Of a DNA stretch of 38,930 nucleotides, positions 1-38,930 are shown in pieces. A model generated the notes under the pieces. The model saw only the letters and a program-made list of their open reading frames with translations. It did not search any database and was not told where the DNA came from. The translations under genes and the position numbers were made by a program. Origin of the DNA: Acidobacterium sp. (GTDB lineage: Bacteria > Acidobacteriota > Terriglobia > Terriglobales > Acidobacteriaceae); contig PMUI01000030.1 in NCBI GenBank assembly GCA_003166955.1, positions 1-38,930 on the forward strand, in the 5' to 3' direction. How positions within the stretch are numbered: position 1 is the stretch's first letter; every line of letters starts with the position of its first letter.

Positions 1-651
1 CTTCAGGATCCCGATGATCTGCTATTCCCTGTACCGGCTCTTCTTCATGCCCTGTCCTCCCGTGCAATTTTCGAGAGAGCTCCAGTTTTCCCTGGTCGAG
101 TTTTTCGGGGGCACGTCATCATCATCTGTACTCCGGATAAGGATCTCGCCCAGTGCGTACGAGGCACACGTGTCGTCCAATTGAGCCGTCGAACCGGCAC
201 TATCTATGACGAGAGCGCGGTCATTCAGAAATTTGGTGTTCGACCTGAATCCATTCCTGACTACCTGGGGCTGGTGGGCGACGCGGCAGACGGCTTTCCC
301 GGGCTGCCAGGATGGGGCGCAAAATCGACAGCAGCAGTCCTGGCCAAATTTGGCCACCTGGAGTCAATTCCTCACGACAGCCGTAATTGGCAGGTCAACG
401 CAGTCGATGCGGATAATCTTGCGGCGACCCTCGTGCGCCACTGGGATGATGCACTCCTATTTCGCACACTCGCCACTCTTCGAACGGAGATCCTGTTGTT
501 TGACGACGTTGATCGGTTACGGTGGAAGGGTCCCACGCCCGCATTCGAGGAGATCGGAAAACGACTTGACGCAGCAATAACGGAAAAGACGACACGTAAG
601 GATCGACAGGCGTCCCAGCGTCGGCCCGGGCTGGTGACCGGCAAACCCTAA
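1..651 (+). pseudogene. 5'-3' exonuclease (Pol I N-terminal type), 5' truncated, probably damaged
   Basis: The frame is open from base 1 to the TAA at 649-651. From about base 118 it reads as a classic flap-exonuclease domain: ICTPDKDLAQCV (metal-binding Asp residues), then VGDAADGFPGLPGWGAKSTA, the helix-3-turn-helix that binds DNA. Such proteins remove 5' flaps or RNA primers. The family normally has a V-E-F-E-A-D-D acidic motif about 30 residues before TPDKD. Here that segment is missing: the frame reads PVFPGRVFRGHVII, while a V-E-F remnant lies in the neighbouring frame at 95-103. This suggests a frameshift plus a short deletion removing catalytic acids. The N-terminus lies outside the window, so a sequencing error cannot be excluded. 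An intact start at the internal ATG near 205 would lack catalysis. Convergent with the E2 gene. Confidence 0.62.
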
Positions 652-855
652 TTGCCGTGTCACCGGCATCCCGGAATTTTCGCGGGCCAGACTCGGCATT
701 GACGCACGCACTTTCTAGTCGCAAAGCTTGCCGCGTCCTTTAGGGCGCCGTGCCACGAAAGGGCAGCATCTTGCCGCCCCGTTGAGTGCGCTCCAGAAAA
801 TCCGCCCAATCCTGCATCATCTGCGCGCGGGGCTCAAGGTAAAGCGTCTCCGCTC

Positions 856-2082
856 TCAGGGCAGGAAGTCGCCTGGCGCATGGATGGCCTGGGCCAGGTC
901 GTGGAGGAATCCGGCGGCTTTGGCGCCATCGATGACGCGGTGATCGCAGGAGAGGGTGAGGCTGAACATGGGCCGTATGCCAACCGCGCCATCGATGGAA
1001 ACGACGCGGTCCGCGATTTGCCCGACGGCGAGCACAGCCGCCTGGGGCGGCGTGATGATGGCGGAGAAGGAGTCGATGTGGAGCATTCCCAGGTTGCTGA
1101 TGGTGAAGGTGCCGCCCTGCAGATCGGAGGGGCGCAGGCGATTGGCGCGCGCCCGCCCCATGAGATCGTGACGCAGTATGGCGATTTCGCCCAGGGAAAT
1201 GGCATCCGCGCGAGGGACGACGGGCGCAACCACGCCGTCGTCAACGGCGACGGCGATCGCGATATTGATTTCGGGGTTGTGGGCGACACTGTCGCCGGTC
1301 CAGCTGGCATTGACGCGCGGATGTCGGGCCAGGGAGCGCGCGACGAGGGCGATCAGGATGTCGGTGTGGGTGAGGCGTACTCCGTGGGTCTGTTCGATGC
1401 CGGGGCTCCACGCCATGCGGGCTGCGTTCAGCGCCTCGGCGTCGACTTCGCGCTGCAGATAGAAATGGGGAACGGTTGTCCAGCTGTGGGTGGTGCGCTC
1501 GGCCATCAGGCGAGCGATGGCGGACGGGTGCTCGTGGTGAGCGGATTGAGCCGGAACGGCGCCGGTTTGTGCCGCTGCGACGAGCGGCGCGCCGGGAAGG
1601 GCCTGATGGGTCTTCGCATCGACGAGCACCTGAACGTCAGAGGCAAGGATTTCTCCGTCTGGTCCGGAACCGCGGATAGCGCTGAGGTCGATGCCGGCTT
1701 CTTTGGCCAGGCGGCGGGCTTTGGGCGACATGCGCGGCGGAGAGATTTCGGCGGCCTTCACGGCGGTTTCCGGGGGGCGGGGGGATTCTGTAACAGCAGC
1801 AGCGACAGATAGCGGAGGCGCAGAAGCGATGGGGACGCTTTCCCCGGGACCGACGATCCAGGCGATGGTGTGGCCGACGGGGATGTCGGTCCCGACTTCG
1901 CCTGTGACGCCGGCGAGAACGCCGTCGGCGGGGGCTTCGATTTCGAGAACCGCCTTGTCGGTTTCGATTTCGAGCAGAGGCTCGCCTTTGGAGACGGCGT
2001 CTCCTTCCTTTTTGAGCCAGGCGAGGAGTTTTCCGGATTCCTGCGCCATTTCGAGCGCGGGCATGACAACACTGACGGCCAT
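856..2082 (-). CDS. Dihydrolipoamide acyltransferase (E2) of a 2-oxoacid dehydrogenase complex
   Basis: 408 residues, normal length for a single-lipoyl E2. The N-terminal lipoyl domain (1-78) carries the lipoylation lysine in EIETDKAVLE (Lys43). A peripheral subunit-binding domain follows (SPKARRLAKEAGIDLSAIRG, about 118-150). The C-terminal catalytic domain ends with HRVIDG (His381, Asp385), the acyl-transfer active site. It accepts the acyl group made by E1 and passes it to CoA in the cytoplasm. It is the last gene of a leftward operon and starts 38 bases after the M24 gene. No good Shine-Dalgarno is visible before its ATG, so it may depend on translation of the gene before it. Pyruvate, acetoin and branched-chain complexes share these features. 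The single lipoyl domain fits acetoin or branched-chain types as well as pyruvate, so the substrate stays open. Confidence 0.93.
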   Translation of the reverse strand: MAVSVVMPALEMAQESGKLLAWLKKEGDAVSKGEPLLEIETDKAVLEIEAPADGVLAGVTGEVGTDIPVGHTIAWIVGPGESVPIASAPPLSVAAAVTESPRPPETAVKAAEISPPRMSPKARRLAKEAGIDLSAIRGSGPDGEILASDVQVLVDAKTHQALPGAPLVAAAQTGAVPAQSAHHEHPSAIARLMAERTTHSWTTVPHFYLQREVDAEALNAARMAWSPGIEQTHGVRLTHTDILIALVARSLARHPRVNASWTGDSVAHNPEINIAIAVAVDDGVVAPVVPRADAISLGEIAILRHDLMGRARANRLRPSDLQGGTFTISNLGMLHIDSFSAIITPPQAAVLAVGQIADRVVSIDGAVGIRPMFSLTLSCDHRVIDGAKAAGFLHDLAQAIHAPGDFLP

Positions 2083-2120
2083 ATCTGCAATTGGGAAATG
2101 AGGCGAGCGACGGGCTCGCG

Positions 2121-3461
2121 TCAGATCCCTGCCCTTTCTTTTTGTGCGCCGGCCCCGATCAGGGAGCGGAGTTCCCGATCGGGCGCGGTTTCGGATTCGC
2201 GCGTGGCGGGCAGCGGGCCGCCAACGGTGAAGTAGTGGGAGCCGGCGACCATGAGTTGCTCGGCGGGGAAGCGCGTAATGATCTCGTGTCCGGTTTCGGT
2301 GACCACGATTTCTTCCTCGATGCGCGCGGCGCTCCAGCCATCGGTGGAGGGCCAGTAGGTTTCGAGCGCGAAGACCATGCTGGGGCGTATCTCCTGAGGA
2401 TGGTCGAGGGAAACCAGGCGGCTGATGACCGGCTTCTCCCAGATAGCGAGACCGATGCCGTGGCCGTACTGGAGTGCGAAGGCGGCCTCCTCATTGGGGA
2501 ATCCGAATTCCTGGGCGCGGGGCCAAACGGCGGCCACATCGGCGGTGCTGCGGCCAGGGCGGATGAGGTCAATGGCGGCGTCCAGATAGTCCCGGCAACG
2601 CTTGTAGGCGTCGACCATGGCGTGCGAGGCGTAGCCGATGGTGAAGGTGCGGTAGTAGCAGGTGCGATAGCCCATGTAGGAGTGGAGGATGTCGTAATAC
2701 ACGGGGTCGCCGGGCCGGAGCATGCGATCGGAGAAAACATGCGGATGCGGATTGCATCGCTCGCCGGAGATGGCGTTGACGGCTTCGACGTATTCCGAGC
2801 CGAGGTCGTAGAGCACTTTGCTGACCAGGCCGACGGCTTCGTTTTCGCGCATGCCGGGCTTCATTGCGCGGTAGAGCTCGTCGTAGGCGGCGTCGACCAT
2901 AGCGGCGGAGGTATTGAGGAGCGCAATCTCATCCTGGGTCTTGATGACGCGCGCCTCCGACATGAGCTGCTGCCCGTCGACGACGGTGATGCCTTCACGC
3001 TGGAGAGCGAACAGCACGGGCAGCTCGACGATGTCGATGCCCACCGGCTCCTTGTGCAGACCGCGCATCTCCAGCTCGATGCGAATCTTTTTCGCGACGT
3101 CTTCAGCGCGGCCATGCTCGGGAGACATCGTACCGCGGAGCATGGAGATGCCGGGACGCGAGCGCTCGCCGAGCCAGGGGCAATGCAGCTGGTGATGGCG
3201 AGCGGCGGAGCCGAAGTCCCACAGGATCGGCTCGTCGTTTTGGGGGAGCAGGGTAAATCGGTTGGCCTTGTCCTGCGCCCAGGTGCCGATGTGCGTTGCG
3301 GTGAGGTAACGCACGTTGTTCATGTCGAAGCAGAGCAGGGCTCCCATCTCCGATCGGGCGAGCAGGTCTTTGGCGCGTTGCAGGCGCTGGGTGCGGAGGC
3401 GATCGAAATCGATACGCTGCTCCCAGTCGACGGCCATTGTTCCGTGAGTCGGCAGTGCCAT
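2121..3461 (-). CDS. M24-family (creatinase/aminopeptidase P fold) protein
   Basis: 446 residues with a creatinase N-terminal domain (about 1-170) and a pita-bread catalytic domain (about 175-440). The start is the ATG at 3461, preceded by AGGAG nine bases upstream; the longer frame has no such signal. Four of five dimetal ligands can be read: Asp257 (YYDILHSY), His334 (QYGHGIGL), Glu367 (ALETYW) and Glu382/383. The second Asp, usually eleven residues after the first, is Cys268 in GYRTCYYRTF. The family includes Xaa-Pro peptidases but also non-peptidases such as creatinase, ectoine hydrolase and DMSP lyase DddP. The odd ligand and its position between E1-beta and E2 argue for C-N or other bond cleavage on a small metabolite rather than general peptide turnover. 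The fold is sure; the substrate is unknown. Confidence 0.88.
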   Translation of the reverse strand: MALPTHGTMAVDWEQRIDFDRLRTQRLQRAKDLLARSEMGALLCFDMNNVRYLTATHIGTWAQDKANRFTLLPQNDEPILWDFGSAARHHQLHCPWLGERSRPGISMLRGTMSPEHGRAEDVAKKIRIELEMRGLHKEPVGIDIVELPVLFALQREGITVVDGQQLMSEARVIKTQDEIALLNTSAAMVDAAYDELYRAMKPGMRENEAVGLVSKVLYDLGSEYVEAVNAISGERCNPHPHVFSDRMLRPGDPVYYDILHSYMGYRTCYYRTFTIGYASHAMVDAYKRCRDYLDAAIDLIRPGRSTADVAAVWPRAQEFGFPNEEAAFALQYGHGIGLAIWEKPVISRLVSLDHPQEIRPSMVFALETYWPSTDGWSAARIEEEIVVTETGHEIITRFPAEQLMVAGSHYFTVGGPLPATRESETAPDRELRSLIGAGAQKERAGI

Positions 3462-3484
3462 GGTGGTATCTCCTGGGCGCGAAC

Positions 3485-4483
3485 TTATGCTTTGGCGCAC
3501 ATCTTCCGCGCGGTTTCGAACACGGACTTCTCAGTGGGGACGGTCAAATCTTCCAGGGGCGGAGAGAAGGGAATGGGAATATGCATCGCACCCATGCGGA
3601 CAACGGGACCATCGAGGTCGAAGAAGGCGCCCTGGGAGATGACCGAGGCCAGCTCCGCGGTGACGCCGTACCGGCCGTAGCCTTCATCGATGACGATGGC
3701 GCGAGAGGTTTTCTTCGCCGAGTCGATCAGCGTTTTTTCGTCGAGGGGCCAGAGGGTTCGCGGGTCGACGACTTCGGCGCTGATGCCCGCCCCTTCGAGC
3801 AGAACGGCCGCACCCAGAGCGACCTGCACCATGCTGCTGGTGGCGACGAGGGTGATATCGGTGCCTTCCCGCTTCACATCCGCTACGCCCAGCGGGATGG
3901 TGAACTCCGCCGCGGGGACATTGCCCTTCAGCTTATGATGCATCATCTTGTCTTCGAAAAAGATCACGGGGTTCTCGTCACGGATGGCGGTCTTGAGCAG
4001 ACCCTTGGCGTCATAAGGAGTCGCGGGGATGGCGACTTTGAGACCGGGCACATGAGCGAACCACGCATGCAGCGACTGGGAATGCTGCGCAGCCGAGCGG
4101 CGGGTGGCGCCCAGAGTGGTGCGCAGGACCATGGGGACTTTCCATTTGCCGCCCGACATGTAGTGGATCTTGGCCGCCTGATTGACCATCTGATCCATGG
4201 TCAGGGTCAGGAAATCGCCGAACATGATGTCGACGACGGGGCGGAGGCCGGTCATGGCGGCGCCCACAGCAACGCCGGTAAAGCCCGCTTCGGAGATGGG
4301 CGTGTCGACAACGCGATCGGTGCCGAATTCCTCGACCAGACCGGAGAGGACCTTGAAGGGAGTGCCGGCTTCCGCGACATCCTCGCCGAGGATACAGACC
4401 CGCGGGTCGCGGCGCATTTCTTCGGCGAGCGCCTCGCGAATGGCCTGTGCGAAGGTCAGCTCCCGCATGCCGGCGTCAGGCAT
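3485..4483 (-). CDS. 2-oxoacid dehydrogenase E1 component, beta subunit
   Basis: 332 residues, standard for PdhB/AcoB-type beta subunits. It opens with MRELTFAQAIREALAEEM and ILGEDVAEAGTPFKVLSGL, then ISEAGFTGVAVGAAMTGLRP, all hallmarks of the pyrimidine-binding half of the thiamine-diphosphate site. The C-terminal transketolase-like domain carries VVDPRTLWPLDEKTL and VIDEGYGRYGV. The start at 4483 overlaps the E1-alpha stop by eight bases (ATGCCTGA) and has GGAG ten bases upstream; a second ATG at 4468 lacks a ribosome site. Together with the alpha subunit it forms the alpha2-beta2 decarboxylase that loads the E2 lipoyl group. Which 2-oxoacid or acetoin is used cannot be decided here. Confidence 0.95.
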   Translation of the reverse strand: MPDAGMRELTFAQAIREALAEEMRRDPRVCILGEDVAEAGTPFKVLSGLVEEFGTDRVVDTPISEAGFTGVAVGAAMTGLRPVVDIMFGDFLTLTMDQMVNQAAKIHYMSGGKWKVPMVLRTTLGATRRSAAQHSQSLHAWFAHVPGLKVAIPATPYDAKGLLKTAIRDENPVIFFEDKMMHHKLKGNVPAAEFTIPLGVADVKREGTDITLVATSSMVQVALGAAVLLEGAGISAEVVDPRTLWPLDEKTLIDSAKKTSRAIVIDEGYGRYGVTAELASVISQGAFFDLDGPVVRMGAMHIPIPFSPPLEDLTVPTEKSVFETARKMCAKA

Positions 4484-5474
4484 ATACGTGCTTCTCCACT
4501 TCCCCTGCCGCCGGGTACGGCGACTCCATGGCAAACTCGACCGCGGCCTTCATCTCTGCACGGATTTCGACTTCCATGCCCTCGAGCAGGCCCCGGTCGG
4601 CCAATCCTTCGGCGATGAGCCGGTCGCCAAGCAGGCGGATGGGATCGCGCTCGGTCTTCCATGTCTGTTCTTCCTGGCGGGTGCGGTAGTACTCGCGGTT
4701 GATATCGCCGACGTGATGGCCGGTGTAGCGGTAGGTATTGCAGAGAAGGAAGGCCGGTCCGCCGCCGGAGCGAGCGCGATCGACAAGGCGCTGCGCCGCG
4801 GCGTAAACGGCGTGTACATCCTGACCGTCGACGGTCTCGGCGTGAATACCAAAGGCCGCGGGGCGGGCGCAAATGTCGCCGGCGGTCGTCTCGCTGAAGT
4901 GGGTGTACTCGTTGTAGAGATTGTTTTCGCAGACATACAGAACGGGGAGTTTCCAGAGCTGGGCGAGGTTCATGACCTCATACAGGAGCCCCTGGCCGAG
5001 GGCGCCTTCGCCAAAGAAGCAGACCGCGACCCGGCCATTGCCGAGACGCCGGGCGGAGAAGGCCGCGCCGGTGGCAATGCCCATACTGCCGCCGACAATC
5101 GCGTTCGCGCCCAGATTGCCGGTGGCGGGATCGGCGATATGCATCGATCCGCCCTTGCCGTGGCAATATCCGTCTGCTTTGCCGAGCAGCTCCGCAAACA
5201 TGAGCTTGGGCGACGCACCCTTGGCCAGGCAATGACCATGGCCGCGATGGGTGCTGGTAATGTAATCGTCCTGATGCAGGGCGCCGCAGACGCCCACCGC
5301 GATGGCTTCCTCACCGCTGTAGAGATGGGCCAGGCCAGGCATGAGTGCGCGCGTATAGAGATCGTTGACCTGCTCCTCGAAGAGGCGAATGCGCACCATC
5401 TGCCGGTAGAACTGAATCGAGCGGTCCTGCAGCGTCGCTATCGTCTTCGCCGAAGCACCTGCGGCGGTGGTCAT
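4476..5474 (-). CDS. 2-oxoacid dehydrogenase E1 component, alpha subunit
   Basis: 332 residues. The thiamine-diphosphate/magnesium motif runs from GEGA (155-158) to ENN (183-185), with 30 residues in total, as in the family. STHRGHGHCLAKG and GKGGSMHIADP are the conserved loops before it. YRYTGHHVGD matches the phosphorylation-loop region of the family. The ATG at 5474 overlaps the stop of the upstream oxidoreductase as ATGA, so the long upstream extension of the open frame is not used. This subunit decarboxylates the 2-oxo substrate with its beta partner. Among relatives the short N-terminus and GEGA look closer to acetoin/pyruvate E1 of Gram-positive type than to branched-chain E1, but this is only an impression. 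Confidence 0.95.
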   Translation of the reverse strand: MTTAAGASAKTIATLQDRSIQFYRQMVRIRLFEEQVNDLYTRALMPGLAHLYSGEEAIAVGVCGALHQDDYITSTHRGHGHCLAKGASPKLMFAELLGKADGYCHGKGGSMHIADPATGNLGANAIVGGSMGIATGAAFSARRLGNGRVAVCFFGEGALGQGLLYEVMNLAQLWKLPVLYVCENNLYNEYTHFSETTAGDICARPAAFGIHAETVDGQDVHAVYAAAQRLVDRARSGGGPAFLLCNTYRYTGHHVGDINREYYRTRQEEQTWKTERDPIRLLGDRLIAEGLADRGLLEGMEVEIRAEMKAAVEFAMESPYPAAGEVEKHVYA

Positions 5475-6364
5475 TGCGTGACTCCGGTGGCGACGCCGGA
5501 CATGCGCGCGAGCACATCGAACACCACGGCAAAGTCGAGCTTCGCCCAGTTCATGCCGCGGGCAGCGGTCAGGAATTCGTTGGTCACCGCGGTGGTGGGC
5601 AGGGGAACGTCCAGGGTACGGCCGAGTTCGAGCGCCAGCAGCATGTCCTTCTGCATCATGTTGACGTCGAACCATGCTTCTTCCGGCTGCTCCAGAACGA
5701 AGGGCCCGCGATATTTGATCATGGGGGAAGCAATCGCGCTGCCGGTGAGCACGTCCACGGCGACCTCGCGGCGGATGCCGCTCTTCTCGGCCAGCAGCAC
5801 GCCTTCGGAGAAAGCCAGCATCTGCACGGCGAGGCTGAGATTGGTCGCGATCTTCATGACCAGCGCCAGCCCGTTCGAGCCCACATGCGTCACCTTCGGT
5901 CCAATATCCAGCAGCAGCGGCTTCAGACGCTCGAAGGTCTCCGGCCGCCCACCGACCATCACCGAGAGATTGCCCTGCTGCAGTGTGATCACCGATCCGG
6001 ACACGGGTGAGTCGACCATATCCGCACCCCGGCTGCGGACCTGCTCCGCCAGCTCGCGGCTCACTTCCGGACTGACGGTGCTTATATCGACGAAGTACTT
6101 ACCCGCGCTCAGACCGGCAAGAATCCCGTCGGGGCCTTCGGCAATGCTCTTCAGCGCGGCGGAATTTGTCACCATGGCAAAGGTGACATCAGCGGTCTCG
6201 GCGACCTCGCGCGGCGATCCCGCGAGCTTCATCCCTTTCTTCACGAGCCACTGGGCCTTCGACGGCGTCCGGTTGAATCCGATTACGGTGTGACCCTTGC
6301 TGAGCAGGCGCTCCACCATATTGCCGCCCATAACCCCGAGACCAATGAAGCCGAGATTGGCCAT
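5471..6364 (-). CDS. NAD(P)-dependent beta-hydroxyacid dehydrogenase (3-hydroxyisobutyrate dehydrogenase family)
   Basis: 297 residues. The N-terminus is a Rossmann nucleotide site (GFIGLGVMGGNM). Residues DSPVSGS form the substrate-binding signature, and the catalytic lysine sits in GLALVMKIATN (G-x3-K-x3-N). The C-terminal helical domain is complete. The start at 6364 follows AGGAAAGG, while the longer open frame upstream runs into the regulator gene. The family oxidises beta-hydroxyacids such as 3-hydroxyisobutyrate, tartronate semialdehyde (reverse) or gamma-hydroxybutyrate; sequence alone does not choose. It lies 16 bases after the regulator and overlaps E1-alpha by four bases, so it should supply or use a metabolite of the same pathway. 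Confidence 0.9.
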   Translation of the reverse strand: MANLGFIGLGVMGGNMVERLLSKGHTVIGFNRTPSKAQWLVKKGMKLAGSPREVAETADVTFAMVTNSAALKSIAEGPDGILAGLSAGKYFVDISTVSPEVSRELAEQVRSRGADMVDSPVSGSVITLQQGNLSVMVGGRPETFERLKPLLLDIGPKVTHVGSNGLALVMKIATNLSLAVQMLAFSEGVLLAEKSGIRREVAVDVLTGSAIASPMIKYRGPFVLEQPEEAWFDVNMMQKDMLLALELGRTLDVPLPTTAVTNEFLTAARGMNWAKLDFAVVFDVLARMSGVATGVTQ

Positions 6365-6380
6365 TGCCGTACCTTTCCTG

Positions 6381-7109
6381 TTAAGAAATAGTTTCCGCGC
6401 GGGCTCGTTCGCCCGATGCTCGTGACGCGGCCGAGTCGGCGCGAATCTGGTGCAGATGGGAGCGCATCGCCGCGCGCGCCTTCTCCGGATCGCGAAGTTC
6501 GATGGCCTCCAGAATCGCCTTGTGATGCAACTGGCCCCGTTGGGGTCCCCCCGCAAGGTTGAAGATGCCGATACGCTGCTCGCGCAGAAGGCCGACAATC
6601 TCGTCCAGCAGAGACAGAACTAACGGATTACCGGCGGCCTCGGCCAGGGCCAGGTGGAAGTCCAGATCGGCCTCAATGTAGGCCTCGGGATCCTGCATGC
6701 TGCGCTCCATGACGGCTACCGCCTCACGCATCATGGCCAGTTGCTGTTCCTCGATGCGCGTTGCGGCCAGAGCCGTCACCTCCGGCTCCAGAATCTCGCG
6801 CACTTCGACTACATAGCGGGAGTCGGCCATGCCGTCCTTCTTCATGAAGCCTTCGAGAGAACGACGCAGGGAAGGCGACCTGGCTGGAGTGACAAAAGTG
6901 CCCCGCCCGGAATACGCCTCCACTAACCCCTTCTCACTCAGGGCATTGACCGCTTCCCGCACTGCGGTCCGGCTGACGCCGAATTGCTGGGCCAGCTCTC
7001 TCTCTGCCGGCAGCTGGTCGCCGGGTTTCAGCCTGCCGTCCCGAATCGAGGCTTCAATCTGCTGGACAATTTGTTCATAGAGGCGCGACGGGCGGACGAT
7101 TTTGTACAT
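6381..7109 (-). CDS. GntR-family transcriptional regulator, FadR/FCD subfamily
   Basis: 242 residues. An N-terminal winged helix-turn-helix (about 10-75: PAERELAQQFGVSRTAVREA, RGTFV wing) is followed by an all-helical FCD ligand domain with the usual metal-binding pattern: Asp and His in ADLDFHLALAEAAGN, and His in LHHKAILEAIELRD and MRSHL. FCD proteins sense small carboxylates and are usually repressors of the adjacent catabolic operon. The start at 7109 has GAGGG seven bases upstream; the longer frame begins inside the putative operator region. It is the first gene of the E1/M24/E2 operon. The palindromes at 7247-7273 are the obvious candidate binding site. Confidence 0.93.
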   Translation of the reverse strand: MYKIVRPSRLYEQIVQQIEASIRDGRLKPGDQLPAERELAQQFGVSRTAVREAVNALSEKGLVEAYSGRGTFVTPARSPSLRRSLEGFMKKDGMADSRYVVEVREILEPEVTALAATRIEEQQLAMMREAVAVMERSMQDPEAYIEADLDFHLALAEAAGNPLVLSLLDEIVGLLREQRIGIFNLAGGPQRGQLHHKAILEAIELRDPEKARAAMRSHLHQIRADSAASRASGERARAETIS

Positions 7110-7246
7110 GGCACCCTCGGACAGGCTGGGGTTGGGCCTGGCATTGGTCGTATCACTATACAGAATGCCACGTGGGCTCTGGATCATCCGAATCGACTCT
7201 CTTCAGACTACTTGCCGTTGGTGCGCCACGGCTTCTGGTCCAAAGA

Positions 7247-7273
7247 CATACCAGCGGTATGATAGTTATACCG
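7247..7273. promoter_or_regulatory. Nested palindromes, likely operator of the FCD regulator
   Basis: Two perfect 6-base inverted repeats share a half-site: CATACC-AGC-GGTATG (7247-7261) and CGGTAT-GATAGTT-ATACCG (7255-7273). A weaker GTAT-CACT-ATAC lies at 7150-7161, and single GGTAT/ATACC half-sites occur at 8714 and 8752 before the aldehyde dehydrogenase. FCD regulators typically bind T-G-G-T-rich palindromes near their own promoter. Binding is inferred. Confidence 0.5.
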
Positions 7274-7316
7274 ATTTGGAGAGGAATGCAAGCGGCAATT
7301 TTCCACAGTCCAATCT

Positions 7317-8684
7317 CTATTTCTCGATCCATATCGTTTTAGCGTTCGTGAACTCGCGAATGCCAAAGGAACCGAGCTCCCGCCCAAATCCCGACTGTTT
7401 GACACCTCCGAATGGCACGCGGGGGTCGGAGGCCACCATCTTGTTGACGAAGACCATGCCGGCTTCAAGCTCTGCGATGAACTGTTCGCGTTCCCTGAGA
7501 TCCTGAGTCCATACGCTGGCTCCCAGACCAAAGCGCGTGTCGTTCGCCAGCCGGATGGCATCCGCTGCGTCCCTGACACGGAAGATGGAGGCGACCGGTC
7601 CGAAAAACTCCTCGGAATACGCAGGCGAAAAGCGGGGAATGTCTGTCAGGACGGTGGGTGGATAGAAGCTCCCCTTCCCCGGCAGGGGACGTCCGCCGGT
7701 CAGCACGCGCGCTCCGGCGCGCACCGACTGTTCAACCTGTTCCTGCAGATCGCTCACCGCCGATGCCGAAACCAAGGGGCCCACGTCGATGGATTCATCC
7801 TGAGGGTCGCCCACGCGGAGAGCCTCCATCCGCTGCACAAACGCCCGCTCAAACTTCTCTGCAACAGACTCCTCGATCAGAAAGCGTTTGGCCGCGATGC
7901 AGGACTGCCCGTTGTTGGCAACGCGGGCTCGAACCGCTGTCTCGACTGCCTGATCGAAATTGGCGCTGCGCATCACGATGAACGGATCGCTGCCCCCCAG
8001 TTCCAGCACGACCTTCTTGATGCGCCTGGCAGCGGACACGCCTACCTCGATACCCGCGGCTTCGCTCCCGGTCAGGGTTGCCGCGCGGATGCGCGGATCG
8101 TCGAGGATCGCATCGACCCTGGCCGCGCCAACCAGCAGGGTCTGGAAGGCGCCCTCGGGAAAACCGGCCCGGAGGAACAGGTCCTCCAGCGCCAGCGCGC
8201 TCTGCGGTACGTTCGACGCGTGCTTCAGCAGGCCGACATTGCCCGCCATCAGGGCCGGAGCCGCGAAACGCACCACCTGCCAGAAGGGATAGTTCCAGGG
8301 CATCACCGCCAGCACCGGGCCAATCGGCTGATAACGGATGTAGCTCAGAGGGGCGGAGGTCTCGACGATCTCGTCGGCCAGGAACTGCTTCGCGTGTTCC
8401 GCATAGTAGCGGCAGGCCGAGGCACACTTGACGGCTTCGTCGATGGCGGCTCGGATCGGCTTCCCCATCTCCAGAGTCATGAGCCGGCCGATCTTCTCCT
8501 TGTCCTGCTCCAGCAGTTCGGCCGCGCGGAGCATCCGCTGCGACCGGGTCGCGAAGCTGGTCTCCCGCCACGAGACAAAAGTCTCCGCAGCCAGTTGCAG
8601 CCGACGCTCCAGTTCCTCCTCAGTGAGCGGTTCAAAAGTCCGGAGTATCTCGCCGGTTGCTGGATTTCTGCTGACAATGGCCAT
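7317..8684 (-). CDS. NAD(P)-dependent aldehyde dehydrogenase, succinate-semialdehyde (Sad/GabD) type
   Basis: 455 residues. The catalytic Cys262 sits in NNGQSCIAAKRF, the general base Glu228 in VVLELGGSDP, and Asn131 in MPWNYPFWQVVRFAAPALMA. That last string together with LLKHASNVPQSA is typical of the YneI/Sad group of succinate semialdehyde dehydrogenases, which lack the extra N-terminal region of GabD. Start chosen at 8684 because GAGGAG lies ten bases upstream; the open frame extends further without a signal. It oxidises a semialdehyde to its acid in the cytoplasm. It is read in the same direction as the downstream regulator operon, separated by 207 bases that hold the operator-like palindromes, so it may belong to the same regulon. 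Succinate semialdehyde itself is not proven as substrate. Confidence 0.9.
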   Translation of the reverse strand: MAIVSRNPATGEILRTFEPLTEEELERRLQLAAETFVSWRETSFATRSQRMLRAAELLEQDKEKIGRLMTLEMGKPIRAAIDEAVKCASACRYYAEHAKQFLADEIVETSAPLSYIRYQPIGPVLAVMPWNYPFWQVVRFAAPALMAGNVGLLKHASNVPQSALALEDLFLRAGFPEGAFQTLLVGAARVDAILDDPRIRAATLTGSEAAGIEVGVSAARRIKKVVLELGGSDPFIVMRSANFDQAVETAVRARVANNGQSCIAAKRFLIEESVAEKFERAFVQRMEALRVGDPQDESIDVGPLVSASAVSDLQEQVEQSVRAGARVLTGGRPLPGKGSFYPPTVLTDIPRFSPAYSEEFFGPVASIFRVRDAADAIRLANDTRFGLGASVWTQDLREREQFIAELEAGMVFVNKMVASDPRVPFGGVKQSGFGRELGSFGIREFTNAKTIWIEK

Positions 8685-8824
8685 CGATGCCGTGCTCCTC
8701 GTCCCCATTAGTCGGTATGCGTGCGGTGACAGATTTCCGGTCTGACATTTATACCGCAGGTCCAGGGAGACTGCCAAGGCACGGCCTAAAATGCATAAAA
8801 ATTTGATCTTTTGTAAATTTCCAC

Positions 8825-8853
8825 TTGACGATCCTGTGTCGGATTGGTAATGC
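8825..8853 (+). promoter_or_regulatory. Possible sigma-70 promoter of the TonB receptor gene
   Basis: TTGACG at 8825-8830 is followed after 17 bases by TAATGC at 8848-8853, a good -35 and a poor -10. It lies about 30 bases before the receptor start at 8882 in the divergent intergenic region with the aldehyde dehydrogenase. The -10 match is weak. Confidence 0.3.
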
Positions 8854-8881
8854 TGTCGGACCATATGACCGAAAGGGGGTC

Positions 8882-11800
8882 ATGCGGGTGAGATTTGCAT
8901 TTGTGTCCGGTCGTTTCCCAATCCAGGCCGACGTCCAGCGCTTCGTTCTTCTCCTTGCAGCACTCGTGTTCTGTGGAACCATCCATGCGCAGATCAATAC
9001 AGGGCGAATCATCGGCACTGTCACCGACCAGTCCGGAGCAACCGCAGCCGGCGCTTCTGTGGTGGTGACGGATCTGCAGCGCGGAACTACACGGTCGCTT
9101 ACGACCACCAACGCCGGCGAATACGTGGCCTCCGACCTGCAGCCCGGCGTTTATTCCGTGCGCGTGGAGTCGAAAGGATTCAAGACCAGCGAACAGACCG
9201 GTGTCAGTGTCGAGGTGGGCTCGGACGCAAGGGTCGACTTCATTCTCCAGCCGGGCCAGGCGACGGAAACCGTCACTGTGGCTGCGGAAGTTCCGCTCAT
9301 CGAAACGACCTCCTCGAGCCTCGGCGGCACGCTCTCCACACAGGAGATCAATGAGCTGCCGCTCAACGGCCGCAACTATGAGAACCTGCTGCAGCTGCGC
9401 CCCGGCGTGGAGCGCTATCCGGGCGGGGGCTTCTCCACCACCAGCTCGAACGGGCTGCGCGCGGAGGACAACGCGTATATCGTGGACGGTCTCTTCAACA
9501 GCGAGCCGTTCTCGGGGCAGAGCATCATCAACGGCGCCGGCATTGCCGGAGATTCCGCGACCATACTGCCTGTCGACGCCATTCAGGAATTCAACGTCAT
9601 CGAAGACCCGCCGGCGCAGTACGGCTGGAAGCCCGGCGCGATGGTCAACGTCGCTCTCAAGTCCGGCACCAACTCGCTGCACGGCACTGCGTACGCTTTC
9701 GGCCGAACCACCGGCTTCGATGCCCGCAACTATTTCAATCCCGTCTCCGCCGGGCCGAAGGATCCGGTCACTCTTGAGCAGTGGGGTGGAAGCGCCGGCG
9801 GACCCGTTGTGAAGGACAAAATGTTTTACTTCGGCGCCTTCGAGCGCCAAACCTACTCTGTCACCAGCATCAGCCAGCTCTCAACGCCGGCGACGGTTTC
9901 CCTCGGCGGCGACGTGCTGAACAGCGTTCCCGATGCCATCGCCGGAGTCGAAGCCCAGGGAATCACACCCAGCGCGCCGAGCCTGAAGATTGGCGGCTGC
10001 ACACTCGGTCCGCCCATCAGCTGCAACGGCGCGGGCTTTCCGACAAATGGGGGCACAAATGCGACGGGGCCGACCACCGTCTTTTTCGGGCTGCCCAACG
10101 AGGTTAGTTCCAACAATGCAGTCGCCAAGGTGGATTACCAGATCAACGAGAAGCACACGCTGAGCGGCGAATATTTCTTTGGCAACAACAATGGCACGGT
10201 TTCCGATGCAAGCCAGTTACAGACAAAATGGCTCACGCTGATCCACACGCGCGCCCAGGTTGCGGGGGGGGCGTGGATATGGATACCTTCGGCCCGCTGG
10301 GCGAACGAAGCCAAATTCGGATTCAACCAGCTGTACCAGCCCACCTACACCAACGATCACGCCGATCCCGCATCCACCTACGGCCTGAACACCGGCGTCA
10401 CTAACCCGCTGTACGGCGGGCTGCCTCGGATCAACATTTCAGACTTCTACATCTTTCCCCAGGAGTTAGGCGGCTTCAACTGGCCCAAAGTTCAGGGCCC
10501 GGACGACCGCTTTCAGTTCATCGATCACCTGTCCTACACGTTCGGCAATCACGCTCTCAAGTTCGGTGGCGAACTGCACCGGGACAGCTTCTCCGGAGGC
10601 GCGTACGGCGGGGTTCGCGGCCGTATCAAGTTCGGTTTCGGCAACGATGCTTTCCCCGGCGCAACCTCGCTCGAAGACTATTTCGCCGGGGTGCCCGCAT
10701 CCGGCAGCCTGCTGGTGGGCGATCCGACGCGCAGCATCGACAACTGGGGAGCTGCGGGATTCGTCCAGGATGACTGGCGCACCGGCAAGCGGCTGACGCT
10801 GAACCTGGGTCTGCGCTGGGAAATGAACACGGTCGTGAAGGAGCAGCACAACCTGCTCGGCAACTTCAGTCCCACAGCCGGACTGGAACAGGTGGGGAAG
10901 CAGATCGGCGCGCCCTACAACGGCGATCACACCAGCTTCGGCCCGCGGCTTGGCTTCGCGTGGGATATCACCGGCAAGGGCGACACGGTGCTGCGCGGCG
11001 GGGTTGGACTCCTCTACGAAACCCTCAACTGGGAATCGTTCCTCGCCTTCAATAACTCTCTCGGCATCAGTACCATTCCCACCGGAGCGTTGGGCGTGGG
11101 CCCGGGTGGCGCACCCGGAACCGGATCGATCGCCGTGGGCACACTCAACTTTTCCGGATCGGCCCTGAACTGGAACGCCGGCTACAATTCCGGAGCCCCC
11201 ACCGTCTTTCCCACCGGCACCATCAACTGCGGCGCCAATCCCTGCAGCATCCTGGGCGTAACCCAGAACCTGCGCACGCCTGAAGTATTCAACTGGAACC
11301 TGAATCTCCAGCACTCGTTCACGCCCGCCTTGTCCGTGGAGGCTGCCTATGTCGGCGAACACGGCTCGAAGCTGGTGGGCATTCATGACATCAATCAGAA
11401 TGTTCCCTCCCTCGACTTTCTCGGCGACGAGCAGTCGGGCCGCCCCTTCAACGCGCAGTTCCCGTTCCTGAGCTTCATTTATCAGATGGGGAATATCTAC
11501 CGGTCGAACTATGACGGGCTGCAGATGACCCTGAACGCCAGGGCATTCCATGGCCTCAATCTGGTCGCCGGGTATACCTACTCGCACGCTCTGGACGAAG
11601 TGGGGGCGAACTGGGATTTCGGCGCCGGCCTGGGCATTCCCCAGGACAGCACCCATCCCCAGCGCGAGTACGCCAGCAGCGATTTCGATATCCGCCACCG
11701 CGTGACGCTGTCGGCTGCCTATGCCATTCCCGGCAGCAAGACCATGTTCGGCAAAAAGGACCACCTGCAACTGGCCTCGGGGTGGGAGGTCAACTCCATC

Positions 11801-12400
11801 GTCAGCCTGTACGGCGCGCAGCCCTGGGGACCGATGGATGCGGGGGACGACCTGAGCCACACAGGGGAGGCCACGGATCGCTGGGATTTCTTCGGCAACC
11901 CAGGGGACTTCAAATCGGGCGCGAATCCAACTCCGCATCTGGCGGGTGACGGCGCCTTCGATACCGGCGCGAGCCCGGCAGAGAATGATCCCCTCTGCTC
12001 GGCGCATGCCCGTGACCTGACCACGCTCAATTTTGCCGGATGTTATCGCGTGAAGAACTCGGTGATGACTCCGCCCGCATTGGGCACTTTTGGCCTGATG
12101 GGCCGCAATCTGTTCCGCGACTCCGGCTTCGACAACTGGGATTTTTCGGTCGGCAAGAACTGGAAGTTCCACGAACGCTTTGGTGCACAGTTCCGCGGCG
12201 AGCTGTTCAATTTCCTGAACCACCCCAACTTCGCCAACCCCTTCGGCGGACAAAACGGCTGGGCGCACAACGATCCTTCAGTGCCCGGGAGCGGCGGCTT
12301 TGGCTGTGCCTGCGCCACTCCGGACGTCGCGGCTTCCAATCCGGTCATTGGCTCCGGTGGCAGTCGAGCCGTGCAGCTCGGGCTCAAGCTCACGTACTAA
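8882..12400 (+). CDS. Oar-like TonB-dependent receptor with carboxypeptidase-regulatory domain
   Basis: 1172 residues. A signal peptide (about 1-36, cut after IHA) leads to a carboxypeptidase-regulatory-like beta-sandwich (about 37-125: GRIIGTVTDQSGA ... GVYSVRVESKGF), then a plug region (ELPLNGRNYENLLQLRPG ... NAYIVDGLFNSEPF) and a long beta-barrel ending SRAVQLGLKLTY, with the expected terminal aromatic. The ATG at 8882 is preceded by AGGGGG close by; an upstream TTG at 8825 falls in the likely promoter. This architecture is massively expanded in Acidobacteria and imports oligosaccharides, peptides or other large ligands through the outer membrane. It is divergent from the catabolic operon and upstream of a secreted hydrolase, which suggests uptake of that pathway's substrate. 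The ligand is unknown. Confidence 0.93.
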   Translation: MRVRFAFVSGRFPIQADVQRFVLLLAALVFCGTIHAQINTGRIIGTVTDQSGATAAGASVVVTDLQRGTTRSLTTTNAGEYVASDLQPGVYSVRVESKGFKTSEQTGVSVEVGSDARVDFILQPGQATETVTVAAEVPLIETTSSSLGGTLSTQEINELPLNGRNYENLLQLRPGVERYPGGGFSTTSSNGLRAEDNAYIVDGLFNSEPFSGQSIINGAGIAGDSATILPVDAIQEFNVIEDPPAQYGWKPGAMVNVALKSGTNSLHGTAYAFGRTTGFDARNYFNPVSAGPKDPVTLEQWGGSAGGPVVKDKMFYFGAFERQTYSVTSISQLSTPATVSLGGDVLNSVPDAIAGVEAQGITPSAPSLKIGGCTLGPPISCNGAGFPTNGGTNATGPTTVFFGLPNEVSSNNAVAKVDYQINEKHTLSGEYFFGNNNGTVSDASQLQTKWLTLIHTRAQVAGGAWIWIPSARWANEAKFGFNQLYQPTYTNDHADPASTYGLNTGVTNPLYGGLPRINISDFYIFPQELGGFNWPKVQGPDDRFQFIDHLSYTFGNHALKFGGELHRDSFSGGAYGGVRGRIKFGFGNDAFPGATSLEDYFAGVPASGSLLVGDPTRSIDNWGAAGFVQDDWRTGKRLTLNLGLRWEMNTVVKEQHNLLGNFSPTAGLEQVGKQIGAPYNGDHTSFGPRLGFAWDITGKGDTVLRGGVGLLYETLNWESFLAFNNSLGISTIPTGALGVGPGGAPGTGSIAVGTLNFSGSALNWNAGYNSGAPTVFPTGTINCGANPCSILGVTQNLRTPEVFNWNLNLQHSFTPALSVEAAYVGEHGSKLVGIHDINQNVPSLDFLGDEQSGRPFNAQFPFLSFIYQMGNIYRSNYDGLQMTLNARAFHGLNLVAGYTYSHALDEVGANWDFGAGLGIPQDSTHPQREYASSDFDIRHRVTLSAAYAIPGSKTMFGKKDHLQLASGWEVNSIVSLYGAQPWGPMDAGDDLSHTGEATDRWDFFGNPGDFKSGANPTPHLAGDGAFDTGASPAENDPLCSAHARDLTTLNFAGCYRVKNSVMTPPALGTFGLMGRNLFRDSGFDNWDFSVGKNWKFHERFGAQFRGELFNFLNHPNFANPFGGQNGWAHNDPSVPGSGGFGCACATPDVAASNPVIGSGGSRAVQLGLKLTY

Positions 12401-12486
12401 GGGAAGCGGAGCGGCCGGAACAGCCCGGACTCCGCAAAGGGATTGGTTCTGGCAGGCAGTTCGCTGGAGAAAGGAAACGGAGCAAC

Positions 12487-13725
12487 GTGAAAATCGGGAT
12501 ATCTTGCCGCGTAGCCGGCGCACTCCTCGCATGCGCCGGCTTTTTTTCCGTGGCCCTCCGGGCCCAGGAGCATCAGGAACGGACCATCGAAGAGATCGAA
12601 GTTGAAGCCATTCATCGCGCCGAAGTGGGCGGTTATCCTCTCATCGGTCTCGATCCCAACGACGTGCGCGAAGCCTTCAAATCGATTCACACCCGCGACA
12701 AAGATGAATGGGCCGAAGCCTTCATGGGCGTGGCCAATCGGTATATGGCGGAGGGCAATGCCCTCGAAAAAACGGACCCCGCCAGGGCCAGCGCCGACTA
12801 CGTTCGCGCATGGCATCTCTATTCCTTCGGCCGCTGGCCGGTGGATTCTTCCCCAAAGAAGAAAGAATCGTACGCGAAAGCCATCCAGGCTTATCTCGCC
12901 CATGCACGCTTCCTGGATCCTCCGCTCGAAGTTGTTCACATTCCGTTCGAAGGCAAAGAAGTTATCGGCTACCTGCGTCTCCCCAAAGGAGCAACCGCGC
13001 CGGTGCCGATTGTGATCGCGGTGAATGGTCTCGACAGCCGCAAGGAGGACTTGTCGGAAAGCTTCTCCGCGATTCTGCCGTATGGAATCGGCTACATCGC
13101 GGTCGACGGTCCGGGCACGGGCCAGTCTCCGGTGAAGGCGAGCCCCACGGCGGACCGGGCCCTGTCGGCGGTGATCGACTATCTTCAGACGCGGCCCGAA
13201 GTCGACAAGGGCCGCATCGCTATGCATGGTGTGAGCTGGGGGGCTTATTGGGGCACTAAGCTGTCGGTGCTCGAGAAGAGCCGCCTGAAATGCGTCAGCG
13301 TGCAGTCTCCGCCGACCGATTTGTTTTTTCAAAAGCAGTTTGTGCTGAATTCACTGGTCGGCAACCGCGAGTACCTGTTCGATCAGATTCCGGCCATGAT
13401 GGCGATCTTCGATAACGTGACCACGGTGGAGCAGGTGGTCGACATGTTCTCAAAGATGTCCCTGGTGAATGAGGGTATCCTGGGACGGCCCACGACTCCG
13501 ATGCTGATCCTGGGCGGCACCAAAGACACGCAGGTCCCCATTTCCGATATTTACAGGCTGCTCGACAGCGGCGACGTGCCGAAAGACGCCTGGATCAACC
13601 CGCAGGGCGGACACCTCGGTCGCCAGGTGGGTGTCTGGCCGGATCAGCGTATCTTCCGGGAAGTCATTCTGCCGTGGCTGGCGCGCAATCTGAACGCGCC
13701 GCCTGCGAATGAGAGTCATTTGTGA
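12487..13725 (+). CDS. Secreted alpha/beta hydrolase (FrsA / 2,6-dihydropseudooxynicotine-hydrolase-like)
   Basis: 412 residues beginning with GTG at 12487, preceded by purine-rich AAGGAAACGGAG. A signal peptide (about 1-26, cut after LRA) precedes a helical cap (30-140) and an alpha/beta hydrolase core. The triad can be read: Ser250 in HGVSWGAYWG, Asp347 in GGTKDTQVP, His376 in NPQGGHLGR. The N-terminal helical cap plus GYLRLPKGATAPVPIVIAVNGLDS is the layout of the FrsA/DUF1100 group, which includes C-C bond hydrolases such as 2,6-dihydropseudooxynicotine hydrolase. It lies 86 bases behind the TonB receptor on the same strand, so the two are probably co-transcribed. Periplasmic or external action on a carbonyl compound or ester is inferred. 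Confidence 0.87.
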   Translation: MKIGISCRVAGALLACAGFFSVALRAQEHQERTIEEIEVEAIHRAEVGGYPLIGLDPNDVREAFKSIHTRDKDEWAEAFMGVANRYMAEGNALEKTDPARASADYVRAWHLYSFGRWPVDSSPKKKESYAKAIQAYLAHARFLDPPLEVVHIPFEGKEVIGYLRLPKGATAPVPIVIAVNGLDSRKEDLSESFSAILPYGIGYIAVDGPGTGQSPVKASPTADRALSAVIDYLQTRPEVDKGRIAMHGVSWGAYWGTKLSVLEKSRLKCVSVQSPPTDLFFQKQFVLNSLVGNREYLFDQIPAMMAIFDNVTTVEQVVDMFSKMSLVNEGILGRPTTPMLILGGTKDTQVPISDIYRLLDSGDVPKDAWINPQGGHLGRQVGVWPDQRIFREVILPWLARNLNAPPANESHL

Positions 13726-13906
13726 TCTGCCCTACGCGTTACGAGAAGATCGTCATCTGTTCCCGCTGCCGCCACAGCGCGGGCATTTAATCTCGCCCCG
13801 GTCGTGACAGGTGAAACTCGAATCGAGCGTGGCCCCCGCGAAGGACAGGCGCTTATGTCGAAAGCCGCAGGAACTCAATCAGCATCAAGCGGAATGTGCC
13901 TGTGAT

Positions 13907-14839
13907 TTAACCTGCCTTAAAGGCCACAAGGAGCGCCGTCGCTATGCGATTTCGTCCTTCATGCTTTGCTTTGTAGAGAGCATTGTCAGCGGCCAGGAGC
14001 AAGCTTTCAGGCATCCGCATTGTTCCACCATCGCGGGCGAGGGCGGTACCAACGCCTACACTTACCGTGACGCAGCTTCTCCCATCCGGACATACCTGAT
14101 AGTGGAGTTTGAGGGCCTCGACGGCAGACCGCACCTTTTCCGCTACTTCGACCGCGCCGGGGGCAAAGGTAGAAGGAAGAATGACAGCGATCTCCTCTCC
14201 TCCGTAACGAGCGGCGATGTCAGTGGTTCGCACCACTCCGTGCACCGCAATGGCGATCGCGCGGAGGCAATCGTCTCCAACCTGGTGACCATAGTTGTCG
14301 TTGAATTCTTTGAAATAATCGATGTCCACCAGCAGCAGAGAAATCTGAGAACCCTCTCGTAGCGTGCGCTTCCACTCGCGATCCAGATCCTGGTCAAAGG
14401 CGCGACGATTCGGAAGCCCGGTCAGGCCGTCGGTCAGCGCCAGCCTGGCAAGTTGGTCTTCCATCGACTTGCGCTCCGTGACGTCCCGCATCACGATGAC
14501 AGCTTCTAACGGCTCCTCCGTAGATGAATCGCGCACCACCCTGGCGCTGATCTCCATCCAGATAATGGTTCCATCTTTCTTTCGCATCCGAGCCGTTGCC
14601 CGCGAAGGCTCTATGCCGGGCATCAGGTTGCGATTCGCAACCGCGGTGAGGCCGGGAAGATCCTCGGGCAAAACATGCCCAAACGGCTCCATGCCCATCA
14701 TCTCCTCCGGCGTGTAGCCAAGAACCTGAACGCAGGAGGGGGAAACATACAGGAACCTCATGTCCAGCCCGGTGCGGCAGATGATATCGGCGCTATATTC
14801 TGCGAGAAGCTGGAAGTCGGTCTGATCTTCATCTGCCAT
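13907..14839 (-). CDS. PAS-GGDEF diguanylate cyclase
   Basis: 310 residues. One PAS domain (about 8-125) is followed by a GGDEF domain (about 130-305). The active-site motif is RYGGEEIA (213-216 GGEE), an active variant, and an inhibitory-site RTTD (204-207) sits five residues upstream, so product inhibition is expected. It makes cyclic di-GMP from GTP in response to a PAS signal; no membrane segment is seen, so it is cytoplasmic. Start at 14839: GGAGGGG precedes it, whereas the upstream ATG has no such signal. It is a single-gene unit between the hydrolase (convergent) and a gene-free region. Confidence 0.93.
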   Translation of the reverse strand: MADEDQTDFQLLAEYSADIICRTGLDMRFLYVSPSCVQVLGYTPEEMMGMEPFGHVLPEDLPGLTAVANRNLMPGIEPSRATARMRKKDGTIIWMEISARVVRDSSTEEPLEAVIVMRDVTERKSMEDQLARLALTDGLTGLPNRRAFDQDLDREWKRTLREGSQISLLLVDIDYFKEFNDNYGHQVGDDCLRAIAIAVHGVVRTTDIAARYGGEEIAVILPSTFAPGAVEVAEKVRSAVEALKLHYQVCPDGRSCVTVSVGVGTALARDGGTMRMPESLLLAADNALYKAKHEGRNRIATALLVAFKAG

Positions 14840-15466
14840 AAATGTCCCCTCCGTAGACCGCGCCGAGTCTAGCTGATCCTCGTCCATGAAACTGGCCAAA
14901 ACAGAACGGAATTCATGATGCGCCGATTACTGTGGGCATGCTAAGTCCGGCAGAGTGGACTTGTGATAGCGATGGCAGGTACCACGCACCGCCTAAGGTG
15001 GCTGTCCCGGCTGTCGCCCCGCAGCGTGTATCGACTGCACTTAGCGGGGTCGGGCCAGAATGCTGACCTGCCAACTACTATGAAAAACTGCTACAGCCCG
15101 ACCGCATAAGCAGAAATACCTCACTCATAAGTACTATGGTCGCTGGTTACCGACTGTATTATCGTCTGGATAACGACCTAATAGATATCGACTTAACCAT
15201 GAGTTGTCAGCTCTGAGCCTGTCTCCGGCAACCTCCTCATCTCCTGACAATCCATCTTTCTAACCGCGTCGTGTGCCACGACGCCAGTGGACCTTTCTGT
15301 CCAATGGCAGAGTCGTCGCCCAAAGCCGAACCAGAGAGCGTGCAAAGCACCTTCATCAAGCTCTCCCTTGCTGTCATGGTCGGATTTTCCGCAGTTCTGG
15401 AATTCCGGTCGCCACGCCTCGCAGCGAGTCGGCCATTACCAATCGCTCGGCACACGAAGGAGTTAT
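14840..15466. other. Gene-free region rich in inverted repeats
   Basis: No convincing coding frame on either strand. Several strong inverted repeats cluster here: AAGTCC/GGACTT (14943-14962), TGGCAGGT/ACCTGCCA as a long-range pair (14973-14980 with 15066-15073) enclosing CCCCGC/GCGGGG, then CTGCT/AGCAG and GGTCG/CGACC farther on. It may hold a structured RNA or a long 5' leader of the next gene. I could not match it to a known riboswitch class. Confidence 0.4.
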
Positions 15467-16771
15467 ATGAACAGTCTGAAGCTTGGCCTTCCCTCTTGGC
15501 TGTTGGTAATGCTGGCAGCCCAGGCATTCGCCGCGGTAACGGTCAGCAGCCCAGCCAATGGTTCCGACGTTACAACACCATTTGCCCTCACCGCTTCCGC
15601 TTCCAGTTGCTCGTCTCAGGCTATTAGCGCCATGGGCTATTCGCTCGATAACAGTGCGAGTACAACGATTGTGGTCGGGACCTCGCTGAACGCGAGTGTC
15701 ACGGCTGCAACGGGCGTGCATACCCTGCATGTCAAATCCTGGGGCAACGATGGAGCTTCGTGCGTTACCGACGTCGCCATCACGGTTCAGGGCGCTGCGA
15801 CTTCTGCTGCTTTCTCGAATACCGTCAGCGTCACAAGTCCTTCCAGCGGTGCGAGTGTGATGTCGCCGTTCGCACTTGTGGCGAGTTCCGCTTCCTGTGC
15901 CGGGAACCCGACCAGCGCCATGGGCTACTCGTTTGATAACAGCCCGAGCACAACGATCGTGAACGCTACGTCCATCGACACGTCCGTCACGGCGGCCAAT
16001 GGCACCCACACCCTGCATGTCAAGGCATGGGGAGCCGGTGGTGGATCGTGCGTCACGGATGCGGACATTGTCGTCACTGCCCCGGCAAACGCCGCCGTGG
16101 TTCCCACTGGCGCAATCAGCGTCAGCGCCATCCAGGCTTTGAACACCTGGCAAGCCGTCAATGACTCCGCCGCAAGCGGTAGCTCCAGTGGGAGCGACAA
16201 CCTTGTCGGCTCGCCTGCCTACAGCGGCACCGCACGCCAGTTTGTGACCACTTTCACCAACGGAGGCAATGAACGTTATTACGTCTCCTTCGGCGATGAT
16301 ACTCAATCCACGAATTTCCTTTACGACACGTGGGTCTACCTCACCAGTTCCTCCAGTCAACTCGCCAATCTCGAAATGGATATGAACCAGACCATGCCCA
16401 ATGGACAGACGGCGATCTTCGGGTTCCAATGCGACGGCTACAACAGTACGTGGGATTACACCGCGAATAAAGGCACACCCCAGAATCCTATAGACGCGTG
16501 GGTGAATTCGACCGCATCCTGCAACCCGCGTAACTGGAGCATCAACACCTGGCACCACATTCAGATCAGCTATTCGCGCGACGACTCCGGCAACATCACC
16601 TACAACGCAGTTTGGTTTGACGACGTCCAGCAGAACATCAATGCGACGGTCAACTCTGCCTTCGCGCTCGGCTGGGCTCCGTCACTGCTGACAAACTTTC
16701 AGGTCGATGGTCTGGGCCCCAGCGGAACAACGACCATATACATGGACGACCTGACGATTTATCGCTGGTAA
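15467..16771 (+). CDS. Exported protein with two Ig-like repeats and a jelly-roll-like C-terminal half
   Basis: 434 residues with a signal peptide (about 1-22, cut after AFA). Two tandem repeats of about 90 residues follow (approx. 24-110 and 120-210). Each has a conserved pattern: PFAL.ASS.SC, AMGYS.DNS.STTIV, HTLHVK.WG, SCVTD, with two cysteines per repeat that may form a disulfide. The C-terminal half (about 225-434) resembles a concanavalin-like sandwich (WVYLTS, MDDLTIYRW) without visible catalytic signature. The ATG at 15467 has AAGGAG six bases upstream. Likely a surface or extracellular binding protein; repeats of this kind are common in secreted acidobacterial proteins. No specific function is recognised. 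Confidence 0.85.
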   Translation: MNSLKLGLPSWLLVMLAAQAFAAVTVSSPANGSDVTTPFALTASASSCSSQAISAMGYSLDNSASTTIVVGTSLNASVTAATGVHTLHVKSWGNDGASCVTDVAITVQGAATSAAFSNTVSVTSPSSGASVMSPFALVASSASCAGNPTSAMGYSFDNSPSTTIVNATSIDTSVTAANGTHTLHVKAWGAGGGSCVTDADIVVTAPANAAVVPTGAISVSAIQALNTWQAVNDSAASGSSSGSDNLVGSPAYSGTARQFVTTFTNGGNERYYVSFGDDTQSTNFLYDTWVYLTSSSSQLANLEMDMNQTMPNGQTAIFGFQCDGYNSTWDYTANKGTPQNPIDAWVNSTASCNPRNWSINTWHHIQISYSRDDSGNITYNAVWFDDVQQNINATVNSAFALGWAPSLLTNFQVDGLGPSGTTTIYMDDLTIYRW

Positions 16772-17133
16772 TACCCTGGACAATGACCTTCAAGTCGACC
16801 CACCTTGGTCCGGCCTCCATCGAGTCACTACCTGCTTCCCTTACTCTTGTGTGTCGGTCGCCGCTGGATCATGAAATAGAGGTCAGATCCCCCCATTTGA
16901 CTCGCCCATACGATGCATTTGCCCCTGGGGGAAATCATATCTCCCCAGTAATCTGCATATAAATAGGATGTGGGATACGTGTTGTGGGTAGCCGTCCGCG
17001 TAGTACCACTAAAGTGGTAGTAATCCAACTAATATATTACATCAAAACGTCCTATAAAGGACAGCAGTAAGCCACGGCGCAATGGGACACTCAGCAGTGA
17101 CGCAGTGTCTGAGTCCTGCCTCAAGGTGGACTA
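16772..17133. other. Intergenic regulatory region upstream of the response regulator operon
   Basis: No coding frame of note. It contains the 17004-17019 palindrome and an AT-rich -10-like box just before the response regulator gene, and is otherwise featureless. Confidence 0.45.
17004..17019. promoter_or_regulatory. Perfect 7-base inverted repeat TACCACT-AA-AGTGGTA
   Basis: The palindrome lies about 115 bases before the response regulator start. A TATATT -10-like box at 17033-17038 would place the -35 position (17010-17015) inside it, so it is a candidate operator for an activator or repressor. A closely similar element (TACCACAAAAGTGTCAGTAAT) occurs at 24176-24196 upstream of the paralogous regulator; both continue as ..AGTAAT. 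Confidence 0.5.
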
Positions 17134-17727
17134 ATGCGCGATGTCAGGCCGAGGCTTCTAATCGTGGACGATGGCTTACCAATCCGAATGTCTCTGCTGA
17201 GCATGTTCACTGCGCTTCACTATGGAGTTCGATCCGCTCCTGACGGTTTTACCGCCCTGGCTGAGATTCGGAACGAGATTCCGGACCTTATCCTCTCTGA
17301 GCTGAACATGCCCGGCATGTCCGGATACGAACTGCTTTCGATAGTGCGACGTCACTTTCCCTCAATACGAGTGATCGCCATGAGCAGAGCGTTTTCAGAC
17401 GAAAGTGTGTCCCCCGGAGTTGCCGCGGACGGGCTGTACCCAAAGGATGCCCATCCGGGGCTCTTGTTGCGGATGGTGGAAGACATAATACACCGAAGAC
17501 GATCGCCCTTTCATCGCCCCCCCTCAGCGGCATATTTCTGGACTCCAACCCACACAGTTTCCGGCGAACCGTACGTCACGATTACTTGTCCCGGGTGCCT
17601 CCGGGCATTCTCACAGTTTCTGGATAGCAGCGCTGCTTTGCCAGCCATAGCCGACTGCGTGTATTGCCGTAGTCCGATTCACTGTATGGGCTTCCTCCCA
17701 TTAAATTGTGCGGCGCCCAGAAACTAG
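17134..17727 (+). CDS. Response regulator with Asp-to-Glu substitution and C-terminal CxxC...CxxC ribbon
   Basis: 197 residues. A receiver domain (1-120) has the acidic pair Asp12-Asp13, Lys104 and Ser84. The phospho-acceptor position reads LILSELNMPGMSG, so Glu56 replaces the usual Asp. The C-terminal part is not a known output domain: it carries Cys152-x2-Cys155 and Cys175-x2-Cys178, a likely zinc ribbon, in the context GEPYV...C..CLR.F. The start has AAGGTGG six bases upstream. It is followed after 79 bases by a hybrid kinase on the same strand. The Glu mimics a phosphorylated state in some regulators and abolishes control in others. A paralog with intact Asp lies inverted at 23493-24083. 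Confidence 0.9.
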   Translation: MRDVRPRLLIVDDGLPIRMSLLSMFTALHYGVRSAPDGFTALAEIRNEIPDLILSELNMPGMSGYELLSIVRRHFPSIRVIAMSRAFSDESVSPGVAADGLYPKDAHPGLLLRMVEDIIHRRRSPFHRPPSAAYFWTPTHTVSGEPYVTITCPGCLRAFSQFLDSSAALPAIADCVYCRSPIHCMGFLPLNCAAPRN

Positions 17728-17806
17728 CGACGGCGACCGATCAGCTCTGCTGGTTATTCGAGAATGCAGCGAGCGTCCAGAGTGTCATTGTCCGTCAAGG
17801 AGTCCT

Positions 17807-19540
17807 ATGACAAGCGCAATCAGCAGCCGGAAACCGAATGGACTACCAGCGCAAGCCAGGAGTTCGGTCGAGCTCTCACAGCAACAGATTATTTGCCCGG
17901 ACCAAGCTCGGCGGCGATTGCCTGTCGACAACGCGAATAACGGCAGAAGCGATGGCATCGTTACAGCAGACGCGCTCAGGAACTCCGAAGTGAGATTCAG
18001 GCGTCTTTTTGAGGCAGCCCAGGATGGCATTCTGATACTGGACGGATCCACGGGGTTGATAACCGATGTCAATCCCTTTCTGGAGCAGTTGCTGGACTAT
18101 TCTCATGGAGAGTTTGTCGGAAAGGCACTGTGGGAGATCGGCCTGTTCAAAGATATAGAAGCCGCGAAGGTCGCATTTCGAGAGCTACAGGCTAACAGCT
18201 ATGTTCGCTATGAGGACCTGCCATTGAAAACCAAAAGCGGTCGCTCCGTCAATGTGGAGGTTGTTAGTAATGTCTATAAGGAGAACGGCGAGACCGTCAT
18301 CCAGTGTAATATTCGCGATATCACGCAGCGGAAATATGCGGAACAATCTGGGCAACGGCTTCTTCAGGCACACAAGATGGAGGCAGTCGGTCAACTCGCC
18401 GGCGGTTTGGCTCACGACTTCAATAATCTTCTGGGGGTGATCCTGGGCTACTGCGAGCTTCTGGGAGAGCGGCCGGACCTGGCCGAGCCAGCGCTCAAGA
18501 TGATCGCAGAGATTCATAATGCGGGCACGACCGGAAAGAACCTTACACAGCGGCTCCTCGCGTTCAGCCGCCGACAGGTATTGCAACCAGTTTTTCTGGA
18601 TCTGAATGAAGCCGTGAATCGCACGGCAGTAATGCTCAATCGCCTGATCGGGGATAACTACGAACTGGCTAGCGTCCTCAGCGACTCACTTGGGACGATC
18701 GAAGCCGATCCGAGTCAGATTGATCAGGTGTTGATGAACCTGGCCATCAACGCTCGCGATGCGATGCCAAAGGGCGGAACCATTTCTATCAAGACATCGA
18801 ACGTGGAGATCGATGAATCCTATGCGACGCTACACCCGACGGTAAGCCCGGGCCGGTACGTCATGCTGACAGTGAGCGACACGGGAATTGGAATGGATCC
18901 TGATACCCAATCCCATATCTTTGAACCCTTTTTCAGCACGAAAGCCCCCGGCAGCGGCACGGGACTTGGCTTGTCCACCGTTTTCGGCATAGTGAAACAA
19001 AGCGGTGGCTCGATCGGTGTATATAGCGAACCGGGCCACGGAACGTCATTCCGAATCCACTTTCCCCGATGCGACACGGCGCCGGCCGTTCTGCAACCGG
19101 CGGTCGCCATGCCATTGCGTGGAGGGAGCGAGACGATCCTGCTGGTTGACGACTGTAGTCCGCTTCGACTACTCACCCGAATGTTTCTCGAAGGTTTTGG
19201 CTACGTTGTGCTTGATTCTGGCGACTCAGGCGAGGCCTTTCGCATGGCAAAGGAACATTCCGGACCATTGCCTCTGATGATTACCGATGTGGTCATGCCC
19301 GGATTCAGCGGACCCGTACTTGCCGAGAAGCTGGCTTCCACCAGACCCGAGACAAGGGTGCTCTATACCTCGGGATATACCGCAGAGGAGTTTGCCAGGG
19401 ATGGCGTACCGGGAACGGACAGGGCGTTTCTTACAAAACCATTCAGCCGCGATGACCTGGTAAGGAAGGTACGTGAGCTTCTTGATTCCCCCGCGCTGCC
19501 GGCGAGGCGCGCTTCATTTGTTGGTGAGCCGGCGATATGA
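17807..19540 (+). CDS. PAS-containing hybrid histidine kinase with C-terminal receiver
   Basis: 577 residues, no transmembrane segment. A PAS domain (about 60-175) precedes a HisKA-type helix pair with the phospho-acceptor His203 in GGLAHDFNNLLGVILGY, a form typical of NtrB-like/hybrid kinases. An ATPase domain follows (N box NLAINARDAMPKGG, SDTGIGMD, GTGLGLST). A receiver (about 443-560) ends the protein, with Asp494 in MITDVVMPG and Lys in FLTKPFS. The ATG at 17807 has AAGGAG five bases before it; the open frame reaches back into the preceding gene without a signal. Co-transcription with the Glu56 response regulator is likely. The kinase probably phosphorylates its own receiver and other regulators such as the Asp-bearing paralog at 24 kb (inference). 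Confidence 0.92.
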   Translation: MTSAISSRKPNGLPAQARSSVELSQQQIICPDQARRRLPVDNANNGRSDGIVTADALRNSEVRFRRLFEAAQDGILILDGSTGLITDVNPFLEQLLDYSHGEFVGKALWEIGLFKDIEAAKVAFRELQANSYVRYEDLPLKTKSGRSVNVEVVSNVYKENGETVIQCNIRDITQRKYAEQSGQRLLQAHKMEAVGQLAGGLAHDFNNLLGVILGYCELLGERPDLAEPALKMIAEIHNAGTTGKNLTQRLLAFSRRQVLQPVFLDLNEAVNRTAVMLNRLIGDNYELASVLSDSLGTIEADPSQIDQVLMNLAINARDAMPKGGTISIKTSNVEIDESYATLHPTVSPGRYVMLTVSDTGIGMDPDTQSHIFEPFFSTKAPGSGTGLGLSTVFGIVKQSGGSIGVYSEPGHGTSFRIHFPRCDTAPAVLQPAVAMPLRGGSETILLVDDCSPLRLLTRMFLEGFGYVVLDSGDSGEAFRMAKEHSGPLPLMITDVVMPGFSGPVLAEKLASTRPETRVLYTSGYTAEEFARDGVPGTDRAFLTKPFSRDDLVRKVRELLDSPALPARRASFVGEPAI

Positions 19541-19619
19541 CTCTCAACTATTAGTCAAGGCCGACGTCAGCCTTATGTTGTCAACGCAGGCTATAGCAAT
19601 TGTCATTGGGTGAGATGTT

Positions 19620-19799
19620 ATGTCAACGACCGCCACGATCCTGTTGGAGAAGCTGCTGAGTATCAAGAAAGCCATTGAGCGTGGAGACCCGGTGACCGTT
19701 CCTGCTATGTTGGTCGACGCGGAAGACTGCGTTCTTCAGATGGAGCGGGAACTCATATTAGCACTTCGTGAAAACGAACGCCTGCGACGGGCGGCATAA
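19620..19799 (+). CDS. Small hypothetical protein, 59 residues
   Basis: An ATG at 19620, preceded by GGTGAG, opens a 59-codon frame ending in TAA at 19797-19799. The product (MSTTATILLEKLLSIKKAIE...) is helical and charged, ending RENERLRRAA, and looks like a short coiled coil. It lies 79 bases after the hybrid kinase on the same strand and could be the last gene of that operon. I do not recognise a family. Coding is supported only by composition and context. Confidence 0.5.
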   Translation: MSTTATILLEKLLSIKKAIERGDPVTVPAMLVDAEDCVLQMERELILALRENERLRRAA

Positions 19800-19935
19800 C
19801 CAGCTTCCGATGTGCGGCAGCCGTCTACAGCCAACAACATGCATACTCCCGTTGGAGAAAGGGCAATCTCGGAACCGAACCGGGGGAGAACGTCACCCTT
19901 GATCATGCGGACGGCTGTAATATCGGAAGGCGGTT

Positions 19936-20613
19936 CTAGCGAGGCCCTATCAAAGTTGCGTCGTCGTTCCTGACATCCCTCACCCTGACGTTGACCTTCC
20001 ATGTTGTCATCTTTTCTGCCGCGTATGGTCTGAGCAAGTCCACGGGCAATTGCGCCGGGCCGGCGGGGCCCATCCATCGTTCATAGTCCTTCGGAGCGAG
20101 AATGACCGGCATCCGGTCATGAATGGGGGCAATCAGCTCGTTCGGCTCTGTGGTCAGTATGGCGTACGTTTCGAGGGGCTGCTTTGTGACCTTATCCGTG
20201 CATCGTTCCCAAAGGCCGGCAAACCCGAAGAGGGATCCATCCTTGAGGCCGATAGCGTAAGGCTGCTTAGTCTTTGGAGCGTTCTCTTGCCACACAAAAA
20301 AGCCATCGGCAGGGATAAGGCAGCGACGTTGTCTGATCGCATCGCGAAACATAGCCCCGGCTGTGACCGTCTCACATCTTGCACTGATGGTGCCGTGGCC
20401 GACCCCGGCATCCTTTGCCCAGTAAGGAATGAAGCCCCAGCGCATCAAGACCAGTTCCCGCTCGGAGGTTTCTTCGCTCAGGTGGACCACGGGCTGGAAT
20501 GTCTGTGGAGCGATGTTGTAAGAAGGCGGTATATCGAAGGACGTAGAGGAGCCTACACCGAAGGTTTCCGCGATGCGCTGCCCGTCGGATCGACGATAAT
20601 ATCGGCTACACAT
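19936..20613 (-). CDS. SRAP-domain protein (YedK/HMCES family) with altered active site
   Basis: 225 residues, family length. The catalytic Cys2 is directly after the initiator Met (MCSRYYRR), and PPSYNIAPQ, LMRWGFIPYWAKD, CLIPADGF and IHDRMPVIL (His165) are diagnostic. SRAP proteins form a thiazolidine link through Cys2 to abasic sites in single-stranded DNA and protect replication forks. Two further conserved residues differ: the N-A-R Asn is Ser77 (GTISARCETV) and the G-F-Y-E-W Glu is Val107 (GFFVWQ). Cross-linking through Cys2 could survive; the residues that aid catalysis and reversal are changed. Weak ribosome site (AGAAAG). No operon partner. Confidence 0.9.
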   Translation of the reverse strand: MCSRYYRRSDGQRIAETFGVGSSTSFDIPPSYNIAPQTFQPVVHLSEETSERELVLMRWGFIPYWAKDAGVGHGTISARCETVTAGAMFRDAIRQRRCLIPADGFFVWQENAPKTKQPYAIGLKDGSLFGFAGLWERCTDKVTKQPLETYAILTTEPNELIAPIHDRMPVILAPKDYERWMGPAGPAQLPVDLLRPYAAEKMTTWKVNVRVRDVRNDDATLIGPR

Positions 20614-20698
20614 TATGCAACTTTCTATTTACGACTGTTGCTGTTGAACGGGTGGGAGCCGCTCTCGTGTGTTCGGTGCGCCACAGAAAGGCCTTCGC

Positions 20699-21019
20699 CT
20701 ATGCCGCAATCGCTACGGGCTCCGTGAAACTCATGATTGTCTGTTTCAGTTGTGAATCAACCTCGTCCGCTATGGCCATTACGTCGATAAGAAGCAGACT
20801 GAAATCCACGACATTCAGATTTGTCTGCAAGGTGTGGAATATGCTGACTTGCAACATACGCGATTCCTCGATAATCGTCGGAATCGAATAGCCCTGCGAG
20901 TGGCGAACTTTGCCGTGTTCCCTGGCAGCGTCCGATACCTGTTTCGTCCCGAGGCTCCGCGGAACGCGCAGCCGATGAACCAGCTCTCGAATCAGCTGCG
21001 GCAGGTGCCCGGTGCGCAC
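20699..21019 (-). CDS. RsbRD-N-type sensory domain protein, 5' end probably lost
   Basis: 106 residues from GTG at 21019. The motifs HLPQLIRELVHRLR, AREHGKVRHSQGYS, IIEESRMLQ, and the helical tail ending in MSF match the RsbRD/RsbT-co-antagonist N-terminal four-helix domain that precedes kinase or STAS domains. The family usually has about 30 more residues at the start. Those would be expected just upstream, where the frame is stopped by a TAA twelve bases before the GTG and a plausible continuation (TGVIQ) sits in the neighbouring frame. No ribosome site is evident. It may be a domain-only protein or a decayed remnant. It lies 41 bases after a 93-residue orphan gene on the same strand. Confidence 0.6.
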   Translation of the reverse strand: MRTGHLPQLIRELVHRLRVPRSLGTKQVSDAAREHGKVRHSQGYSIPTIIEESRMLQVSIFHTLQTNLNVVDFSLLLIDVMAIADEVDSQLKQTIMSFTEPVAIAA

Positions 21020-21060
21020 CTCATTGAATTACGCCTGTGCGCCCGTGCTGCGCACGCATC

Positions 21061-21342
21061 TTAAACCGGAACCAGTTCCCAGGTGTCGAGCCTCTTCCGG
21101 ACCCCCACGACCTCGGCTGTCTGGCGGGCATCAAGCTCCAAATTGTAGATGCCATTCGGGACTCTTGTGCCATCCAGAACGCGGATGTATTCGATATTGC
21201 CGAGGTGCTTCACCACAGGACGATTAGCCGATGCTATGACTGTGGTCTGCTGGAGATCGTACTCGACCTCGAAGTAATACGACGGGAAGATGCAGTTGCG
21301 CAACTTGCCTTGCCCCTGTCGTCTCTCTGCTGACATTGACAT
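21061..21342 (-). CDS. Hypothetical protein, 93 residues
   Basis: Start at 21342 chosen because GAGG lies nine bases upstream (GGTGAGGTACTAATC). The product has a compact beta-rich look: NCIFPSYYFEVEYDLQ, HLGNIEYIRVLDG, GIYNLELDAR. No cysteine pairs, signal peptide or membrane span are evident. I do not recognise the family. The gene and the RsbRD-type frame behind it probably form one transcription unit. Confidence 0.55.
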   Translation of the reverse strand: MSMSAERRQGQGKLRNCIFPSYYFEVEYDLQQTTVIASANRPVVKHLGNIEYIRVLDGTRVPNGIYNLELDARQTAEVVGVRKRLDTWELVPV

Positions 21343-21438
21343 GATTAGTACCTCACCTGAGCTTCGCATCTTGCCGCTGAAACGAACGAGAGCCTTCGAA
21401 ACCTACGGGGTTGACTCCCATCTCAGGTATATCCCTGA

Positions 21439-21733
21439 TCAATTTAGCTTGTCCCATGGCCCCAACATATCTTCGAAAACGTCAAGCATATAACGGTGAT
21501 GATGTTTCATAGCGACAGCGGCGAGATTCGCACGCACCGCGCCCAATGCACGTTTTTTTGCTGTCCTGTCATTATTCTGCCCCGTCTGACTGTGCAACCC
21601 GGACGCGCAGCCGGGTGCCACCGTTGTAATCCATCGCTTCGACCATCACTTGACGCGAGTCCTCCACCACTCCGCGCGCAATTCGGGCCACCAAATCCTG
21701 CATCTTTTTCGGCATTCCGATCGTACGGCTCAT
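21439..21733 (-). pseudogene. KhpA/YlqC-like KH-domain RNA-binding protein, frameshifted
   Basis: The first frame starts at ATG 21733 (GAGG upstream) and reads MQDLVARIARGVVEDSRQVM and TRLRVRVAQSDGAE before TAA at 21572. The second half continues in another frame as NNDRTAKKRALGAVRANLAA and AMKHHHRYMLDVFED. Joined, they match KhpA: (M)xDLVxxIAxxLVDxPxxVxVE...LxLxVxPxDxGKxIGKxGRTAxxLRTI. The G-K-x-x-G loop that grips RNA is missing at the junction, and the total length is 3n+1, so both a small deletion and a frame change are seen. KhpA binds structured RNA and acts with KhpB. Most likely a dead gene. Confidence 0.6.
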
Positions 21734-21981
21734 AGCGCGCCTCGCTGGTTGCCAGAAGGAGGCTGGCAATGCTATGAGAAGGGCTTCGCTTGTCGGGGCT
21801 GTTGAGGTGAGGGCAGGCGCACAGTGAGGGGTGTTCCTGGTTCACAATCTGCCGAAATAGTCTTCGACTCCGATGATCGCGATGGTTAACAAGACAAAAG
21901 GAGCCAAAGCGTGAGATCGCATTTTCTCTTGTCATATCCCTCCATGCCGACGCGGTGCAGCGCCGCTTGGCACATCCACGA

Positions 21982-22698
21982 TTACGGCTCGCCCTGCGGA
22001 GTAAAGAGGAGCAGAGGATTGGCGGTGTTTCGCTCAGGCAGTTGATCCAGCAGAATCACATTGAGCAGCGACTTATGCACGCGGATCCGGCTGTTGTATT
22101 CAATCAAGCCAAGCTTCCGGAAACGGTTCATGAAGAAGTTGACGCGGGACCGGGTGGTGCCGATCATCTCCGCCAGGGCCTCCTGCGAGATTCTCGGAAT
22201 CAGGGCCTCCGCACGGCCTGGCTTACCGAATTCTGCCATTAACAGCAGAATCCGTGCCAAACGCTTTTCGCTGGAGTTAAAAAGCTGGTCTACGAGATCC
22301 GCCTGGGTGCGTATACTGCGGGCCAACACAAACGACAAGAACAGATCGGAAAAAGTCTGTTCCTCATGCATCACTCGAAACAATTCTGCTTTTTCGATTC
22401 TTAGCGCGGTACAGCCGGTAATCGCGGTGGCTGTTGCCGTCCGGATTCCAGTCTCCGGAACCAGAGACTCCTCTCCCAGGAAGTCGCCGGGGTGAAGAAG
22501 CGTGATGGTTGCTTCTTTGCCGTTCGTTGAGACAACAGTGAGCTTTGCCCGACCTCTCTGGAGATAAAAGATGGCTTCGGCATGTTCACCCTGGGAGAAG
22601 AAGGCCAGTCTTGGCTTTACATGGACAATTCTCCGCCCCGGTCCAGCGCTCCCCAGAAAAGCCGCGTTGTCGAATTCCGCTACGTTCCGCTCCGCCAT
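21982..22698 (-). CDS. Crp/Fnr-family transcriptional regulator
   Basis: 238 residues. An N-terminal cyclic-nucleotide-binding-like barrel (about 25-135: FSQGEHAEAIFYLQRGRAKL, GDFLGEESLV) and a C-terminal winged helix (about 165-215: RISQEALAEMIGTTRSRVNFFMNRF). There is no Fnr-type cysteine cluster, so an iron-sulfur sensor is unlikely. The residues for cAMP binding (RTA... in the usual R-S/T) are partly there (GIRTATATA), but the ligand is uncertain. The start has AGGAGG ten bases upstream. This subgroup is very common in Acidobacteria. A single gene with no clear target in the neighbourhood. Confidence 0.92.
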   Translation of the reverse strand: MAERNVAEFDNAAFLGSAGPGRRIVHVKPRLAFFSQGEHAEAIFYLQRGRAKLTVVSTNGKEATITLLHPGDFLGEESLVPETGIRTATATAITGCTALRIEKAELFRVMHEEQTFSDLFLSFVLARSIRTQADLVDQLFNSSEKRLARILLLMAEFGKPGRAEALIPRISQEALAEMIGTTRSRVNFFMNRFRKLGLIEYNSRIRVHKSLLNVILLDQLPERNTANPLLLFTPQGEP

Positions 22699-23492
22699 CC
22701 GAAGTCGCCTCCTTCCAACTACAACATCGTCGGAGAAAGGTAAGTGGAGATACGGCAGCTCGCGCCGGACCCTAAATCCAAGGCCAATTAGCGTTTAGAC
22801 CCTGACGGCACCCCTAACACAGAAGCGCAGGACCCCCCGCGCGGTGGCATTGCGCGAAAGCAGCTACGTGCGGCAGGCCGACGGGTCGCGTCTTGGGTGC
22901 CCTCTTGCTACTCAGCGTGGAGTGTCTCGTGCCCCAGAAGCGGGTGTCTGTTCAATTGTGACCAGATTGGCATTTTATATAAGGTCAGCACCATCTATCT
23001 TCCGCGCGACGATGTTATCGAGCGCCATCGCGATGCGACGCCTGCCACCATTTGACGCGTCGCAGGCTTCTCGATTTCGTCCAGATAGCAGACGGCGTAA
23101 CCACCATAGTATCAATAGGTTAATTGCCACCCTACGACGTATTTCGCCCGACCCCAATGCGGGGCAGTTAACGGCGTCGGTCGCGCGTGCTATGTACTAG
23201 ATACAGACGTATCTACTCAGTTATTACGGTGTTGAATGCGAGCCGCAACCGTTACACGCGGTAGGAGGCTGACAGTTATAGTTTACCTGCGCCGGTAACC
23301 ACCAATAAATGTGCCAGAGAACTGCGTCTTTCCCACGTAGCGGGTGCGGCCGGCAGCTGTGGAAGCCTGGCGCGAGGCTTTGCCGTGGCACAATCAGGCT
23401 AATTCCTGATTCCCCGGCCACCGAAACCGTGAATGCTTTCAGCAATTTATACACAAACAGACCTGACTCGGCGATTGGAGCGGTACCACATC
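22699..23492. other. Gene-free stretch of about 800 bases
   Basis: Short open frames exist on both strands (for example 22844-23200 plus and 22975-23157 minus), but none has a ribosome site with family-like sequence. Apart from the promoter region of the Crp/Fnr gene at the left edge I see no repeats, hairpin series or RNA gene. Confidence 0.4.
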
Positions 23493-24083
23493 TCACGCAG
23501 CTACGGCGGAGTGGACAATCGCATATTGAATCGGGCTGTGGCAATAGAGACAATCGGTATGCTCGATCGGACCAGAATTCCCACGAAGTGTCTGTGGGAA
23601 AGTCCTTAGGCACTCGCTGCAGATGACCATGACGTAGGGTTCTCCGGCAGGGTCATGCCCATTAGTCGGAATCCAGATCGGTGCCAGTAGACGCGACCGA
23701 TCAATGGGATGGGGATTTCTGGAATGCGTTATGCTCTCCACTATCTGAAGCAGGAGGCCCGGATCGACTCCCTTTTCATAGAAAGCATCCGCGGCAACGC
23801 CCACTGGCAACTGCCCACGCGCGAATGCGCTGCTCATCGCGATAACCGGAATTGACGGAAACCGGCGTCGAACCACCGAGAGCAGTTCAAAGCCGGACAT
23901 GCCCGGCATATTCAGATCCGACACGATGAGGTCCGGGACCTCCTTCCTGATTTCCGCCAGGGCGGAGAAGCCATCGAACGCCACCCGAACGCCGTAGCCA
24001 TGTTCAGTCAGAAGCTCGGATAGGCATGTGCGAATCAAGGCTTGATCGTCTACGACAAGAAGACGTGCTCTCAGGTTGGGCAT
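23493..24083 (-). CDS. Response regulator with C-terminal CxxC...CxxC ribbon (intact phospho-acceptor)
   Basis: 196 residues, paralog of the regulator at 17134 and in inverted orientation. The receiver (1-120) has Asp12-Asp13, phospho-acceptor Asp56 in LIVSDLNMPGMSG, Ser84 and Lys104, so it should be phosphorylated normally. The tail repeats the AGEPYV..C..CLR.F pattern with Cys155, Cys158, Cys178 and Cys181, a likely zinc-binding ribbon that could bind DNA, RNA or protein. Start has AAAGGTGA six bases upstream. No kinase is adjacent; the hybrid kinase at 17.8 kb is the nearest. No known output domain is recognised. Confidence 0.9.
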   Translation of the reverse strand: MPNLRARLLVVDDQALIRTCLSELLTEHGYGVRVAFDGFSALAEIRKEVPDLIVSDLNMPGMSGFELLSVVRRRFPSIPVIAMSSAFARGQLPVGVAADAFYEKGVDPGLLLQIVESITHSRNPHPIDRSRLLAPIWIPTNGHDPAGEPYVMVICSECLRTFPQTLRGNSGPIEHTDCLYCHSPIQYAIVHSAVAA

Positions 24084-24153
24084 CGTTTCACCTTTGGGGT
24101 GGCATCTAAATCACCCTCAGCCGAAAGTGTCGCATCGCCCCATTGTCAGCACT

Positions 24154-24167
24154 GTTCACTAGTGAAC
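24154..24167. promoter_or_regulatory. 14-base perfect palindrome GTTCACTAGTGAAC
   Basis: A perfect palindrome 71 bases before the start of the Asp-bearing response regulator and eight bases from the TACCAC element. Symmetry and position suggest an operator for a dimeric regulator. Confidence 0.45.
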
Positions 24168-24175
24168 ATCTGTGT

Positions 24176-24196
24176 TACCACAAAAGTGTCAGTAAT
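24176..24196. promoter_or_regulatory. TACCAC-type element shared with 17004-17024
   Basis: TACCACAAAAGTGTCAGTAAT resembles TACCACTAAAGTGGTAGTAAT upstream of the other paralog; they differ at four of 21 positions. Relative to its nearest gene the element is in the opposite orientation, and a TATATG box follows 36 bases to the right, so it could also drive a rightward transcript into the hairpin region. Confidence 0.45.
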
Positions 24197-24339
24197 GCTG
24201 GATTTCGGAGCTATATGCTCGGCCCCTACCAGTGCTGGCCGCAGCGGCATATAGGCGTAACTTTCAGCTTAGAGCCTGCCAAATAGATGCCATCGCCCCT
24301 GACTCTTCAGCTTCGCGCAATCGCGGCAAAGGCGCTTGC

Positions 24340-24368
24340 CTCGCGTGCCGCGGATACGGGCACGCGAG
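24340..24368 (+). other. Strong hairpin, 10-base perfect arms
   Basis: CTCGCGTGCC (24340-24349) and GGCACGCGAG (24359-24368) are perfect complements around a nine-base loop. A second small inverted repeat (GGGA...TCCC) follows at once. No T-run follows, so it is not a canonical intrinsic terminator on either strand. It lies in a gene-free stretch. Possibly part of a small RNA. Confidence 0.4.
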
Positions 24369-25009
24369 GGGATGTTTCCCGATTTACACTTAGTGTTGTT
24401 GTGATGATGAGGTTCCTTAAGCGAGTTCCAGGGATAGGTCTGCGGCACGAGTGGCCACCCTTCTTGAGGTTGAACTGAGTTGTGAGTGACAGCGAATCTT
24501 AGTGGTGCGGTCGTAAATGGCTGACGGCCCCATCAATCGTGGAGTAGTGTGCCGGACAAGAGAGACTACTCAACAGAATGCAGACGATGCTGATCCGGGC
24601 GATGGTGGACAGAGCCATGAACCATTAAGGACGCAGTGGATCGTGTCAGCATCAGCGTCGTACGGCGACGTCGCTGCTGGACATAAAGGTCCACCGGTGA
24701 AGACGGGATACGGCGAGTTATAGGAGAAATTGTCAGGGTGGGGAACCGTTTAGGAGATGCGTAGCGCCCGCAGCCAGAGATGTCGAAGGATGCCAGTTGC
24801 CCGGCACCCCTCACGGCATTACCACCAGGTGATGGCCTCACCACCAAGGGTAAGCACCGTTGACGAGTATGGGCCGCCAGAAGGATAGATGACATAGCAC
24901 TTTCGGGGTCAAGCGCATTGTTGCGGAGCCGGCGTCATAAGCCCACTTTCCGCAAAGGTGTCATTGCTAATCCCCACTCTGGCCTGCCACACTTACGAGC
25001 TAGTCCCCT

Positions 25010-25279
25010 TTGTCGAATGCGAGGTTTCCTGTGCACATTGCTGAGTGGAACCAAATGGCTGTCCGGGCTCTTCTGGCAGATGCAGTTCGAACGCTGGCCG
25101 TTCCTGGAGCTGAGAAGGCTCGAGGGAATCGGGAGATTGTGCGGAATACGCTTGCTGACGCACGCAAGAATTACCTTGACCTTGTGAGACGTGGCAGGCC
25201 GCTCATCATGTCGGATGTTGAGCAAGTGACATTTCAGAAGACACTGGATCACCTAACAGCCCTTTTCTCGTGTCGCTGA
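25010..25279 (+). CDS. Hypothetical protein, up to 89 residues
   Basis: The frame may start at TTG 25010, GTG 25031 or ATG 25055; none has a strong ribosome site, so the start is uncertain. The protein is helical and soluble (ALLADAVRTLAVPGAEKARG, TLADARKNYLDLVRRGRPL, SDVEQVTFQKTLDHLTALF). Composition is protein-like and unlike a shadow frame. No family recognised. It stands alone between a gene-free stretch and an Rhs remnant. Confidence 0.42.
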   Translation: MSNARFPVHIAEWNQMAVRALLADAVRTLAVPGAEKARGNREIVRNTLADARKNYLDLVRRGRPLIMSDVEQVTFQKTLDHLTALFSCR

Positions 25280-25392
25280 TCAGATGGACAAAGCTCAAGT
25301 CGAGTGCTGCACCGCTGTCGTCGATAATTATAGCGGTGGCGACATTCCGACAATCCTCAGGTGTTCCGCTCCGGAGTTCCTGAGAGCAATCG

Positions 25393-25680
25393 TCAAAGTG
25401 TGGGAGTGTACAACGTACCCGATACAAGCGCGACGACAGAGATCATGTCGTACAGATAGGTGTTGCCGTCGCCGTTATTGTCGCTCAGGATGTTGCCGGC
25501 CTGGTCGTAGGAAGGAACACCCGGGCCGCCATTGATCTGGTTGCTGGCATTGTAGGTCAGCGGCTGAGGGTTTGCCGGGAGGCACGCTGAAAGTCCGCCC
25601 GATCCGGATTGAAAAGCGCTCGCGGCGGCTTCCTGACTGGTTCTGTTGCCGACCGGAGGCCATGAGTCTGGGGCGCAATT
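25393..25680 (-). pseudogene. Rhs/YD-repeat protein fragment
   Basis: The minus-strand frame contains PPVGNRTSQ, LTYNASNQI and YDQAGNILSDNNGDGNTYLYD, which are YD repeats as found in Rhs toxins and wall-associated proteins. Only about 80 residues remain, without signal, core-end motif (the usual ...YDPxxGRF) or toxin tip. Most likely a remnant from a lost or rearranged rhs gene. Confidence 0.6.
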
Positions 25681-25713
25681 GTCACCAGGCAAATGGCCTC
25701 GCGCAGAACACAC

Positions 25714-26024
25714 AGGCGAGTTTCGGATATCGATCCGCCCCGCAGCCCAGCTAAAGCTACGGAGTTATTTTAATAATGGTCGGGGAGAGAGGATTTGAAC
25801 CTCCGAACCCCTGGTCCCGAACCGCATTTCAGAGCCTGTTGAAGATTGTTGATAGTTCGTATTCGCAATGGCTTTGAACTGCACTTGTTACGCGGGCCAT
25901 ATTGAAGCCTGCAGGTCTTTGTGGTTTCCGGAGGCTCTGCACACTACGAAATCGACTACATCGAGGTGACCCCTATCCTCCTCACTCCGCGCCGCGCACA
26001 GTCACGCAGTCAGTCTGTCATGTC
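25714..26024. other. Intergenic region holding a tRNA-Pro 3' half
   Basis: No coding frame. The tRNA-Pro fragment at 25777-25823 is the only recognised element. The remainder up to the kinase stop shows nothing I can name. Confidence 0.4.
25777..25823 (-). repeat. tRNA-Pro(CGG) 3' half: probable integration scar
   Basis: On the minus strand the segment begins at the anticodon loop TTCGGGA (anticodon CGG), continues with the stem CCAGG, a short variable region, the T arm GGAGG-TTCAAAT-CCTCT, acceptor CTCCCCG, discriminator A and CCA. The 5' half (a CGGGGAG start and D arm) is absent and the upstream bases do not pair with the anticodon stem. Truncation at the anticodon loop is where many tyrosine recombinases cross over, so this is read as an att remnant and not a functional tRNA. 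Confidence 0.72.
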
Positions 26025-29000
26025 TTACTGTATTGCTGAAGTGGGAACCCCGAGTGAGGCTGACGCCTCCTGAGCAATGAGCACAAAACCCCTGGCCCGG
26101 GCGTCTTTGGCCAATCTCTGAAGCCGTGCGCGGCCCTCGCCGTGACTCGACCGTAACTCAATCTTTCCCAAAGCGAGGGACGCTTCCAGATACACCCGAA
26201 TAAGACCGAGTTTCAGGGCTTCCGCCATTGCCTCGCGGGCAGCGCTCTCGGCGTCGGCAGTTCTTTTCGAGGCCGCGAGCAGCCAGGCATTGTCTACTTG
26301 AAGCGAAAGTCCTCGGATGATTTCCGGCGTTTCCTTCCAAAGACGGAAGGCTTCGCCGATACTCTCTCGCGCCTCGCTTATGTTGCCCTGATCGAGCAAA
26401 GCTCTGGAGAGCAAGCCCTCGGCCGCAATCTCCTGAACGGGTTCCTTTTCTGTACGAAACTCCGCGAGGACAGTGCGTGCCAAAGCTTCCGCGTCTTTCA
26501 ATCTTCCGGAATCATAGGTCAGTTCCGCGAGCGCGAGCTGGGTCTCCGCGGCACTCCCCTTTTCTCCCAGCTGCTGCTGAATCGTCAGAGCCTGCTGCTC
26601 GGAGTCCAGCGCCTTTTTCGATTCGCCCTGCTGACGCCAGGCCTCTCCAGCGCTAACGAGGGTCAAGGCATAATTACTCTTCGCGCCAATCGCCTGCTGA
26701 ATCGCCATGGCCTTGCTGAATTGTTCGAGCGCGTCCGGAAGGTTGCCTTTCTCAGCCTGCACCTCGCCGATCGCCTGAAGGCATAAGGCCTCCGAACCCT
26801 TATGTCCTAACTCCGTCGATAACTTCAAGGTTGTCTTATAACTGGCGAGGGCTTCCGACATTCGGCCTTCGGCGCGAAGGAGATTCCCTGTGTTGCCTGT
26901 TACTACGACGATTCCATTCTTGTTCCCGGCCTCCTGATAACTCTTAAGCGCACGCGCGTACATTCTGCGCCCATTAACAAAGTCTCCTCGTCTGACATAA
27001 ATCACACCAAGGTTGACGAGTTCACTTCCCATTGACTTCTTATCGCCAGCTTGCTCCAGAATCGCCAGCGCCTGGCGATACAGTTTCTCGGCGGCGGCAT
27101 AGTCGCCCTGATTGAGAGGGATCTCGGCTGAGCTGTGAAGAGCCCGCGCCAGGCCGCCCCGATCCCCGGCATCGGCAAAGATCCGCCGGGCTTCCTCACA
27201 GGCAGCGCTTGCATGTTCGTTGTCTCCAAGATTGGCGAGAGCCCGGCACTCGGTGGTGCGGGCTCGTGCTACGAGCAGCTTCGCACCCAGATGATCGGCT
27301 TTCGTCGCGGCTCGGTCGGCTGAATCGCGGCGCAGCTTGTCGTCCCCCAGCGACGCTGCTGCGTCTGCCATTGCCAGATCGACACCGGGATCGGTCCCGG
27401 CATAAGCGCTCTCGCGCGCCAGGGCAGCCAGCGTAGTCAGAGCCTCCTTGCCTTTGCCACTCGAGCTCTGGGCGCGAGCAAGACCTATTCCATAGTCCAG
27501 GCTGTCGGGAAAGAGAATGAAAAGGGTTTTGTAAGTGTCGATCGCCTTCGGCCAGTTTTTGCCGGCTTCGTAATAGCGAGCCTCCAGCATCAGATTGTCT
27601 TCGCGGGAGAGCCTGGCCGCCAAATCTAAAGCCCGTTTTGCCTCCTCCTGCGTTTGGTTGTCGTAACCAAGAGCCTGCCATGCCAGGGCCAGCGCGGAGT
27701 GAGCGAAGGGGTACGAAGGGTCGGCAATGACAGCACGGGCGAGTAAGTCCCGGGCGCTCAGGGAGTCGAAGGTACGAAACCTGATCAGACCCTGAGAGTA
27801 AAGCTGCATCGCCTCTGGATTCGAGGCCACCGAAGCTTGAATTGCCTGCGCCTCGAGGGCGGAAACAGGCGAGAGGCCCAATCGCTCCCGTAACCGCGAC
27901 CCGGTTCGAGAGACGAGGTCAGGTAACTCCGCCTCGGTGCTCATCTCTGCGACCGTGGCGATGGTGTCTTTGGTGGCTGCATTCTCGAGTCTGAGATTCA
28001 GGCGAATCTGGCCGCCACTCTCTTTTCCGGAATCCATGTAGGAGCCGAGCACAACAAAATCGGAGCCAAGGTTCCTGCGAATCCGATCGAGCACATCAGG
28101 CGCAACGCTCTCCATGTCGGACAGCCCAAGGTCGATCCTGGTGCGCGCGACCGTCTCGCCGGGAACTGTCCGCAATTCTTCGCCCGCCGCGAGCTGCTTT
28201 TCCAGCACCTCGGAGAGGGCAGTCGACACCCACGCAGTATCTGCGCGGTTTGAAAGATTGTTGAAGCCCAAAATAGCCAGTGCCGGACGTACGTGAACCT
28301 GAGCGGCGTTCGGCTGAGGCCGGCTGACGACTTGTCTGGAAGCTCGATGTTCTTCCCACGCGGCCAAACCACCGATCACCGCGAGGGCGACCCCGATGGC
28401 GGCCGCCGATTCCCTGTGACGGCGCAGGAATCTCGCTCCACGATAGGCGACGGTAGGCTGGCGGGCCGTGACGCGCTTGCCCGTCCGCAGGCGCTCGATA
28501 TCATCCGACAGGGCCGCCGCCGAGCTATAGCGATTCTGGGGCTCCTTACGCAGGGCCTTCATCACAATGGCGTCCAGATCGCCGTGCAGCCGCCTGCGCA
28601 ACTCGCCTGGAAGCAGACCGCGTGCTTTGCTCACCTGCTCGGGAGTCAGCGCAGTTTCGATTCCGCGTGACACTGGAATTTCCGTCCTCGTAACGGCGGT
28701 ACTGGGTTTTTCCACCTCGTCGTCGCAAATGGCACGCTCCACTTCCAGCGGCGATTCGCCGCAGCGATAAGGCCGATGACCGCTCATCAGTTCGTAGAGG
28801 AGCACGCCGAGCGAATAAATATCGCTTGCTCTGGTGATGGAGTGACCCCGCACCTGCTCCGGGCTGGCGTACTCCAGGGTCATCGGCCGAATGTTGGTTC
28901 GGGTGACCAGCGCGGTCTGGTGAAGATCGGGATTAAGCAGCTTGGCGATGCCAAAATCCAGCAGGCGGGGAACCCCTTCTTTGGTGACGAGAATGTTTGC

Positions 29001-29615
29001 CGGCTTGAGATCGCGATGAATCACCTCCTTTTCGTGGGCATAATGCACCGCAGAGCAGATGGCCCGAAACAGGTCGAGGCGGGCCTCAATCGGGAGCTCG
29101 TGCTGGTCGCAGTACCGGTCGACAGGCAGGCCCTCAACATAGTCCATTACCAGGTAAGGCAGGCCGTCCGCGGTGCTGCCGCCGTCGAGAAGCCGGACAA
29201 TATAAGGATGGTCCAGCGCCGCTAACGTCTGCCTCTCATTGCGAAAACGTCGATAGATCTCCTCTGCGTTGGGGCCTGGCCGGACCATCTTGATGGCGAC
29301 AGTTTTTCGAAAATCCTGGTCGTCTCGTTCTGCAAGATAGACGACCGCCATCCCTCCCTGTCCGATCATGCGCACGATGCGCCAGGCTCCGACGCGCTTC
29401 CCGGCCATGACATCCATTCCGAACGTGAGCAGGTTGGCGGCCGGAGAGTTTTCGAGCAGGCTGTCGGCGTCCTCGTAGTGCGAGGCCAGGGATTCAATCT
29501 CGGCCCGAAGCGCGCTGTCTTCCCCGCAGGCCTCGCGAATGAAATCCCTGCGCATCCCGGGGTCCTGTTCCAGAGCGAGAGCCAATATCTCCCTGACTCT
29601 TTCCCACTCGGGCAT
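26025..29615 (-). CDS. Ser/Thr protein kinase with FlgO/CsgG-like domain and TPR array
   Basis: 1196 residues. A short helical N-terminus (1-65) leads to a complete kinase domain: glycine loop GQGGMAVVY (85-93), Lys109, HRDLKPAN (200-207), DFG (220-222), SPEQ (251-254). One membrane span (about 404-420) separates it from an outer part. Residues about 440-590 (PALAILGFNNLS, SDFVVLGSYMDSG, IRLNLRLENA) resemble the FlgO/TolB-N-like fold, and about 600-1190 are TPR-like helical repeats (YAAAEKLYRQALAILEQAGD and similar). The ATG lies two bases after the ECF sigma stop and its ribosome site GGAGGG is inside that gene, so the two are translationally coupled. The outer TPRs may sense a protein partner and the inner kinase may act on the sigma factor (inference from known ECF-kinase pairs). 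Confidence 0.93.
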   Translation of the reverse strand: MPEWERVREILALALEQDPGMRRDFIREACGEDSALRAEIESLASHYEDADSLLENSPAANLLTFGMDVMAGKRVGAWRIVRMIGQGGMAVVYLAERDDQDFRKTVAIKMVRPGPNAEEIYRRFRNERQTLAALDHPYIVRLLDGGSTADGLPYLVMDYVEGLPVDRYCDQHELPIEARLDLFRAICSAVHYAHEKEVIHRDLKPANILVTKEGVPRLLDFGIAKLLNPDLHQTALVTRTNIRPMTLEYASPEQVRGHSITRASDIYSLGVLLYELMSGHRPYRCGESPLEVERAICDDEVEKPSTAVTRTEIPVSRGIETALTPEQVSKARGLLPGELRRRLHGDLDAIVMKALRKEPQNRYSSAAALSDDIERLRTGKRVTARQPTVAYRGARFLRRHRESAAAIGVALAVIGGLAAWEEHRASRQVVSRPQPNAAQVHVRPALAILGFNNLSNRADTAWVSTALSEVLEKQLAAGEELRTVPGETVARTRIDLGLSDMESVAPDVLDRIRRNLGSDFVVLGSYMDSGKESGGQIRLNLRLENAATKDTIATVAEMSTEAELPDLVSRTGSRLRERLGLSPVSALEAQAIQASVASNPEAMQLYSQGLIRFRTFDSLSARDLLARAVIADPSYPFAHSALALAWQALGYDNQTQEEAKRALDLAARLSREDNLMLEARYYEAGKNWPKAIDTYKTLFILFPDSLDYGIGLARAQSSSGKGKEALTTLAALARESAYAGTDPGVDLAMADAAASLGDDKLRRDSADRAATKADHLGAKLLVARARTTECRALANLGDNEHASAACEEARRIFADAGDRGGLARALHSSAEIPLNQGDYAAAEKLYRQALAILEQAGDKKSMGSELVNLGVIYVRRGDFVNGRRMYARALKSYQEAGNKNGIVVVTGNTGNLLRAEGRMSEALASYKTTLKLSTELGHKGSEALCLQAIGEVQAEKGNLPDALEQFSKAMAIQQAIGAKSNYALTLVSAGEAWRQQGESKKALDSEQQALTIQQQLGEKGSAAETQLALAELTYDSGRLKDAEALARTVLAEFRTEKEPVQEIAAEGLLSRALLDQGNISEARESIGEAFRLWKETPEIIRGLSLQVDNAWLLAASKRTADAESAAREAMAEALKLGLIRVYLEASLALGKIELRSSHGEGRARLQRLAKDARARGFVLIAQEASASLGVPTSAIQ

Positions 29616-29617
29616 TC

Positions 29618-30193
29618 TTACTGCCCTCCAGCAAGTTCCCTGGCCAGCCACGCCTTCGCCACGTTCCAATGGCGCTTCACCGTTGCCGGAGAGATTTCAA
29701 GAACTCCGGCCGCCTCTTCAATGCTGAGGCCCCCGAAGAAGCGCAGCTCAACCAGACGAGCCTGCTGCTCGTCCAGCGCAGCTAGTTTGACTAACGCCTC
29801 GTCCAGGGCAACTACGTCGGCGGGGCGCGCTTTGCTCGGGACGATCACTTCTTCCAGAAATACCCGGGGACTATTTCCGCCGCGCTTGGCGGACTGGTGA
29901 CGTCGGCTGTAGTCGAGCAGGATTCTCCGCATCAGCTGCGACGCAGCCCCCATGAACTCATTGCGATTCTTCCAGAGGAGCCCCTGCTGATCGGCCAGAC
30001 GAAGATACACTTCGTGCACCAGCGCCGTAGCTTGCAGCGTATGGTTGCCGCGCTCCTGCTGCATATAATGTCCGGCGAGCCGGCGCAGCTCGGAGTACAG
30101 CAGCGATGTCCATTCCGCGGACGCTAATTCATCACCCTGTCCGGGTGCGGCGCCGTTTCCCGAATCTCCGGCCGTCTTATGCAATGGAGCCAT
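29618..30193 (-). CDS. ECF sigma factor (acidobacterial TIGR02999-like), kinase-linked
   Basis: 191 residues from the ATG at 30193 (G-rich run upstream); the longer frame has no domain. Region 2 is present (LYSELRRLAGHYMQQERG, ALVHEVYLRLA, FMGAASQLMRRILLDYSRRH). Region 4 is the helix-turn-helix ELRFFGGLSIEEAAGVLEIS followed by PATVKRHW. It directs RNA polymerase to a small regulon. In region 2.2 the usual acidic D-A-E-D before LVxEV is QATA (Thr56), a loss of charge known from ECFs that are switched on by threonine phosphorylation. No anti-sigma gene is near; the next gene is a kinase with a two-base gap. Confidence 0.92.
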   Translation of the reverse strand: MAPLHKTAGDSGNGAAPGQGDELASAEWTSLLYSELRRLAGHYMQQERGNHTLQATALVHEVYLRLADQQGLLWKNRNEFMGAASQLMRRILLDYSRRHQSAKRGGNSPRVFLEEVIVPSKARPADVVALDEALVKLAALDEQQARLVELRFFGGLSIEEAAGVLEISPATVKRHWNVAKAWLARELAGGQ

Positions 30194-30384
30194 GCAGCCC
30201 CCCACGACCCGCGGGGTATTCTCCCCGCAGTTCCGACAACATCCATACGAAGTGCGCCAGCCGAATCGGCCGAAGGGGATTGCGGCCAGACCCAAAATGT
30301 CGCTCGCCACCAGGGTTCTCTTCCGGGGGAAGGGCGCAGCCGGATGAGAATCCGACACCGTTCCCGCATTCGGCTCCTCGGCAC

Positions 30385-30457
30385 GAAAAATTTCTCAACT
30401 ACGTGAGCCTTTTTGCGCGGGTTTTGCGCATTATAGCCGACCACTGCAAGCCGCGGA
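30385..30457 (+). repeat. Direct repeat, copy A
   Basis: Starts GAAAAAT and contains CGTGAGCCTTTTTGC, GGTTTTGCGCATT and TAGCCGACC; about 85 percent identical by eye to copy B across the core (30402-30457). Copy and spacing suggest a mobile repeat or a paired regulatory site. Read on the minus strand both copies would encode M-R-K-T-x-A-K-R-L-T, which explains a spurious repeated frame. Confidence 0.65.
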
Positions 30458-30619
30458 AGGCATACGTCACAGGAAGTTCATCTGTGTGCCGGTGAATCTG
30501 CGCCGAGACCGGAGCATTCGCAATCCGGGATATTCGGTGCGGCTGGTGGCGTTTGGAATACCGCTTGGCGCAAATTTGATCCGTCGAATTGAGTGCCAGA
30601 TGGCTCCGTGCTCCCTGAC

Positions 30620-30697
30620 TGAAAAAATAATTCTGCAGCGTGAGCCTTTTTGCCCCGGTTTTGCGCATTCTAGCCGACCCCAGGCAAGCGACGGAAA
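30620..30697 (+). repeat. Direct repeat, copy B
   Basis: Same orientation as copy A, 237 bases farther on, also preceded by a GAAAAAA run. The core CGTGAGCCTTTTTGC ... GGTTTTGCGCATTCTAGCC is conserved. It ends about 70 bases before the YCF48-like gene. Confidence 0.65.
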
Positions 30698-30765
30698 ATC
30701 CCCCCAAATCACTCTTCTTCCGGAGCGCGCTCTGGTGGCAAATGACCAATCCGGGAGGACCCTTT

Positions 30766-32649
30766 ATGTCACGCTCACACCGCAGGACGAATCTCTGCCT
30801 GGCCATCGTGCTGGCCGCGGCGTCGCTTCAGGCCATTGCCCAGCAACCGAAGAGTTCCCCCAGAAGCCGTGCCGCCGCCCCCGCGCAGGCCGCATCAACC
30901 TCGTCCCCTTCCCAGGTCAAAGCCATCTGGGAGCCGATGAATTATCCCGACGACGTCACGCTGGAGGACGTTTTCTTCGTCAACCAGCAGGTTGGCTGGG
31001 TTGCCGGCAAGGGTACGGGGGGATTCATTATGCATACCAGCGACGGAGGCAAAAACTGGGAGATCCAGGTCGGAGATCCCCACTCCAACGACGCCAACAT
31101 CACCGATATGCATTTCCTCGATGCCGTTCATGGCTGGGCCGTGCAGGGCGACCAGCTGATACGAACCACCGACGGCAAGACCTGGCAAACCATTGGCCCC
31201 TTTGCGCCCAACAATCCTCTGGCGGAATACCGGTTCATCTCCCTCCAGGACGGCTTTGAGGCGGCCGGATATTTCAGCGGCTCGACGATTTTCGCGACCC
31301 ACGACGGGGGCCGCAGCTGGAAATCCGTCTACCAGTGCCAGACCACGCTGCAGGTGAACGGGCTGGTACGAAATACAGCTTGTTTCTTCCACGACCTCGC
31401 CTTCCCATCCGCACAGGTCGGTTACGCGGTGGGAGGAGCCTTCGACGGTTCCTGGGCCGCCATCGCCAAGACCACCGACGGTGGGGCGAGCTGGAAAGTC
31501 ATCTTCGCAACCACCGATATGGCCGCCGTTTCCACGGCATTCTTCACCGACGAGAACAACGGTGTGATTCGTCTCCAGGATAAGAGAGTTTTCATCACCT
31601 CCGACGGCGGTCAATCCTGGCAGGGCGCAACCGGATCCGCCGAGGCGACCATAAAATTCGCCGATCCGACGGTGGGATGGTCCTGCGTCCTCCAGTACGG
31701 CCCAGCTTGCAGTTACACCCTGGATGGCGGTAAGAGCTGGACCTCTCGCAGCTTCAACCTTCCCGCCGACATTTACGGCTACAGCGTGCCGCGGCGCGAC
31801 CAGGTCTATCTGGTTGGCGACCACGGCATGATCTATCGCTACCGCATCGTTCCGGCCAGCTACACGGCCCAGGGAATTGTCGACGCCCCCCTGGTGCCAG
31901 CTTACGGCGGGGCACTCAATGACCAGCTGGACCAGATGCGCTCCCACTGCAAAGAAATACAGGACAAACTCGGCGCTATCGCCAGCCAAAGCTATCCCCC
32001 GCCTCAGCCCCGTTTCCCCACTGCGCATCTGATGACCGCCGCGTACGAGACATCCGAACCCGAGCCCCAGAGCTTTACTCAGGACACCAGCGCGCAGACC
32101 CGGCCCCAGGGCTTTGCCCAGGACACCAGTTCACAGGCCGCCATTGCCGCTCCCGCAAGCCCGGCCATGCAGAGCTGCTGCGCCACCCAGTTGCAGAGCC
32201 TGCAAACCTCGGTCAGTTCCTTCTCTCAGCAAGTGCCGGCATTCAGCGGCCAGTTCAGAAATCTCAACCTGCTCTTTGTCGGCATGAACATGCTCAACAA
32301 TCTGGTCAGCCAGGCCCATAGCATTCAGGCCGCATTCGTCGCACTCAAGCAGGCTCCCAACCTCCAGGCGGCCACCACCGCACTGCAGAATCTCTCCACG
32401 CAGGTCGAGGGCACCAGCCAGACCCTCTCCAGTGGCTTCCAGAATCTGACCCTGAGCGGCGCTCCGTCGGCGAGCACCATCACCAACATGGCGGGAACCG
32501 CGGCTGCCGCCCCAACACCGGCAACGCCCGGCGCGACCCCGGGCGCGCCGGCCAATGGAACCGCCAACACGCAGTCGACGGCTTCGAAAGCGGCGAACAG
32601 CACGGCGCAGAAGGCCAAACAGAAACTGAAGAGCATGATTCCCTTCTAG
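30766..32649 (+). CDS. Exported YCF48/BNR-repeat protein
   Basis: 627 residues. A signal peptide (about 1-26, cut after AIA) precedes a seven-bladed propeller-like region (about 50-360) with recurring S/T-D-G-G-x-S/N-W motifs: TSDGGKNW, TTDGKTW, THDGGRSW, TTDGGASW, TSDGGQSW, TLDGGKSW. This is the YCF48/BNR pattern of photosystem II assembly factors and many secreted proteins. The C-terminal 220 residues are rich in Ala, Gln, Thr and Pro with helical stretches (LQSLQTSVSSFSQQ) and two Cys in MQSCCAT, ending KQKLKSMIPF. The ATG has GGGAGGA seven bases upstream. First of four rightward genes for exported proteins; a role in an envelope assembly is suggested, its nature unknown. Confidence 0.88.
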   Translation: MSRSHRRTNLCLAIVLAAASLQAIAQQPKSSPRSRAAAPAQAASTSSPSQVKAIWEPMNYPDDVTLEDVFFVNQQVGWVAGKGTGGFIMHTSDGGKNWEIQVGDPHSNDANITDMHFLDAVHGWAVQGDQLIRTTDGKTWQTIGPFAPNNPLAEYRFISLQDGFEAAGYFSGSTIFATHDGGRSWKSVYQCQTTLQVNGLVRNTACFFHDLAFPSAQVGYAVGGAFDGSWAAIAKTTDGGASWKVIFATTDMAAVSTAFFTDENNGVIRLQDKRVFITSDGGQSWQGATGSAEATIKFADPTVGWSCVLQYGPACSYTLDGGKSWTSRSFNLPADIYGYSVPRRDQVYLVGDHGMIYRYRIVPASYTAQGIVDAPLVPAYGGALNDQLDQMRSHCKEIQDKLGAIASQSYPPPQPRFPTAHLMTAAYETSEPEPQSFTQDTSAQTRPQGFAQDTSSQAAIAAPASPAMQSCCATQLQSLQTSVSSFSQQVPAFSGQFRNLNLLFVGMNMLNNLVSQAHSIQAAFVALKQAPNLQAATTALQNLSTQVEGTSQTLSSGFQNLTLSGAPSASTITNMAGTAAAAPTPATPGATPGAPANGTANTQSTASKAANSTAQKAKQKLKSMIPF

Positions 32650-32734
32650 AGGGGCAGCACACGTCGGCGGCCGCACACCGGCCATGCAGTGAAAAACCGG
32701 AATCGTCCGGACTCAGCTCCAAAGGAGAACGCCC

Positions 32735-33442
32735 ATGAAATCGATCCTCGCTCTGCTCATCGCTGTCGCGGCAACAACCGTTCCGGCTTTTGCGGGAGAA
32801 CCCTGTTGCGCCGTCACGTCCGTGAACGCCAGCACCGGCATGGTCACCGCAGTGGAAACCGCAACCGGCCGCAGCTTCCAGTTCGGGGTAACCAACGCTG
32901 CGCTGCTGAAGACGCTCCACGCCGGCTCGCCCATCTATGCCAACTTCACCAGCAAGCAGGTCTCCGTGGATGGCGCGACCCCGTGCTGCGGCATCGTGAG
33001 CCTCTCGGCGGCGGGCAAAGCCGCAGCAACTCCGGCGGCTCCTGCGTCGTCGCCCGCCTCGGTTGCCAATGCGGGCGGCACGCCTGCGTCTTCCGCTCGG
33101 GTAAAGGGCAGGCAGAACTCCTCATCGGCGGCCGGCGCCAGCACCGCGTCTGGCAAGCCCGCAACCACGCCGGCGGCTCTCACTGCGCCCACAGTCACCG
33201 CCGCCAGCCTACCCGGAGTGGCCCTGACCGGATCGGCGGGTACACCTTCGAAACCGACCAGCGGCATCGGGATCATCAAGACAAAAGCGACAACCTTTTC
33301 CACCTATGTCTACGCCGGCGTTCACTCCTGTCCCGTGTCGGGCCAGCAGGGCGACGACGGCGTGACCGTTCCCAGCAATTGCACCTATACGGGACAGGTC
33401 AGCAACGGTACGAAAATAACCTGCAGTTACGAGTGCAAGTAA
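32735..33442 (+). CDS. Exported Cys-containing hypothetical protein
   Basis: 235 residues with a clear signal peptide (about 1-20, cut after AFA). The mature protein has a small beta domain (GEPCCAVTSVNASTGMVTA ... DGATPCCGIV) with two CC pairs, a long Ala/Ser/Pro-rich low-complexity linker (about 90-170) and a C-terminal segment with four more cysteines (HSCPVSG, SNCTYTG, ITCSYECK). Disulfides are likely. The start has AAAGGAG. No family recognised. Follows the YCF48-like gene by 85 bases, same strand. Confidence 0.8.
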   Translation: MKSILALLIAVAATTVPAFAGEPCCAVTSVNASTGMVTAVETATGRSFQFGVTNAALLKTLHAGSPIYANFTSKQVSVDGATPCCGIVSLSAAGKAAATPAAPASSPASVANAGGTPASSARVKGRQNSSSAAGASTASGKPATTPAALTAPTVTAASLPGVALTGSAGTPSKPTSGIGIIKTKATTFSTYVYAGVHSCPVSGQQGDDGVTVPSNCTYTGQVSNGTKITCSYECK

Positions 33443-33569
33443 GTTTCTGGCGGCTTCGAACGCGGCCATCGGAACTCGAAACGGTTCCCGGCTCGGTTGC
33501 AGTCGCAGTTCGTCGTGGTTAGTAGCTGGAGCCTTCGTCCAAATTCCAAAACGAAGGCGAGGAGGAACA

Positions 33570-34550
33570 ATGGGAACCTCAATGGGCGCAGTACCACCGC
33601 CGCCAAGTCCCCGCAAAAGCTGGTTCAAACGCAACTGGAAATGGTTTATCCCCGCTTGTTGCCTGTTCATCTTCCTGCTGATTGGGGGAGGCATCGGGGG
33701 CATCCTCGCCATTGTGGAGGGCTCGATCAAGCAGAGTGGCGCCTACACCCAGGCGCTGTCCCAGGCGCAAGCCAATCCACAGGTGATCGGCCTGATCGGC
33801 CAGCCCGTAACACCGGGCTTCTTCGTCTCCGGCAACGTCAACGTCAACGGAGATTCCGGCGATGCCAGCATTTCCATTCCGGTCTCCGGCCCTAAGGGAA
33901 AAGGCAGGGTCTACGCAGAGGCGAAAAAGATCGCCGGGCAGTGGCAATTCCAAACGCTGCTGTTCGGCGTCGACGGCCAGACCGACCGCATCGATTTGCT
34001 GCAGTCTCAAACCACCGCACAAACCGCAGCACCGGCCCAGTCCGACCCTTTCACTGCCACACCCGCAACCACGCCGGATACAACCGCGTCTTCCGCCGAT
34101 CCCGCGCCCGCTGCAGCAACTGCGCCCACCGCGGATCCTCCGCCGGATCCGGCAGCCCCCGCTGCCGCGCCCACAGCTCCCGGCGGCGTGATTGCCAGCG
34201 CCCAGTACAGCAACGATCCCAATTTGCGCTGTGACCTGCTGGAGGTGAAGCGGGCCAGCGGCAACGCTCTGCTGGTGCGCTGGAGACTGATCAATACCGG
34301 CGCAAAGGGGATTTCCTATGACTTCGACTGGCCCCAGCTTTACTACACCGATCCCGCCGAAAACAAAAAGTATGCTTTCCTGACCGATTCCTCCGGCGCC
34401 CGGGTCCTGGATATGTGGTGGGGGACTCTGAATCCCGGTGAGCAGCGGTTGCAATGGGCCAAGTTCCCCGCGCCACCAGCAACCTCCAGGAAAATCACCG
34501 TCTACATCCCCAAATTTATGCCATTTGAAGATGTGCCGGTAGGCCAGTGA
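33570..34550 (+). CDS. Membrane protein with Coa1/Tim21-like domain and Pro/Ala-rich linker
   Basis: 326 residues. A short cytoplasmic Pro-rich tail (1-22), one membrane span (about 26-50: WFIPACCLFIFLLIGGGIGG), then a domain of about 90 residues (SQAQANPQVIGLIGQPVTPG ... GQWQFQTLLFGVDG) that resembles the Coa1 (cytochrome oxidase assembly factor 1) family. A long Thr/Pro/Ala linker (150-205) leads to a C-terminal beta domain (LRCDLLEVKRASGNALLVRW ... DPAENKKYAFLTDSSG) of unknown family. Start with GAGGAGGAACA just upstream. Precedes the OmpA-like gene by 13 bases, so the two are co-transcribed. Involvement in oxidase assembly is not implied; Coa1-like domains occur in many bacterial envelope proteins. 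Confidence 0.83.
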   Translation: MGTSMGAVPPPPSPRKSWFKRNWKWFIPACCLFIFLLIGGGIGGILAIVEGSIKQSGAYTQALSQAQANPQVIGLIGQPVTPGFFVSGNVNVNGDSGDASISIPVSGPKGKGRVYAEAKKIAGQWQFQTLLFGVDGQTDRIDLLQSQTTAQTAAPAQSDPFTATPATTPDTTASSADPAPAAATAPTADPPPDPAAPAAAPTAPGGVIASAQYSNDPNLRCDLLEVKRASGNALLVRWRLINTGAKGISYDFDWPQLYYTDPAENKKYAFLTDSSGARVLDMWWGTLNPGEQRLQWAKFPAPPATSRKITVYIPKFMPFEDVPVGQ

Positions 34551-34563
34551 GGATCTGATCGCG

Positions 34564-35172
34564 ATGCCCAAAAGAGCGGTCCACGCGTTTCTGCTTTGCG
34601 CCTCCCTGCTCGTCGCAGCAGCACTGCGGCCAGCCGCGGAGGCGCAGAAATATAAGGTCGACGACCCTGTCCCGCCGGGCGCAAAGGGGCAGGTGACCAC
34701 CCTGCAGGGAACAGTCACCAACCTCGTCGGCCTCAGCCTCGCCGTGGGCGGCAAAGTCGATTCCCTCAATGCCGCGCTCAAAGACCTGGGCGCGCGCACC
34801 ACGGACACCGAAATTCAGATTGAGCTCGCCAGCGATGTCATGTTCGATTTCGATAAGGCCGACCTCCGATCCGCTGCGATTCCCGGCCTGCAGAGGGTGG
34901 TGATCGTGATGCGGTCTTATCCCAGATACCTCTGCACCATTGGCGGCCACACCGATGGAAAGGGCGACAAGGCCTACAATCAGAAGCTTTCCGAGCGCCG
35001 CGCAGACTCGGTGAAGACCTGGCTGGTAGCCCACGGAGCTCCGAATCCCATTGCCGCGCGCGGCTTTGGCGACACCAAATCCATCGCGCCGAACAAAAAA
35101 CCCGACGGCAGCGACGACCCCGTCGGCCGCCAAAAGAATCGGCGCGTCGAAATTACCCTGCACAAGAGCTGA
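34564..35172 (+). CDS. OmpA-family C-terminal domain protein
   Basis: 202 residues. Signal peptide (about 1-27, cut after AEA), a short helical region (35-80), and an OmpA/MotB-like peptidoglycan-binding domain (about 82-200) with SDVMFDFDKADL, GGHTDGKGDKAYNQKLSERRA and GRQKNRRVEI. The D and R in the last two strings bind diaminopimelate. No lipobox is seen, so it is either soluble in the periplasm or tethered by its N-terminus. Last gene of the rightward four-gene set, which it may anchor to the cell wall. Confidence 0.92.
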   Translation: MPKRAVHAFLLCASLLVAAALRPAAEAQKYKVDDPVPPGAKGQVTTLQGTVTNLVGLSLAVGGKVDSLNAALKDLGARTTDTEIQIELASDVMFDFDKADLRSAAIPGLQRVVIVMRSYPRYLCTIGGHTDGKGDKAYNQKLSERRADSVKTWLVAHGAPNPIAARGFGDTKSIAPNKKPDGSDDPVGRQKNRRVEITLHKS

Positions 35173-35254
35173 GGATAGCGCAGACGCCCGCGCACGCATG
35201 GAAGAGGTCCTTTGTCAGCCCAGGCGTTGACGCGAACATGTCGAAGTCGTGAGA

Positions 35255-35534
35255 ATCAGAATCTTAAAGTTCGCGGCCGCGCCAACCAACGCACCCACGC
35301 ATCCAATGGGCTCCCCTGCGGATGGGTTCAGTCAAGGATATTCAGGCGCATCTGCGGCATTCGCGAGCCGATACCACGGCCAACGAGTGCATGCAGGAGC
35401 TGCCGGAGAGCGTGAAGCAGATGGTCGGTTCCGTGTATGCGATGCTAAGGAAACGTGTCGGTTTGCAGACAGAATCCGCGAATTTGCTACCAAATGCTAC
35501 CAACCGGGAGGAATCCTCTCCCGCAAGTTATTGA
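35255..35534 (+). pseudogene. Tyrosine recombinase (integrase) C-terminal remnant
   Basis: The frame at 35322-35534 reads SVKDIQAHLRHSRADTTANE and ELPESVKQMVGSVYAML, the end of a phage-type integrase: box with H-L-R-H-S-R and, in intact relatives, a catalytic Tyr after ANxY. Here that residue is Cys (ANECMQE), so the nucleophile is lost. The preceding part (PTNAPTHPMGSP) continues in a different frame, hence a frameshift near 35320. Everything upstream (Arg, Lys, first His) is gone. It ends six bases before the tRNA-Val 3' half, the typical integrase-att arrangement. Confidence 0.72.
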
Positions 35535-35539
35535 TTTGA

Positions 35540-35591
35540 TGGTGGGCGCAGCAGGATTCGAACCTGCGACTTCCACCGTGTGAAGGTGGCG
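35540..35591 (-). repeat. tRNA-Val(CAC) 3' half: probable integration scar
   Basis: On the minus strand: CCACC-TTCACAC-GGTGG (complete anticodon arm, anticodon CAC), AAGTC variable region, T arm GCAGG-TTCGAAT-CCTGC, acceptor TGCGCCC, discriminator A, CCA. The matching 5' part (GGGCGCA and D arm) is absent. It directly follows the integrase remnant, so it is the copied tRNA end (att site) of a former integrated element and not a working tRNA. Confidence 0.78.
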
Positions 35592-35668
35592 TAGATGTGG
35601 CCGGATGAGGCAAATAAAGGAGTTAATTGTCGGCACAGAGGGCAAAAACCGGCCCTCCGGGCGCAAAA

Positions 35669-35688
35669 TGGCACCAATTTGGCACCAA
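35669..35688 (+). repeat. Tandem direct repeat TGGCACCAA-TT-TGGCACCAA
   Basis: Two perfect nine-base copies separated by TT, 80 bases beyond the tRNA-Val scar. Short direct repeats beside an att core are typical integrase arm-binding sites; this is inferred from position only. Confidence 0.35.
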
Positions 35689-35884
35689 GCCTGACTGCCA
35701 CCATAACGAAGAAGAGGTCAACCAAGTGGGTCCAGGGGCTGAGCCGTGGGGGGATCAGCCCTACTGTTTCTTACAATTGCCACACCTCAAAAAAGCCTCC
35801 GCCAAATTCTCGGCGGCATCATCGAGCATAAATAATTGCTCTGATGCGTCAGAACATTTATGATGATGGGTGATGGAGGTATCC

Positions 35885-36517
35885 GTGGAGGCTCTTCCGG
35901 AACGTCTGACCACCAGCGAAGCGGCCGTGGCCGCTGGCGTTTCGATCCCGCAGATTCACAGAATCATCGACGAAAAGATCCTGCCCGAGGACCTTTACAG
36001 CACCGATCAGATGCGGACTTTTCGCACGGATGCCTGTGTCCTGATCGCCTTCTATTTCGAGACGGCGGACTGGCTGACGGCTCAGGCCCGGCTGCGCACA
36101 ATTCGAAACGCAATGACCCACTGCTCGAGTTGGGAAGAGTGGCGCAACTGCACCATCGAAGACCGGTGGGTCACGGTTCACTTTTCGGACATCTGGAAAG
36201 GCGTGAACAGCCGCCTTCACCAGTTGAAGAAGGCCCGGGAAATGGTTGTCGAAGACCCCGAGATTCTGAGCGGAACTCCCGTCATTCGGGGTACCAGGGT
36301 TCCGGTCTATGACGTCGCTTCCGCAGTCGATTCCGGTATACCCATCGGCCGGATATTGAAGTCCTACCCCAGCCTAAGAGAATGGCAGATCGAGCTTGCC
36401 TCTGTATACGCGAGGGCGGTCCCTCCCCGGGGCCGTCCGAAGCGGATTTCGCATCCTCGTGCAATCAGACTGTCGGTTTCGAAAAAGCGACTACGCAGCT
36501 CCTCGATAGGGGGATGA
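35885..36517 (+). CDS. DUF433-domain protein with N-terminal helix-turn-helix (antitoxin-like)
   Basis: 210 residues from GTG 35885, which has GGAGG five bases upstream; ATG 35873 and GTG 35870 are alternative starts. The N-terminus (RLTTSEAAVAAGVSIPQIHR) resembles a MerR-type helix-turn-helix. The middle (40-110) is unassigned, with FETADWLTAQARLRTIRNAM. The C-terminal part, DPEILSGTPVIRGTRVPVYD and ILKSYPSLREWQIELASVYA, is a textbook DUF433 domain, found in antitoxins paired with PIN-like DUF5615 toxins. The expected toxin position, starting four bases after the stop, holds only a poorly matching frame. Probably an orphan antitoxin or regulator. Confidence 0.82.
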   Translation: MEALPERLTTSEAAVAAGVSIPQIHRIIDEKILPEDLYSTDQMRTFRTDACVLIAFYFETADWLTAQARLRTIRNAMTHCSSWEEWRNCTIEDRWVTVHFSDIWKGVNSRLHQLKKAREMVVEDPEILSGTPVIRGTRVPVYDVASAVDSGIPIGRILKSYPSLREWQIELASVYARAVPPRGRPKRISHPRAIRLSVSKKRLRSSSIGG

Positions 36518-36521
36518 GTGC

Positions 36522-36866
36522 GTGCTGGAGTTCCTGATCCTCCCGGAACTACGCCTACGCCTCGCAATCCTTCCGACATGCCGACTGCCGGAGGATACTT
36601 ACTGTGTATCAGGGAGCTCAGTTTTTCTTTGTCTGTTGGAAGAGCATAGGAATTCAAGCCGGTTGCGGAGATCATTATGTCCCCAGCACCAAATTCTCCT
36701 CACCGCCGAGGTGCCACATGTCCTCTGCCTCTCCGGAGCCAATAGCTGTTCGGTCGCCTTCCGAGAACTGCGCACGAATCAGGAAGCTTGGCTACATCGT
36801 GGGCAAACATATGAATCTGTATGGCGAACACATGGAGTTGGTTTCGGATCCATTTGTGGAGGGTGA
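36522..36866 (+). pseudogene. Possible decayed DUF5615-type toxin reading frame
   Basis: GTG 36522 lies four bases after the DUF433 stop, the usual spacing of such pairs. The frame begins VLEFLILPELRLRLAIL, weakly like the F-L-I-D-E-N-L-P-P-R-L-A start of DUF5615 nucleases but without the acidic residues, and then loses all similarity (Cys/Ser-rich). It also overlaps the next gene. This could be a corrupted toxin or mere chance; evidence is thin. Confidence 0.22.
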
Positions 36867-37008
36867 CTGCGTAGCCGTCCATGCCATCAGCAGTAGTAAT
36901 CCAATCGTACGGACAATCGAGCTTCCCGTATCTATTCTCGCGGGTTGGGAGGACCTGTTTCAGAGCAGCGGCATGCGCAGCGTGACGCAGGTTCCGCGTC
37001 CGGGCTGA
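36718..37008 (+). CDS. Hypothetical protein, 96 residues
   Basis: ATG 36718 has GAGG seven bases upstream; the open frame reaches back to 36604 without a signal. The product ([60 protein letters not shown]) looks like a compact beta-rich soluble protein, and I believe similar orphans exist in Acidobacteria, though I cannot name a family. Its last 49 bases overlap the convergent sensor kinase gene end. Confidence 0.55.
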   Translation: MSSASPEPIAVRSPSENCARIRKLGYIVGKHMNLYGEHMELVSDPFVEGDCVAVHAISSSNPIVRTIELPVSILAGWEDLFQSSGMRSVTQVPRPG

Positions 37009-38432
37009 CTGGCGATCGCTGCGCTGCCGCCGTGAAGAGTCATAATGCTCTGCACGATGGCCAGACCCAGCCCGGTTCCACCCGAAGCCGATCCACCCGA
37101 AGTCGTTCCCGCCGAAGCCCTGGAGCGAGAGGCATCGACGCGGAAGAAGCGATCAAATACCCTGGGCAGCGCTTCAGTCGGTATGCCGGCACCGGTGTCG
37201 GAGACGTGGATCCATATCTCGGCATCGGCGGCGGAGGCTGCCAGCGTGATCGACCCTCCTCTGGGTGTGTGGGCGATTGCGTTCGAGACCAGGTTGCTGA
37301 CCGCCCGCAGCATCATAGGCCGATCCAGTGCCGCGGTGATGGGCTCTCGACTATCAGCCGCAATGAGAGATACCCCGCCGTCGGACGCTGTGGCCTCGTA
37401 GTATTCGCGCACCGCGCTCAGCAGTTCACCCACGTTCACAGGCTGCCGGTGCAGGTCCGTCAACGGGCTCTCCGCACGGGCTAGAAAGAGGAGGTCGCCG
37501 ATCAGGTCGGACAGGCGGACGGATTCTTCAAGAGACGACTCCAGCACATCGCGGTATTCCTCCACCGTCCGCGCGCGAGCCAAAGCGACCTCAGCTTCGC
37601 CCCGAATGTTGTTGATCGGCGTTCGCAGGTCGTGTGCGATATCGGCTGTGAACCTGGAGATCTGCTCAAAGGATCCTTCCAGACGAACCACCATCTCGTT
37701 GAAAGTTTCGGCCAGAGAGGCCAGTTCCGAGGGATAGCCTTCCGCCCGGATCCTTTCGCGCAGATTGGCCGACGTGATTCTTCGTGCAGTTGCGGCAATT
37801 TCTTCGATGGGACGAATCCCGTGGCGTGCGATCCTGTATCCCACGAGGGGGAAGAGAATGGCGGTGGCCAGCAGGATGGTCCAGAACCAGAATCGATAGC
37901 GCCGCAGCAATCCTTCTTCCTGAGCGACGTCAATGGCGATTTCAATCGTATCGATCTGAGCCGGCGCCGCGCTCACCGCCGCGGTGGCGCTGGTGACACG
38001 AAACGCCTGCCCATTCCTGCCCGTCATGGAAACCAAATGCTCCGGGTGGCCCCGTGTGCGGCTCACCAATTCCGCCAGGTCGAGCTGCTCCGTCATGCCG
38101 GGTGTCGTCAGAACTGGCACACCATGTTCATCGAGAAGACGAATGTAGAACTGCTGGTATCGACGCGCGGCCGACTCCAGTTCAATCTCTTCCCGCAGCC
38201 CATCGAGGTCGTCCGGTCGCTCCCGCAGCAGAGTACGCAGCACGTGTAATTTGTCGGCGAGAAACAGGTCGGTGCTTCTGTCCAGCTCGATGCGCAGCAC
38301 CGTGTAGAGACCGGCTGTGGCCAACAGCAGCAGCAGCAGACCGACGAGAGAGTAGGCGGCCGTCAGCCGAAATGCCAGTGTTGAGCGCACGCGCGCCGCG
38401 GCCGATGAGCTATTGTTCGGCGTCGAGGACAT
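36960..38432 (-). CDS. Sensor histidine kinase, CusS/heavy-metal type
   Basis: 490 residues. Two membrane spans (about 21-45 and 182-202) enclose a periplasmic sensor of about 135 residues, followed by HAMP (about 203-255), HisKA with the phosphorylated His in [16 protein letters not shown], and an ATPase domain with [22 protein letters not shown] and [11 protein letters not shown] Ser/Gly-rich insert ([18 protein letters not shown]) lies between the F and G2 boxes. The 23-base overlap with the upstream response regulator shows one operon and one signalling pair. Relatives respond to copper, silver or other envelope stress; no metal-binding motif is evident in the sensor part, so the signal is open. 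Confidence 0.94.
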
Positions 38433-38930
38433 AACCGGCGCCGCGAACGGTATGAATCAGCTTCACGGGAAATGGATCATCGACTTTGCTGCGCAGCCGG
38501 CGCACGTTCACGTCGACCACATTGGTATCGCTGTCGAAGTTCATATCCCAGACCATTTCCGCAATCAGGGTCCGCGACAACACTTCGCCCGCGCGCCGCG
38601 CCAGCAGCGTTAGCAGCAAAAATTCCTTTGCGGTCAGATCCAGCTTCTGTCCGGCGCGAATAGTGCGATGGCGCAACAGGTCGATCTCCAGATCGGCCAG
38701 GCAAAGGGTCTCCGAAGCGCGTGGTGCTGCGCGGCGCAGCAGCGAACGCACTCGGGCCAGCAGTTCGGAAAATGCGAACGGCTTGATCATGTAATCATCC
38801 GCACCCATCTCAAATCCCTGCACCCGGTAATGCACGGCGTCCCGCGCCGTGAGCATGAGGACCTGGGCTTTCCGGCCGGCCTCGCGCATACGCGCCAGCA
38901 CCTGCCAACCGTCGAGCCCCGGCAGCATCA
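38410..38930 (-). CDS. OmpR/CusR-family response regulator (5' truncated by window end)
   Basis: 173 residues are visible. The receiver part starts at [15 protein letters not shown], just after the phospho-acceptor Asp codon, which lies outside the window; the switch residues TARD and the Lys in [10 protein letters not shown] are seen. The winged helix follows ([20 protein letters not shown] ... [15 protein letters not shown] ... [11 protein letters not shown]). It binds DNA as a dimer when phosphorylated by the kinase encoded directly downstream. Typical of CusR/QseB-like regulators; the targets cannot be told from this window. Confidence 0.94.

Follow-up and report, generated by a model that had tools for sequence, protein, structure and literature searches.

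ECF sigma factors of group ECF43 have been described as lacking the acids of the DAED motif and carrying instead the consensus QTTA, with the threonine present in 88% of them; their genes lie close to that of a Hanks kinase, and phosphorylation of the threonine by this kinase activates them (PMC13147305, PMC8999054, PMC8103513). The motif is STTA in EcfP of Vibrio parahaemolyticus and QATE in EcfK of Xanthomonas citri (PMC8999054, PMC13147305). EcfP alone is reported to be inactive (PMC8999054), and EcfK is activated via T51 or via T106 in the linker, such that a T51A variant alone still works (PMC13147305). PknS, which phosphorylates EcfK and for which there is a structure (PDB 9EED), combines a kinase domain, a transmembrane segment and periplasmic TPRs, and the outer domains of ECF43 kinases are said to be of a wide variety (PMC13147305). 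Other kinase-linked groups, namely ECF59, 61, 62, 217 and 283, are described as keeping a charged DAED-like motif (PMC8999054), whereas a second review gives serine as the phosphosite of ECF59 instead (PMC8103513); under either account a neutral motif with a threonine points to ECF43.

The window analysed here, a stretch of 38,930 nucleotides from Acidobacterium sp., contains an ECF sigma factor gene directly followed by the gene of a transmembrane Ser/Thr kinase (Table 1). The sigma factor ORF runs on the minus strand from an ATG at 30191-30193 to a stop at 29618-29620, and its codons 54 to 57, from 30034 down to 30023, are CAA GCT ACG GCG, giving Q-A-T-A; region 2.2 reads LQATALVHEVYLRL, with the threonine, the predicted phosphosite, at position 56 (codon 30026-30028). 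The kinase ATG is found at 29613-29615, leaving a gap of 2 bases to the sigma stop. The initial annotation of this DNA had pointed to QATA with Thr56 in place of DAED, to a kinase starting two bases past the sigma gene and to the lack of a nearby anti-sigma gene. The codons and coordinates bear out the first two of these, and the third holds as far as the eight scanned ORFs of the 23.5-36.5 kb region go, none of which was seen to be an anti-sigma gene; these ORFs are the sigma factor, the kinase and six others, with Pfam matches to YCF48/BNR, Coa1, OmpA, DUF433 and a response regulator, and one with no match.

Table 1. Positions of the sigma factor and kinase genes, their domains and the upstream features within the window
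Feature	Position	Strand	Basis or remark
ECF sigma factor, 191 aa, TIGR02999/PF07638	29618..30193	-	ORF and profile matches
Region 2.2 tetrad Q54-A55-T56-A57, DAED position	30023..30034	-	Sequence and family alignment
Transmembrane Ser/Thr kinase, 1196 aa	26025..29615	-	ORF and Pfam
N-terminal helical domain, kinase residues 1-60, proposed sigma-coupling module	29436..29615	-	Profile searches, PknS alignment, AlphaFold2 model
Hanks-type kinase domain	28506..29378	-	Pfam; catalytic Lys and both Asp intact
TM helix, about residues 406-420	28356-28400	-	Hydrophobic stretch, by eye only
Outer alpha/beta subdomain, FlgO/CadC-like at most	27876..28298, approximate limits	-	Low-confidence model
Periplasmic TPR array	26106..27818, approximate limits	-	Pfam TPR families and model/fold search
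Upstream repeat copy A, core 30403-30441	30373..30442	-	Putative regulatory element for the sigma-kinase operon
Upstream repeat copy B, core 30640-30678	30610..30679	-	Sequence comparison
Divergent YCF48/BNR-repeat protein gene, apparent signal peptide	30766..32649	+	Pfam; start and signal by eye

The sigma factor scores 186.8 bits against TIGR02999 (curated cut-off 126.15), which makes it a member of a family that is defined by sequence and not by mechanism and from which it was not found to differ, and 173.9 bits against PF07638 (cut-off 21.1); the kinase matches Pkinase of Pfam with an E-value of 2.8e-45. With an acid-free region 2.2, a threonine at the third place, an adjoining Hanks-type kinase and no anti-sigma gene seen, the pair matches the published description of ECF43, and judged by these sequence features it is an ordinary, well-formed member of the ECF43-type kinase/sigma switch. 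It differs from ECF59, 61, 62, 217 and 283 in having QATA with a threonine, and would be an acidobacterial example of a mechanism that has been reported from proteobacteria.

When kinase residues 1-413 were compared with all PDB sequences the best match was PknS (9EED, E 2e-51), aligned over residues 3-375 and thus including the N-terminal part of the window kinase. As in EcfK and PknS the sigma gene adjoins a Hanks kinase and the threonine has the same place in the motif; with an offset of +5, R33, Q49, T51 and H55 of EcfK correspond to R38, Q54, T56 and H60 in the window, whereas Y29 and E52 fall on S34 and A57, there being no acid at 57. The window kinase shares with PknS an N-terminal extension, the kinase domain, a transmembrane segment (by eye) and periplasmic TPRs, but its outer part is longer, an alpha/beta subdomain preceding the TPRs, and in contrast to the EcfK/PknS locus none of the eight scanned ORFs is a T6SS gene. 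The likeness to EcfP and PknT, as far as their description goes, lies in the neutral motif (STTA against QATA), the threonine at its third place, the nearby kinase and the lack of a reported anti-sigma factor. The analogy with EcfP/PknT on which the initial annotation was built is therefore supported, by the agreement of motif, threonine, kinase and lack of an anti-sigma gene with ECF43, by PknS being the best PDB match and by the natural variation described below. For mapping Thr56 onto a solved ECF structure by sequence, SigK was the sole match (E 0.022), and its alignment began at residue 72.

By analogy with EcfP and EcfK we regard it as probable that these genes form a phospho-switch of the ECF43 type that operates via Thr56. 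The sigma factor would bind core RNA polymerase poorly because its region 2.2 lacks the acidic residues for contact with the beta' subunit; the membrane kinase may sense an outside signal through its TPR-bearing outer part, would recognise the co-encoded sigma factor by docking through its N-terminal helical domain and would then phosphorylate Thr56, as its counterparts do in the two described systems, the phosphate supplying the missing charge such that transcription could start.

The initial annotation treated both the missing acid and the kinase as out of the ordinary, and neither view can be maintained. A set of 256 distinct TIGR02999-type sigma factors was gathered from Acidobacteriota, Planctomycetota and three plasmid records, with identical rows counted once and L012 left out of the counts as it is on the same contig as L080; most loci come from the top of score-ranked lists and were not drawn at random, so the proportions describe this sample only. 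There is no acid at any of positions 54-57 in 217 of the 256, the commonest tetrads being QPTA (85), QATA (46, and so second) and QTTA (45), and position 56 is Thr in 240, Ser in 6 and another residue in 10. An acid-free region 2.2 is therefore the rule in the large known family TIGR02999/PF07638 and not an anomaly, albeit not a universal one, as 22 of the 246 members with Thr or Ser at 56 have an acid at 57. A kinase match is found within 1.5 kb of the sigma gene in 210 of the 256 relatives, downstream on the same strand in 192, divergent and upstream in 15 and otherwise placed in 3. As for the kinase, its general plan is that of PknS, and ECF43 kinases reportedly have diverse outer domains. 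The FlgO-like domain plus TPR array that had been proposed for its outer half is in part confirmed: Pfam recognises the TPRs, and the FlgO-like part is only plausible, with no Pfam match to FlgO in the outer part up to E 10. The outer part of relative L014 gives a weak match to LpoB, below the cut-off, and a fold search with a model that is poor in the alpha/beta subdomain (mostly under pLDDT 60) returned TPR proteins and CadC, the latter with its periplasmic domain. The second-best NCBIfam match of the kinase (26025-29615) is to antiphage_MADS6, the kinase MAD6 of a defence system, at 166.7 bits against a cut-off of 460, and its best stretch begins within the N-terminal domain.

The family is common in Acidobacteriota, being present in at least 124 of 297 sampled genomes, and the nearest named sigma/kinase pairs are on plasmids of Pseudoalteromonas, Eleftheria and Paludisphaera; a literature search on the word TIGR02999 found no paper. 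The genome of the window contains six weaker ECF-like matches, four of which could be read at the motif and have kept the acids (DAED or similar), the motif of the other two being outside the coverage of the alignment. Beside three such weaker matches (L003, L005 and L006) there are ORFs with cysteine motifs which by eye resemble zinc anti-sigma factors. In 44 of the 256 relatives no kinase was found in the flank covered, which was mostly 1.5-2 kb, and Thr56 is kept in 40 of these. L095, L097, L117, L126, L143 and L157 are similar sigma factors (DHTLQPTALVHEAYMKL or nearly so) with Thr56 and no kinase match in flanks of 1.5-2 kb, and are candidates for control by a distant kinase. L051 (G058:C32:17616-18152), whose motif is QATD, lacks a kinase within 5 kb, and a copy of the kinase N-terminal domain discussed below is found on the same contig at 19.5 kb from it (G058:C32:37627-37794), the two being possibly a separated pair.

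If it is the charge of a phosphate at position 56 that matters, lineages that have lost Thr or Ser there could compensate with a fixed acid, and the family offers a test of this by natural variation. An Asp or Glu at position 54 is present in 7 of the 10 members without Thr/Ser56 against 10 of the 246 with it (Fisher p 1.6e-7); counting threonine only, the figures are 9 of 16 without Thr56 and 8 of 240 with it (p 2e-8). Among 169 other alignment columns examined as a control, column 56 was the one most strongly associated with an acid at 54 (p 2e-8), followed by column 34 (p 5e-4, uncorrected). An acid at 54 and the consensus Asp of column 34 were never seen together (0 of 89 against 17 of 165 without Asp34, p 5e-4, uncorrected). 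An acid at 57 is not tied to the loss of Thr/Ser56 (0 of 10 against 22 of 246). One relative, L094, is misaligned at the motif, and without it the exchange stands at 7 of 9 against 10 of 246. L071 and L198 are 73% identical and their exchange is probably one event; this pair aside, pairwise identity among the seven exchanged sequences does not exceed 49%. By parsimony on a weakly supported FastTree tree built without the motif columns, the Thr/Ser56 state changed 9 times and the acid-54 state 16 times. Over the starred branches the exchange went in the expected direction 1.8 times on average and in the opposite direction 0.0 times, with only 4 independent pairs, for which reason this test cannot reach significance. 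Taken as sequence evidence, the natural variation in TIGR02999 supports the charge model, and it names relatives in which the switch is perhaps locked on. L063, L071, L072, L124 and L309, five of the seven relatives with the exchange, still have a nearby kinase whose catalytic residues are intact, so the exchange does not simply end control by the kinase.

It is unlikely, in our judgement, that the kinase acts on the sigma factor at a decisive site in the linker or the N-terminal tail, leaving to Thr56 a role such as that of a helix cap. The precedent for such a site is EcfK itself, with its alternative of T51 or linker T106 and its active T51A variant (PMC13147305), and a structural role would also suit the retention of Thr56 in 40 of the 44 relatives for which the covered flank shows no kinase, but an exchange of threonine for an acid is not what would be expected of a capping residue. 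Moreover, unlike EcfK, the window sigma factor has Phe111, followed by Leu-Glu-Glu, at the place that corresponds to T106 with the offset of +5, and L012, L013, L014 and L062 have Phe or Tyr in this column, which over the family is Ser or Thr in 54% and Asp or Glu in 17%. If the +5 correspondence holds, which an indel in the linker would undo, the clade of the window would depend on Thr56 alone.

The N-terminal domain of the kinase is a candidate for recognition of the sigma factor. Pfam, searched up to E 10, returned no match for the 75-residue N-terminal piece, and an AlphaFold2 model from 6 sequences shows three fairly confident helices (3-15, 19-30 and 34-56) and a weak tail. PknS has an N-terminal extension of 83 residues, which is conserved among homologues in the Xanthomonadaceae and for which a function is considered possible; it gave no electron density in the crystal and is predicted to form three to four helices (PMC13147305). 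The domain was searched for in whole genomes with an alignment of 15 kinases that were chosen for adjoining TIGR02999 genes, and detection is therefore biased toward kinases next to a sigma gene. In the genome of the window it is present in 2 of 13 kinases (Pkinase matches, E up to 1e-15), and just two TIGR02999 matches exceed the cut-off there, each next to one of these two kinases. Of 61 genomes, this one and relatives, 32 have a TIGR02999 match (E up to 1e-20), and 28 of these also carry the domain; among the 29 others it was found in 1, as a weak match in a frame of 51 aa. Of all copies, 43 of 55 lie within 3 kb of a TIGR02999 match, and 5 of the other 12 are at most 500 bases from the start of a contig. 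In 59 genomes of Planctomycetota, among the matches listed, it is present in 18 of 19 with TIGR02999 and 0 of 40 without, and in these 19 the copy numbers of sigma factor and domain are correlated, again among the matches listed, with a Pearson coefficient of 0.97. Both sets combined give, among the matches listed, 46 of 51 genomes with TIGR02999 and 1 of 69 without.

As the domain tracks the sigma family across genomes we propose that it is a module that couples kinase and sigma factor, and predict that it binds the latter. We would tentatively go further, with slightly more doubt than confidence, and see in it a dedicated sigma-recognition module across phyla and in the relatives whose threonine at 56 has given way to a fixed acid at 54 "hard-wired" variants that escape or rewire the kinase switch. 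The domain would then be a simple genomic marker of sigma-coupled kinases, and if it docks the sigma factor, partners could be matched in genomes that have up to dozens of pairs. In the parts of PMC13147305, PMC8999054 and PMC8103513 that were covered, neither the exchange nor a sigma-linked N-terminal domain was found described beyond the remark on the Xanthomonadaceae.

The same correlation of 0.97 between sigma factor and domain copy numbers in the 19 Planctomycetota genomes, among the matches listed, sits poorly with the idea that the sigma factor is active unphosphorylated or is controlled by its amount, the main substrates of the kinase being others. So do the two-base gap, the adjacent kinase in 210 of 256 relatives and the published experiments on EcfP and EcfK (PMC13147305, PMC8999054), such that we consider it quite improbable, even if the 44 of 256 relatives with no kinase in the flank covered would be accounted for and ECF groups under transcriptional control are listed in one review (PMC8999054). 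That the N-terminal domain is instead an anti-sigma domain, holding the sigma factor until the kinase fires, is barely credible, for whilst it is helical in the model and tracks the sigma family, none of the 39 Foldseek matches of the model was significant and none was an anti-sigma factor, and EcfP on its own is reportedly inactive (PMC8999054).

The region that separates the sigma gene from the divergent gene contains two repeats of 70 bases each, 77% identical and 237 bases apart. Copies A and B are the only ones of the 39-base core in the genome of the window; a search for further copies gave none that was convincing, with one extra match at 3 mismatches against one for a reversed-pattern control, and another pattern search of this genome gave one match, copy A. 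Both copies recur in the sister genome G005, which has a third one 3.2 kb away, whilst a search that allowed up to 3 mismatches did not find the core in the 10 remaining genomes of the genus, nor did a slightly looser pattern find it in the other 199 of 200 sampled genomes of the family, a sample without G005. One copy is present at the orthologous locus L013, where it ends about 120 bases before the sigma gene. On the strand of the sigma gene five of the six copies show TTCCG or CTCCG and, with 17-18 bases counted from the hexamer, TAnAAT (TACATT in L013); this is a reading by eye, since a scan for sigma-70 promoters and terminators found nothing and a comparison with Rfam, up to E 1, was without a match. 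The third copy in G005 is without the TTCCG part. The repeat was also considered as coding sequence, either for a short peptide (MRKTxAKRLT) or within an ORF of 135 aa, but this was rejected because the frame has stops in L012 and L013.

With low confidence we take the repeat element to be part of the sigma-kinase operon's own control, which seems likelier than its being a target in front of the divergent gene. That the divergent YCF48/BNR gene is a target of the sigma factor is possible and unproven, and to call it one would be premature, as the divergent neighbour is a different gene at the related loci L012, L013 and L014. The third copy of the repeat (L012:2263-2301, which is G005 C285:14120-14158) lies between a gene for a cNMP-binding regulator and genes for DUF805 and OmpA proteins; it is similar to copy B past the core and thus would derive from a larger duplication. 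Downstream of the kinase gene, a minus-strand ORF at 25393-25713 resembles by eye the remnant of an RHS-repeat protein (...GNILSDNNGDGNTYLYD...).
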